From NCBI GenBank assembly GCA_025965155.1, contig JAOPXN010000024.1, positions 1 to 49,471 on the forward strand: a stretch of 49,471 nt of DNA, written 5' to 3'. The notes below the pieces were generated by a model that was not told the origin of the DNA, did no database searches, and saw only the letters and a program-made list of their open reading frames with translations. Positions 1-49,471 of the stretch are shown here, piece after piece. Origin of the DNA: Propionibacteriaceae bacterium. Lineage in GTDB: Bacteria > Actinomycetota > Actinomycetes > Propionibacteriales > Propionibacteriaceae. The translations under genes were made by a program, and so were the position numbers. The stretch's first letter is position 1; every line of letters begins with the position of its first letter.

Positions 1-533
1 CCGGCGATCTGGTCAACAGCTTTGCCCATACGTTCGCAGGCGCGGAGGCGGTCGTGCTGCCCTCGGGCTCGTGCGCTGCGATGCTGCGTAAGCACGCTCA
101 GCACGTCGCACCCGGCGTGGTGATGCCGCCGGTCTATGAGCTGTCGGAGTTCCTGATCGACGTGCTCGGAGTCACCGACGTGGGGGCCACCTTCGAACAT
201 TCGGTGACCTATCACCCGACCTGTCATTCGCTGCGCCTGCTCGGCGTCGGCGACCGGCCATACCGACTGCTGCGGGCGGTGGAGGGTCTGGAGCTGCGGG
301 CGCTGCCGGGCGCCGACGAGTGTTGTGGGTTCGGCGGGACGTTTGCGGTGAAGAACGCCGAGACGTCCTCGGCCATGGGACACGACAAGATCGCCGCCGT
401 GGCCGCCACCGGCGCGGAGATCCTGTGCGCCTCCGATGCCTCCTGCCTGATGCACCTGAGCGGCATCGCCACCAAGGAGGAGCAGCCGGTGCGCACCATG
501 CACCTGGCCGAGATCCTGGCGAGTACCCGATGA
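1..533 (+). CDS. lutA: LutA lactate-oxidation iron-sulfur subunit, 5'-truncated by window edge
   Basis: C-terminal part of the LutA (GlpC-like) subunit of the LutABC complex, which oxidises L-lactate to pyruvate. The reading frame is open from base 3, so the real start lies outside the window. The family signatures are visible: a PSGSC segment early on, YHPTCHS in the middle, and a CCG-type cluster ligand in ADECCGFGG. These cysteine-rich (CCG) motifs bind Fe-S clusters in this family. The TGA stop overlaps the ATG of lutB (ATGA), so the two are translationally coupled. The assignment is confident from the motifs and from the order A-B-C. Confidence 0.93.
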   Translation, partial: GDLVNSFAHTFAGAEAVVLPSGSCAAMLRKHAQHVAPGVVMPPVYELSEFLIDVLGVTDVGATFEHSVTYHPTCHSLRLLGVGDRPYRLLRAVEGLELRALPGADECCGFGGTFAVKNAETSSAMGHDKIAAVAATGAEILCASDASCLMHLSGIATKEEQPVRTMHLAEILASTR

Positions 534-2002
534 CCGGCCTTCGACCCCAGCCCGGCGCGGCCTACCTCGGCATGCCGGCCTTCCCAGAGGCCGCCAAGAT
601 CGCCCTCGGCGACGAGCAACTTCGGCGCAACCTCCGGCACGCCACCTCCACCATCCGCACCAAGCGGCTGAACGCCGTCGCGGAGCTGCCCGACTGGCAG
701 GACCTGCGAATGGCGGCCGCCGCGATCAAGGACAACACCTTGGCGCAGCTGGACCGCTATCTCGAACAGTTCGAGGCCGCCGCAACCGAGGCCGGAGCTG
801 TCGTGCACTGGGCGGTGGACGCCGAGGAGGCGTGTCAGATCGGGATCGACATCGCGCAGCGGCACGGGGCCCGGGACGTGATCAAGGTGAAGTCCATGGC
901 CACCCAGGAGATCGGGCTGAACGAGGCCCTGGAGGCCGCGGGAATCAACGCGTGGGAAACCGACCTGGCAGAGCTCATCGTCCAGCTCGGTGGGGACACT
1001 CCCAGCCACTTCCTGGTGCCGGCCATCCACCGCAACCGGGAGGAGATCCGCGACATCTTCGCGTCCCGGATGGGAGACGTAGGCCGGCCCGCGCCAGCGG
1101 ACCTGACCAGCGAGCCGCGCAAGCTGGCCGAGGCTGCCCGGCTGCACCTGCGGGAGAAGTTCCTCTCGACCAAGGTCGCGTTCTCCGGGGCCAACTTCGC
1201 CATCGCGGAGACCGGAACACTGGTGGTGGTGGAGTCCGAGGGCAACGGTCGGATGTGTCTGACCCTTCCCGACGTGTTGGTGTCGGTCGTCGGGATCGAG
1301 AAGCTGCTGCCAACGTTCGCGGACCTGGAGGTCTTCCTGCAGGTGCTGCCCCGGTCCTCCACCGCGGAGCGGATGAACCCGTACACGACGATGTGGACCG
1401 GTGTCACCCCCGGCGACGGGCCGCAGGAGGTACACGTCATCCTGATCGACAACGGCCGAACCCGCGCCCTGGCCGACGAGGTGGGCCGGCAGGCGCTGCG
1501 CTGCATCCGCTGCTCGGCCTGCCTCAACGTCTGCCCGGTGTACGAGCGCGTGGGCGGGCACGCGTACGGATCGGTCTACCCCGGGCCCATCGGAGCGATC
1601 CTTAACCCGCTGCTGCACGGGGTGACGGACCCACACGATGCGGCCCTGCCGTACGCCTCCAGCTTGTGCGGCGCCTGCTACGAAGCCTGCCCGGTGGCGA
1701 TCGACATCCCCACTGTGCTGATTGAGCAGCGGGCCGCGGCGGTGCACGAAAAGGCCAACCACCACCGGATTCCGACCGCTGAGGCGCTCGCCATGAAGGC
1801 CGCAGCCTGGACCTTCGCGGACTCCAAGCGGCTGGCGCGGGCGCAGCGGGCCGCGAGCCTTGGCCGCGGCGTCGCTAAGCACGTCTCCTGGCTGCCGGGG
1901 ATGATGGGCGGCTGGACGAAGAGTCGAGCCGTTCCACCGCTGCCGAGGGAGTCCTTCCGCAACTGGTGGTCCCGGACCCGCGAGTCGCAGGAGGAACAGT
2001 GA
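530..2002 (+). CDS. lutB: LutB lactate-oxidation iron-sulfur protein
   Basis: A 490-residue LutB subunit of the lactate-to-pyruvate oxidation complex. The N-terminal two thirds is the LUD (lactate utilisation) domain; motifs include NFAIAETGTL and HFLVPAIHRN. A ferredoxin-like pair of 4Fe-4S motifs follows, CIRCSACLNVCP near residue 325 and CGACYEACP near residue 380. The start was chosen at the ATG overlapping the lutA stop; the open frame extends upstream inside lutA but has no family match there. The stop overlaps the GTG of lutC. It should act as a cytoplasmic or membrane-associated electron-transfer subunit. Confidence 0.95.
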   Translation: MTGLRPQPGAAYLGMPAFPEAAKIALGDEQLRRNLRHATSTIRTKRLNAVAELPDWQDLRMAAAAIKDNTLAQLDRYLEQFEAAATEAGAVVHWAVDAEEACQIGIDIAQRHGARDVIKVKSMATQEIGLNEALEAAGINAWETDLAELIVQLGGDTPSHFLVPAIHRNREEIRDIFASRMGDVGRPAPADLTSEPRKLAEAARLHLREKFLSTKVAFSGANFAIAETGTLVVVESEGNGRMCLTLPDVLVSVVGIEKLLPTFADLEVFLQVLPRSSTAERMNPYTTMWTGVTPGDGPQEVHVILIDNGRTRALADEVGRQALRCIRCSACLNVCPVYERVGGHAYGSVYPGPIGAILNPLLHGVTDPHDAALPYASSLCGACYEACPVAIDIPTVLIEQRAAAVHEKANHHRIPTAEALAMKAAAWTFADSKRLARAQRAASLGRGVAKHVSWLPGMMGGWTKSRAVPPLPRESFRNWWSRTRESQEEQ

Positions 2003-2616
2003 GCAGTCGGGACAGAGTGCTGGGCGCGGTACGGTCGGCCATCGCAGGCGCGGCCGCACCGGACGTCCCTCGAAGCTATGACACCTCGCTTCCCCTGGAC
2101 CGCGAGAAGCTGGTTGACCTGCTGGCCGAGCGGCTCGACGACTACCGCGCCGACGTGCGCCGGATCAAGCGTTCCGACCTGGCCCGCACGGTCGGATCGG
2201 TACTCGCGGAGCGGGGGGCGACGAGCGTAGTTGTCCCCGGCGACCTGGACCCCTCCTGGCTGACCACCGTCACCTGCACTGTGCTCTGGGACGACCCGCC
2301 GATGGAGCACCGTTGGCTGGACGAGATCAGTGCCGTGGTCACCGGGAGTGCGCTCAGTATCGCGCTGACCGGGACGATTGTGCTCGACGCCGGCGCGGCG
2401 CAGGGGCGTCGGGTGATCACCCTGATCCCCGATCTGCATGTGTGCGTGGTGGACGCCGACAGTGTGGTGGGAACCGTGTCGGAGGCGGTACACCGGCTGG
2501 ACCCTAGGCGGCCACAGACCTGGATCAGCGGACCGAGCGCCACCAGCGACATTGAGCTGGACCGGGTGGAAGGCGTGCACGGTCCGCGCACTCTGGTGGT
2601 GCTGATCCTCGAGTGA
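1999..2616 (+). CDS. lutC: LutC lactate utilisation protein C
   Basis: A 205-residue LUD-domain protein, third subunit of the LutABC lactate oxidation system. The GTG start overlaps the lutB TGA (GTGA) and sits behind a strong ribosome site AGGAGGA at 1989-1995, which decides the start over the upstream in-frame codons. The C-terminal half carries the LUD pattern SIALTGTIVLDAG followed by LIPDLHVCVV, as in YkgG/LutC proteins. It is the last gene of a tightly packed three-gene operon. No regulator or lactate permease is visible, so these may lie upstream of the window. Confidence 0.93.
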   Translation: MSSRDRVLGAVRSAIAGAAAPDVPRSYDTSLPLDREKLVDLLAERLDDYRADVRRIKRSDLARTVGSVLAERGATSVVVPGDLDPSWLTTVTCTVLWDDPPMEHRWLDEISAVVTGSALSIALTGTIVLDAGAAQGRRVITLIPDLHVCVVDADSVVGTVSEAVHRLDPRRPQTWISGPSATSDIELDRVEGVHGPRTLVVLILE

Positions 2617-2633
2617 CCCCGCTCACGGGCCGC

Positions 2634-2650
2634 TCGGGAAGAAATCCCGA
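2634..2650 (+). terminator. short hairpin after lutC, possible weak terminator
   Basis: A perfect 6-bp stem TCGGGA / TCCCGA with an AGAAA loop, 17 nt after the lutC stop and followed by CAGTTTATAG. The U tract is short, so termination would be weak. It also lies immediately upstream of the promoter of the next gene. Confidence 0.4.
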
Positions 2651-2655
2651 CAGTT

Positions 2656-2668
2656 TATAGTTCAACTA
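2656..2668 (+). promoter_or_regulatory. -10 element with overlapping palindromic operator
   Basis: TATAGT at 2656-2661 fits a TANNNT -10 and would start transcription about 3 to 4 nt before the ATG at 2672, giving an almost leaderless mRNA. It is overlapped by the perfect palindrome TAGTT-C-AACTA at 2658-2668. A palindrome on the -10 is the layout of a repressor operator of MarR or TetR type. No regulator gene is adjacent. Confidence 0.45.
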
Positions 2669-2671
2669 AAT

Positions 2672-3319
2672 ATGACACAGCTTGCAGATCAGCACCTTGA
2701 CTTCGCCGCACTCGAGGCCGAGTTCACGCCGCATCTGGCACTCGGCGTCGACGCTCAGAATCTTCTGTTCAGGGACGCCCGCACCCCGAACTCGTTTACC
2801 GACGAGCCGGTGACGGATGCCCAACTGGAGGCGATCTACGAACTCGCCAAGTGGGCTCCCACCGCGATGAATAGCCAGCCGCTGAGAGTCCTGGCGGTCC
2901 GTAGCGACGAGGCGCGCGCACGCCTGATCCCCCACCTGGCCGGCAGCAACCAGGCCCGTACCGCCAGCGCCCCGCTCGTCCTCGTCCTGGCCGCCGACTA
3001 CGACTTCCACGACGACTTCGCCAAGACCTTCCCGGTCTTCCCCGGCGCACGCGACGTGTTCGCCGACGAGTCGGCCCGGATCGAGTCGGCAACGATGAAC
3101 GCCACCCTGCAGATGGGCTACTTCATCGTCGCGATCCGCGCGGCCGGACTGACCGCCGGCCCGATGACGGGCTTCGACGCCGACGGCGTGACCCGGGAGT
3201 TCTTCCCCGACGGCCGGCACCGCGCCCTGATGGTGGTGAACGTCGGCCATCCAGCCGCCGACGCCTTCCGTTCACGGCAGCCGCGGCTGGACTACGACGA
3301 GGCAGTCGCCACCGTCTGA
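2672..3319 (+). CDS. RutE-like malonic semialdehyde reductase, nitroreductase family
   Basis: A 215-residue FMN-dependent nitroreductase-fold protein. The order and sequence of motifs (FRDARTPNSFTDEPVTD, then LAKWAPTAMNSQPLR) match the RutE/malonic semialdehyde reductase subfamily that reduces 3-oxopropanoate to 3-hydroxypropanoate with NAD(P)H. The length fits the family. No ribosome site precedes the ATG, and the -10 lies only about 10 nt upstream, so the transcript is probably nearly leaderless. No other Rut pathway genes are present, so the physiological substrate is unproven. It converges on the next gene with a 19-nt gap. Confidence 0.82.
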   Translation: MTQLADQHLDFAALEAEFTPHLALGVDAQNLLFRDARTPNSFTDEPVTDAQLEAIYELAKWAPTAMNSQPLRVLAVRSDEARARLIPHLAGSNQARTASAPLVLVLAADYDFHDDFAKTFPVFPGARDVFADESARIESATMNATLQMGYFIVAIRAAGLTAGPMTGFDADGVTREFFPDGRHRALMVVNVGHPAADAFRSRQPRLDYDEAVATV

Positions 3320-3338
3320 TCGGCGGACTGGCAGAGGC

Positions 3339-4721
3339 TCAGTCGCCGAGCACCGTACCCGCCGGAACGGTCTGCGGCGAGCCCTCGTCGGGCAGTGTCG
3401 CCTTGCCGACGACGGTAACGTCGGCCTCGAAGGTCCAGTCCCCGTTCACCGTGAAGCCTTCGGCATTCTTCAGCGACGGCGCGCCAGCCGCGAACCGCTG
3501 TTCGAAGGCGGAGATGGTCTTGTAGTAGGACCCGTCCAGCTCGATCAGCGGCACCGGGTCGGCCACCTTCACCAGCCGGGCATCGTCGGTGACTTCGTAC
3601 ACATCGGAGCGAAGCAGCAGCAGGTCGCTGGTGGTCTTCACCGGCAGGAACCGGTCCCGGCCGACGCCGATCGCCGTGGCGCCCTCGAACACCTCGATAG
3701 CCGAGCCCATCGCTGTCTCGATCTGGACCACCTCGGGTGAGCTCGGGTCCGCCGGGTCGACGGTCTTCTCGTTCTTGATCAGCGGCAGTCCCAGCACCGA
3801 CTTGCGCTCAGCCAGCGTGCGGGCCAGGTTCTCCAGGTCGAACCACAGGTTGTTGGTGTGGAAGTACGGGTGCCGGTGCTCGTCGGTGAAGAAGTCCATC
3901 TCCTCCTTCGGCGTTTGTGCCGTGTCGCGCAGGATCAGCTGCCCGTCGGCCTTGCGGATGGCCAGATGGCCACCCTTGCGGTCCGCCGGAGTCCGCCGGC
4001 ACACCTCTGCCGCGTACGGGGCACCGCTGGCAGCGAACCAGCCGGCGATGGTGGCGTTCGGCGCCGCTCCGAGGTTGTCGGAGTTCGAAACCGAGGCATA
4101 GCGATATCCCTTGGCCAGCAGGTTGTCCAGCACGCCGGATGCGGCCAGTGCCGTGTAGAGGTCTCCGTGGCCCGGCGGACACCATTCCAGGGTCGGGTCG
4201 TCCGGCCATTCCACCGGAGTGAGGTCGCTCTTGAGCAGCTTGGGCTCCTGGTTCTGGACGAACTCCAGCCCGATCCCCTCCACCTCGAGGTTGTCGTACT
4301 TGGCCAGCGCCGCCAGGGTGTCCTCAGAGGTACGGAAGCTGTTCATGAAGATCAACGGCAGCGGCGCCCCGTGGGTCTCCCGGGCGGTCAGCACCTGGTC
4401 CACGATCAGGTCGAGGAACGACTTGCCGTCGCGGACCGGCAGCAAGGACTTCGCCTTGTCCATTCCCATCGAGGTACCGAGGCCGCCGTTGAGCTTGATG
4501 ATCACGGTCTTCTCGAACGCCGCCTTGGCGTCGCTGTCGCTCACGGTCACGTCCTCGAGCAGCGGCGGGGCGTCCAGCGGCTCGATGGTGTCCTCGGGGA
4601 TGAAGCCGGTGGCCCCATCCTCAAGCGCGTGGTAGTAGTGCTCGAAGACGGCGATCGCCTGCTCGTGCACTCCTGCCGCGGCCATCTTGTCGGTTGCGCT
4701 CTTCAGTCCCTCAAGGCTCAT
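3339..4721 (-). CDS. UTP--glucose-1-phosphate uridylyltransferase, UDPGP (eukaryote-like) family
   Basis: A 460-residue member of the UDPGP family (PF01704-type), the fold of eukaryotic UGP2 rather than bacterial GalU. The nucleotide-binding loop LNGGLGTSMG lies near residues 77-86, and later family signatures (CPPGHGDLYTAL, VSNSDNLGA, FHTNNLWF) are intact. It should make UDP-glucose from UTP and glucose-1-phosphate for glycogen, trehalose or envelope sugars. The start was taken at ATG 4721, where the family N-terminus begins; a GTG at 4772 would add 17 residues without similarity. Converges with the nitroreductase. Confidence 0.9.
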   Translation of the reverse strand: MSLEGLKSATDKMAAAGVHEQAIAVFEHYYHALEDGATGFIPEDTIEPLDAPPLLEDVTVSDSDAKAAFEKTVIIKLNGGLGTSMGMDKAKSLLPVRDGKSFLDLIVDQVLTARETHGAPLPLIFMNSFRTSEDTLAALAKYDNLEVEGIGLEFVQNQEPKLLKSDLTPVEWPDDPTLEWCPPGHGDLYTALAASGVLDNLLAKGYRYASVSNSDNLGAAPNATIAGWFAASGAPYAAEVCRRTPADRKGGHLAIRKADGQLILRDTAQTPKEEMDFFTDEHRHPYFHTNNLWFDLENLARTLAERKSVLGLPLIKNEKTVDPADPSSPEVVQIETAMGSAIEVFEGATAIGVGRDRFLPVKTTSDLLLLRSDVYEVTDDARLVKVADPVPLIELDGSYYKTISAFEQRFAAGAPSLKNAEGFTVNGDWTFEADVTVVGKATLPDEGSPQTVPAGTVLGD

Positions 4722-4782
4722 GTTGCAGATCGTAGGGGAGGCAGCGTGGACGCGCCCAGGGGTGATGCCCACAATTCCGCGG

Positions 4783-5808
4783 TTACTTGGTCTTCGGGGC
4801 CAGCCCCGCCATGAAGGCGACGGTCACTTTCTGGATCTCGGCCTGCGCCTGCTGCCGCGGAACGCCCGGTTCGCCGTCACCGCGCTGCTCGCCGTAGTCG
4901 CCGAAGCTCGAGTGGGTCGCTCCCTGGATGCTGACGTACCGGGTGCCCGCCGGCAGGTCAGCCTTGGCGTCTTCAATATCGGACGGGGTGGTGAGCCGGT
5001 CGGCCGTGCCGGACACGGAGAGGACCTTGAGCTCGGTCCGCTTCAGCCCGCCGGAGGGGTACGAGGCGAACAGAACCAGCCCTTCCACCCGGGGGTGGCT
5101 GTCGGCGAACCTGGCCGCCGCGACACCGCCCAGCGAGTGCCCGCCGACCGACCAGTGGTTGATTTCCGGATGGACATCCAGCACCGCCTGCGCGTGGTTG
5201 ACCTGGAGCATCGATACACCGAGAGGCTCCTTGAGGATGGCGACGAAGTAGCCGGCCTCAGCGAGCGGCCGGAGGATGTGTGCGTACGCCCGCGTGTCCA
5301 CCCGTGCCCCGGGAGCGAACACCAGCCCGATCGTCGGTCGGATCGGGTCGCCGCCGGGCGTCCGGCGGATCGGCACCAGCTCAAGCCAGCCGAGCCGGTC
5401 GGCGATCCGTACCGTGGTCGAGGAGCGGGTGGCCGCGACGGCGACCGATGTCGCGGCGAACGGGCGGGCCCAGGCGAGGCTCGCGGCGAGCACCACGCAG
5501 ATCAGCAAAGCGGGGACTGCGATCGCAATCCGCCAGGTGGCTCGCCTGGCCAGCTGCTGCGGCGTCCGGCGCGGCCGATGGGCTGGCGGCAGCCGGTTCC
5601 CGAGCAGCAGCGTGGCGATGGCCCAGGCGATGGCGACGATTCCCAGTAGGCCGCTGGCGACGGCGAGGGCCAACATCAACGGGTGCCCGCTCAGCACCAC
5701 CTGCCAACGGGTCCAGCCGAGCCACACCGGCACCAGCACTAGGGCCGCGCCGACCACTAGCCAAGCCGCGGCCAGCACCTTGTCACTGGTCTCCCCCGGT
5801 TGAGCCAT
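4783..5808 (-). CDS. membrane-anchored alpha/beta hydrolase
   Basis: A 341-residue protein. Three hydrophobic segments (about residues 11-31, 43-69 and 92-113) precede an extracytoplasmic alpha/beta-hydrolase domain. The nucleophile elbow is GGHSLGG with Ser225. The catalytic His is probably in GATHSSFGDYGEQ near residue 297, a motif seen in the Abhydrolase_5-type family. The substrate is unknown; esterase or lipase activity is the family expectation. No ribosome site is visible, but TAACCT lies 7 nt before the ATG, so the transcript may be leaderless. The intergenic gap to the UDPGP gene is 61 nt, so co-transcription with it is possible. Confidence 0.82.
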   Translation of the reverse strand: MAQPGETSDKVLAAAWLVVGAALVLVPVWLGWTRWQVVLSGHPLMLALAVASGLLGIVAIAWAIATLLLGNRLPPAHRPRRTPQQLARRATWRIAIAVPALLICVVLAASLAWARPFAATSVAVAATRSSTTVRIADRLGWLELVPIRRTPGGDPIRPTIGLVFAPGARVDTRAYAHILRPLAEAGYFVAILKEPLGVSMLQVNHAQAVLDVHPEINHWSVGGHSLGGVAAARFADSHPRVEGLVLFASYPSGGLKRTELKVLSVSGTADRLTTPSDIEDAKADLPAGTRYVSIQGATHSSFGDYGEQRGDGEPGVPRQQAQAEIQKVTVAFMAGLAPKTK

Positions 5809-5854
5809 GGACAGGAGGTTAGTCGCTGGAAGTTGTCCGAGCGGGCGTTAGGAA

Positions 5855-6340
5855 TCAGTCTGCAATGTCGGCCACGGTGGCGCCGTAGGCAGCGACCAGG
5901 TCATCCACCTCAACGAAGGACGAGAACCCGTGCCCGCCGGCACCCATGGCCACCCGCGCACCGGCCAGCCGCTCGTCGACGAACACCGGCCAGACCGGGA
6001 CGCTACCCACTGGGGTGATGGTGCCGCGCTCGTAGCCGGTCGCCTCCAGGGCCACCTCCGCCGTCGGCATGGACAGCTTGTTGACGCCAAGCAGCGCCCG
6101 GAGCTTGGGCCACGCGAGCTGCCGATCGCCGCCGATAACGGCAAACAGATAGTTGTCCTGACCTCGCTTGATCACCAACGTCTTCGCCAGGTCCTGCGGG
6201 CGGATGCCGAGCAGCTCGGCCGCCTCGGGCAGGCTCCGGGCCGGCGGCCGCCTGCGTACCTCGACCGGCAGCCCGCGTTCAGCCGCGGCGGTCAGCATCC
6301 GCTGTACGCCGGCTGGGTGGCTATCGTCGTGCTGGTCCAC
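5855..6340 (-). CDS. ybaK: YbaK/EbsC-type Cys-tRNA(Pro) deacylase
   Basis: A 161-residue YbaK-domain protein that hydrolyses mischarged Cys-tRNA(Pro). The family core is clear: LAKTLVIK near the N-terminal third, then VIGGDRQLAWPKLRALLG, GYERGTITPVG and a C-terminal GxGGHGFSSFVEVDDL. The start is uncertain. GTG 6340 gives family length and has AGGGTGAG upstream; GTG 6349 is also in frame. The frame stays open upstream into the tRNA gene, but that extension cannot be coding. It is transcribed away from tRNA-Arg on the opposite strand. Confidence 0.85.
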   Translation of the reverse strand: MDQHDDSHPAGVQRMLTAAAERGLPVEVRRRPPARSLPEAAELLGIRPQDLAKTLVIKRGQDNYLFAVIGGDRQLAWPKLRALLGVNKLSMPTAEVALEATGYERGTITPVGSVPVWPVFVDERLAGARVAMGAGGHGFSSFVEVDDLVAAYGATVADIAD

Positions 6341-6430
6341 CTTGCTCACCCTAGTTATCCGGGGACTGGGCGGTGCTGCGATCCCCCGAACGTGCTTCAC
6401 GGCGTACCTTGCAGATACTCTGTGTGACCG

Positions 6431-6503
6431 GCCCCCATAGCTCAGGGGATAGAGCAAAGGTTTCCTAAACCTTGTGTCGCAGGTTCGAATCCTGCTGGGG
6501 GCG
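6431..6503 (+). tRNA. tRNA-Arg (anticodon CCT)
   Basis: A complete cloverleaf of 73 nt plus an encoded CCA at 6504-6506. The acceptor stem is GCCCCCA / TGGGGGC, the D stem GCTC / GAGC, the anticodon stem AAGGT / ACCTT with loop TTCCTAA (anticodon CCT at 6464-6466), and the T arm GCAGG-TTCGAAT-CCTGC. It reads AGG arginine codons, which are rare in high-GC actinobacteria. tRNA 3' ends of this kind are common integration sites, and a stretch of accessory character follows. Confidence 0.97.
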
Positions 6504-6506
6504 CCA

Positions 6507-6822
6507 AAGCAACACCGCTAGTCAGCCGCCGCTTCTGACCCGTGAGCGAGGCAGCGCGACCACGGCCCGACGGGCCTCAGGCCGGACAGCAGGACGCAGA
6601 AGCCCTCGAAATCGGTCTCATCCAGCCAGCCCGCAACGGGACACGATTCCCCCGTCTCGTCAGGAGGCAGTCTGCAGTACGCCTCGCGTTCGTTCAGTCT
6701 TCGGAGCTGCGCAGTTCTCAGTCGTGTGCTTGACGCCGCCGACACCGAGGAGCAGCGTTGGTTGTCGGAGGAGTTGCGACCATCCTTCTGACCACAGACG
6801 CCCTGACCGAAGGCGGTGAAAC
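6507..6822. other. 316-bp gap after tRNA-Arg without a recognised gene
   Basis: No recognisable family on either strand. The only frame with plausible codon use is on the minus strand at 6518-6745 (75 codons, GTG start, ending in a TAG just after the tRNA). It has no clear ribosome site and I cannot assign it, so I do not call it a gene. The right end holds the ribosome site of the following hydrolase (AAGGCGGTGA, 6810-6819). Confidence 0.5.
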
Positions 6823-7554
6823 ATGATCACAACCACAGCCGAGGCGAGCGTCGTCCTCGTACACGGCGGATTCGTCGACGGATCCGGCTGGAAGGCGGTG
6901 TACAACCTACTTAAGGCCGACGGCCATCGCGTCACGGTGGTGCAGAACCCAACCCTGTCCCTAGAGGGCGATGTCGCAGCCACCCATTGGGTCATTGATG
7001 CGGAGAACAGTCCTATCGTGCTGGTTGGTCACTCCTATGGCGGCGCAGTCATCACCGAGGCCGGGACCGACCCCAAGGTGGCCGCGCTTGTCTACATCGC
7101 AGCGTTTGCGCCAGACCGTGGTGAGTCGGTCAATACGCTGATCGCCGACCCGCCACCCGGAGCTCCGGTCCCGCCGATTCTGCCTCCCCGGGATGGGTTC
7201 CTGTTGCTCGACAGAGCGAAGTTTCAGGACTCGTTTGCCGCCGACCTGCCTGCCGGCGAAGCCAGTTTCATGGCCGACTCCCAGGTCCCGTGGGGAGTCG
7301 ACGCACTCGCCGGATCGGTCACAGAACCCGCCTGGCGGTCCAAGCCCAGCTGGTACCTGGTCGCCACCGAGGACCGTATGATCCCGCCACCTGCGCAGCG
7401 CGCCATGGCCGAACGGGCCGGCTCTACCACCGTCGAGGTTCAAGGCAGCCACTCCGTATACCTTTCCCAACCCGATGCGGTTGCCACACTCATCGGTAAG
7501 GCCGCCGCTGCGGTGAAGAATCCGCGCGGTGCCCATCCGGGGCCGGTGGCTTAG
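6823..7554 (+). CDS. alpha/beta hydrolase (MenH/EstA-like)
   Basis: A 243-residue soluble alpha/beta hydrolase. The oxyanion segment VLVHGGFVDGSGW lies near residues 11-23 and the nucleophile elbow VGHSYGGAV has Ser71. The acid is probably in VATEDRMIPP, and the His in GSHSVYLSQP near the C-terminus. Such proteins act on small esters or organic substrates and are often found near AraC-type regulators. The ATG follows AAGGCGGTGA. It is the first gene downstream of tRNA-Arg and stands alone on its strand until the AraC gene. No signal peptide is visible. Confidence 0.85.
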   Translation: MITTTAEASVVLVHGGFVDGSGWKAVYNLLKADGHRVTVVQNPTLSLEGDVAATHWVIDAENSPIVLVGHSYGGAVITEAGTDPKVAALVYIAAFAPDRGESVNTLIADPPPGAPVPPILPPRDGFLLLDRAKFQDSFAADLPAGEASFMADSQVPWGVDALAGSVTEPAWRSKPSWYLVATEDRMIPPPAQRAMAERAGSTTVEVQGSHSVYLSQPDAVATLIGKAAAAVKNPRGAHPGPVA

Positions 7555-8115
7555 CTGCTGCGGCGTTGATGTAGATCTGGCCGGGCTCGCCGCGGGGTGT
7601 GTCGCCACAGGATGATCGATGTGACGAGGATCCAGATCCAAAAGCCGAAAGCGCCGACACCTGTGACCGGACCACCAACGTCGAAAAGCCGCCCCGTGCT
7701 GCTCAAGGCGGCGACTTGGAGGATGCGCCCACGACTACACAAGCGCCAGCAACGAAAGCGATCGCGCCAAGCCACCGTGGAAAGAGATGTGAACCCACCA
7801 TGCCGCCCGAGGCCGCCAGGACTGACGCCCCCAATGGAACGAATACGATGAGGAAAAGCAAGCTCGCGGCCGCCTCCAGGGCCGCGATTGCGGACGCGTC
7901 GACCCGCGCGTTGGTCACCAGGCGGCGGCAGCAGCCGGACCGAATGACACGATTTCTATGGTGACGCTGACGATCATCGCCGCCACGGCGAAGTCGATGA
8001 GTGGCCGGAGTCTCGAAACGCCTTCCGCAGCATGATCATAGTCGGCGTGATGCTTCCGCGCAGGTCCCCGTTAATGATCATGGAGACGGACGTTTCCGAT
8101 TGTCGCCAAGCGAGG
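7551..8115 (-). pseudogene. frame-disrupted multi-pass membrane protein gene
   Basis: Three or more consecutive minus-strand frames together read like one small membrane protein. From the 5' side: a frame with SVSMIINGDLRGS and LRKAF (about 8115-8000); a frame with LRPLIDFAVAAMIVSVTIE and FGPAAAAAW that stops at TGA near 7917; then ASLLFLIVFVPLG to HLFPRWLGAIAFVAGACVVV (about 7918-7703); then FGFWIWILVTSIILWRHTP (to 7551). The hydrophobic segments join naturally across the frame changes, so several indels have disrupted the gene. The family is not identified. The 5' limit is approximate. Confidence 0.6.
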
Positions 8116-8119
8116 TAAC

Positions 8120-8435
8120 GGCTTGGTTATCCGCTATGCCAGGGTGAGGTCGGCTGTCTCGATACTGGACCACCCGACAATATCCAGGGCAGCACGCTGT
8201 GCCGACCTTGTAGTAGCGGGGTGGTGGCGCAGGCCATCGTTGGCGCTCCGCCACCGCCCCTCTCGGCTGAGAGAGGTGGGAGTCTCAGCAGAGGTTACGG
8301 CACCTGACTTAACACTGCGTGGCCAACCGGACGCAATCTGGCCGCCGCAGCCAGCGTCGCCCCATGGCTAGTTGTGCGCTTTGCGGCCAGAAATACCTCA
8401 TAAGACCCTAAAGTGGTGCCGAAAGGGGATTTGTC
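8120..8435. other. gap upstream of the AraC gene
   Basis: About 316 bp between the disrupted membrane gene and the AraC regulator. I see no supported gene. It contains a short perfect hairpin, CTCTC-ggct-GAGAG, near 8261-8274. It should also hold the promoter of the AraC gene, which I cannot pinpoint. Confidence 0.4.
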
Positions 8436-9416
8436 ATGAACACTCATGCCGCGCCTTCCACGACGACAAATGTCGATGCCTACGTGACGAATGATCCGGA
8501 GCAGGCCCACGAGTGGCTCAGAATGGCCTACACCGATCACACCGTTCGCCTTAGCGGCAGTCAGGGAAACTTTGTTTTCAGAAGCCTTATGACTTCGGTC
8601 GACACGATTGAGCTCAGCGAGTTTCGCCATTCGATGGCGGCGAGGGTCGAGGTCGAGAATGATCGAAGAAGTGTCATCATGTTCAAGCTGACGGATGGGC
8701 GCTATGAAGTCACAAGGGGCCGAGACATCCTTCGACTTGGCCCCGGCGACAGCGCCTTGCTTCCTCCAGGCGCTGCCTTGTCGATTGACTGGAGCAACGT
8801 CGCAATCTCCGCGGTCGCGGTAGACCGCCAAGAGCTGGGGACAATAGCAGCCGACCTGACCGGACGAAATCCAGCCGATATCGTCTTTAAGCTCGGCAGG
8901 CCGACGTCTGCCATCGCGGAGCGACGATGGTGGCAGACGGTTGCGTACGTCGACAAGGCGTTGCGACGCTCGACCGAACAGATCGGGCCCCTCATGCGGT
9001 CCGAGGTCAAACGGCTAATAGCTGCCGCCGCACTGGAGACGTTCCCGAACACCGGAACGGTCGCCCTCAGCCCGCCCGGCCCCGGATCTGGGCGTCCATG
9101 GCTACGGCGCGCCCTCATATTCATCGACGACCACGCCGATCAAGACATCAGTCTGGATGACATCGCCACTGCGGCACGGGTAAGCCCGCGGACTCTGCAG
9201 AACGGATTCCGCCGATACCTCAACACGACACCTCTGCACCGCGTTCGCGAGGTACGGATGGATATGGCGCACCAGGACCTCATGAGCGGGCACCCTCAAG
9301 GAGGCGACACTGTCGCCGCCATCGCGCGGCGCTGGGGCTTTCATCATCTGGGCCGGTTCTCGGTCAGCTATCGAACCCGCTACGGGCGGCTTCCCCGGGA
9401 CACCCTTTACCATTGA
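8436..9416 (+). CDS. AraC-family transcriptional regulator
   Basis: A 326-residue regulator. An N-terminal ligand-sensing beta domain (about 1-200; AraC_binding_2-like, with RYEVTRGRDILRLGPGD) is followed by a C-terminal double helix-turn-helix (about 225-322). The first HTH is ISLDDIATAARVSPRTLQNG and the second is AAIARRWGFHHLGRFSVSYR, as in XylS/AraC activators. The ribosome site GAAAGGGG lies 9 nt before the ATG. The nearest possible targets are the alpha/beta hydrolase at 6823 and the disrupted membrane gene, but regulation of either is inference. Many non-GC third positions give this gene a lower GC look than its neighbours, consistent with transfer. Confidence 0.88.
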   Translation: MNTHAAPSTTTNVDAYVTNDPEQAHEWLRMAYTDHTVRLSGSQGNFVFRSLMTSVDTIELSEFRHSMAARVEVENDRRSVIMFKLTDGRYEVTRGRDILRLGPGDSALLPPGAALSIDWSNVAISAVAVDRQELGTIAADLTGRNPADIVFKLGRPTSAIAERRWWQTVAYVDKALRRSTEQIGPLMRSEVKRLIAAAALETFPNTGTVALSPPGPGSGRPWLRRALIFIDDHADQDISLDDIATAARVSPRTLQNGFRRYLNTTPLHRVREVRMDMAHQDLMSGHPQGGDTVAAIARRWGFHHLGRFSVSYRTRYGRLPRDTLYH

Positions 9417-9485
9417 CGCGGAACGGCAGCGACCTCACTGACGCCGAAGGACGCCAAATGCGGCGTCCCCGCACGGTTGCCTGAG

Positions 9486-9845
9486 TTACCGAATCCTGCT
9501 GGCCTCGGTTATCAACTGGCGCAGAGCCGCGGCGCGGCCCGTACCGTCCTCGTCCCAACCATCTGATGTCAGCGCAGCGCTCTTGCCGATCATCTCTAGG
9601 TCCAACACCGGTCGACCGTTAACGGTCGTACCCTCTGGTATCTGCCCGTTCCCAGAGAGCATCCACCCGCTGGCGTTGAGGTGCTTCATAGCCTGGCTGT
9701 ACTCGGGGTCGCTCACGAAGTCCAACTCGTCAACCAAACCCGCGGGCGGGACCAGCACCCCGGCACCGCAAGCGGAGTCCACTACAGCGGTCCACGCACC
9801 GTGGACGATAGGTGCGACCGGAGTCGCGTAGGGCATGACAGACAT
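9486..9845 (-). CDS. hypothetical protein, 119 aa
   Basis: An unrecognised small soluble protein with one lysine-poor acidic domain (mid segment LVDELDFVSDPEYSQAMKHL). No signal peptide or membrane segment is visible. The start was set at ATG 9845 because a strong GAGGAGG lies 5 nt upstream; the frame is open further upstream to 9926 without a ribosome site. It sits inside the accessory stretch. Its last codons contain a 13-nt match to the tRNA-Arg T arm. It may be specific to this lineage; I have no functional suggestion. Confidence 0.6.
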   Translation of the reverse strand: MSVMPYATPVAPIVHGAWTAVVDSACGAGVLVPPAGLVDELDFVSDPEYSQAMKHLNASGWMLSGNGQIPEGTTVNGRPVLDLEMIGKSAALTSDGWDEDGTGRAAALRQLITEASRIR

Positions 9846-10084
9846 CAGGGCCTCCTCGGGCTTCGCCGTCTGGAACCCCCGAATGAGCGCCCTACGTCGT
9901 TGTATGCGACCTCCGAAGCGCTGCACCCGTCAGAGCAAGATCAACATGCAGGACGGCTGAACAACTTCACGCACTGGACAAGACTCGTGAGCATTGGGAA
10001 CCTGGATCGCGCTGCGCAATCTATCTTCTCCCCGTCATGCTGTCTACGGTTGGGAGCACGCTGCCGCTCAGGCCTGCCCACTAA

Positions 10085-10672
10085 TCAGTTGCAGGCGGCG
10101 ACAATGGTGCGGGAAACCGCCCGGTCCAGCAGATCGAGCACCTGGTCACGGGTCCGCCCCGGCGCATCGTTCCAGGCGGTCACGCCTTGCAGCCGGGTCC
10201 TCCGGTCGTTGGCTGAGTACACCCGGCCCGGCGGCAGCGACGCATGCCCCAGCTGCTCATGCATCGCCTCGTACAACTCATCCACGCTGCCCCAGACGTC
10301 GCGCACCGAGGTTGCGGCGTCCGGATCGTCGGCGAGTCGCAGCAGGGTGCCTACCAGGCAGGCGCTCACCACGCGGGATCGTGCGTCACGGAGCGCGTAC
10401 GCCTCAAGCGGTGCCGCGACACGGACGCCACCCGAGGGAGCCCGTACCGTGAACCACCCACCGCTTGTCCAGCCGTCCCGCTCAATGACCGTTCGGGCTT
10501 GCTCCAACGTGTCCCGCACCCGATCAAGGCGGCGCAGCCACAGCTCACGGACATCGCCGTCTGGGATGAAGCCATAGTCGGGGATGGCGGGGATCCGGAA
10601 TGGCGTCAACGCACGGTCCAGGAACCCCCTGATCCTCGACTCGGCACGCAGCAGTGGGTCGATCCGTGCCAT
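10085..10672 (-). CDS. DUF6197-like hypothetical protein
   Basis: A 195-residue protein. The C-terminal half resembles the DUF6197 pattern: an IERDGWTSGGWF region, an AC-V-LLRLADD segment and the closing VTAWNDAPGRTRDQVLDLLDRA. The N-terminal 60 residues are basic and not recognised. The ATG at 10672 follows AGGGGGAG at a good distance. The function of this domain is unknown. It is not obviously in an operon; the gap to DUF1918 is about 160 bp with no visible feature. Confidence 0.65.
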   Translation of the reverse strand: MARIDPLLRAESRIRGFLDRALTPFRIPAIPDYGFIPDGDVRELWLRRLDRVRDTLEQARTVIERDGWTSGGWFTVRAPSGGVRVAAPLEAYALRDARSRVVSACLVGTLLRLADDPDAATSVRDVWGSVDELYEAMHEQLGHASLPPGRVYSANDRRTRLQGVTAWNDAPGRTRDQVLDLLDRAVSRTIVAACN

Positions 10673-10831
10673 CTGCCCAACTCCCCCTCACCGGATTACC
10701 GAGCCAGCCCCGACGGTCCCGTCGGTATCAGCTCCACGAATCCGTGTCAGCGCGACGGGTCAATGCCGAGGAGCTCGAATCAGAAATCTGACCAGTCTCT
10801 GCTGGTCAGTCGCAGTTGCTGTGGTTGCTGG

Positions 10832-11032
10832 TCAAGCGTCGGGGGCGCCCTTCTCATGCTCGATCCAACAGTCCGGCCCTGGAAATACGACCGCCTCGTG
10901 CCCGTTGTCGTGACGGACGAGATACGGCGGCGTACCGTCGGGGCCTCGCGTCTCGATGATGACCGCTGTGTGCTCATGAACGCCGACCACGTTGCCCTCA
11001 ATATGAAGATGGTCGCCCACGACAGCTCGCAT
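10832..11032 (-). CDS. DUF1918 domain protein
   Basis: A 66-residue DUF1918 protein. The whole-length pattern is clear: MRAVVGDHLHIEG at the start, then the strongly conserved RGPDGTPPYLVR and a terminal GHEAVVFPGPDC. The ribosome site GGAGGA lies just before the ATG. These small beta-barrel-like proteins are frequent in actinobacteria and often stress-linked; no biochemical function is established to my knowledge. It stands alone between DUF6197 and the thioredoxin terminator. Confidence 0.85.
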   Translation of the reverse strand: MRAVVGDHLHIEGNVVGVHEHTAVIIETRGPDGTPPYLVRHDNGHEAVVFPGPDCWIEHEKGAPDA

Positions 11033-11194
11033 GGCTCCTCCGTTTCATTCGATGGTCCTTCCCAACAGTTTGGACCCTCCGGTGCTTGCGTGGAAGAACA
11101 CGCAGGGTCCCGTTTGAAGAAGGACATCGTCGTTGGTCAGTTGGTCAGAATTGTCAGACACCTCGGTGTGTGACGCTCGACCCTGCGGGAAACG

Positions 11195-11234
11195 CAAAAT
11201 GCCCGACCCCGAGTGGTTGCTCGAGGTCGGGCAT
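11195..11234 (-). terminator. intrinsic terminator of trxA
   Basis: A 15-nt inverted repeat with one mismatch: arms 11199-11213 and 11220-11234 (ATGCCCGACCCCGAG / CTCGAGGTCGGGCAT), loop TGGTTG. On the minus strand it is followed by TTTT (11198-11195). It lies 31 nt beyond the trxA stop codon. Confidence 0.85.
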
Positions 11235-11265
11235 CAGCAGCCGCTACCTTCGCGGCGGCAGCGGA

Positions 11266-11664
11266 TCAGGCTTCGTCGTGACCTTCGTGGTGGTCATCGT
11301 GCTCAGCCTTCAGCTTGGCCACCTGGGCGTGGACCTCTTCCATGTCGAGACCCTTCACGGCGTCCACGACCTCCTTGAGCGCCGGGCCGGGCAGTGCACC
11401 AGCCTGGTTGAAGACCAGAACGCCCTCACGAAAGGCCATCAGTGTCGGGATGCCCTCGATGCCGAGGGAGCCGGCGAGACCCTGGTTAGCGTCCGTGTCC
11501 AGCTTCGCGAAGACGACGCCGTCGTACTCTTCCGACGTCTTCTCATAGACCGGGCCGAACCGCTTACACGGGCCACACCATTCAGCCCAGAAGTCGACCA
11601 GCACGATGTCGTTGCCGGTGATCGTGTCCTCAAAGCTCTCGGCGCTGATATCGACGGTTGCCAT
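11266..11664 (-). CDS. trxA: thioredoxin
   Basis: A 132-residue cytoplasmic thioredoxin with the redox site WCGPC (Cys30 and Cys33) in DFWAEWCGPCKRF and the cis-proline loop GIPTLMAF. It exceeds the usual 105-110 residues by a C-terminal tail that ends in an acidic, histidine-rich run (AEHDDHHEGHDEA), which could bind metal. A GAGGAG site precedes the ATG. It has its own terminator downstream and a 98-bp gap to the methyltransferase, so it is probably transcribed singly. A thioredoxin reductase is not in the window. Confidence 0.93.
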   Translation of the reverse strand: MATVDISAESFEDTITGNDIVLVDFWAEWCGPCKRFGPVYEKTSEEYDGVVFAKLDTDANQGLAGSLGIEGIPTLMAFREGVLVFNQAGALPGPALKEVVDAVKGLDMEEVHAQVAKLKAEHDDHHEGHDEA

Positions 11665-11762
11665 ACTTTTGCTCCTCGGGAGGCGGATGTGAGTTCGCAG
11701 TACATAACCAACTCGATCCGGCGAGTATTCCTGGCCGGACGCCGGGCCGCAACGGGCATGCG

Positions 11763-12536
11763 CTACTTGATCGCCACCACCCGACGCATCGGGATCGTGA
11801 CCAGTACCGGCCCCCTCTTGGCCACCCGGTCCTCGAGATGCTCGATGGCCGACTCCACCCGGGACGAACGGGTCAGCGGCAGGTACAACGAGGACATCAT
11901 CAGCTCCGCGTCCGACCGGTCGCGCACCACGAACCGGTAGCGCTCCCGCTGGTCCTCAACCCGCCGCAGCCCGTGTTGCTCCAACGTCTTGGTGAAACCG
12001 GCCAACTCGACCGGACCGGGGAACTGGGGCTTGGTGCGCAGCCGCGCAGTGATCCTGGTCAACACCCGCACGTCCCGGGGGCCGAGCGGACGCAGAGCTG
12101 GAGCGATCGCGGCGAGCACCCCGCCGGGCTTCAGCACGCGGGCGATCTCGCTCAGCAGCTCGGTCAGCGGCTGGACCACTACCAGCCCCATCGAGCTGGT
12201 GACCGCCTGGACCGAGCCGTCAGCGAAGGGCAGAGCGAGCGCGTCGGCTTGGACCCACGGCCCCGGTCCCCGCTCCGCGGCTAGTGCGAGCTCATGCTCG
12301 GACAGGTCGAGGCCGACCACCGTACGACCTGGCTGCGCCAGCTCGCGGGACATCGGGCCCGACCCGCAGGCAAGGTCGAGCACAGTAGTCACGTCTGGAG
12401 ATACCGCTCGAGCCAGCCACCGGTACGGCGTGTGGTCACCAGACAGCGCGCGGGACAGCACGGCCTCCGCCACTCCGGGGCGCTCCCGGTGGAAGTCGGC
12501 CAGATACTGCTTCCAGTTGAGCTCTTCCTCACTCAT
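11763..12536 (-). CDS. class I SAM-dependent methyltransferase
   Basis: A 257-residue Rossmann-fold methyltransferase of the UbiE/Methyltransf_11 type. Motif I is VLDLACGSGPMSREL near residue 60-75, motif II VVGLDLSEHEL, and the post-motifs QADALALPFADGS and IARVLKPGGVL are intact. The substrate is unknown. The ATG overlaps the stop of the upstream unknown gene (ATGA), which fixes the start and implies coupled translation. With ideR it forms a minus-strand run of three genes, so iron-dependent control is possible but not shown. Confidence 0.85.
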   Translation of the reverse strand: MSEEELNWKQYLADFHRERPGVAEAVLSRALSGDHTPYRWLARAVSPDVTTVLDLACGSGPMSRELAQPGRTVVGLDLSEHELALAAERGPGPWVQADALALPFADGSVQAVTSSMGLVVVQPLTELLSEIARVLKPGGVLAAIAPALRPLGPRDVRVLTRITARLRTKPQFPGPVELAGFTKTLEQHGLRRVEDQRERYRFVVRDRSDAELMMSSLYLPLTRSSRVESAIEHLEDRVAKRGPVLVTIPMRRVVAIK

Positions 12537-13660
12537 GTTGCGACCTCCACGGTGTGGGCTGGGCCGAGCAGCCGGGCAATGTCGGAGCCGATGTCGCGCA
12601 CCAGGTGTCCGGGCCCGATCGGCTGTCCGGCTACTGCGGAGACTAGCGCCGACATGCCGGGTAGTGCCTCGTTGGGAGCGGACCGGTCGGGATGCCCAGC
12701 CGTCAGCAGCGGGTTGGACCCGTCCGGCCAGGGCTGGCTGACTCGTTCCCAGGTACGGATCCAAGCATCCGAGATCTCCTGCACCGACGGCACACCGAAG
12801 AAGTGACCGACCGGGGCGTGGTGGCGGAGCGCGACGATGGGTGAGTCGACGTACAGCAGCGCCAGCCGTACTCGGGCGTCGAGGTCACGCCGCTCCGCCA
12901 TCGACGGGCTGGTGACGAAGCCGCACGGGTTGGGGCAGGTGTCGCCGACGTCGGGCCGCTCCCCCGCACCGATGGTGGCGTGGTTCATCGCGCACACCGC
13001 CAGCGCGTCACCCTGCCGGGAGTGGAAGCGGTCCAGGTACGCCGTGTAGCCGGCGGTGTCGCCCGAGCAGGCGTTCAGTGCGCGCTTGGCGGTGCTCCGC
13101 AACGCCGACGAATGCGGACAGAGAGGATCGTCGGTCCCCCACCGGCTACCGGCAACCGAGTGACCGAGCCGCTCGGGGTCGCCCGCGTGCCCCAGCACGC
13201 TCTGCCACGCCAGCTGAGCGAAGTACTCCCCGATCAGGTGAGCAGTGACCACGATCTGCAGCGACTCGCGCCGCATCGCTCGGATCTCCAGCACCTCCAG
13301 CATGAGCTCGTACAGCGGGATCAGCGAGCCGAGCGCGCCGCGGACCGGATCCCGGGGCTCCAGTGGGAAGGACGAGTCGGCCAGCCGCTTCGCCCACGGC
13401 GTGGAGAAGCCGCCGGCGATGGTGGAGAAGTCCTCGGCATCCAGGTCCAGCACTCGGCGGGCCGCCGTTGCTAGCGCACGGGCCTCGACTAACGTCTCCG
13501 GCGTTCCGGGCACGACCGCGCGGTGGTGGCCGTTCGAGTCGGCAAGAGACACATCCAGCAGTGACGCCACCGCGTCGTACCAGTGCCCTCCCAGCAGCAG
13601 CGAGATCGCCGTCGGTTCAGCCGACGGCGCACGTCGAGTTAGCGGTTCACCGGCCACCAT
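12533..13660 (-). CDS. conserved-looking hypothetical protein between ideR and a methyltransferase
   Basis: A 375-residue soluble protein that I do not recognise. It appears mostly helical, with the hydrophobic stretch SLIPLYELMLEVLEIRAMR in the middle. A Cys/His-containing segment follows (DPLCPHSS, ALNACSG, AVCAMNHATIG, DTCPNPCGF) that could bind a metal or Fe-S cluster. Codon use is typical of the neighbours. The start ATG at 13660 is 9 nt after the ideR stop, and the stop overlaps the methyltransferase start, so all three are probably one transcript. Metal-related function is inference from context and cysteines only. Confidence 0.8.
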   Translation of the reverse strand: MVAGEPLTRRAPSAEPTAISLLLGGHWYDAVASLLDVSLADSNGHHRAVVPGTPETLVEARALATAARRVLDLDAEDFSTIAGGFSTPWAKRLADSSFPLEPRDPVRGALGSLIPLYELMLEVLEIRAMRRESLQIVVTAHLIGEYFAQLAWQSVLGHAGDPERLGHSVAGSRWGTDDPLCPHSSALRSTAKRALNACSGDTAGYTAYLDRFHSRQGDALAVCAMNHATIGAGERPDVGDTCPNPCGFVTSPSMAERRDLDARVRLALLYVDSPIVALRHHAPVGHFFGVPSVQEISDAWIRTWERVSQPWPDGSNPLLTAGHPDRSAPNEALPGMSALVSAVAGQPIGPGHLVRDIGSDIARLLGPAHTVEVAT

Positions 13661-13669
13661 GCCTGTGGC

Positions 13670-14368
13670 TCAGACCCGGGTGACGAACAGGTGGGTGGCT
13701 GCCTCACGATCGATCTCGCACCCTGGGGAGCCATCGACCCCGAGTCGTACGCCCAGCCCGCCGGCCTCAGCCACGACCCGCACCCCGGGCTGCACGCCGG
13801 CGATCCGGAGCGTCCCCATCATCTGTACGTCCTTCTGGATCTCCTCGCTCATCCGGACGATCTTCACATTCACCGGGGCCCCGCTAGCGCTCTTGACCAC
13901 GTTGAGGAGCTGTTCGTTCCCCTCCCGGAAGATGGCCGGGATCTGACCGACACCGAGCTCGTCGAGTCCCGGGATCGGGTTCCCGTACGGCGACTCCGTC
14001 GGCGTGTTCAACAGGTCAACAAGCTTTCGCTCGACGTCTTCGGAGATCACGTGTTCCCATCTGCAGGCCTCGTCGTGCACCTTCTCCCAGTCCAGCCCGA
14101 TCACGTCGATCAGCAGCCGCTCAGCCAGCCGGTGCTTGCGCATCACCCGAGTCGCACGGGTGCGTCCCTCGGGAGTCAGCTCGAGGTGCCTGTCGCCTTG
14201 GACATGGACGAGATTGTCGCGCTCCATCCGCGCCACCGTCTGCGACACCGTCGGGCCGCTTTGCTGCAGCCGCTCCGCGATCCGGGCACGCAGGGGCACG
14301 ATGCCCTCTTCCTCGAGCTCGAAAATCGTGCGGAGATACATCTCGGTGGTGTCTATCAGGTCGCTCAC
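13670..14368 (-). CDS. ideR: IdeR/DtxR-family iron-dependent repressor
   Basis: A 232-residue metal-dependent repressor of DtxR/IdeR type. The N-terminal winged helix includes [20 protein letters not shown]. The metal ligands align in number with DtxR: Met10, Cys102, Glu105 and His106 (regulatory site) and His79, Glu83 and His98 (ancillary site). A dimerisation domain and a C-terminal SH3-like domain follow. It is expected to repress iron uptake genes with Fe2+. The GTG start has GGGGGAG upstream. It is the first gene of a run with an unknown protein and a methyltransferase, and divergent from photolyase. Confidence 0.93.
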
Positions 14369-14447
14369 GGTGACATTCTCCCCCAGTTGCGCGCATGGGT
14401 CTCCGGGCGCTCACAAGGCGTGGTCGGTCCCGGTGCAAGATTAGAAC

Positions 14448-15854
14448 ATGGGTTCTGTTCCCGAGGCGACAGTCTGGTGGGTTCGCCGCGACTTCCGGCT
14501 CGCCGACAATCCAGCGCTGCTGGCTGCCGTGGACGGAGGCGAGGCGGTCGTTCCGCTTTTCGTCCTGGACCCGGCGATTTTGCGCAAGGCCGGCCCGGTT
14601 CGGACCGAGTGGTTGCTGGCTTCGCTCAGCGCCCTGCACGCCGATATGGCTGGAGCAGGAGGCCCCGGGCTCAGCGTCATCGAGGGCCGGCCCGCCGAGG
14701 TGCTACCGCGGGTTGCCCGGCAGGTCCGCGCAGCCACGGTGCACATCAGCTCGGACTTCGCTCCGTACGGACGCCGCCGCGACGCGGCGGTCCGGACCGC
14801 ACTTGCTGACGCCGGGATCGAGCTCGTGGCCACCGGCTCGCCGTACGGTGTGGCCCCCGGCACCGTCACGACCAAGTCGGGCAGCCCGTTCCAGGTCTTC
14901 ACTCCGTTCTGGCGGGCCTGGAGCGACCACGGCGTGAACGGTCCGGCCGCGCCGGTGGATCCGGCGACGGCGCACTGGCTCGCGGCAGCCGACCGCACCC
15001 CCATCGCGGAAGTTGATCCGGTGCTGGTGGAACGGGCCGGCGAAGCGACGGCGACTCGCCGCTGGCACGAGTGGCTCGACCGCGACCAGGCCGGGGTCGA
15101 AGACTACCTCGACCTGCACAACACCCCTGGCAGCGACGCCACCTCGCATCTCTCCATCCCGCTCAAGTGGGGCCAGCTGCACCCACGCACCCTGTTGGCC
15201 GACCTTTCCACCCATCGGTCGAAAGGGTCGGCGGGGCTGTCCAGGCAGTTGGCCTGGCGCGACTTCTTCGCCGACGTTCTGTACCACCGCCCCGACGCGG
15301 TGACACAGCCGATCCGCAGCGCCTTCGCCACCATGCCCACCGACGAGCCGGCGACCGACTCCGCCATCGCCTCCCGACTGGCGGCTTGGCAGCAAGGCCG
15401 CACCGGCTTCCCGCTGGTCGATGCCGGCATGCGCCAGCTGCTCGCCGAAGGATGGATGCACAATCGGGTACGGATGGTTACCGCCTCGTTCCTGGTCAAG
15501 GACCTGCATATCGGCTGGTGGCATGGCGCCGACTGGTTCATGGACCGGCTCCGCGACGGCGACATCTCCCAGAACCAGCTCAACTGGCAGTGGGTCGCCG
15601 GCTGCGGGACCGACGCCTCGCCGTACTTCCGGGTCTTCAACCCGACCGGGCAGGCGGCGAAGTTCGACCCGGACGGGACCTACATCCGCCGCTACCTGCC
15701 CGAGCTGGCCGACCTACCGCTGGACTACCTCCATCAGCCATGGACGGCTCCCGGCGGCGTGCCCGCGGGTTACCCCGAGCCGATCGTGGACCATGCGGCC
15801 GAGCGTAAGGAAGCGCTGGAACGCTACGAGGTCGTCAAGAGCTTCACCAACTGA
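14448..15854 (+). CDS. phr: deoxyribodipyrimidine photolyase
   Basis: A 468-residue class I CPD photolyase that uses light and FADH- to split cyclobutane pyrimidine dimers. The N-terminal antenna domain starts WWVRRDFRLADNPAL. The FAD-binding domain holds the signature series TGFPLVDAGMRQL, HNRVRMVTASFLVKDL, DGDISQNQLNWQWVAG and YFRVFNPTGQAAKFD. No ribosome site is visible, and CAAGAT is positioned as a -10 for a leaderless transcript. It faces a pyrimidine-dimer glycosylase gene 17 bp downstream. Confidence 0.95.
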   Translation: MGSVPEATVWWVRRDFRLADNPALLAAVDGGEAVVPLFVLDPAILRKAGPVRTEWLLASLSALHADMAGAGGPGLSVIEGRPAEVLPRVARQVRAATVHISSDFAPYGRRRDAAVRTALADAGIELVATGSPYGVAPGTVTTKSGSPFQVFTPFWRAWSDHGVNGPAAPVDPATAHWLAAADRTPIAEVDPVLVERAGEATATRRWHEWLDRDQAGVEDYLDLHNTPGSDATSHLSIPLKWGQLHPRTLLADLSTHRSKGSAGLSRQLAWRDFFADVLYHRPDAVTQPIRSAFATMPTDEPATDSAIASRLAAWQQGRTGFPLVDAGMRQLLAEGWMHNRVRMVTASFLVKDLHIGWWHGADWFMDRLRDGDISQNQLNWQWVAGCGTDASPYFRVFNPTGQAAKFDPDGTYIRRYLPELADLPLDYLHQPWTAPGGVPAGYPEPIVDHAAERKEALERYEVVKSFTN

Positions 15855-15871
15855 CTCCAGATGCAGCCTTT

Positions 15872-16381
15872 TCAGCTGACGGTGACGGGCCAGATGTACG
15901 GCAAATCCGGCGGCACTCCAGGGAACAGCGGCCCGTAGAGCTCCGGATCCTTACGGATCAAGTTGGACTGGTGCGACCGGTGCAGATCAGGCTGCCCAAT
16001 CCAGGCCGGCGGCACTTCCGTGGCCGATCCGAGCTGGCTGTGTTGGAACAACCCAACGGCCTTGGCCAGACAGGTGTCCTTGAAGCCGCGCCCGGACCAC
16101 TCCTCACAGATCGCCGCCTGGTAGTCCAGCAACGTGGCCTCATGGCCGCGCCACATCAGCACGGCCGGGTGGGTGCGCCAGCCCTTCGGCTGGTACTCCT
16201 CGATCTCGCCACGGCCGTTGTCCCAGCGCAGTTCGAGTAGAACCTGGACAATTTGCAGGGTTTCCACGCGCTGCTTCCCCAGCCGCTTGCTGTCCAAGAT
16301 GGCAGCGCTTCGGCGGAAGTCGGCGTACGGCAGGAACGTCTGAACGGGACTATCCTCTCCTTTGACTGTGATGCAAGACAC
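15872..16381 (-). CDS. MSMEG_6728-type pyrimidine-dimer DNA glycosylase (Pyr_excise family)
   Basis: The protein matches the actinobacterial MSMEG_6728 family, related to T4 endonuclease V (PF03013-type): QTFLPYADFRRSAAILDSKRLGKQRVET, then GWRTHPAVLMWRGHEATLLDY, and a C-terminal LIRKDPELYGP. It would start base excision at UV dimers. The start is problematic. The family begins at the codon before QTFLPY, here GTT (16345), with a strong AAAGGAGAGG ideally placed upstream at 16354-16363. The coordinates given use the nearest standard in-frame GTG (16381), which has no ribosome site; TTG 16396 is another choice. Confidence 0.8.
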   Translation of the reverse strand: MSCITVKGEDSPVQTFLPYADFRRSAAILDSKRLGKQRVETLQIVQVLLELRWDNGRGEIEEYQPKGWRTHPAVLMWRGHEATLLDYQAAICEEWSGRGFKDTCLAKAVGLFQHSQLGSATEVPPAWIGQPDLHRSHQSNLIRKDPELYGPLFPGVPPDLPYIWPVTVS

Positions 16382-16633
16382 GACATGGACAATCAATGTG
16401 TTGTACTACTTGATGATTTGACTATTCTGGGCTAACTTTTAGTTCGTGGCGAGGCACCTGGGGGGGTGGATCGTCGCAGCTGGCCCATTCCATATCTATG
16501 GACGAGCCAGTTGGGGGCGGGGAGCACGTACTGCGGTGACTGGTCAGTGTCGACCGGAGAACCGCTCCGATTCCTGCGGGTAGACACCCGACCGGCGTTG
16601 CGTTAAGCAGAAGCGTGGCGCCGGTCCTCCCGG

Positions 16634-17500
16634 TCACCGGCTGCCAGTCACCGGGCCGTTGCCGCCGGCCCCGGCCAGCAGACCGAGCAGCCGAGCCACC
16701 TCCTCCGCCACGGCATCCCGCGCCGGTCCGAGGTACTTCCGCGTGTCCACCAGCGCAGGGTCGGCCGCCAGCAGGCTACGGACCACATCGGTGAACACCT
16801 TGTTCAGGTGGGTGGCGATATTGATCTTCCGCATTCCGGCCCGAACCGCGCGAACGATCTCCTCGTCGGGCACCCCGGAGGAGCCGTGTAGGACAAGCGG
16901 CACCGGCACAGCGGCATGTAGGTCGGCGATCCGGTCCAGGTCAAGCAGAGCACTGCGCTCAGTCATCGCGTGCGAGGAACCGACGGCCACCGCGAGGGCG
17001 TCGACGCCGGTAGCCGTGGCAAATTCCGCCGCCTCGGTCGGCCGGGTCCGGGCCCCGGGGGCATGGACGCCGTCCTTGCCGCCGACCTCCCCGAGCTCCG
17101 CCTCTACTTCCACCCCGCGCGCGTGGCAGTACTGGACGACCCGGGCGGTCGCTGCCACGTTGTCGGCATAGCTGAGCGCCGAGGCGTCGAACATGACCGA
17201 CCCGAAGCCGAGCTCGACGGCTTCGGCGACCAGCTCCTCCTGGGTGCAGTGATCGAGATGGACCACCACCTCGACCCCGGTAGCGCGGCCGATCGCCAGC
17301 GTGGCCAGGCCGATAGGGGCCAGCGCGCCGTGATACCTCACTGCGTTCTGGGAGATCTGCAGGACCACCGGGGCACCGGCCTTCTCGGCCCCGGCGACCA
17401 GCGCCTCGGCGTGCTCAATGCTGAACACGTTGAACGCCCCGAGTGCGCCACCGGCGCGGTCCGCAGCGGCCAACAGGTCCGTCAGGCGGGCCAGAGTCAT
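16634..17500 (-). CDS. class II ketose-bisphosphate aldolase (tagatose/fructose-1,6-bisphosphate type)
   Basis: A 288-residue zinc-dependent aldolase. Family signatures: GAFNVFSIEHAEALV at the N-terminus, the Zn/catalytic VVHLDHCTQEE, GFGSVMFDAS, EAELGEVGGKDG and HGSSGVPDEEI followed by GMRKINIATHLNK. In this operon a GatY/KbaY role, cleaving tagatose-1,6-bisphosphate to glyceraldehyde-3-phosphate and DHAP, is more likely than glycolytic fructose-bisphosphate cleavage; the sequence alone cannot separate them. The ATG overlaps the nagA stop (ATGA). Last gene of the amino-sugar operon. Confidence 0.88.
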   Translation of the reverse strand: MTLARLTDLLAAADRAGGALGAFNVFSIEHAEALVAGAEKAGAPVVLQISQNAVRYHGALAPIGLATLAIGRATGVEVVVHLDHCTQEELVAEAVELGFGSVMFDASALSYADNVAATARVVQYCHARGVEVEAELGEVGGKDGVHAPGARTRPTEAAEFATATGVDALAVAVGSSHAMTERSALLDLDRIADLHAAVPVPLVLHGSSGVPDEEIVRAVRAGMRKINIATHLNKVFTDVVRSLLAADPALVDTRKYLGPARDAVAEEVARLLGLLAGAGGNGPVTGSR

Positions 17501-18675
17501 GTCGTGTCCACCCATCGTCCGCCCTGCATCACCCGCTGCAGGAACCCTTGTTCGTCCACCACGCAGAGGTCGGCGCGGGCACCGACCCGGATCTCCCCTA
17601 CCGCATCCTCGGCCGCATCCTCCCCGTAGGGGGCGGCCGCGAGCTCATGCCGTCGCGCGGGCGTGGTGGCGGCCATCGTCGCTGCGTCAACGATCGAGGC
17701 TCCGTTGCGCACCACGAGGGCGAACGCATCCGCCATCGTCAGGGTGGACCCGGCAATAGAGCCGATCCCCCCATTCTCGCCGACCAGCCGGGCCATGCCG
17801 TCATCCACCCGTACCTCAAGACTTCCCAGGCGGTAGCTACCGTCGCTCATGCCCGTGGCCACCATTGCGTCCGTTACCAGGGCTACCCGGTCCGGGCCCG
17901 CCGCGGCGATCGCCAGCGCGATGACGTCGCGGTGGAGGTGGAACCCGTCGCAGATCAGCTCCACCGTCACCCGCTCGTCGGACAGCAGCCGCGGGATCGG
18001 ACCGGGCTCACGGTGATGGATCGGCCGCATCGCGTTGAACAGGTGCGTCGCCACCGTTGCCCCGGCGTCCAGGGCGGCAGCCACGATCGACTCGTCACCG
18101 TCGGTGTGACCCACCGCGGCAGTGACGCCGGCGGCGGTCAGCCGTTCGATGGCATCCAGCGCACCTGGCAGCTCGGGAGCGATCGTGATCATCGAGATGG
18201 CCCCCTGCCCGGCCTCCAGCAGCCGGTCCAGGCTGGCCGGCTCCGGCGCTCGCAGCAGGCTGGGATCGTGCGCGCCGCACCTCGCGGCGGACAGGAAAGG
18301 TCCCTCCAGGTGAATACCGGCCAGATCGCCCGATGACACCAGCGGCACCAGGGTCTCCACCTGCGCCACGATCGTGTCGAGGTCGGCGGTGACCAGGCTG
18401 GCAAAGCTCGTGGTGGTGCCGTGTCGACGGTGGAAGTCACGGGCCCGCAGCGCCTCGTCACGGTCCGTGGTGGCATAGTCGGCGCCGCCGCCGCCGTGGA
18501 CATGGGTGTCGACAAAGCCGGGCACGACCCAACCTGTCACCGTCTCGGCCCCGGCGGGCGCCTCGCCCGGCGTGATCGCTGTAATGCGGCCGTCCCGGAG
18601 CTCGAGCACTACGTCGTCGAGCACGCCGTCGGCCGTCATCACCCGCTGGCAGGCCAGCCGTTGCGCCTTAGCCAT
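17497..18675 (-). CDS. nagA: N-acetylglucosamine/galactosamine-6-phosphate deacetylase
   Basis: A 392-residue amidohydrolase of the NagA/AgaA type, which removes acetate from N-acetylhexosamine-6-phosphate. The metal site HVH (His58, His60) lies in FVDTHVHGGGG; further signatures are GIHLEGPFL, VTAAVGHTDGD, ATHLFNAM and ALVTDAMVATG. The ATG follows GGAGGAG and overlaps the ROK gene by 8 nt. With the SIS and aldolase genes the substrate is most likely N-acetylgalactosamine-6-phosphate, by inference from context. Confidence 0.93.
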   Translation of the reverse strand: MAKAQRLACQRVMTADGVLDDVVLELRDGRITAITPGEAPAGAETVTGWVVPGFVDTHVHGGGGADYATTDRDEALRARDFHRRHGTTTSFASLVTADLDTIVAQVETLVPLVSSGDLAGIHLEGPFLSAARCGAHDPSLLRAPEPASLDRLLEAGQGAISMITIAPELPGALDAIERLTAAGVTAAVGHTDGDESIVAAALDAGATVATHLFNAMRPIHHREPGPIPRLLSDERVTVELICDGFHLHRDVIALAIAAAGPDRVALVTDAMVATGMSDGSYRLGSLEVRVDDGMARLVGENGGIGSIAGSTLTMADAFALVVRNGASIVDAATMAATTPARRHELAAAPYGEDAAEDAVGEIRVGARADLCVVDEQGFLQRVMQGGRWVDTT

Positions 18676-19627
18676 GCTCGTCTCCTCCCCCGGTCACTGC
18701 AAGGCGTGCGGACCGTACCCGATCCCAGCCTGCCAGCCCGGCACCAATAAGCCCGGCATCGGCACCCAGCACCGCGGTAACGATCCGGGGCATTCGCTGG
18801 AAGGCCAGCCGGTCCCGGATCGCCGCGGTGAGCTGCGGCAGGAACAGGTCCGCCGCACCCGAGAGGCCGCCACCGACAACGATCATCTCCGGACCCAGCA
18901 GGGTCACATAGAGCGTCAACGCCTCCACCAGCGCGTCGGTGGCGACCGCAAATGACTGCTGTGCCGCAGCGTCACCGGTGCGGGCGAGGTCGGCGACCTG
19001 CCGTCCGGTCAGCTCCCGGGCCGAGCCGGACAGGCGTCGGTACGTCCGGACCACCCCAGCGGCCGAGGCCACCGTCTCCAGGCAGCCGATCTGGCCGCAG
19101 GCACAAGGGATGTCGCCGGCGGCCGCTACCGGGATATGGCCAATCTCGCCGGCGTACCCGTCCGCATCGAGCATCCGGCCGTCCACCACCATGGCGCCCG
19201 CGATTCCGGTGCCCAGTGGCAGGAACAGCAGGTTGGACACCCCGGCGCCTCCGCCGAGCCGCCACTCGGCCAGCCCGCCGGACCGTACGTCGTGGCCGAC
19301 CGCACCCAGCTGCCCGGTGAGCTCGGTCAGCCGCTGGCGCAGCGGAACGTCGTACCAGCCCACGTTGGGCGCCGCCTTCACCCGCCCAGTAGTCATCTCG
19401 ATGATGCCGGGCACCACGACCCCGTACCCGACGCAGACGCCATCCGGCCGAGCGAGAGTGACGTCGGTGATCTGCTCGGCAAGCCAGCCGACCAGTCCGG
19501 CGCCGCCGTCGGCAAGATGGGTGCGCCTGCGTTCCACCCCGGTCAGCGTGCCGTCGGCATGGGCATAGCCGATTTTGGTCAACGTGCCGCCGAGGTCTAA
19601 GGCGACGACGAACTCCTGCGCTTTCAC
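18668..19627 (-). CDS. ROK-family sugar kinase, probable N-acetylhexosamine kinase
   Basis: A 319-residue ROK kinase. The phosphate loop is DLGGTLTKIG (residues 11-20), the catalytic Asp lies near residue 113 in GHDVRSGG, and the ROK zinc site is His164 with Cys175, Cys177 and Cys182 (PCACGQIGCLE). It should phosphorylate an imported free hexosamine at O6, standing in for PTS phosphorylation. The GTG start directly abuts the TGA of the SIS gene, and its stop overlaps nagA. Substrate inferred as N-acetylgalactosamine or N-acetylglucosamine from the operon. Confidence 0.88.
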   Translation of the reverse strand: MKAQEFVVALDLGGTLTKIGYAHADGTLTGVERRRTHLADGGAGLVGWLAEQITDVTLARPDGVCVGYGVVVPGIIEMTTGRVKAAPNVGWYDVPLRQRLTELTGQLGAVGHDVRSGGLAEWRLGGGAGVSNLLFLPLGTGIAGAMVVDGRMLDADGYAGEIGHIPVAAAGDIPCACGQIGCLETVASAAGVVRTYRRLSGSARELTGRQVADLARTGDAAAQQSFAVATDALVEALTLYVTLLGPEMIVVGGGLSGAADLFLPQLTAAIRDRLAFQRMPRIVTAVLGADAGLIGAGLAGWDRVRSARLAVTGGGDEHG

Positions 19628-20509
19628 TCAGCCGGTCAGGATGATCGAGCGGGTCAGATGCCGCGGCTGGTCGGGGTCGAGTCCCATCGCCGCGGCGCGG
19701 GCCACCGCGATCCGCTGCACCAGGACAAGGTCCGCCATCGGATCCACGTTCCGTTCGACGAACCGGGCCCCCGTCGCCGTGACCTGGCCGGCCAGGCCGA
19801 CCGGCGCCGGCCCGAACATCCAGACGGCGCGGCCCTCGGTGGCGATGGCGATCGGTCCGTGGCGGTAGTCCATCGCCGGGTACGACTCGGCCCAGCTGGC
19901 GGAGGTCTCACGGAACTTCAGCGCTGCTTCGTGGGCGATCCCGATCGTCCAGCCGCGTCCCAGGAAGGTCATCTGCTCCACGCCGACCAGATCGGAGTCC
20001 AGCGGGACCGCCAGGGACTCCTGCGCCTGCTCGATCAGGGGGGCGATCGGCTCGCCGAAGAAGGAGCGGAACAACGCCAGCGTGCTGGTGGCGAACCGGG
20101 TCTGGACCACCGACTGCTCGTCGGCAAAGGAGAGGTCGACCACCTTGTCGGCCAGGTCCACCACAGGCGAGGTCATGTCGCCGGTGACCACGACGGTGGG
20201 GACTCGGCCTTGGGCCCGCTGGAGGACGTCGATGACCTCGGTCGTGGTGCCGGACCGGGTCAGTGCCACGATCCGGTCGTACGGGCGCTCCGGCACCTCC
20301 GAGGCGGTGAAGGCGTAGGACAGGCCGTGGCCCTTGGTCTCCCGCCATTCGGCCAGGACCTGGGCGACGAACCAGGAGGTCCCGCACCCGACGAAGGCCA
20401 CCCGTTCGCCGCTCGCCGGCAGCAGCCCGGCAATCTCAGGCATCAGCGCGTCAGCACGGGCCCAGCACTCAGGTTGCGAGACGATCTCTTCATCGACATG
20501 GAAGCTCAC
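19628..20509 (-). CDS. SIS-domain sugar isomerase/deaminase (AgaS-like)
   Basis: A 293-residue protein with two SIS domains, the fold of GlmS isomerase and AgaS. The first SIS loop is AFVGCGTSWFVAQ with ALTRSGTTTEVID, and the second region has FLGRGWTIGIAHEAALKFRE and the GlmS-like DYRHGP. AgaS converts galactosamine-6-phosphate to tagatose-6-phosphate plus ammonia. GTG 20509 was chosen because it follows GAGGGAGAAG; the frame continues upstream across the regulatory region but cannot be coding there. First gene of the operon. Confidence 0.87.
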   Translation of the reverse strand: MSFHVDEEIVSQPECWARADALMPEIAGLLPASGERVAFVGCGTSWFVAQVLAEWRETKGHGLSYAFTASEVPERPYDRIVALTRSGTTTEVIDVLQRAQGRVPTVVVTGDMTSPVVDLADKVVDLSFADEQSVVQTRFATSTLALFRSFFGEPIAPLIEQAQESLAVPLDSDLVGVEQMTFLGRGWTIGIAHEAALKFRETSASWAESYPAMDYRHGPIAIATEGRAVWMFGPAPVGLAGQVTATGARFVERNVDPMADLVLVQRIAVARAAAMGLDPDQPRHLTRSIILTG

Positions 20510-20537
20510 CGGCACTTCTCCCTCGGGGTGGCGATTT

Positions 20538-20593
20538 TGTTTGTTTCCTTCCCAAACGAACAGATATGAACATATCATGGCTGCTGTTCGAAC
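20538..20593. promoter_or_regulatory. operator/promoter region between SIS operon and DeoR gene
   Basis: An AT-rich divergent control region with stacked inverted repeats. TGTTTGTTT (20538-20546) pairs with AAACGAACA (20554-20562) with one wobble. GATATG-AA-CATATC is perfect at 20563-20576. GTTCGAAC is a palindrome at 20586-20593. CGAACA (20557-20562) and TGTTCG (20585-20590) form an inverted pair around the second palindrome. The likely ligand is the divergent DeoR regulator. Confidence 0.6.
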
Positions 20594-20606
20594 GACAGGA
20601 GTTCCG

Positions 20607-21377
20607 ATGACTCGTGCTGAACGTCTGGCTGCTTTGCTTGAGCGGCTGGTGAGTGACGGGAAGATCGACGTCGAGCACTCGGCGGACCACTTCGACGTGT
20701 CGGCCGCGACCATCCGGCGCGACCTGGACTACCTGGCCGAGCAGCAGTTGCTGGCCCGGACCCACGGCGGTGCGGTGCCGAACTCCACCAGCTATGACCT
20801 GCCGCTGCGCTACAAGTCCACCTCCCGGGGCGAGGCGAAGACCCGGATCGCGCAGCGGGCGGTCGAGATGCTCTGGCCGGGATGCACCGTCTCGCTCAAC
20901 GGTGGCACCACCACGGTGGAGGTGGCGCGGGCCATCCCGTCGGCCGAGCCGCTGCACCACGGCATCACCGTGGTCACCAATGCGCTCAACATCGCCACCG
21001 AGCTGACCGTACGGCCGTTCATCAAGATCGTGGTCTGTGGCGGTGTCGCACGGCCGCAGAGCTACGAGCTGGTCGGTGCGCTGGCCACCGAGACGCTCAG
21101 CCAGCTGACCCCGGACATCTGCTTTCTGGGCGCCATCGGGCTGGACCCCGAGGCGGGCATCACCACCAACGACGAGGCCGAGTCCGCCATCAACCGGGTG
21201 ATGGTCAAGCAGGCCAAACGCACCGTCGTGGTGATCGACTCCTCCAAGCTCGGCACCGTAGGATTTTCTCGAATCTGCCACGTCAGCGAGGTGGCAGCCA
21301 TCCTGACCGACAGTGGCGCCGACTCACAGATGGTGGCCACCCTGCGCAGCCACGGAGTCGAGGTGATTCTCGCGTGA
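20607..21377 (+). CDS. DeoR-family repressor of the amino-sugar operon
   Basis: A 256-residue DeoR regulator. The N-terminal HTH reads DHFDVSAATIRRDLDYLAEQ with the family RTHGGAV hinge. The C-terminal sensor is the DeoRC domain, which binds phosphosugars (NGGTTTVEVARAIP, VVTNALNIA, CGGVARPQSYELVG, FLGAIGLD). The start was set at ATG 20607, preceded by ACAGGAG; an in-frame ATG at 20577 lies inside the palindromic operator. Divergent from the SIS-ROK-NagA-aldolase operon, so an AgaR-like role, released by tagatose or galactosamine phosphates, is likely. Confidence 0.9.
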   Translation: MTRAERLAALLERLVSDGKIDVEHSADHFDVSAATIRRDLDYLAEQQLLARTHGGAVPNSTSYDLPLRYKSTSRGEAKTRIAQRAVEMLWPGCTVSLNGGTTTVEVARAIPSAEPLHHGITVVTNALNIATELTVRPFIKIVVCGGVARPQSYELVGALATETLSQLTPDICFLGAIGLDPEAGITTNDEAESAINRVMVKQAKRTVVVIDSSKLGTVGFSRICHVSEVAAILTDSGADSQMVATLRSHGVEVILA

Positions 21378-21398
21378 TCTTCGCCTCGAAATTATCCG

Positions 21399-21427
21399 TT
21401 GACCCGACCTGGATCGCGACGTACCTT
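21399..21427 (+). promoter_or_regulatory. near-consensus promoter of the 12-codon ORF unit
   Basis: TTGACC at 21399-21404, a 17-nt spacer and TACCTT at 21422-21427, close to the housekeeping sigma consensus. The predicted start is near A21434, giving a leader of about 25 nt before the ATG at 21459. It begins 22 nt after the DeoR stop. Confidence 0.65.
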
Positions 21428-21438
21428 AGGTGCACACG

Positions 21439-21453
21439 GAAAGGAGGTGGTCC
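21439..21453 (+). promoter_or_regulatory. extended Shine-Dalgarno complementary to the 16S rRNA 3' tail
   Basis: GAAAGGAGGTGGTCC can pair continuously with the usual bacterial 16S 3' end GGATCACCTCCTTTC: 14 Watson-Crick pairs and one G-U, 15 in a row. Normal sites here have 4 to 7. Its 3' edge is 5 nt before the ATG at 21459. Confidence 0.7.
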
Positions 21454-21458
21454 GAAGA

Positions 21459-21497
21459 ATGAGTGACTTTTGGACATGTGAGGTGACGGCCAGCTAG
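21459..21497 (+). CDS. 12-codon small ORF behind the extended ribosome site
   Basis: Encodes MSDFWTCEVTAS and stops at TAG 21495-21497. Evidence for translation is the promoter at 21399, the 15-nt complement to the 16S tail, and the short spacing to ATG. A hairpin (21481-21507) covers the last codons and stop. No family is known to me. It may be a leader peptide, a bioactive micropeptide, or only a device to place a ribosome on this RNA. Too short for gene finders. Confidence 0.5.
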   Translation: MSDFWTCEVTAS

Positions 21498-21507
21498 CCG
21501 CCCACCT
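21481..21507 (+). promoter_or_regulatory. hairpin across the small ORF stop codon
   Basis: AGGTG (21481-21485) pairs with CACCT (21503-21507) and CGGC (21487-21490) with GCCG (21497-21500), with a small internal loop and apex CAGCTA containing the stop codon start. The 3' arm CCACCT (21502-21507) can instead pair with AGGTGG (21445-21450) in the ribosome site, so two exclusive folds are possible. Confidence 0.5.
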
Positions 21508-21555
21508 GTTGATCAACTGGTCGCGTGCGGCCGGCTAATCCACAGCCAACACCCG

Positions 21556-21634
21556 AACCCGCGAGCGCCGGACATTGTCCCCCGGCCGACGCACTTCCCG
21601 GATCCCCGGAAAGGTGTCGACAAGCTCGCGGGTT
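21556..21634 (+). ncRNA. structured RNA segment closed by an 11-bp helix
   Basis: AACCCGCGAGC (21556-21566) is a perfect complement of GCTCGCGGGTT (21624-21634). Inside lie GCCGG / CCGGC (21567-21571 with 21582-21586) and an imperfect TTCC..GG / CC..GGAA hairpin (21595-21611), a three-way-junction layout. The closing helix runs into TTTGTCC, so it may also end the small-ORF transcript. No known riboswitch class is recognised. Confidence 0.4.
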
Positions 21635-21668
21635 TGTCCATGTCTGGGCTTGTTCGTCCAGCTACCTC

Positions 21669-21674
21669 TAGCCT
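21669..21674 (+). promoter_or_regulatory. leaderless -10 of acVLRF1
   Basis: TAGCCT (TANNNT) exactly 6 nt before ATG 21681, the spacing typical of leaderless actinobacterial mRNAs. No ribosome site precedes the ATG. Confidence 0.5.
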
Positions 21675-21680
21675 GATGCC

Positions 21681-22325
21681 ATGTCGGCTACGCCTGGCCC
21701 GCGCATCGTCTCGGTCCGCCGCGAACGACTGCAGCGCTGGCTAGCCACCTTCGTCGAACGGCACGGCGCGGCCACCGTGCGCGCGAGCGGCAGCCGGGTG
21801 GACCTGGTCGCGGCCGACGGCGCTCGGGCCGAGATCGCCGTACCGTTCCCGCCGCTGGCTCAGCCCGACGGCGGCCTGGATGCACTGGTCAGCCATGTCG
21901 ACCAGACCCGCCGGGTCGGCGTCATCCTGGCCCGGAAGGGCGGCTTCGCCGTCGGGATCTTCGTCGGCAACACCCTGGTGACGTCCAAGGTCGGATCCGG
22001 CTACGTCCAAGGCAAGACGAAAGCCGGTGGCTGGTCGCAGCAGCGCTACGCCCGACGCCGGGACAACCAGTCCAAGAAGGCGTACGGGGAGGCCGCCGAC
22101 GAGGTGGCCCGGATCCTGTTGCCGGAGCAGTCCTCGCTGGATGCGGTCGTCACCGGCGGCGACAAAGGAGCCATTGCGGCGGTCCTGGCCGACCCTCGGC
22201 TGGAGCGGCTGGCCGGTCTGGTGCAGCCGGGCGTCCTTCCGGTGGTCGACCCGCGGCTGCGCGTGCTGGAGGCTTTCCCCGAGGCGTTCCTCTCGGTACG
22301 GATCGGGCTGAACGAGCTCGCCTGA
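21681..22325 (+). CDS. acVLRF1-family peptidyl-tRNA hydrolase (ribosome rescue)
   Basis: A 214-residue actinobacterial VLRF1 protein, related to the eukaryotic Vms1/ANKZF1 release factors that cleave peptidyl-tRNA on stalled large subunits. The conserved core is GYVQGKTKAGGWSQQRYARRRDNQ near residues 108-130, where the Ser-Gln stretch corresponds to the catalytic loop. VVTGGDKGAIAAVLADPRL and DPRLRVLEAF follow, as in the family. The ATG is probably leaderless. Converges with pdxH with a 3-nt gap. Placement just after the extended Shine-Dalgarno unit is notable. Confidence 0.85.
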   Translation: MSATPGPRIVSVRRERLQRWLATFVERHGAATVRASGSRVDLVAADGARAEIAVPFPPLAQPDGGLDALVSHVDQTRRVGVILARKGGFAVGIFVGNTLVTSKVGSGYVQGKTKAGGWSQQRYARRRDNQSKKAYGEAADEVARILLPEQSSLDAVVTGGDKGAIAAVLADPRLERLAGLVQPGVLPVVDPRLRVLEAFPEAFLSVRIGLNELA

Positions 22326-22328
22326 GCC

Positions 22329-24167
<1,839 letters not shown>

Positions 24168-24199
24168 TCAGGGCTGACCTGCCGACACCGCACAGCGGT

Positions 24200-25219
24200 T
24201 CAGGGCTTCTTGGCCAGCACCACCACGGCGCCTGCCACCACTGCCACCACGCCGGCGAGCCCGAGCGCCCAGAAGGTGCCGGCCCGGCCGCGTCCCGCAT
24301 TAGGGTCCTCCGCCGCGGTGTCGCCGCTGTCCGGTTCCGTCGTCGGTGTCGGGCTGGGAGCGGCGGCCGGGGAGCTGGCGGGCGGCGTAGCCGGTGCCGA
24401 CGGTGCCGCCGCAAGACTGCTGGGCACCGGGACCCGGAAGACCTTCGACGACCTGCCCTCGCTGCCCACCAGCAGTGCGCTGCCGTCCAGCGACAGCGCG
24501 ATCGACTCACCCTGCGGTTGTACCGGCAAAATGGCTCGACCGACCGGCTGGTACCCGTCCGCGGCCAGCGTCTCCACGGTGAGGTACGTCCGCAGCGCGA
24601 ACAGGTTCTGGTCGGGCAGAAAGACCCCGTCGGTGACATAGGCGGGTGCGTCGCCGACCCGCTCCAGCCGGTTGACCCCCTGCCCGGACGGCTGCTGCGG
24701 CGCCGCGTAGATGCCACCGGCCGCTTCCTTGGTGACCAGGTACAGCCGGCCGCTGCCGTCGACCAGCAACGTCTCGGCGTCGTGCGGGCCGTCGGGATAG
24801 CTGAAGTCGTAGGCGTTGTAGGACACGGTCTGGTTCTGAGCCGTCGGGAAGCCGAAGGCGTACACGGTGACGAGGTCGCGGCTCGCCTGGTTGTCGCCGA
24901 TGTCAGCGACATAGAGCCGGCTGCCGGCCATGGCCACCGCTTCCACGTCCACCGGTTTGGCGCGGTACTTCAGCGTCCCCCGGAGTGACCCGTCGGGCCG
25001 CAGCCCGTAGACGACACCGCCGTCGCCGGAGTCGTTCACAGTCCAGTACAGGCTCGAGTTGGTGTCCCGGGCGAGGCCGGAGGACTCGGTAATATCCCGC
25101 TCGGAGATGGTGAACTCCACCGTGTCCGCAGCCGAGGCGGGTAACGGAAGGGCCACCAGAGCAACCGCAGCGACCAGCGCCGCACCGCGGGCGGCGATCC
25201 GCCGGGCGGCGTGTCTCAT
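24200..25219 (-). CDS. exported, membrane-anchored propeller-like protein
   Basis: A 339-residue surface protein. An N-terminal signal peptide ends at LPASAADT. A repeat-rich beta domain follows, with SSGLARDTNSSLYWTVNDSGD, LYVADIGDNQASRD and DAETLLVDGSGRLYLVTKE, typical of propeller proteins. A Pro/Ala/Thr linker (about 265-305) and a C-terminal membrane helix with a basic end (VVVLAKKP) complete it. The ligand or enzymatic role is unknown. ATG 25219 starts the signal peptide; the frame extends upstream but without sense. Confidence 0.75.
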   Translation of the reverse strand: MRHAARRIAARGAALVAAVALVALPLPASAADTVEFTISERDITESSGLARDTNSSLYWTVNDSGDGGVVYGLRPDGSLRGTLKYRAKPVDVEAVAMAGSRLYVADIGDNQASRDLVTVYAFGFPTAQNQTVSYNAYDFSYPDGPHDAETLLVDGSGRLYLVTKEAAGGIYAAPQQPSGQGVNRLERVGDAPAYVTDGVFLPDQNLFALRTYLTVETLAADGYQPVGRAILPVQPQGESIALSLDGSALLVGSEGRSSKVFRVPVPSSLAAAPSAPATPPASSPAAAPSPTPTTEPDSGDTAAEDPNAGRGRAGTFWALGLAGVVAVVAGAVVVLAKKP

Positions 25220-25335
25220 GGGTTGGAGAGTACGCGATTGCGGCCGATCCCGCGTCAACGACAAGCCGATCCGCCACTCACGCCGGAGCGGTCGCAGCCT
25301 GGAGCGGCCCGAGAGGCGGCCCTTCCACACCCGGA

Positions 25336-25431
25336 TCAGCTGAGCCAGTTCCACATCGCCGACACCGCGACGATTAACACCAGCGCGCCGAGCACCCCGG
25401 AGACGATCAGCCGACGCGCTCGAGGGTTCAT
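25336..25431 (-). CDS. 31-aa single-pass membrane micropeptide
   Basis: Encodes a basic N-terminus (MNPRARR), one hydrophobic helix (LIVSGVLGALVLIVAVSAMW) and a short end. It resembles the small one-helix proteins common between actinobacterial genes. No ribosome site is evident. The composition strongly fits a membrane peptide, but expression is unproven. It is divergent from the following gene with a gap of about 45 bp. Confidence 0.5.
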   Translation of the reverse strand: MNPRARRLIVSGVLGALVLIVAVSAMWNWLS

Positions 25432-25473
25432 GGAGACAGGATATGGCTGACCGGTCCGGCGCTCGGTTACGGT

Positions 25474-26136
25474 GTGTTCATGGGTGAGCTTCGGCTGTAC
25501 GCCATCGGAGTCGACGAGGTCCGGGGCATGTTCGGAGCCTCGGGTCCGCACGCCGACCGGCTCAGGCAGATCGCGCACGAGGCGCTGGCCCCGACCGTAC
25601 CGGCCCGGTCCGGTGGGCTGCTCACCAAGCTGGGACCGATCTTCAAACGACCGCCGGCAGCCCTGGTGATATCGCCCACCCAACCGGCTCCGCACGACCT
25701 CGAGGTGCTGCTGGCCGGAGCGTACGTGCCGCCGGAGCGGACGGGAGCGACCTGGCGGGTGCTGGAGATCCTGGTCCAGGGGTACGCCTGGGGGTCAACC
25801 TCGATGAGTCTCACCCCGCAGTCGATGGATGACCTCGACTTCGCGCTGGCCCGAGGCGGCGTCTCGGCCGCTGTCGGACTGCGCCACCTCCTCAACTCCG
25901 GCACCAGCGTGAACCTGCTGCCCGTCCAGGGACTGACCGTCGGCTGGCATCCACACCAGAAGGCCTTAGCCATGGCTGCCGCCTACCGGGCCGCCCTCCC
26001 GCAGGTCAAAACACCTGAGCAGCAGGCGACGGTGGCCGCGCTGGTGTCCTGGATGGAGGGGTTCGCGCACTGGGCGCTGCTGGCCGATGCGACGGGACGC
26101 CCGGTCCCGGATCTGGTGGGGTTCTGGGCCAACTAG
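25474..26136 (+). CDS. conserved-type hypothetical protein, about 220 aa
   Basis: A soluble 220-residue protein opening with MGELRLYAIGVDEVRGMFG. The middle has a conserved-looking EVLLAGAYVPPERTGATWRVLEILVQGYAWGS, and the C-terminus is helical (MEGFAHWALLADATGRPVPDLVGFW). I recall similar unnamed actinobacterial proteins but no function. GTG 25474 and ATG 25480 are both possible starts, neither with a clear ribosome site. A hairpin with a partial U tract follows 42 nt after the stop. Confidence 0.75.
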   Translation: MFMGELRLYAIGVDEVRGMFGASGPHADRLRQIAHEALAPTVPARSGGLLTKLGPIFKRPPAALVISPTQPAPHDLEVLLAGAYVPPERTGATWRVLEILVQGYAWGSTSMSLTPQSMDDLDFALARGGVSAAVGLRHLLNSGTSVNLLPVQGLTVGWHPHQKALAMAAAYRAALPQVKTPEQQATVAALVSWMEGFAHWALLADATGRPVPDLVGFWAN

Positions 26137-26177
26137 CCCGCGGCTCTGGGGCAGCTATCTGGGCATGAGGCAAGTCA

Positions 26178-26215
26178 CACGGCCGAAAGTGGCTTCGGTC
26201 GTGATGGTTTTGTTA
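26178..26215 (+). terminator. terminator after the 25.5-26.1 kb gene
   Basis: CACGGCCGAA / TTCGGTCGTG (26178-26187 and 26194-26203, one G-U pair), loop AGTGGC, then ATGGTTTTGTTA. Confidence 0.6.
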
Positions 26216-26297
26216 CCTTAGGCGGGCCGGAAAACCCAGTTTTTCAATGGCGATCGCGGGGGATCCATCCTGCCGTCAGACCATCCCAGGAGTACCC

Positions 26298-27665
26298 GTG
26301 ACTCGCAAGAAACTGATGTATGCCCTCGCCGCCGTCCTGGTGGCCCTCTCTCTCGCCGCGCCGCTCGATGCCGCCGCCGCGAACCGATCCACAAAGATTA
26401 CCTCGGTGACCTCCAAGCCTGGCGCCCGCCCCGGCCAGGTCCAGATCAACTGGAAGTCGTCCGGAACTAACCCGACCAGCTTCGTGGTTGAGACCGCACT
26501 GACCACGTTCAGTCCCAGCAGGGGGCCGGTCCACGGTCGTCACTGGAAGACCTTCAAGGTCTCGGGAAAGAAGCGGTCGCTCACGCTGACCGCCGCGCAG
26601 GTCGCAGCCGCCGGCGCTCCCCTTGGCTCGGGACGCCACCTCTACTTCCGGCTCAAGGCCGTCACCGGGAAGTCGGCCCGCTGGTACCCGTACCAGCAGT
26701 CGGTGTCGGTGAACGTCGGTAGGCCGATCTCGGCCGCCAGCGGCACCGCTCTGCGGGTGGCGAACTTCAACGTCAAGTCGTCGAAGACCGCTGGTCGCTC
26801 CTGGCTGAGCCGCGCCTCGAAGGTCGCTGCCACCATCAAGGCCAAGAACCCCGCCATCGTCACCATCCAGGAGCTCTCTCCGGGACGTGCGGACGGCAGA
26901 GGCGGATCGACCAACGGCTCAGTCCGGCAGACCAACAGTCTGCAGAACTCCCTGAAGAAGGCCCGGGCCGGGAAGTACCGGCTGGTCCGGACCACTCCCT
27001 ACATCCAGCCGGGCAAGAAGCACGGCACCCAGGGCACCCGGATCCTGTACGACACCAGCCGCTACAGCGTGGTGTCCCGCTGCTCGGAGAAGACCGGCAA
27101 GCGCAACTACTCGTCCTCCTGCAGTGTCGAGCTGCCGATCCTTTCGGGTGAGAGCGCCAGCAACCGCCGGAGCGCGGCCTACGCGATCCTCCAGAACAAG
27201 TCCACCAAGAAGCGGGTGCTGGTGGTGTCCGCCCACCTGGACGCTCGGCACAGCTCCAAGGTTGCTACCGAGAAGCGCTACGACAGGCTTCGGACCGCCC
27301 AGGTTCAGACCATCGTGGCGAAGATCGCCCGGGTGAACACCCACCGGGTGCCGGTCGTGTTCGGTGGCGACATCAACAGCTGGCAGAACAACCGGGTGGC
27401 CAACGGTCCGCACGACCGGCTGGTGGCCGGCAGGTTCTACGACACCGCCGCAGCACAGAGCACCGCCAACCTGAGGTACTCCACCTACAACGACATGGCG
27501 AAGACCATGAAGCCGAGTCCTTCCGGCTACGGCTCCCGCCTCGACGTGATCGCGGTCCGGGGTCTCCTCGTCGCGAAGCGGTTCGAGAACGTGATGAAGG
27601 TCAGCGACAGCGCACGGCCGTCCGACCACAACATGGTCTACGCCGACATCGTGCTCAAGGCCTGA
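26298..27665 (+). CDS. secreted endonuclease/exonuclease/phosphatase-fold protein
   Basis: A 455-residue exported protein. The signal peptide ends near LDAAAANR, followed by a fibronectin-III-like module (about 30-135) and an EEP (DNase I-like) domain (about 150-455). EEP catalytic motifs are in place: VANFNV, IVTIQELS, VVSAHLD, VFGGDINSW and the terminal RPSDHNMVYAD. Substrate may be nucleic acid or a phosphoester; the sequence cannot decide. Start GTG 26298 is preceded by AGGAG (26288-26292); ATG 26247 lacks a site and would spoil the signal peptide. Confidence 0.85.
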   Translation: MTRKKLMYALAAVLVALSLAAPLDAAAANRSTKITSVTSKPGARPGQVQINWKSSGTNPTSFVVETALTTFSPSRGPVHGRHWKTFKVSGKKRSLTLTAAQVAAAGAPLGSGRHLYFRLKAVTGKSARWYPYQQSVSVNVGRPISAASGTALRVANFNVKSSKTAGRSWLSRASKVAATIKAKNPAIVTIQELSPGRADGRGGSTNGSVRQTNSLQNSLKKARAGKYRLVRTTPYIQPGKKHGTQGTRILYDTSRYSVVSRCSEKTGKRNYSSSCSVELPILSGESASNRRSAAYAILQNKSTKKRVLVVSAHLDARHSSKVATEKRYDRLRTAQVQTIVAKIARVNTHRVPVVFGGDINSWQNNRVANGPHDRLVAGRFYDTAAAQSTANLRYSTYNDMAKTMKPSPSGYGSRLDVIAVRGLLVAKRFENVMKVSDSARPSDHNMVYADIVLKA

Positions 27666-27694
27666 CGGCCGCGCAGCGCTCCAGCCCAAGACAA

Positions 27695-27727
27695 AAGCAC
27701 CAGGTCGCTAGCCGCGACCTGGTGCTT
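27695..27727. terminator. bidirectional terminator between EEP gene and pyc
   Basis: A perfect 14-bp stem, AAGCACCAGGTCGC / GCGACCTGGTGCTT, loop TAGCC. It is followed by GTTGTTTC on the plus strand and by TTTGTC on the minus strand. It separates convergent genes. Confidence 0.88.
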
Positions 27728-27747
27728 GTTGTTTCAGCCCATCTTGC

Positions 27748-30700
27748 CTAGGCGGTGGGCTCGATCACCAGCACAAGGTCCCCACCCTCGACCTGCTGGA
27801 TGGAGCCGAGCGCAAGCCGTTGCACGGTGCCGGCCACCGGGGCGGTGATCGCCGCCTCCATCTTCATCGCCTCGATGGTGGCGACTGTTGCTCCGGCCTC
27901 GACCGTGTCGCCCTCCGCCACCGTTACGCTGACCACACCGGCGAACGGTGCTGCCACCTGGCCCGGCTTGCTGGCGTCGGCACGTTCCGCGGCCTTGATG
28001 TCGACCTTGATGGAGTTGTCCCGGACCCGGATCGGCCGTAGCTGGCCGTTGATGGTGCACATCACCGTCCGCAGGCCTCGTTCGTCCGCCTCGCCGATGG
28101 CCTGCAAGCCCAGGATCAGGCTGACGCCGCGGCCGATCCTGACCACATGCTCGTCGCCGGGCCGGAGCCCGTACAGGTAGTCGAGTGTGTTCAGCCGGCC
28201 CACGTCGCCGTAGGTGTCGCGGGCTTCCTCGAACTCCTTGGTCGGGCCGGGGAAGAGCAACCGGTTCAGTGTCACCTGACGCGTCCGGCCGCTCTCGTCC
28301 AGCGACGCGGAGTCCTCCTCGGAGAGGTCGATCTCGCGGATTGGCACCTTGCGGCCCTTGAGCGCCTTGGTCCGGAACGGCTCCGGCCAGCCACCGGGCG
28401 GGTCGCCGAGCTCGCCGGCGAGGAAGCCGATCACGGAGTCGGGGATGTCGTAGTTGTCCGGGTTCTCGGCGAAGTCCTTGGGATCCGCGCCGGCCGCGAC
28501 CAGGTGCAGCGCGAGGTCACCGACCACCTTGGAGGACGGAGTCACCTTGGTCGGCCGTCCCAGGATCTTGTTGGCGGCGGTGTACATCGCCTCGATCTGC
28601 TCGAACTTCTCCCCCAGCCCCAGCGCGATGGCCTGCTGGCGCAGGTTGGAGAGCTGCCCGCCGGGGATCTCGTGGTCGTACACCCGGCCGGTGGGGCTGG
28701 GCAGGCCGGACTCGAACGGCTGGTAGACCTTCCGCATCGCCTCCCAGTACGGCTCCAGATCCATCACCGAACGAAGGTTCAGGTTGGTGGCACGCTCGGT
28801 GTTCTCCAGCGCCGCGACCAGCGCGGACGCCGGGGGCTGGCTGGTCGTCGCGGCCATCGGTGCACTCGCCACGTCGACCGCATCCACACCGGCCTCGACG
28901 GCCGACAGCAGGGTCGCCAGCTGGCCGCCTGCGGTGTCGTGGGTGTGCAGGTGCACCGGCAGGTCGAACCGCTCCCGGAGGGCGGACACCAGCCTCCGCG
29001 CAGCGGGCGGCCGGAGCAGCCCGGCCATGTCCTTGATCGCCAGTACGTGGGCACCGGCCTCGACCATCTTCTCGGCCAGCTTGAGGTAGTAGTCGAGGGT
29101 GTAGAGGTCCTCGGCAGGGTTGTTCAGGTCACCGCTGTAGCACAGTGCCACCTCGGCGACGGTGGTGTTGGTCTCCAGCACCGCCTCGATCGCCGGGCGC
29201 ATCTGCTCCACGTCGTTCAGCGCATCGAAGATCCGGAAGATATCGATCCCGACCTCGGCCGCCTCCGCGACGAAGGAGGTCGTCACCTTGGTCGGGTACG
29301 GGGTGTAGCCCACGGTGTTGCGGCCACGGAGCAGCATCTGCAGGGCAAGTCCGGGCATGTTGTAACGCAGCGCGGCGAGTCGCTCCCACGGGTCCTCGTT
29401 GAGGAAGCGAAGCGCCACGTCGTAGGTGGCACCGCCCCAGCACTCCACCGACAGCAGCTCCGGGGTCATCCGGCCGACGTACGGTGCGATCCGGAGCAGG
29501 TCCTTGGTCCGCACCCGGGTGGCCAGCAGTGACTGGTGGGCGTCCCGGAAGGTGGTGTCGGTGACCTCGACGGAGGTGCGGTTCCGCAGGTCGGCGGCGA
29601 ACCCGGCCGGACCGAGCTCGAGCAGCCGCTGCCGCGAGCCCTGCGGTGACCGCTTCGACAGGTCGATGCCGGCTGGCCGCTTCTCACCCGGGTCCAGCCG
29701 GGTCGGGGCGTCACCGTGCGGCTTGTTCACGGTGACCTCGGCCAGCCAGCGCAGCAGTCGGGTGCCGCGGTCGGCGGGTGCGTGGGTGGTCAGCAGGTTC
29801 GGCCGCTGCTCGATGAAGGCGGTGGAGACGTCGCCGGCAAGGAAGTCGGGATCCTCCAGCACCGCCTGCAGGAACGGGATGTTCGTGCTGACGCCGCGGA
29901 TCCGGAACTCCGCCAGGGCCCGCCGGGCCCGGGCCACTGCTGAGGAGAAGGTTCGCCCGCGGCAGGTGAGCTTGACCAGCATCGAGTCGAAGTGGGCGCT
30001 GATCTCGACCCCGGTGTCGGCGGTGCCGCCGTCGAGCCGGACACCGGCGCCACCGGCGGTGCGGTAGGCGGTGATGGTTCCGGTGTCGGGCCGGAAGCCG
30101 TTGGTCGGGTCCTCGGTGGTGATCCGGCACTGCAGCGCGGCGCCGTTGATGCGGATGTCGTCTTGGGACAGCCCGAGGTCAGCCAGCGTCTCTCCGCTGG
30201 CAATCCGCATCTGGGCCTGGACCAGGTCGACGTCGGTGATCTCCTCGGTGACGGTGTGCTCCACCTGGATCCGCGGGTTCATCTCGATGAAGACGTGCTT
30301 ACCCGCCCTAGGACCTTCGGTCTCAACCAGGAACTCCACGGTTCCGGCGCAGGAGTAGTTGAGTGACTGGGCAAACTTCACCGCGTCGCGGCACAGTGCC
30401 TCGCGCAGCTCGTCGCTGATGTTCGGCGCCGGGGCGATCTCGACGACCTTCTGGTGGCGCCGCTGGATGGAGCAGTCCCGTTCGTACAGGTGGATCACGT
30501 TGCCCTGGGAGTCGGCCAGGATCTGCACCTCGATATGACGCGGACGTCCGACCGCCTGCTCGATGAACACCGTGGGGTCACCAAACGCACCCTCGGCCTC
30601 GCGCATCGCCTGGCTGAGGGATTCGCGCAGCTGTGCCGGGTCGTCCACCCGGCGCATCCCACGACCACCGCCGCCGGCCACTGCTTTGACGAAGACCGGG

Positions 30701-31158
30701 AACCCGATATCGGCGGCGGCGGCCACCAGCTCCTCAACGTCGGAGGAGGGGGCAGTGGACTTCAGCGTCGGGATGCCGGCGGCCTTGGCAGCGGCCAGCG
30801 CGCGGACCTTGTTGCCGGCCAGCTGCAGGACGTCGGCCGGAGGGCCGATGAAGGTGATGCCCGCATCGGCGCACGCCTTGGCCAGCTCGGGGTTCTCGCT
30901 CAGGAAGCCGTAACCCGGATAGACGGCGTCGGCGCCGCACTCCTGGGCGACACGGACGATCTCGGCGATGTCCAGGTAGGCCCGGACGGGGTGACCCTTC
31001 TCCCCGATCTCGTACGCCTCGTCAGCCTTGATCCGGTGGACGGCGTTGCGGTCCTCCCAGGGGAAGACGGCCACGGTCTGCGCGCCCAGCTCGTAGGCGG
31101 CGCGGAACGCCCGTACTGCGATCTCTCCACGGTTTGCGACCAGTACTTTGGCGAACAT
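27748..31158 (-). CDS. pyc: pyruvate carboxylase
   Basis: A full-length 1136-residue biotin enzyme making oxaloacetate from pyruvate, bicarbonate and ATP. The biotin carboxylase domain is at about 1-450 (KVLVANRGEIAVRAFRAA, VAGGGGRGMRRVDD, FIEMNPRIQVEHTVTE). The carboxyltransferase domain is at about 520-800 (DTTFRDAHQSLLATRVRT, CWGGATYDVALRFL, KDMAGLLRP, HLHTHDTAGG). The biotinyl domain is at the end with EAMKME near residue 1098. It refills the TCA cycle and in propionic acid bacteria feeds the succinate-propionate route. Single gene with a terminator behind it. Confidence 0.97.
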   Translation of the reverse strand: MFAKVLVANRGEIAVRAFRAAYELGAQTVAVFPWEDRNAVHRIKADEAYEIGEKGHPVRAYLDIAEIVRVAQECGADAVYPGYGFLSENPELAKACADAGITFIGPPADVLQLAGNKVRALAAAKAAGIPTLKSTAPSSDVEELVAAAADIGFPVFVKAVAGGGGRGMRRVDDPAQLRESLSQAMREAEGAFGDPTVFIEQAVGRPRHIEVQILADSQGNVIHLYERDCSIQRRHQKVVEIAPAPNISDELREALCRDAVKFAQSLNYSCAGTVEFLVETEGPRAGKHVFIEMNPRIQVEHTVTEEITDVDLVQAQMRIASGETLADLGLSQDDIRINGAALQCRITTEDPTNGFRPDTGTITAYRTAGGAGVRLDGGTADTGVEISAHFDSMLVKLTCRGRTFSSAVARARRALAEFRIRGVSTNIPFLQAVLEDPDFLAGDVSTAFIEQRPNLLTTHAPADRGTRLLRWLAEVTVNKPHGDAPTRLDPGEKRPAGIDLSKRSPQGSRQRLLELGPAGFAADLRNRTSVEVTDTTFRDAHQSLLATRVRTKDLLRIAPYVGRMTPELLSVECWGGATYDVALRFLNEDPWERLAALRYNMPGLALQMLLRGRNTVGYTPYPTKVTTSFVAEAAEVGIDIFRIFDALNDVEQMRPAIEAVLETNTTVAEVALCYSGDLNNPAEDLYTLDYYLKLAEKMVEAGAHVLAIKDMAGLLRPPAARRLVSALRERFDLPVHLHTHDTAGGQLATLLSAVEAGVDAVDVASAPMAATTSQPPASALVAALENTERATNLNLRSVMDLEPYWEAMRKVYQPFESGLPSPTGRVYDHEIPGGQLSNLRQQAIALGLGEKFEQIEAMYTAANKILGRPTKVTPSSKVVGDLALHLVAAGADPKDFAENPDNYDIPDSVIGFLAGELGDPPGGWPEPFRTKALKGRKVPIREIDLSEEDSASLDESGRTRQVTLNRLLFPGPTKEFEEARDTYGDVGRLNTLDYLYGLRPGDEHVVRIGRGVSLILGLQAIGEADERGLRTVMCTINGQLRPIRVRDNSIKVDIKAAERADASKPGQVAAPFAGVVSVTVAEGDTVEAGATVATIEAMKMEAAITAPVAGTVQRLALGSIQQVEGGDLVLVIEPTA

Positions 31159-31279
31159 ACCGCAGAGGCTATCGGTCGATGGTTACCACGCGGCAACGGC
31201 CGACCATCTGATGGATTCTGGTGCGCGTCCGGCGCTGCTGGCGTACCGCACCACGGTCCGTCGATCTCGCTGTCAGCGG

Positions 31280-32599
31280 CTAACGGCGCTGAACCTCAAA
31301 GTGGGGACGAGGGCGCATGGCCGGCAGGATCGTCAGGTGCTGGCGACGCGCCAGCACCGCAGCGCTCAGCAGCACGCCGAGCACGGTCAGCCCGCCGCCG
31401 CCGATCAGGGTCCAGCGTGGGCCCAGCACCTCACCGACCCAGCCGAGGATCGGTGACCCGATCGGAGTTCCGCCCATCAGCACCATCGCGTACAGGGCCA
31501 TCACCCGACCGCGAAGCTGTGGGTCGATACCGAGCTGGATCGCCGCGTTGGACGCGGTCAGCGTGAGCAGGACCGCCAGGCCCATCACCGGCAGGATCGC
31601 GGCATAGCTGGCGTAGGTCGGCATCAGGCCGGCCAGGATCTCGATCACACCGAAGATCAGTGCCATCTGCACGATGAACCGGCCTCGCGGAGGCTTCCGG
31701 CGGCGCGCGGCGATCAGTGCACCGGCGAGCGAGCCGACGGCCATGAAGGTACCGAGGATCCCGTACTGCTGGGCGCCCTTGTGAAACTCCTGCTGCGCCA
31801 TCAGCGCTGAGGTCATCTGGAAGTTGAGGCCGAAGGTCCCGACGAAGAAGACTACGAACATGACCAGCATCAGGTCGCTTCGGCCGCGTACGTACGCGAG
31901 ACCCTCACGGATCTGCCGCTTCGCCCGGGCAGCCGGCTCTGTCAGCTGCAGGGCGCCTGCATCGATCAGCACCAGGACGGCGAAGAAGGCGCCGTAGGTG
32001 ATCGCGTTGGACAGGATCGCCCAGCCGCTTCCGAAGGCTGCGATCACGACGCCGGCGAGCGCGGGCCCGACGATCCGGGCGGCGTGGAAGGTAGCCGAGT
32101 TCAGGCCGATGGCGTTGGGCAGCAGCCGGGGACCGACCACCTCGGACACGAAGCTCTGCCGGGCCGGGTTGTCGAAAGCGGTGCCGAGCCCGAACAGGAA
32201 GGCAATCAGGTAGACGTGCCAGGTGACGGCCACGCCGGTAACCGCCAGCACTCCCAACCCGGCCGCGCACAGCGCCATCCAGATCTGGGTCACCTTGAGG
32301 ATCAGCCGCTTGTCGAAGCGGTCGGCGATCAAGCCGCCGTAGGCCGAGAGCAGCAGCATCGGCAGGAACTGCAGCGCCGTGGTGATGCCCACCGCCAGCG
32401 CTGACCCGCCGGAGAGCTCCAGTACCAGCCAGTCCTGCGCCACTCGCTGCATCCAGGTCCCGATGGTCGAGATGAACGAGCCGGAGACGTAGATGCGGTA
32501 GTTGCGGTTGCTGAGGGCGGCGAACATGCCGCCACTGGCTGGAGTTGTCTCGGCCGTGTCGGTTTGGGTTGTCGTGGCGGTAGTGGTGTCGACACTCAC
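31280..32599 (-). CDS. MFS exporter (DHA3/EntS-like)
   Basis: A 439-residue major facilitator with about 12 membrane helices. The opening FAALSNRNYRIYVSGSFISTIGTWMQRVAQDW and the loop GGLIADRFDKRLIL are typical of the DHA3/EntS-like drug and siderophore exporters. The GTG start overlaps the stop of the upstream MarR gene (GTGA), which fixes it and suggests coupled expression. Substrate unknown; control by the MarR protein is likely. A paralogue of the exporter at 43.9 kb. Confidence 0.88.
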   Translation of the reverse strand: MSVDTTTATTTQTDTAETTPASGGMFAALSNRNYRIYVSGSFISTIGTWMQRVAQDWLVLELSGGSALAVGITTALQFLPMLLLSAYGGLIADRFDKRLILKVTQIWMALCAAGLGVLAVTGVAVTWHVYLIAFLFGLGTAFDNPARQSFVSEVVGPRLLPNAIGLNSATFHAARIVGPALAGVVIAAFGSGWAILSNAITYGAFFAVLVLIDAGALQLTEPAARAKRQIREGLAYVRGRSDLMLVMFVVFFVGTFGLNFQMTSALMAQQEFHKGAQQYGILGTFMAVGSLAGALIAARRRKPPRGRFIVQMALIFGVIEILAGLMPTYASYAAILPVMGLAVLLTLTASNAAIQLGIDPQLRGRVMALYAMVLMGGTPIGSPILGWVGEVLGPRWTLIGGGGLTVLGVLLSAAVLARRQHLTILPAMRPRPHFEVQRR

Positions 32600-33036
32600 G
32601 CGTGGTTCACCTTCTCCAAGATGCTGACGGCTTTCCGCAGCACCTCTCGCTCCTCCGGTTCCAGTTCGGCGATTCGCATCGCCAGCCACTCATCACGGCG
32701 GCGACGGTTGGCGAGCAGCACCTGCTTGCCCGAATCGGTCAGCGCGACGACCGACTGCCTCTTGTCCGCAGGGTCAGCCCTGCGGGCCAGGAACCCCAGG
32801 GCCTCCAAGCCGTTCACGATCCTGGTCATCGACGGCGGCTGCACGTTCTCCATGGCAGCCAGCTCGCCCATCAGCAGGTCACCGTTGTTCAGCAGCACCG
32901 ACATGGCGGACAGCTGGTTGGTGGTGAGCTCGAGCGACTCGTCACGCATCTGACGAAGCCGCCGAGCCAGCCGCAGGACCGACGGGCGTAGCTCACTGGC
33001 CAGCCCGGCGTTGGTTCTCAGATCTCGGTTCGTCAC
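32596..33036 (-). CDS. MarR-family transcriptional regulator
   Basis: A 146-residue winged-helix regulator. The recognition region reads LMGELAAMENVQPPSMTRIVNGLEALGFLARRADPADKRQSVVALTDSG, the MarR signature. GTG 33036 (VTNRDLRTN) was chosen; the frame opens upstream to 33060 in AT-rich control DNA. The first gene of a two-gene unit with the MFS exporter, and probably autoregulated through the palindromes at 33054-33079. Confidence 0.9.
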   Translation of the reverse strand: MTNRDLRTNAGLASELRPSVLRLARRLRQMRDESLELTTNQLSAMSVLLNNGDLLMGELAAMENVQPPSMTRIVNGLEALGFLARRADPADKRQSVVALTDSGKQVLLANRRRRDEWLAMRIAELEPEEREVLRKAVSILEKVNHA

Positions 33037-33053
33037 TGATACCAGAATAATCG

Positions 33054-33079
33054 TTAGCAATGTTAATTACAAGTGCTAA
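33054..33079. promoter_or_regulatory. probable MarR operator, two related half-palindromes
   Basis: In an AT-rich stretch, TTAGCAATGTTAA (33054-33066) and TTACAAGTGCTAA (33067-33079) are imperfect palindromes that are also near inversions of one another; the outer arms TTAGCA / TGCTAA are perfect. Located 18 nt upstream of the MarR start. Confidence 0.55.
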
Positions 33080-33202
33080 TTAGTTCCCCTATGGACCGCG
33101 CCGTCGCTGTGGCGGGATGGACCTTCTCGCCGACGCGTCACCTGGGCTGCGACACGCCGGCCAGAGGGCGGAGAACTGGACTAGTGAGCGGTCTAGGAGG
33201 GC

Positions 33203-34744
33203 TCAGCTGACTAGGCGGCTGATCAGTCCCTGCACGAAGTAGATGACGAACAGCGACGAGACCACGTACATCAGCGGGTGCACCTGCCGAGCCTTGCCGC
33301 GGACCAGCTTGAGGACGACGAACATGATGAACCCCGCGCCGATGCCCACCGTGATGGAGAAGGTGAACGGCATCAGCACCATGGTGAGGAACGCGGGCAA
33401 GCCTTCCTCGATGTCATCCCAGTTGACCTTCGCCACCTGGCTCATCATCAGGAAGCCGACGAAGACCAGCACCGGGGTGGCGGCTTCGGACGGCACGATG
33501 TTGATCAGCGGGGCGAAGAACATGGCCAGCAGGAAGCCGACCCCGGTCACCACCGACGCCAGTCCGGTACGGGCCCCTTCGGCGACACCGGCAGTCGACT
33601 CGATGTAGGAGGTGTTGGACGACACCGATCCGATGCCTCCGGCGGCTGCGGCGGCGGAGTCGACGAGCAGGATCGCGTTGAGGTTCGGCGGATTGTTGTG
33701 CTCGTCCAGCAGGTCGCCTTCGGAAGCCACGGCCACGACGGTGCCCATGGTGTCGAAGAAGTCGGCCAGCATCAGGGCGAACACCAGCAGCGCCAGCGGC
33801 AGGAAGAGGTGAATCTGGAAGCCGTTGGCGAAGCTGGGCCCGAAGGCGCCGAACACATCCACGTTGCCGATCAGGCCGAGGTCCGGCACCGACACCACCT
33901 TGTTCAGCTCCGGCACGTTCAGCACCCAGCCGGTCGGGTTCTGGTCACCGATCTTGGGCCCGACCTTGGCGAACGCCTCGATCAGGACGGCGACGATGGT
34001 GGTCGCGACGATGGAGATCAGCATGGCGCCCTTGACCCGCTTGGCGTACAGCACCGCGACCGCGAACAACCCGATCACGAAGACCAGCATCGGCCAGCCG
34101 ATCAGCGAGCCGCCGATCCCGAGCTCGACCGGCGGCCCACCCGCCGGCTTGCGGATGATGCCGCCGTCGACCAGACCGACGAAGGCGATGAACAGGCCGA
34201 TCCCGACCGAGATGGCGGTACGCAGCGAGCGCGGCACAGCCCTGAAGACCGCGGTGCGGAAACCGGTGAGCACCAGCAGGGTGATCAACAGGCCCTCGAT
34301 GACCACCAGGCCCATGGCCTGCGGCCAGGTCATCTGCGGGGCGATGACGAACGCAAGCAGAGCGTTCAGCCCGAGGCCGGTGGCGATACCGATCGGGAAG
34401 CGGCCGATCACGCCCATCAGGATCGTCATCACCCCGGCCACCAGTGCCGTCGCGGCGGCCACCAACATGATGGCGTGGTCGACATTGGCGCCGATGACCT
34501 GACCGGACGCGTCCTTGAACGGCAGCCCGCCGAGCAGGTTGCCGCTGCCGTCCGGCGCCGTACCGATGATCAGCGGGTTCAGCGCGATGATGTAGGCCAT
34601 CGTGAAGAAGGTGACCAACCCGCCGCGGACCTCGCGCCCCCAGGTGGATCCCCGAGCAGTGATCTGAAAGTAGTTGTCGATCGGGCCAACCTCGCGCTGG
34701 CTGGGACGCAGCGGCTGGGCTGCCTTGGGGGACTTCGTAACCAT
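33203..34744 (-). CDS. NCS2-family purine permease (AzgA-like)
   Basis: A 513-residue membrane transporter of the NCS2 AzgA-like (adenine/guanine/hypoxanthine) subgroup. The signature N-terminus is DNYFQITARGSTWGREVRGG followed by FFTMAYIIALNPLI. Helix signatures include GLGLNALLAF, DFFDTMGTVVAVASEGDLLD and SSNTSYIESTAGVAEGARTGLASV, where the TxYxESxAG motif is typical. It should take up purines by proton symport. The ATG is preceded at exactly 6 nt by TACGAT, a leaderless -10. Divergent from DUF2530 with only 22 bp between starts. Confidence 0.92.
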   Translation of the reverse strand: MVTKSPKAAQPLRPSQREVGPIDNYFQITARGSTWGREVRGGLVTFFTMAYIIALNPLIIGTAPDGSGNLLGGLPFKDASGQVIGANVDHAIMLVAAATALVAGVMTILMGVIGRFPIGIATGLGLNALLAFVIAPQMTWPQAMGLVVIEGLLITLLVLTGFRTAVFRAVPRSLRTAISVGIGLFIAFVGLVDGGIIRKPAGGPPVELGIGGSLIGWPMLVFVIGLFAVAVLYAKRVKGAMLISIVATTIVAVLIEAFAKVGPKIGDQNPTGWVLNVPELNKVVSVPDLGLIGNVDVFGAFGPSFANGFQIHLFLPLALLVFALMLADFFDTMGTVVAVASEGDLLDEHNNPPNLNAILLVDSAAAAAGGIGSVSSNTSYIESTAGVAEGARTGLASVVTGVGFLLAMFFAPLINIVPSEAATPVLVFVGFLMMSQVAKVNWDDIEEGLPAFLTMVLMPFTFSITVGIGAGFIMFVVLKLVRGKARQVHPLMYVVSSLFVIYFVQGLISRLVS

Positions 34745-34750
34745 GCCCGC

Positions 34751-34760
34751 ATCGTAGAGT
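34751..34760. promoter_or_regulatory. two overlapping divergent leaderless -10 elements
   Basis: On plus, TAGAGT (34755-34760) is 6 nt before GTG 34767. On minus, TACGAT (34756-34751) is 6 nt before ATG 34744. The two TANNNT hexamers share the bases 34755-34756. The whole intergenic region is 22 bp, so any -35 contacts lie in the opposite gene. Confidence 0.6.
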
Positions 34761-34766
34761 TATCAG

Positions 34767-35087
34767 GTGACCGAGTTGCCCACGTCTCCACCCAGTGAAC
34801 AGCCGGACGCCGTACCGGCGGGCATGCCGACCCCGGAGCACCACTTCCTGGTCCAGGCGCCGGTGGCGCCGGTCGACGTCGACGGGCTCAATGTCGTCAT
34901 CACCGGCATCAGTGCCTTCGCGGCTGCCTCCGTCCTGAGCGGAATCTTCTACGCCGACCTGTCCGCCCGCGGTGACGGCTGGTGGCTCGGGGTCTGCATC
35001 GCCGGCTTCGGTCTGGGCCTGGTGGGTCTGGCCTACTGCTGGAACCGCCGCCGCCGGCGTCGTGCGGGCCGCTGGACCAACGACTGA
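34767..35087 (+). CDS. DUF2530 membrane protein
   Basis: A 106-residue protein of the DUF2530 type. A Pro-rich N-terminus is followed by two membrane helices (about 42-62 and 71-90; the second GWWLGVCIAGFGLGLVGLAYC is characteristic) and a basic tail RRRRRRAGRW. Function unknown. It is commonly next to an NCS2 permease in actinobacteria, as here. The GTG start is probably leaderless. Confidence 0.85.
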   Translation: MTELPTSPPSEQPDAVPAGMPTPEHHFLVQAPVAPVDVDGLNVVITGISAFAAASVLSGIFYADLSARGDGWWLGVCIAGFGLGLVGLAYCWNRRRRRRAGRWTND

Positions 35088-35245
35088 CCCCTCCGGCGGA
35101 AGGCCGCTCGGACTCGACCACGTTCGACTCGCGGATCGCTGCGGCAAAAGACGCAGCCCCGGGTCGGCGAGCTGGACCCGCACCCGGGTGCGGCTGTGGG
35201 TAGGCATGGCGCAATCTCCCCAAACCGATGAGCCCGCAACGCAGA

Positions 35246-35285
35246 GTTCATCTGCTGGCTAGGCCGAGGGCGCACCGAGTTCACC
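35246..35285 (+). promoter_or_regulatory. PHO-box-like units upstream of phoX
   Basis: GTTCATC (35246-35252) and GTTCACC (35279-35285) match the 7-nt core of actinobacterial PhoP direct-repeat units and lie 33 nt apart, three times the 11-nt unit. The two intervening 11-nt phases are poor matches. They end 71 nt before the ATG of phoX. Confidence 0.4.
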
Positions 35286-35356
35286 CCGAGTGGGAATTGT
35301 CCGCTGTGTCCTACGAACCGTCGACGGTGGCCTCGGGCCGCCAAGGAGCCCACCCC

Positions 35357-37411
35357 ATGACAATGCTTCCCATGCTCGGCCAGACGCACGGAAACCGCAG
35401 TGCCGTCACCTGTCACCTCAAGTGTGATGACGCCTGCGCCCGCCCCGTCCCGAACACCAGTGCCGAGCCCTCGTTCCGCGAGATTGCGTCCAGACAGCTC
35501 AGCCGCCGCACCCTGCTTGCTGCGGGTGGTGCGCTCGCAGTCACCGCTGGGGTGCCGTCGCTGCTGCCTGAGCGGGCCGCGGCGGTCGAAGGCCAAGTCG
35601 ACACCCGGCACGGCCGGAACCGCGAAGCCTTCGCCTTCACTCCGATCAGCTCGGTGGAGATGACCAAGGACGCGGTCACCGTGCCGCAGGGGTTCGAGTG
35701 GACGCCGATCCTGCGCTGGGGCGACCCGCTGTTCCACAACTCCCCCGCCTTCAACCCCGAGGTCCCAGACGCAGAGGCCCAGGAGCTGCAGTTCGGCTAC
35801 AACAACGACTACCTCGACATCCTGGTCACCGACCGGCGGGGTCGGCGGGCCCTGCTGTGCTGCAACCACGAGTACACCAACCGGGCAATCATGTTCCCGC
35901 CGACCGCCAACGCCGCCGAGGAGGCCGAGGTCCTCAAGACCTTGATGGCCGCCCACGGCTTCAGCGTTGTCGAGCTGGAGCGATCCGCCACCAGACGTCC
36001 GTGGCGCTACATCCGGGGCGGCCGCAACAACCGCCGGATCACCGCCTACACCCCGTTCCGGATGACCGGTCCCGCGGCCGGCAGCGAGCTGGTACGGACC
36101 GCCGCCGATCCAACCGGTCGCCGCGTGCACGGCACCATCGGCAACTGCTCGGGTGGGACCACGCCCTGGGGCACCATCTTGTCCGGGGAGGAGAACTTCA
36201 ACGGCTACTTCGTCGCCGACCCGGCTGCTCGCGGAAGCAAGCGGTACGGCCTGACCAACAAGCCGAGCAACTTCGGCTGGGAGAAGGTCGATCCTCGATT
36301 CGACGCCACCAAGCCCGAGTACGCCAATGAGCCCCACCGCTTCGGCTACATCGTCGAGATCGATCCGAGCGACCCCACCTCGACCCCGCGTAAGCACACG
36401 GCGATGGGCCGGTTCAAGCACGAGGGCGCCAACATCAGGGTAGACGCCGACGGCACCGTGGTGGCCTATATGGGTGACGACGAGAAGTTCGACTATCTGT
36501 ACAAGTTCGTCGCCCGGAAGAAGTTCCGTCCCGGTCGCAGCACATCCGCCCGCCGGCACAACCTGAGCCTGCTGACCGAGGGCGACCTGTATGTGGCGCG
36601 CTTCAGCGGGGTGCAGCGGCCAGCCAACGACAACCTCGGCCGCGGCACCTGGATCCCGCTCACCTTGAATGGCCAGTCAGTCGTTCCGGGTTTCAGCCAC
36701 GAGGGGGTGCTGGTCTTCACCCGCGAGGCCGCCGACGTGATGAAGGCGACCCCAATGGACCGCTGCGAGGACGTAGAGCCGAGCCTCAGGACCGGCAAGG
36801 TGTACGTGGTCTGCACCAACAACGACGCTCGCGGGACCGCAGGCAAGCCGGGCCCCGACGCCGCCAACCCGCGTCCGATCAACAAGAACGGCCACATCGT
36901 CGAGATCACCGAGCACAACAACGCCGGCGACGCCACCACCTTCACCTGGGACCTGTTCATGGTCTGCGGGGACGAAGGTCAGGCCGGCACCTACTTCGGC
37001 GGCTGGTCCGGCCCGGTGGCCCCGATCTCGTGCCCGGACAACATCGCCTTTGACTCCGAGGACAACCTCTGGATCTCCACCGACGGGCAGCCGGGCTCGA
37101 TCAAGAAGGCCGACGGCCTGTTCCGGGTACCGCTGACCGGCCGGGAGCGCGGCCACCTGGTCCAGTTCCTGGCCGTACCGAACCAGGCAGAGACCTGTGG
37201 TCCGGTGATCCACGACCGGGACGACTCCGTCTTCGTCGCGGTCCAGCACCCCGGCGAGGACGGCACCTGGGAGAACCAGCAGTCCTACTTCCCCGACTAC
37301 GTCAGCGAGGGCAGCCGCCCGCAGCGAGGTGACTGGCGGGGGCCGCGGCCGTCGGTGATCCAGGTGACCCGGCGTTCTCGAGGCAGCGCCGGCTCCGCCC
37401 GGCGTTCTTGA
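35357..37411 (+). CDS. phoX: PhoX-family alkaline phosphatase, Tat-exported
   Basis: A 684-residue DUF839/PhoX phosphatase that releases phosphate from organic esters outside the cell, using calcium and iron. The N-terminus has the family CHLKCDDACARPVPNTS segment and a twin-arginine signal (SRRTLLAAGGALAV, Arg50-Arg51). Core motifs include CNHEYTN, NCSGGTTPWGTILSGEENF, HEGANIRV, MGDDEKFDYLYKF and CPDNIAFDSEDNLWIS. ATG 35357 follows AAGGAG at long spacing; earlier in-frame codons lie before the leader. The last 15 codons or so come from a 30-nt tandem repeat. A Pho-regulon member by inference. Confidence 0.92.
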   Translation: MTMLPMLGQTHGNRSAVTCHLKCDDACARPVPNTSAEPSFREIASRQLSRRTLLAAGGALAVTAGVPSLLPERAAAVEGQVDTRHGRNREAFAFTPISSVEMTKDAVTVPQGFEWTPILRWGDPLFHNSPAFNPEVPDAEAQELQFGYNNDYLDILVTDRRGRRALLCCNHEYTNRAIMFPPTANAAEEAEVLKTLMAAHGFSVVELERSATRRPWRYIRGGRNNRRITAYTPFRMTGPAAGSELVRTAADPTGRRVHGTIGNCSGGTTPWGTILSGEENFNGYFVADPAARGSKRYGLTNKPSNFGWEKVDPRFDATKPEYANEPHRFGYIVEIDPSDPTSTPRKHTAMGRFKHEGANIRVDADGTVVAYMGDDEKFDYLYKFVARKKFRPGRSTSARRHNLSLLTEGDLYVARFSGVQRPANDNLGRGTWIPLTLNGQSVVPGFSHEGVLVFTREAADVMKATPMDRCEDVEPSLRTGKVYVVCTNNDARGTAGKPGPDAANPRPINKNGHIVEITEHNNAGDATTFTWDLFMVCGDEGQAGTYFGGWSGPVAPISCPDNIAFDSEDNLWISTDGQPGSIKKADGLFRVPLTGRERGHLVQFLAVPNQAETCGPVIHDRDDSVFVAVQHPGEDGTWENQQSYFPDYVSEGSRPQRGDWRGPRPSVIQVTRRSRGSAGSARRS

Positions 37412-37430
37412 GGCAGCGCCGGCTCCGCCC
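37371..37430. repeat. 30-bp tandem repeat, two copies, spanning the phoX stop
   Basis: GGCGTTCTCGAGGCAGCGCC plus ten more bases (37371-37400) is repeated at 37401-37430 with one change (CTCGA to CTTGA). A third copy begins (GGCG) and breaks off. The single C-to-T change in copy two makes the TGA stop of phoX. Confidence 0.9.
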
Positions 37431-37445
37431 GGCGACGCTAAGTTC

Positions 37446-38234
37446 TCAGTCGAAGAGCGAGCCGGCGTCGTCCCACTCGATGGTGTCCCAGACGGGCGCC
37501 GGCAGCTCTGCGGCTCGGGGGTCGGATAGCACGTTGGAGTGGGCGCCGCACCCGTGGTCGACGCTCACCACCGAGCCGTCGGCGGCGGAGTACACGTTGG
37601 TGCAGACGCCGAAGATCGAACCAAGGCTGCCGCTCAGCCGGACGAAGAAGGCGCAGGTGTCGCAGGTGGCCGGCGCGAGTTTGGTCATCTGGTTGTCCGG
37701 GCCCCCGTCGCCGGCGAGCCAGCGCTCGGCTGCCTCATCCCGGCCCAGCACCGACAGGACGCGTTCCCGTCCGAGCCCTAGCTCGGCCACCACAGCGCGG
37801 ATCTGGCTGGCCTCGGCGGGGGTGGTGTCCGCAGCGTCCTCACCGCCGGTGTAGCCCGGTTCCAGCCGCGGGTCGTCGTCCGGGGACGGCATCAGCAGAC
37901 CGGGGGTGACGTCCCCAGGCTCGATCCGCTCCGCCCACGGAATCCACGGCGGGGGCATCAAGGCTCCCTCGCCAGGCAGCAGTACCACCTCGTTGACGCT
38001 GGGCACCTTGGCGCGCGAGGCACGCACCAGGGTCACCGACCAGCGCCAGCCCTGGTATCCGGGATGAGTACAGGCAAAGAGGTGGGTAACCACCCGATCG
38101 TCCTCGGCCACCGCGCCCAGGTACTCTCCGACGCCCATGGCGCCCGCGGACTCACGGGCGGCCTCGCGGGCGAGATCCGTGGCAGCCAAGCAGATGGCGT
38201 CCGGCTTGATCGTCCTGCTTCGGGTGGTGGCCAT
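37446..38234 (-). CDS. DUF3027 protein
   Basis: A 262-residue DUF3027 protein, an actinobacterial family of unknown function. Signatures: LAREAARESAGAMGVGEYLG, ACTHPGYQGWRWSVTLVRA, EVVLLPGEGALMPPPWIPWAERI, and a Cys-containing end CDTCAFFVRLSGSLGSIFGVCTN with DHGCGAHS, which could hold zinc. CAGAAT sits as a leaderless -10 six nt from the ATG. Divergent from an MFS gene and near a cold-shock gene, the usual neighbourhood of this family. Confidence 0.9.
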   Translation of the reverse strand: MATTRSRTIKPDAICLAATDLAREAARESAGAMGVGEYLGAVAEDDRVVTHLFACTHPGYQGWRWSVTLVRASRAKVPSVNEVVLLPGEGALMPPPWIPWAERIEPGDVTPGLLMPSPDDDPRLEPGYTGGEDAADTTPAEASQIRAVVAELGLGRERVLSVLGRDEAAERWLAGDGGPDNQMTKLAPATCDTCAFFVRLSGSLGSIFGVCTNVYSAADGSVVSVDHGCGAHSNVLSDPRAAELPAPVWDTIEWDDAGSLFD

Positions 38235-38239
38235 TGAAC

Positions 38240-38246
38240 TATTCTG
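38240..38246. promoter_or_regulatory. coincident divergent -10 elements
   Basis: TATTCT on plus (38240-38245) and CAGAAT on minus (38246-38241) occupy the same bases between DUF3027 and the MFS gene. The minus element is 6 nt from the DUF3027 ATG; the plus one would start near 38252. Confidence 0.4.
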
Positions 38247-38270
38247 ACAGCCGGAGCCGCCTCGACACCA

Positions 38271-39725
38271 ATGAGCGACGCTGTAACCACGCTGTCAGTG
38301 GAACAGGGCAGGATGGGCGACGTGAACGCAGGTCAGCAAGGGACCCGGAACCGGGTGGGTTCGGCCGCCCGTCGGGTGGCCGGTGGAGCGGGCGTAGGGG
38401 CCCGGGTCTCCGCTGCCCAGCTGCGCCGCGGCGGCGGCCGGGTGCTGGCGTTCACCACCTCCCGAGGCGCCGGCGAGAGCGGCCTGGCCCGCCTGGTCCA
38501 CCTTCAGTTCTTCGCTGCGGCCGGTGACGCCGCGGTCGCCATCTCGTTGGCCGGCACCTTGTTCTTCACCCTGCCTACCGACCAGGCCCGCCCACAGGTG
38601 GCACAGTTCCTGCTGCTGACGATGGCTCCGTTCGCTGTGGTGGCGCCCTTCATCGGCCCGTTCCTGGACCGCTTCCGGCACGGCCGCCGATGGGCCATCG
38701 GAGTGACCCTGGCGCTGCGGGCCTTTCTCTGCTGGGTGCTGGCGGATGCCATCGCAGACAACTCCGTGTGGATCTTCCCTTGCGCGTTGGGCTGCCTGGT
38801 GGCCTCGAAGGCGTACACCGTGACCCGTGCCTCGGCGGTGCCCCGGCTGCTGCCCGAGGGCTTCACCTTGGTCAGCGCCAACTCGCGGATCTCGATGGCC
38901 AATGTCGTCGGGGCTGCCGTCGGTGGTGGACTGGCAGCCGGCATCGCACGGCTCGGCCCCGGCTGGTCACTGCGGTTCGCTTTCGTCGTGTTCATCGTGG
39001 CCACGGTGCTGGCGATCCTGCTGTCGCCGAAGGTCGACTCCTCGGTGGGCGAGCGCGACATCGGCGGTGTGCTGGCGCTGGGAGTGGGGCCGTCCCTCGG
39101 CTCCGAAACCGTGGCTGCTCCAAGCCAACGGGTCCAGCGACGCTTCCGCAGCCTGCGGCCGAGTGTGATCCACGGTCTGCGTTGCGTGATGGGTGCCCGG
39201 CTGATGACCGGGTTCTTGACCCTGTTCCTCGCCTTCCTGCTGCGGGAGGAGCCGATCGCCTCGATCGATGGCAGCGTGGCGCTGGGCCTCGTGGTGGTGG
39301 CAGCCGGGGTCGGCAACTGTCTCGGCACCGTGGTGGGCAACCTGCTCAAGGACAAGGCGCCCGAGAGAATCGGGCTGGCCGTGCTGTGCCTCGACGTGGC
39401 GATGGCTGCCACCACGGCCGCGTTCTACTCGATTGTCACGGTGATAGCGATGGGCTTGTGTGCCGGGCTGTGCGCCCAGCTCGCCAAGCTGTCGTACGAC
39501 GCGCTGGTCCAGCGCGATGTGCCCGAGGAGGTCCGTACCTCCGTCTTCGCCCGCTCGGAGGCGGTGCTGCAGATCTGCTGGGTGTTCGGAGGCGGCCTGG
39601 GGATCGCGCTACCGCTGATCCCCCAGCTGGGCTTCGGGCTGATCGCCGGCCTGCTAGCGGCCCTGCTGGCCTGGACTGTGGTGGTCTGGCGCCGTCAGCA
39701 CACGACGGCGCCGACCACCAGCTGA
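38271..39725 (+). CDS. MFS transporter
   Basis: A 484-residue major facilitator, around 12 helices after an 80-residue basic/Gly-rich N-terminal extension. Loop APFIGPFLDRFRHGRRWAIG is the MFS A-type motif. It belongs to the transporter conserved next to DUF3027 in actinobacteria; substrate unknown. The start is uncertain because the extension is unusual: ATG 38271 gives the longest product, and ATG 38313 is another candidate. Converges with the cold-shock gene (11-nt gap). Confidence 0.82.
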   Translation: MSDAVTTLSVEQGRMGDVNAGQQGTRNRVGSAARRVAGGAGVGARVSAAQLRRGGGRVLAFTTSRGAGESGLARLVHLQFFAAAGDAAVAISLAGTLFFTLPTDQARPQVAQFLLLTMAPFAVVAPFIGPFLDRFRHGRRWAIGVTLALRAFLCWVLADAIADNSVWIFPCALGCLVASKAYTVTRASAVPRLLPEGFTLVSANSRISMANVVGAAVGGGLAAGIARLGPGWSLRFAFVVFIVATVLAILLSPKVDSSVGERDIGGVLALGVGPSLGSETVAAPSQRVQRRFRSLRPSVIHGLRCVMGARLMTGFLTLFLAFLLREEPIASIDGSVALGLVVVAAGVGNCLGTVVGNLLKDKAPERIGLAVLCLDVAMAATTAAFYSIVTVIAMGLCAGLCAQLAKLSYDALVQRDVPEEVRTSVFARSEAVLQICWVFGGGLGIALPLIPQLGFGLIAGLLAALLAWTVVVWRRQHTTAPTTS

Positions 39726-39736
39726 GCCGACCGCCC

Positions 39737-40120
39737 TCAGAGCTCCAGCTCGTCGGCCACGGCGCGGAGCACGGTGGCGATCTTGGTGGAGGTCTTGGCG
39801 TCGGGATGCTTGCCCCGACGGTAGCCGTTGCCGACCGAGTCGAGCATCTTGATCAGGTCCTCGACGATGACGGCCATCTGCTCGGAGCTCTTCCGCTGCG
39901 CCTTGGACAGCGACGGCGGGGCGTCGACAAGTCGCAGCGACCAGGCCTGCTCGCCCTTACGTCCCTCGATGACGTCGAAGTCGACCTTCTGGCCGGCCTT
40001 CAGGGCGGTCACGCCGGCAGGCAGCGCGTTGGCCCGGACGTAGACGTCGCCGCCCTCGTCCTTCGTCAGGAAGCCGAACCCCTTCTCGGAGTCGTAGAAC
40101 CTCACCTTGCCTAAAGGCAC
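39737..40120 (-). CDS. cold-shock-domain protein with C-terminal extension
   Basis: A 127-residue protein. Residues 1-66 are a CspA-type OB fold with RNP motifs KGFGFLT and DVYVRANAL (a variant of the usual VFVH). An extension of about 60 residues, helical and charged (SLSKAQRKSSEQMAVIVEDLIKML), is found in the actinobacterial CspB-like group next to DUF3027. It probably acts as an RNA chaperone. GTG start with only a weak GGGG upstream. Confidence 0.88.
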   Translation of the reverse strand: MPLGKVRFYDSEKGFGFLTKDEGGDVYVRANALPAGVTALKAGQKVDFDVIEGRKGEQAWSLRLVDAPPSLSKAQRKSSEQMAVIVEDLIKMLDSVGNGYRRGKHPDAKTSTKIATVLRAVADELEL

Positions 40121-40220
40121 CTGAACCCCAATTCAATGCTTACTGAGCTGATGCTCGAACCAGAAACACAACTGCGCCTGATATTCAGGCGCCCGCTAAG
40201 CGTATCCGTTCTTAAGCCGC

Positions 40221-40283
40221 CACCCAACCACTTTCCCCGCCGCCCCGACGTGTGGGGAGCGGCGGGGAAAGAGAGGCTGGGTG
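40221..40283. terminator. long hairpin downstream of the GDPD gene
   Basis: A 13-bp perfect stem CTTTCCCCGCCGC / GCGGCGGGGAAAG (40231-40243 and 40259-40271), with CCC/GGG inside and an outer CACCCA / TGGGTG pair. It starts 26 nt after the GDPD stop on the minus strand. No strong U tract follows, so it may be a pause, processing or DNA-level element rather than a simple terminator. Confidence 0.5.
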
Positions 40284-40308
40284 AGCGCCGATTGGGGTGT
40301 GCCGGGCG

Positions 40309-42585
40309 CTAGCGCCGATTCCGTGCAGCGTCCACCCCGACGTCCGGGTCATCGGTGAAGAACCCGTCCATTCCGGCATTCAGGAAGGCCCGGACCTCGC
40401 CGGCCATATCGCCTGGTGCTTTCGGGTCGGTTCCCCGCCGGAACTCGGTGGGCAGGAACTGGTTCTCCTGCCGGAACGTCCAGCCGTGCACGGTCAGACC
40501 GGCCCGGTGGGCGTCGCTGATGACGGCGGTCGGTCGGAGCAGCGAGCCGTCGGAGCCGCGCGGGATCATCACGTTCTTGCAGAAGCCGACAATGTCGGCG
40601 TACCGGCTGATCTGCTTCAGACCCGTGCGGGTGACCAGGTCGGCGTAGGTCCGCCTGTCCCCCGCCGCCACCAGGTCGTACGGCGCGCCGGAGCAGTCGA
40701 TCAGCTGAGCGATCGGCAGATCGGTCTTCTTCGCCAGCTCGACCAGGTTCACCGTCTCGAAGCTCTGCAGCACTTCCGGAGCCTTGGACCCGCCGAGACC
40801 GTTGGTGTTCAGCACCTCAAGCATCGGCTCCTCCAGCGACAGGCCAACGGAGTCGAAGTAGCTGGGGTGCTTGGTCTCGGGGTAGACGCCCACCGGACCG
40901 CCGCTGCAGGTACGGGAATGCCGGGCCAGATCGACGACCTCCTCGAAGGTCGGTATCTGGTACAGCCCGTCGTAGGCCGTGTTGTCCGGCCGGACCTGCG
41001 GAATCCGCTCCTTCGCCCGCAGCGTCTTCAGCTCGGCCAGGGTGAAGTCCTCGGTGAACCAGCCGCTGATCCGGACGCCGTCGACCACCTTGGTGGTCCG
41101 CCGCCCGGCGAACTCCGCCTTGGCCGCCACATCGGTGGTGCCGCCGATCTCGTTCTCATGCCGGGCCACCAGCTGGCCGTCCTTGGTGGCCACCAAGTCG
41201 GGCTCGATGTAGTCCGCGCACTGGTTGATCGCCAGCTCGTAGGAGGCCAGCGTGTGCTCGGGCCGGTAGCCACTGGCCCCGCGGTGCCCAACGACGGGCA
41301 CCGGGTTCGCGGCCCGCCGCTGGCTCCGGAGGTTCAGCACGATCATCTCGGTGTCGTCGGGCGTGCCGGAGACCCGGGCGTCGTTTCCTGGGTAGTTGTT
41401 GTCGTTGGCCACCAGGATCCGGCCGTCGTGCAGTTGCAGGACCGTCTCCACCGACTGCATCGGGAAGGAGAACGGGTTGCCGACACCGTAGGAGTCCGGG
41501 GACCTCTTGGTCCCGATCCGGTGCGGGTTCGCGATCTTGAGCAGGTCCACCACCAGCTTCTTGGTGACGAACCGCCGGTTGTCCAGCTTGCGCAGGTTGA
41601 CCTCGTACAGCCGCTTGGTCACCGCGGCCGATCCTTCGAAGTCGTCCCGTTCGATCACCAGCAGCCTGTCGTTACTGACGGTGAAGGCGTCGCCGACGAC
41701 GTTGGCGTCCTGGTCGGTCTCGTACTGCCAGCTGCGCCCGGTGTACTCCTCGGTCCGGGTGTCGAACTCATAGATCAGCCGGCGGCGCTGCAGGCTGTCG
41801 TTGACCAGCGCCCCCTCGACGATGGGGTACAGCACGTCGCCGTCCTCCGAACGTGCCATCGCCTCGAACCCTCGGCTGCTGGGTACGTTCGGCTGCTCGC
41901 CCGGCTCCAGGTACGGGTTGGCGGGAGACTTGCCGCCGGGGAACTTCACCGGTGCGGACAGCAGCAGCCCGGTGGCGTCGAAGTGGAGCAGGAAGGGCCC
42001 GAACTCCTCGCCGATCCAGAAGGTGCCGTCGTCACTGCGGATCAGCGACTCGATGTCGAAGTCGGCGCCGGTCAGCAGCCGCCGGTGGGTGTTCTCGTGC
42101 ACGATCGGGAAGTCGAGCAGATGGTTCTGGTCGCGGAGCGAGATGAACTGCCGGACCTTGATGGCGCCGGCACCGCCGCGGGCGGTTTCCCAGCGCGGCT
42201 TGACGAGGTAGATCCGGAGCAGGAAGTCCGCGGAGTTCGTCTTGGCGCCGAAACCGTTGTCGGGCATCCCCCAGAACGTGCCGTCGCCGTTCTCCACCAT
42301 GGCCGAGAAGCCCGGGATGACCTGGCCGGGGAACGGTCCGCTGCGGCCGTTGCCGGGGGTTGCCTGAGCGCCGGACGGAGGTCCCGGCGCAATGTAGTCG
42401 GCCGAAAGGGCGGCACGCGCCTCGAGGGCCGGGACCGTCGCGCGGCCCGATCGGCTCCAGTCGTGGTGGGAGTCCTCACGGGGAGCCGCGGTAGCTGGTC
42501 CGGTGAGCAGTGGTGACGCAATCAGCGCGCTGACCACCGCCACGGCCAGCGGGCGGAGTAGGGAGGTTGTGCGGGAGTTTGGCAT
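40309..42585 (-). CDS. secreted phytase-like esterase / glycerophosphodiester phosphodiesterase fusion
   Basis: A 758-residue exported protein. The signal peptide ends near TGPATAAP. Residues about 50-420 are the esterase-like domain of phytase type (PF13449-like: GFSAMVENGDGTFWGMPDNGFG, FWIGEEFGPFLLHFD, RGFEAMARS). Residues about 428-755 are a GDPD TIM barrel with VVGHRGASGYRPEHTLASY, YIEPDLVATKDGQLV and the end DGFFTDDPDVG. It would release phosphate or glycerol-3-phosphate from phospholipid headgroups. ATG 42585 has GGAGCACCC upstream. A PHO-box-like repeat lies about 108 nt upstream. Confidence 0.92.
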   Translation of the reverse strand: MPNSRTTSLLRPLAVAVVSALIASPLLTGPATAAPREDSHHDWSRSGRATVPALEARAALSADYIAPGPPSGAQATPGNGRSGPFPGQVIPGFSAMVENGDGTFWGMPDNGFGAKTNSADFLLRIYLVKPRWETARGGAGAIKVRQFISLRDQNHLLDFPIVHENTHRRLLTGADFDIESLIRSDDGTFWIGEEFGPFLLHFDATGLLLSAPVKFPGGKSPANPYLEPGEQPNVPSSRGFEAMARSEDGDVLYPIVEGALVNDSLQRRRLIYEFDTRTEEYTGRSWQYETDQDANVVGDAFTVSNDRLLVIERDDFEGSAAVTKRLYEVNLRKLDNRRFVTKKLVVDLLKIANPHRIGTKRSPDSYGVGNPFSFPMQSVETVLQLHDGRILVANDNNYPGNDARVSGTPDDTEMIVLNLRSQRRAANPVPVVGHRGASGYRPEHTLASYELAINQCADYIEPDLVATKDGQLVARHENEIGGTTDVAAKAEFAGRRTTKVVDGVRISGWFTEDFTLAELKTLRAKERIPQVRPDNTAYDGLYQIPTFEEVVDLARHSRTCSGGPVGVYPETKHPSYFDSVGLSLEEPMLEVLNTNGLGGSKAPEVLQSFETVNLVELAKKTDLPIAQLIDCSGAPYDLVAAGDRRTYADLVTRTGLKQISRYADIVGFCKNVMIPRGSDGSLLRPTAVISDAHRAGLTVHGWTFRQENQFLPTEFRRGTDPKAPGDMAGEVRAFLNAGMDGFFTDDPDVGVDAARNRR

Positions 42586-42692
42586 GGGTGCTCCTGGTCG
42601 GGGGCCGCCGCAGCAGGGAGAGCGACGGCGGTGGAACCCGACCGATGCAAGCGGACTCAACCCATTCCTGGATGGCCTTCCTCGATCGGGCC

Positions 42693-42710
42693 GGTGACCG
42701 ATCGGTGAAC
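42693..42710 (-). promoter_or_regulatory. PHO box, two 11-nt direct repeat units
   Basis: On the minus strand, GTTCACCGATC is directly followed by GGTCACCGGCC, exactly 11 nt in phase, matching the GTTCACC / GGTCACC units bound by PhoP in streptomycetes. A weaker unit GTCCGCT precedes in phase. The site is 108 nt upstream of the phytase-like/GDPD start, a typical activator position. Confidence 0.65.
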
Positions 42711-42750
42711 TCTGAGCGGACGCGTTTGCCGGCCGCCCCCGGGACGGTCC

Positions 42751-42807
42751 GGGTCGAGCGAAGCGAGCGGGGTCGAGCGGGTCGAGCGAAGCGAGCTGGG
42801 TCGAGCG
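42751..42807. repeat. 28-nt-period tandem repeat
   Basis: GGGTCGAGCGAAGCGAGC plus eleven more bases occurs at 42751-42779 and again at 42779-42807 with one difference. The core TCGAGCGAAGCGAG also contains an imperfect palindrome. Intergenic, downstream of the LysR gene stop. Confidence 0.8.
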
Positions 42808-42812
42808 GAGAT

Positions 42813-43685
42813 TCAGGGACGCAGCGGCGGCAGCGGAAGATTCACAATCGCCCGGCTCAGGGCCTCCACCGGCTCCCGGGCGGCCAGCGGGTTGGCCACC
42901 AGGGCCATCTCCACGTCGGGCAGGTGGGGCAGGTCGAAGCGGCCGGAGAGGATCCGCAGGTCGGCCGGGACACGGCTCTTGGCCAGGACGCAGATACCGA
43001 TCCCGGCCCGGGTGGCGGCCAGCAAACCGTTGATCTCACGGGTGTTGCAGGTGATCCGCCAGGTGCGGTGCGCAGCCTCCAGCGCGTCGATCGCGATCGA
43101 GCGACCCCAGCTCGGGGCGTGGTAGGTGATCAGCGGCAGCGGCTGGCTCGGCTCGATCTGGGTCCGCTCCACGCCCACCCAGACCAGCCGGTCCCGGCGT
43201 ACCAGCCGGCCACGGCCGGCATCGGCCTCCTGGTTGATGAAGACCAGGTCCAGGTGGTTGGACATCAGCCGGCGGTACAGCACGCCACTTTGGGTCACGG
43301 TCAGCTCGAGGTTGATCCTCGGGTACAGATGCCGGAACTCGCGCAGGATGGTCGGCAGCTCACTGAGGGCCAGCTCGTCGGCGGCACCGAACCGCAGCCG
43401 ACCGCTCATCGCCGAGCCGGTGAAGTAGGACACTGCCTCGTCATTGGCCGCAAGGATCGCCCGGGCGAACCCCGCCATCGCCTCGCCGTTGTCGGTCAGG
43501 GCGACCGACCGGGTGTCCCGGGTGATCAACTGCCGTCCCGCCGACTGCTCCAACCGTCGGACGTGCTGGGACACCGTGGGCTGGCTGAGTCCGAGCTGCT
43601 CCGCCGCCCGGGTGAAGCTCAGCCCCGTGGCCACCGCCAGAAAGGTACGCAGCAGCACGGGGTCGAAGGTCTTCTCGTCCGCCAC
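42813..43685 (-). CDS. LysR-family transcriptional regulator
   Basis: A 290-residue LysR regulator. The N-terminal HTH is LRTFLAVATGLSFTRAAEQLGLSQPTVSQHVRRLE, followed by the substrate-binding domain (about 93-285). The GTG start follows GAGGAG. Divergent from the MFS exporter gene, the classical arrangement for control of the neighbour. A perfect 17-bp palindrome with a T-N11-A core lies 30 nt upstream of its start. The inducer is unknown. Confidence 0.92.
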   Translation of the reverse strand: MADEKTFDPVLLRTFLAVATGLSFTRAAEQLGLSQPTVSQHVRRLEQSAGRQLITRDTRSVALTDNGEAMAGFARAILAANDEAVSYFTGSAMSGRLRFGAADELALSELPTILREFRHLYPRINLELTVTQSGVLYRRLMSNHLDLVFINQEADAGRGRLVRRDRLVWVGVERTQIEPSQPLPLITYHAPSWGRSIAIDALEAAHRTWRITCNTREINGLLAATRAGIGICVLAKSRVPADLRILSGRFDLPHLPDVEMALVANPLAAREPVEALSRAIVNLPLPPLRP

Positions 43686-43715
43686 GCGCCCGCTCCTCGA
43701 TGATCATCAACCGGT

Positions 43716-43732
43716 CATTGCGATTCGCAATG
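43716..43732. promoter_or_regulatory. LysR-type operator
   Basis: CATTGCGA-T-TCGCAATG is a perfect palindrome and contains T-N11-A (TTGCGATTCGCAA). It lies in the divergent region between the LysR and MFS genes, next to AT-rich TGCGATATATAGCG, which probably holds a promoter. Confidence 0.7.
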
Positions 43733-43898
43733 CGATATATAGCGCTCATATCCTAGGTGAATAGCAACGGTTCAATCTAGGGTTGGAGATGTCGCCCTTC
43801 AGTGTTGAACGGTAGACCTCCTCAAACTTTCCGCTCCTTTCGCATCTGGTCGTCTCGACCGTCGCCCTCCCACCCCTTTTAGAACAGGTGAGTTCATC

Positions 43899-45233
43899 GT
43901 GTCCGCGGCAACTGCCGAGAGGCCCAGCACGGCCAGCCCCGTGTCCGCCCTCGTCGCACCCATCCGTACCCGTACCTGGCCCACGACGCTGGCCGCGTTG
44001 CAGGTCCGCAACTACCGGCTCTACCTGAGCTCTCAGGTGGTAGCCACCACCGGTCTGTGGATGCAGCGGATTGCGCAGGACTGGCTGATCCTCGAGCTGA
44101 CCGGGAGCGTCGCCGCGGTTGGTATCGCCGTCGCCCTCCAGTTCGCCCCGGTGCTGCTGTTCGGTCTGTGGGGTGGCGTGATCGCGGACCGGTACCCCAA
44201 GCGGCGGATCCTGATGATCACCCAGTCGGTCGCCACGCTGATGGCACTGACTCTCGGGCTGCTCGCACTCACCGGCGCGGTCCAGGCCTGGCACGTGTAC
44301 GCCGTCGCCGCCATGCTCGGGTTCGTCACCGTGGTGGACAACCCGACCCGGCAGGTCTTCGTGGCCGAGCTGGTCGGCGACAGCCACATCCGCAACGCGG
44401 TTAGCCTCAACTCCTCGGTCTTCCAGTTCGGCGCGCTGCTCGGCCCGGCCCTGTCGGGTGCGCTGATCCACGCCGTCGGCCAGGGCTGGTCGTTCTTGAT
44501 CAACGCCGCCTCCTGCCTGCTCGTGGTGATCATGCTCGCGATCCTGAAGCCGACCCAGGTGGCTCGCGACCACGGCGGCACCCGGGCTAAGGGGCAGCTC
44601 CGCGAAGGCCTGCACTACATCGCCAAGACCTCCGAAGTTGCCTGGACCATCGTGCTGGTGGCCACCATGGGCATCTTCGGCCTCAACATGCCGGTGATCT
44701 TGGCCGCGTTCGCCGACCAGGAGTTTCGTTCCGGTGTCGGGGGCTACAGCATGTTCAACTCGCTGACGGCGATCGGCGCGCTGATGGGCGCCATGCTGTC
44801 GGCTCGGCGGACCGAGACGTTGCGGTTGCGGGCCCTGGTCACCTCGTTGACGCTGCTCGGTGTCGCGGTGATGATGGCGTCGCTGGCACCGTTCGTCTGG
44901 ATGTTCGGCGTGGTCCTGGTCGTCATCGGCCTGCTCACCCTGCTGTTCCTCACCGGGGCCAACTCGCTGGTCCAGATGACCTCGGAGCCGCACGTTCGCG
45001 GCCGGGTGATGGGCGTCTACCTGCTGGTGCTGCTCGGCGGTCAGGCCCTCGGCAGTCCCGCTGTGGGCTGGCTGATCGACCAATTCGGTGCCCGGCCGAG
45101 CATGTTTCTCTGCGGCGGCCTGGTGGCTTTGATGTCGGTCGCCTCCGGGATGGCCATGGCGCACCGAGCACGGCTCACGCTGGAGTGGGACCGCAGCTCC
45201 GGACGCGTTCCGCTGCACATCGTCCACCAGTGA
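43899..45233 (+). CDS. MFS exporter (DHA3/EntS-like), LysR-linked
   Basis: A 444-residue major facilitator. Opening VRNYRLYLSSQVVATTGLWMQRIAQDW and the loop GGVIADRYPKRRIL place it in the same exporter group as the gene at 31.3 kb; the two are clear paralogues. About 12 helices are visible. The GTG start has ACAGGTGAG upstream. Probably controlled by the divergent LysR regulator. Substrate unknown (drug, siderophore or metabolite export). Confidence 0.88.
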   Translation: MSAATAERPSTASPVSALVAPIRTRTWPTTLAALQVRNYRLYLSSQVVATTGLWMQRIAQDWLILELTGSVAAVGIAVALQFAPVLLFGLWGGVIADRYPKRRILMITQSVATLMALTLGLLALTGAVQAWHVYAVAAMLGFVTVVDNPTRQVFVAELVGDSHIRNAVSLNSSVFQFGALLGPALSGALIHAVGQGWSFLINAASCLLVVIMLAILKPTQVARDHGGTRAKGQLREGLHYIAKTSEVAWTIVLVATMGIFGLNMPVILAAFADQEFRSGVGGYSMFNSLTAIGALMGAMLSARRTETLRLRALVTSLTLLGVAVMMASLAPFVWMFGVVLVVIGLLTLLFLTGANSLVQMTSEPHVRGRVMGVYLLVLLGGQALGSPAVGWLIDQFGARPSMFLCGGLVALMSVASGMAMAHRARLTLEWDRSSGRVPLHIVHQ

Positions 45234-45264
45234 CCTGAGGGCCCACCGCATTAGGATGGGCGCC

Positions 45265-46188
45265 ATGGCAACCTGGGAGGACGGACCGGAGTACGCGCCG
45301 ATCGAGCGCCCGGCCGACTTCTCGGTGCCCGACGCCGCGCCGCTGGAGCAGGCACCGGTCCCGCACCAGCCGGCTGCCGAGGCCCCCAAGGATCGGCCGT
45401 ACTTCGACCGGCCGGACGACCCCGTGCCCCCGTTGGACACCATCGTCCCGGCCACCGGCCCCGAACGGGACCCGATGACTCCGTTCGACGTCGTGGCCGC
45501 CACCGTCACCTCCGACTCGGCCTGGGCCGCCGCCCACTGGAGCGCCCCAGCAGGCCCTGCCGGCTCCGCGTGGCAGCCAGGTCCACCGGCCCCGGCGTAC
45601 GGGCAGGGGGTTCCTGCTGCTCACCCGTACGCGCACGAACCCCAGCCGGTTCCCTCCCCCGCGCCCTGGTCGTTGTCGGCGCCCGTGGCTCCAACGGTGA
45701 ACGGCGCCTCGGTCTACCCGCCGCCGACCGATGAGCTCCCCCTCGGCGGCTTCCCAGCGCCCGGCACACCGCAGTGGTTCGGTCCGGGGCCCGTCCAGCC
45801 TGAGCCTCGGCGGCCGGTGCCGGTGGACGCCAGACGGGTCGCGGAGACGGTCACCCCCGGAGTGCTGATCTGCCTCGTGCTCGGCGGGCTGTTCTATCTG
45901 CTCGCACCGGTGACCCTGCCGCTGGCCTTTGCGCTGTCCAGCCGGGTCCCGGTGGCGCAGCAGCAGATCCGGCGGGCATTCGCGATCGCGGTCCTGGTGC
46001 TGTCCTTCATTGCGCTCATCGCGGCCCTGGTCAGCTCCTCCTCCTTCAACGAATGGTGGGGCGACGTCGGCATCTGGGCCATGCTGACGTCCTGGATCAT
46101 GCTGGTCGTCGTCCTGGTGAGTGTGACTCGCGCTCTTCGTGAACCCGACCCGCCACCACCGCCGGGTTACCGGCCACCGTGGGGCTAA
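45265..46188 (+). CDS. proline-rich membrane protein
   Basis: A 307-residue protein. The first 190 residues are Pro/Ala-rich, acidic and probably disordered. They are followed by about three membrane helices (around VLICLVLGGLFYLLAPVTLPLAFAL, AIAVLVLSFIALIAALVS and AMLTSWIMLVVVLVSVT). Ends in a Pro-rich tail. Unknown function. ATG 45265 (MATWEDGPEYAP) has AGGATGG upstream; an in-frame ATG at 45256 is less likely. Its TAA directly abuts the GTG of the helicase-associated gene, so they are co-transcribed. Confidence 0.75.
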   Translation: MATWEDGPEYAPIERPADFSVPDAAPLEQAPVPHQPAAEAPKDRPYFDRPDDPVPPLDTIVPATGPERDPMTPFDVVAATVTSDSAWAAAHWSAPAGPAGSAWQPGPPAPAYGQGVPAAHPYAHEPQPVPSPAPWSLSAPVAPTVNGASVYPPPTDELPLGGFPAPGTPQWFGPGPVQPEPRRPVPVDARRVAETVTPGVLICLVLGGLFYLLAPVTLPLAFALSSRVPVAQQQIRRAFAIAVLVLSFIALIAALVSSSSFNEWWGDVGIWAMLTSWIMLVVVLVSVTRALREPDPPPPPGYRPPWG

Positions 46189-48396
46189 GTGAGCACACCG
46201 TCCCAGACCCGGCCCCGGACGCTGACCGAGGCTCTTCGCGGGCTCGACCGCGCCGCCCTGGTGGCCGTCCTTGAGCTGCGCCCGGACCTGAGCTACCCGT
46301 TGCCGCGGGACCTGGCCGAGCTGTCGACCCGGGCCGGCACCCTGACCTCCACCGGCCGGGCGCTGGAGTCACTCAACGCCTGGCAACGCGACGTCTGCGA
46401 AGCCGTCGCCGCGCTGCCGGACCCGGCCGACGTGGTGGAGGTCGCCGACCTGATGGGCCAGCCGGCTGAGGCGGTCGCTTCGGCGGTGGACGACCTCCGA
46501 CAGCGGCTGCTGCTGTGGGGTGAGGACGACCAGCTGCACCTGGTCCGCGCCGCCCGGGAGTACTTCGAGCCCTATCCCGCGGGCCTCGCCCCGCCGTCGC
46601 CACGTCCGCTCAGTCCAACGGCCATCGACTCTGCCCTCGCCGACTGCGACGACTCGGTACGGCCGGTGCTGGAGCGACTCGCCTGGTCGCCGACCGGCGC
46701 AGTCCGCAACGCGGATCGGCCGGTCAGTGTGCAGACGGCGCGGTCGCCGGTGGAACAGCTGTTGGCGCGGCAGCTGCTCCGCCCGCTGGATGCGGAGACC
46801 GTGCTGCTGCCCCGTGAGGTCGCTCTGCGGCTTCGGCGCGGGCGGCTGTTCGCCGAGCCGGCGGCCCCTACACCGCCCGCTGTGACCGGCCGGGCCCGCA
46901 GCGCGGACCTGGTGGACAAGGCGGCCGCGGGGGCAGCCTTCGGGCTGCTGCACGACATCGACCTGGCCGTGCAGTCGATGGAGTCGACGCCACATCGGCT
47001 ACTGCGGACCGGCGGGCTCTCCACCCGCGACGTCACGACGCTGGGACGCAACCTGGGCACCGACGCCAGCCACGCCGGGTTCGTCGTCGAGGCTGCTGCC
47101 GCCGCCGGGCTGGTGGCACCCGGCAGCAACCTCAGCCTGCTGCCCACACCCGAGTACGACCGCTGGGTCAACCGGGACGGCGCCGGGCGTTGGCGAAGCG
47201 TGGTGGACGCCTGGGCACGGACCACCCGGTACTTCTCCCGTTCGACCGAGCCGGGCGCGCACGTGCTCGGACCCGAAGCGGACTCCGCCACCGCGCCCGT
47301 CCTGCGACAGCAGCTGATGCGGCTGGCGGTCGGCGCCGGTGTGGGTCAAGCCATCGACCTTGACTCCCTGGTCGCCGCCGTCGCCTGGCATCGACCGCGA
47401 CTGGCGCGGGGGGCGGGCGTCGAGCTGGCCACGCTGGTGGGGTGGACCTGGCGCGAGGCCGGGTGGCTCGGACTGAGCAGTCTGTCGGCTGCCTCCTCCT
47501 ATGCCGAGGTGGCGCTGGCACCCGACACGCCGATGCCCGCCCGGCTGGTCGACCTGTTCCCGGCCCCGGTGGACCGGATCATCGTCCAGTCCGACCTGAC
47601 AGCTGTCGCCCCTGGCCCGCTACGGCATGCCATTGCGAGCGAGCTGCGGCTGCTGGCTGACCAGGAGTCCCGCGGCGGCGGCGGTGTCTACCGGTTCAGC
47701 GCCGGCTCGTTGCGGCGCGGTTTCGACGCCGGTTGGTCCTCGGCGCAGATGCACGCATGGCTTGAGCAGCACTCGACCACCGGTGTGCCGCAGCCCCTGG
47801 CGTACCTGATCGACGACGTCGCACGGCAGTACGGCAGCATCCGGGTCGGGGCCGCGCTGTCGTATGTACGGACCGAGGATGACACGCAGATGGCTGCGTT
47901 GCTGGCCCACCCCGATGCCGGCCTGCTGGGCCTGCGCAGCGTCGCACCGGGCGTCCTGGTGTCGGGCGCTGACCCGTACGAGGTGGTGAGCTTCCTCCGT
48001 GGTCTCGGCCACACCCCAGCGGTGGAGGACGAGTCTGGCCGGACCATCTCCACCCCGCCGCAGCTGCGCGCCGCGGCGGCCCGGCGAGACGGCGGGCCGT
48101 GGTCGATCACCGCCGCCGAGGCCGCGGACGCAATCCTGGCCGGTGAACAACGGACCGGCCGTCCCACCCCGGCACAGACCCAGACCGCAACCGACTCCAC
48201 GCTGCGGCTCCTCCAGCTGGCCACCGAGGCTGCAGACGCCGTCCGAGTGGCCTACGTGGGGCCGGACGGTACCCCGATCGAGCGCGAGCTGACGCCGCTC
48301 GACCTTGCCGCCGGAGTGATGCGGGCGGTGGATCGCGACGGCGCCCAGGTGGTCACGATCCCGCTGGCGCGGATCTCAGACGTCCAACCCACGTAG
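46189..48396 (+). CDS. helicase-associated (Helicase_C_3-like) protein
   Basis: A 735-residue protein of the actinobacterial family that accompanies XPB helicase. The N-terminal half is Leu/Ala-rich winged-helix-like (LNAWQRDVCEAVAALPDPADVVEVADLMGQP). The C-terminal half matches the helicase conserved C-terminal domain (PF13625-like): DRIIVQSDLTAVAPGPL, GVPQPLAYLIDDVARQYGSIRVG and a WYL-like end VRVAYVGPDGTPIERELTPLDLA. No Walker A is evident, so it is not itself a motor. Probably a repair partner of XPB. Confidence 0.82.
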   Translation: MSTPSQTRPRTLTEALRGLDRAALVAVLELRPDLSYPLPRDLAELSTRAGTLTSTGRALESLNAWQRDVCEAVAALPDPADVVEVADLMGQPAEAVASAVDDLRQRLLLWGEDDQLHLVRAAREYFEPYPAGLAPPSPRPLSPTAIDSALADCDDSVRPVLERLAWSPTGAVRNADRPVSVQTARSPVEQLLARQLLRPLDAETVLLPREVALRLRRGRLFAEPAAPTPPAVTGRARSADLVDKAAAGAAFGLLHDIDLAVQSMESTPHRLLRTGGLSTRDVTTLGRNLGTDASHAGFVVEAAAAAGLVAPGSNLSLLPTPEYDRWVNRDGAGRWRSVVDAWARTTRYFSRSTEPGAHVLGPEADSATAPVLRQQLMRLAVGAGVGQAIDLDSLVAAVAWHRPRLARGAGVELATLVGWTWREAGWLGLSSLSAASSYAEVALAPDTPMPARLVDLFPAPVDRIIVQSDLTAVAPGPLRHAIASELRLLADQESRGGGGVYRFSAGSLRRGFDAGWSSAQMHAWLEQHSTTGVPQPLAYLIDDVARQYGSIRVGAALSYVRTEDDTQMAALLAHPDAGLLGLRSVAPGVLVSGADPYEVVSFLRGLGHTPAVEDESGRTISTPPQLRAAAARRDGGPWSITAAEAADAILAGEQRTGRPTPAQTQTATDSTLRLLQLATEAADAVRVAYVGPDGTPIERELTPLDLAAGVMRAVDRDGAQVVTIPLARISDVQPT

Positions 48397-48418
48397 CTCC
48401 GCCATCTAGAATGGTGCA

Positions 48419-49252
48419 ATGCGCCCCACGACGACTCGGAGACTCCTCGTCTTCGCTGTCTGCGCGTTCGGCGTCGGCGCCCTGTACTGGGTGCCCACCC
48501 TTGCCGGCACCCCGGAGCAGCTGAGTACCGGCCCAGCGCCGGAGTCGCAACCCGGTTCCGGGCCGAGTCGGACCCCGATGACGAGCGCGACGGGCACCGC
48601 CGCACCGACCTCCGCCGGCGACGCACCAACCACAGTCGACACGGCCGGCCGCACCGTCGATGCGACCCAGGGGCCCTCGTCAGACCGGTCGCGGACCGGC
48701 ACCTCCACAACCGGGCTCGAGCCGACCGACCGCGCTTCCGGGGAGCCCCGCCGCGGCGCCACCGCCCGGGACCCCGATGACCCGACCGACCGCACCAAAC
48801 CGGAACCGGTACCCGCGGTTCGGGTGGCGGCGGCCACCGCGGACACCTTGACTGTGCGCTGGGCGCCGGCCAGCGACGACGTGGGCGTGGTGTCCTACCG
48901 GGTCTGGTTGAACGGTTTCGAGGTGGCCAGCACTGACGGGCTGAAGGCCACCGTCGACTGGTTCAACGACGACAGTGAGGTCACCACAGTCCAGGTCAGG
49001 GCAATCGATGCCGCCGGGAACCAGAGCCCGCCCTCGGCCACCGTGCTGGCCAGCCGCCCGGAGCCTGAGCCGGCTCCGACCCCGAGTCCCAGCCCGACTC
49101 CGACGCCGAGCCCCAGCCCGACGAGCCCGACGCCCACCCCGACTCCTTCGCCGTCGGCGACGTCGCCCGACCCCACAGCAACTCCAACTCCCGGTCAGGA
49201 ATCCCTTTCCGACCCGCTCGCCGTCGCCCCATCCCCTTCGGAGACCCCCTGA
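48419..49252 (+). CDS. exported FN3 protein with Pro/Thr/Ser-rich linkers
   Basis: A 277-residue protein. One N-terminal hydrophobic segment (LLVFAVCAFGVGALYWVP, about 9-26) acts as signal or anchor. A low-complexity Thr/Ser/Pro linker follows to about 130, then one fibronectin-III domain (about 133-212; VSYRVWLNGFEVAST, VQVRAIDAAGNQSPPS) and a repetitive Pro-Thr/Pro-Ser tail. Surface or wall location is likely; function unknown. It overlaps the XPB start by one base (TGATG), an odd partner for a DNA repair gene. Confidence 0.78.
   Translation: MRPTTTRRLLVFAVCAFGVGALYWVPTLAGTPEQLSTGPAPESQPGSGPSRTPMTSATGTAAPTSAGDAPTTVDTAGRTVDATQGPSSDRSRTGTSTTGLEPTDRASGEPRRGATARDPDDPTDRTKPEPVPAVRVAAATADTLTVRWAPASDDVGVVSYRVWLNGFEVASTDGLKATVDWFNDDSEVTTVQVRAIDAAGNQSPPSATVLASRPEPEPAPTPSPSPTPTPSPSPTSPTPTPTPSPSATSPDPTATPTPGQESLSDPLAVAPSPSETP
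49066..49194. repeat. low-complexity Pro-Thr/Pro-Ser coding repeat
   Basis: Irregular repeats of CCGACTCCGACG/CCGAGCCCCAGC units encode the PTPSPSPTPTP tail of the FN3 protein. Prone to length variation. Confidence 0.7.
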
Positions 49253-49471
49253 TGTCCTCACCGACCGGTGGGCCGGGCCCGCTTGTAGTCCAGTCCGACC
49301 GCACCCTGCTGCTCGAGATCGACCACCCCGACGCCGCCGCATGCCGGATCGCGATCGCGCCGTTTGCGGAGCTGGAACGCGCCCCGGAACACATCCACAC
49401 CTATCGGCTGACGCCACTGGGTCTGTGGAACGCGCGCGCAGCCGGCCATGACGCCGAGCAGGTGGTCGACA
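49252..49471 (+). CDS. XPB-type DNA repair helicase, 3'-truncated by window edge
   Basis: The first 73 residues of the bacterial XPB (SF2, ERCC3-like) helicase. The N-terminal signature LVVQSDRTLLLEIDHPDAA, then IAPFAELERAPEHIHTYRLTPLGLWNARAAGHDAE, is diagnostic. It unwinds DNA 3' to 5' in repair. The ATG overlaps the stop of the FN3 gene, and the helicase-associated gene is just upstream, giving a four-gene plus-strand unit. The motor domains lie outside the window. Confidence 0.92.
   Translation, partial: MSSPTGGPGPLVVQSDRTLLLEIDHPDAAACRIAIAPFAELERAPEHIHTYRLTPLGLWNARAAGHDAEQVVD

Follow-up and report, generated by a model that had tools for sequence, protein, structure and literature searches.

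The locus lies on the forward strand of a 49,471-nucleotide stretch of DNA (the window) from a Propionibacteriaceae bacterium, where a profile scan identified a DeoR regulator gene upstream and the release-factor-like gene acVLRF1 downstream (21681–22325, + strand, Pfam PF18859, E = 2.1e-45), the latter being a neighbour and not part of the unit described here. The genes at 16634–21377, which we take to encode an aldolase, a deacetylase, a ROK kinase, a SIS-domain protein and the DeoR regulator, perhaps form an amino-sugar cluster. acVLRF1 may be leaderless and a promoter of its own is possible, with TAGCCT standing 6 nt before its ATG (21669–21681). In the region between them, a consensus-type promoter can be read at 21399–21427 (+ strand; TTGACC at 21399–21404, a 17-nt spacer and TACCTT at 21422–21427), which was absent from the output of a strict consensus promoter scan of the window. 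The predicted transcript start is the A at 21434, giving a leader of 25 nt that contains the 16S-complementary tract GGAAAGGAGGTGGTCC at 21438–21453 (+ strand). It is followed at 21459–21497 (+ strand) by an ORF consisting of an ATG start (21459–21461), 12 codons in all (MSDFWTCEVTAS), and a TAG stop (21495–21497). Promoter, leader, 16S tract, ORF and stop codon had all been proposed by the original prediction, and reading the sequence confirmed every coordinate.

The unit had initially been delimited as 21399–21497. Its features do lie in that interval, but the RNA is ~208 nt and not 99 nt long, and it is already catalogued: 21434–21641 (+ strand, the start being predicted) matches the Rfam family RF02471 (Ms_IGR-5, "Actinobacteria sRNA") over model positions 1–184, with 84.4 bits against a gathering cut-off of 45 (E = 2.5e-17). 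No second match to RF02471 is present in this genome. In a search of relatives, the family scored above its cut-off in 44 of 57 genomes, this one included (45 at E ≤ 0.001); non-conservation in close relatives had been named as refuting the prediction, and the RNA was found in all 19 other genomes of the same genus that were searched. Across the phylum, 35 of 396 sampled genomes passed the cut-off (70 at E ≤ 0.001), and none of 14 named control genomes gave a match. One genome (G006) carries a second, weak match of 30.8 bits. The description of RF02471 as displayed mentions no ORF, and its structure line lacks two of the pairings described below (P1 and the kissing pairing K), the first helix pairing the Shine-Dalgarno (SD) region with codons 10–11 instead.

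IGR-5 is said to originate from an M. smegmatis paper, and the family was reportedly found with heterologous Hfq. RNA-seq support for homologues comes from three papers, in which the S. lividans homologue is marked as RNA-seq validated (PMC8079986), the S. avermitilis homologue is an sRNA unit (PMC8780764) and M. smegmatis IGR-5 overlaps ncMSMEG15794c (PMC10454040). PMC4974804 describes ribosome reads on the M. abscessus and M. smegmatis homologues, and its authors warn that Ribo-seq reads also fall on untranslated RNAs. IGR-5 is not mentioned in the accessible portions of PMC4109619, PMC6789036, PMC8388888 and PMC4046766. Among open-licence papers we found none on the function of the family, and none describing the ORF, covarying P1 and kissing pairs, or a presence in other phyla. 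The locus is a member of a known Rfam family in which the ORF, the covariation of P1 and K and the occurrence in other phyla are what looks new.

Comparisons were made over 179 listed loci, this one included, comprising 59 found with the Rfam model (the best 30 of 46 matches in the relatives search and the 29 further best of 71 phylum-wide matches) and 120 found by pattern among the matches listed. The pattern, which fixes GGAGGTGGTCC, GTGAGGTGRC and an 18–27 nt gap, yielded at least 120 loci (L061–L180). An alignment (A1) was started from the 178 loci with a scored hairpin (L131 is absent). A hand-made list of 22 names, including L131 and L093, was excluded for wrong or missing hairpins, cut ends and a few other reasons; loci longer than 260 nt and near-duplicates were then dropped to leave 87, and L093 was re-added with a hand-set end, giving 88 rows, of which 51 were pattern-fetched and 37 were not.

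The promoter recurs throughout this collection, with TANNNT at the expected position in 177 of 178 listed loci (8 in one shuffle) and TTG-15..20-TANNNT in 160 of 178 (0 in one shuffle). At its other end, the RNA closes with a terminal hairpin at 21554–21636 (+ strand; arms 21554–21566 and 21624–21636), which is probably a terminator judging from its pairing: in A1, 99.3% of the cells of the main stem are paired and 9 of 10 pairs show double changes, and the equivalents in two other phyla mostly continue into T-rich stretches. According to automatic gene calls at 191 loci, the next gene lies on the same strand in 75 and on the opposite strand in 88 (28 unscored), and the downstream gene cluster changes between lineages. 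Since both the strand and the cluster of the downstream gene differ between lineages, the unit stands alone, and cis-regulation of a neighbour was dismissed on the basis of synteny. The stand-alone unit with its own promoter that had been predicted is, on the comparison of loci, a stand-alone RNA that also has a terminal hairpin and a conserved ribosome site and start-to-stop frame. acVLRF1 was seen near the RNA in nine loci (eight of the same genus, and L028 of the same family), and the cluster was unseen in the other scored loci. A mobile origin was also considered and rejected, the exact pattern having no match in viral contigs and blastn none in phages; the sole plasmid-collection record with a partial match is the 2.66-Mb record NZ_LN868939.1 of Nocardia farcinica (133589–133654, 75% of an 87-nt query, 77% identity, E = 1e-3).

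The tract at 21438–21453 (+ strand) can be described as an extended SD. The original prediction had matched it to an expected 16S rRNA tail and proposed a check of the genome's own 16S 3′ end; that gene was not found in the assembly, but the 3′ tail is GGATCACCTCCTTTCT in all seven copies from four relatives (three from the same genus and one from the same order; no match was obtained in a fifth genome). The site and this tail form an uninterrupted duplex of 16 pairs, two of them G-U, with a predicted energy of −29.8 kcal/mol, and the 15 pairs with a single G-U reported earlier are right for the inner 15. It is the strongest anti-16S duplex among 24,724 overlapping 24-mers sampled from the window at 4-nt steps on both strands; the runner-up at a separate site reaches −20.7 kcal/mol. 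AAGGAGGTGRTCC is present once in the 4.49-Mb genome. Of the 1320 cells in the 15 A1 columns opposite the 16S tail, 142 depart from the perfect complement and 140 of these still pair, as do 58 of the 60 departures in the 37 rows that were not pattern-fetched. As far as aligned sequences can tell, the 16S complement is maintained as pairing. The spacer from the complement to the start codon measures 4 nt in 47, 5 nt in 82, 6 nt in 45 and other lengths in 3 of the listed loci.

The ORF has 12 codons in 173 of the 179 listed loci, 13 codons in five and 14 codons in one. The script for start parsing, which accepted ATG, GTG and TTG only, identified a canonical start in 178 of them (TTG 90, ATG 69, GTG 19); the start of the remaining locus, L114, is GTG by eye, and its 13 codons then become 12. 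The stop codon is TAG in 156, TGA in 16 and TAA in 7. Independently of the script, the first start-codon column of A1 contains A in 40, T in 31, G in 17 and C in 0 rows. The 59 Rfam-found loci alone all have a canonical start (ATG 41, TTG 13, GTG 5), with 12 codons in 56 and 13 codons in 3. ORF length changes by whole codons, while the SD-to-start spacer shifts by single bases, and no early stop interrupts frame 0 wherever a start was parsed; the two remaining frames are interrupted in 122 and 176 loci. Judged by start, stop, length and frame together, the short reading frame appears to be conserved as an ORF. Within it, the Glu-Val codons GAG GTG, which also constitute an SD-like GAGGTG inside the ORF, 9 nt ahead of its stop (21480–21485, + strand), are invariant in all 88 A1 rows, 51 of which came via a pattern containing that motif; no synonymous variation occurs, the 37 rows not fetched by pattern included. 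Residues 2–4 of the peptide vary widely, and Ser at codon 3 is encoded by both AGC and TCN.

The predicted ORF is conserved from start to stop, but the same strand is also base-paired to the 3′ half of the RNA, which had been missed. The helix P1 joins 21482–21491, from the end of codon 8 to codon 11, to 21544–21553 (P1′), and 7 of its 10 pairs form in this genome, as GGUG/CACC and GGC/GCC with an internal loop. The kissing strand K, TGGACA of codons 5–6 (21471–21476), covaries with the loop segment UGUCCC at 21576–21581, and 5 of 6 pairs form here. The helix P2 links 21492–21501, which contains the stop codon, to 21527–21536, and a conserved NAAUNCC-like segment (21536–21541; A1 columns 208–214) lies ahead of P1′, all of these elements being on the + strand.

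Over the 88 rows of A1, the whole named structure has standard pairs in 88.3% of cells, compared with 35–43% when slid, and double changes in 28 of 37 pairs. P1 is paired in 94.2% of cells (slid controls 29–48%) with 52 double-change cells against 12.5 in shuffles, and K in 85.5% (slid controls 23–43%) with 58 against 28.2, these shuffles keeping row relatedness, which inflates the test. On the weakest measure, the number of pairs with a double change, the value of K was reached by 10 of 500 shuffles and that of P1 by 19 of 500; the outer two kissing pairs are unformed in 43 and 29 of 86 rows. In A1, P2 is paired in 86.6% of cells in its first four pairs and in 63.9% further in, and unguided RNAalifold returns P1, the first four P2 pairs and the terminal stem. 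Single loci illustrate the kissing pairs: GGAUG stands opposite CAUCC in all six loci read with that change, and UCGACC is opposite GGUCGA in L057, but in L089 and L133 codon 6 is changed and the loop GUCC kept, giving wobble pairs. On the strength of these pairings, the ORF strand appears to be half of the RNA's own fold, contributing to P1, part of P2 and the kissing pairs. The minimum-energy fold of this genome's RNA (z −2.67), from a program that cannot draw pseudoknots, pairs codons 5–6 with the ribosome site and not with the 3′ loop. This SD-side GUCC/GGAC pairing is possible in 96.6% of cells but does not covary, and could be an alternative state; the first helix of Rfam, between the SD and codons 10–11, showed no covariation either.

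Because the shuffles leave row relatedness in place, independent phyla weigh more. The pattern search reached L093, on a contig titled Zixibacteria, and L105, on one titled Nitrospirae, the phylum names being those of the record titles only. A covariance model (R1) built from A1 includes both loci, whose own genomes match by construction; it matched 45 of 132 genomes of L093's phylum (44 of 131 without the source genome) and 13 of 345 of L105's phylum (12 of 344 without it), with a single match per positive genome in both. RF02471 is named for Actinobacteria, yet its cut-off was passed by 14 of the 20 loci, out of 33, from these two phyla that were given to it. In L093's phylum, 19 of the 20 loci read parse into ORFs of 10 to 12 codons, L203 having no ATG, GTG or TTG start, and all 20 have a GTTGGG/AAATCCCAACAG element with four or more consecutive T further on. 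In the phylum of G451, P1 hardly varies in either strand, and the loci read do not show the kissing pairing. In L105's phylum, all 13 loci parse into ORFs of 13–16 codons and ten (L213–L222) have a P1 of 6–7 bp. Seven of the 13 loci from the phylum of G452 (L214, L216–L221) have kissing pairs of 7–9 bp, CUACGGC(G)/(C)GUCGUAG-like, with the partners changed on both sides in L221. For L210–L212, among others, the script detected neither K nor P1 as expected; in L210–L212 it picked other or wrong segments, and short GACC/GGUC matches were read by eye only.

A second phylum-wide sample of the home phylum gave R1 matches in 82 of 246 genomes, one of which (G279) has a second, weak match of 33.8 bits, and 20 of the 83 matches were fetched as distant actinobacterial copies. 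A canonical start in the usual frame is present in 9 of these and not in 11. The start is CTG in four and ATT or ATC in three (one by script, two by eye), and such starts (L227, L230, L235, L236, L237, L239 and L243) would be unusual for so strong a ribosome site. All three loci seen of one actinobacterial lineage (L234, L241 and L242) read the same GGAGGTGGC in a different frame, with ORFs of 10 codons that start with ATT, TTG and TTG, respectively, and L232 has no plausible ORF start. ORF length across all lineages examined is 10 to 16 codons. From these sequences, the combination of ORF, 16S duplex and coding-strand pairing seems to reach into two further bacterial phyla.

The reading that we consider best, with a probability of about one half, is that of a structured RNA gated by the ribosome, whose translation and folding would exclude each other. 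An independent, terminated RNA of ~200 nt, built for ribosome entry, would capture a 30S subunit through pairing along the entire free 16S tail, and the subunit would then start on the short ORF. The ORF strand would double as the 5′ strand of the fold, with codons 5–6 kissing the 3′ hairpin loop, the segment from the end of codon 8 to codon 11 pairing with the hairpin-adjacent segment as P1, and the stop codon inside P2. A ribosome crossing the 12 codons would have to open K, P1 and P2, and without a ribosome the coding strand could fold onto the 3′ half, so that ribosome occupancy would decide between an open, translated state and a closed, ribosome-free one. Since the ORF strand is the 5′ strand of the fold, a ribosome on the ORF would exclude the folded RNA, a mutual exclusion that we infer from the geometry of the pairs. 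The ORF would, as strong comparative indications suggest, be translated in this organism, and the two states would be what selection keeps. The output would be the RNA itself, through how stable it is or whether its 3′ half is exposed; as neither the neighbour nor the peptide is conserved, the RNA's own state is the simplest reading of the output.

Several known systems share parts of this arrangement. RNAIII and SgrS are small RNAs with a short ORF, in which ORF and regulatory part are separate; Ms_IGR-5 likewise combines a small RNA with a short ORF, but its ORF strand appears to be half of the fold and its peptide is unconserved. In trp-type attenuators, the position of the ribosome decides which helices form, as it would in Ms_IGR-5, which, however, has no conserved downstream gene. 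Like tmRNA, Ms_IGR-5 stands alone and combines a short ORF with pairing of the pseudoknot type, but it has its own SD and start codon; ARAGORN found no tmRNA in the window, its sole call being a tRNA-Arg at 6431–6506. 6S RNA and Ms1 are polymerase-binding RNAs, which Ms_IGR-5 would resemble as a stand-alone RNA at a central machine, except that its features point to the ribosome and not to RNA polymerase.

The exceptional strength of the predicted duplex would also suit a ribosome trap, the role that the original prediction had envisaged for the long pairing, in which the 16 pairs and a weak start hold the 30S subunit and the internal GAGGUG holds the ribosome after termination, thereby parking or titrating ribosomes. 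TTG is the commonest start in the 179 listed loci (90), but ATG is the commonest in the 59 Rfam-found ones (41), and the CTG, ATT or ATC starts of distant lineages are in keeping with a trap as well. So is the invariance of GAGGUG in A1, with its first two bases outside P1 and K, but 51 of the 88 aligned rows were fetched by a pattern containing GTGAGGTG and most of the motif is also constrained by P1; we regard a trap as rather unlikely. Much the same holds for a dual-function trans-acting sRNA whose ORF would control access to an mRNA-pairing seed in the 3′ half (P1′ or the GUCC loop). The unit is stand-alone, the family is catalogued as an sRNA and conserved segments lie in the 3′ half, but internal pairs already explain most of those segments, the NAAUNCC segment excepted, and this explanation too appears doubtful.

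That the RNA is a small mRNA for a functional 12-residue peptide is improbable. The invariant Glu-Val (88 of 88 rows) and the codon-3 Ser written as AGC and TCN would agree with such a peptide, but GAG GTG is never varied synonymously and the constraint on it therefore looks like one on the RNA; in addition, residues 2–4 vary widely, the ORF ranges from 10 to 16 codons, and one lineage uses the other frame in all three loci seen. A conserved peptide as the main function was rejected on account of the missing synonymous changes in the invariant codons and this change of frame. Peptide identity seems unimportant, given the differences in length and start codon and, within one lineage, in frame, and the peptide is probably a by-product. 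A leader-peptide attenuator or riboregulator of the next gene would find its neighbour in acVLRF1, which follows on the same strand in this genus, but the gene that comes next is not the same from lineage to lineage and lies on the opposite strand in 88 of 163 scored loci, which all but refutes this explanation.

The ribosome-gated RNA can be taken a step further, to a possible but distinctly more tentative proposal: an ancient class of RNAs in at least three phyla, in which the minimal ORF would be structural, the ribosome would be the ligand sensed via the entire 16S 3′ tail, and the peptide would be irrelevant, the RNA serving as a sensor of free ribosomes or a regulator in trans. Although catalogued as an actinobacterial sRNA, the family appears to span phyla, with a conserved core made up of the ORF, the 16-pair duplex with the 16S tail and the long-range pairs of the coding strand. 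Should its state be set by ribosome occupancy, Ms_IGR-5 would be a stand-alone RNA with the ribosome as its signal, and such RNAs caution that the labels coding and non-coding can fail.
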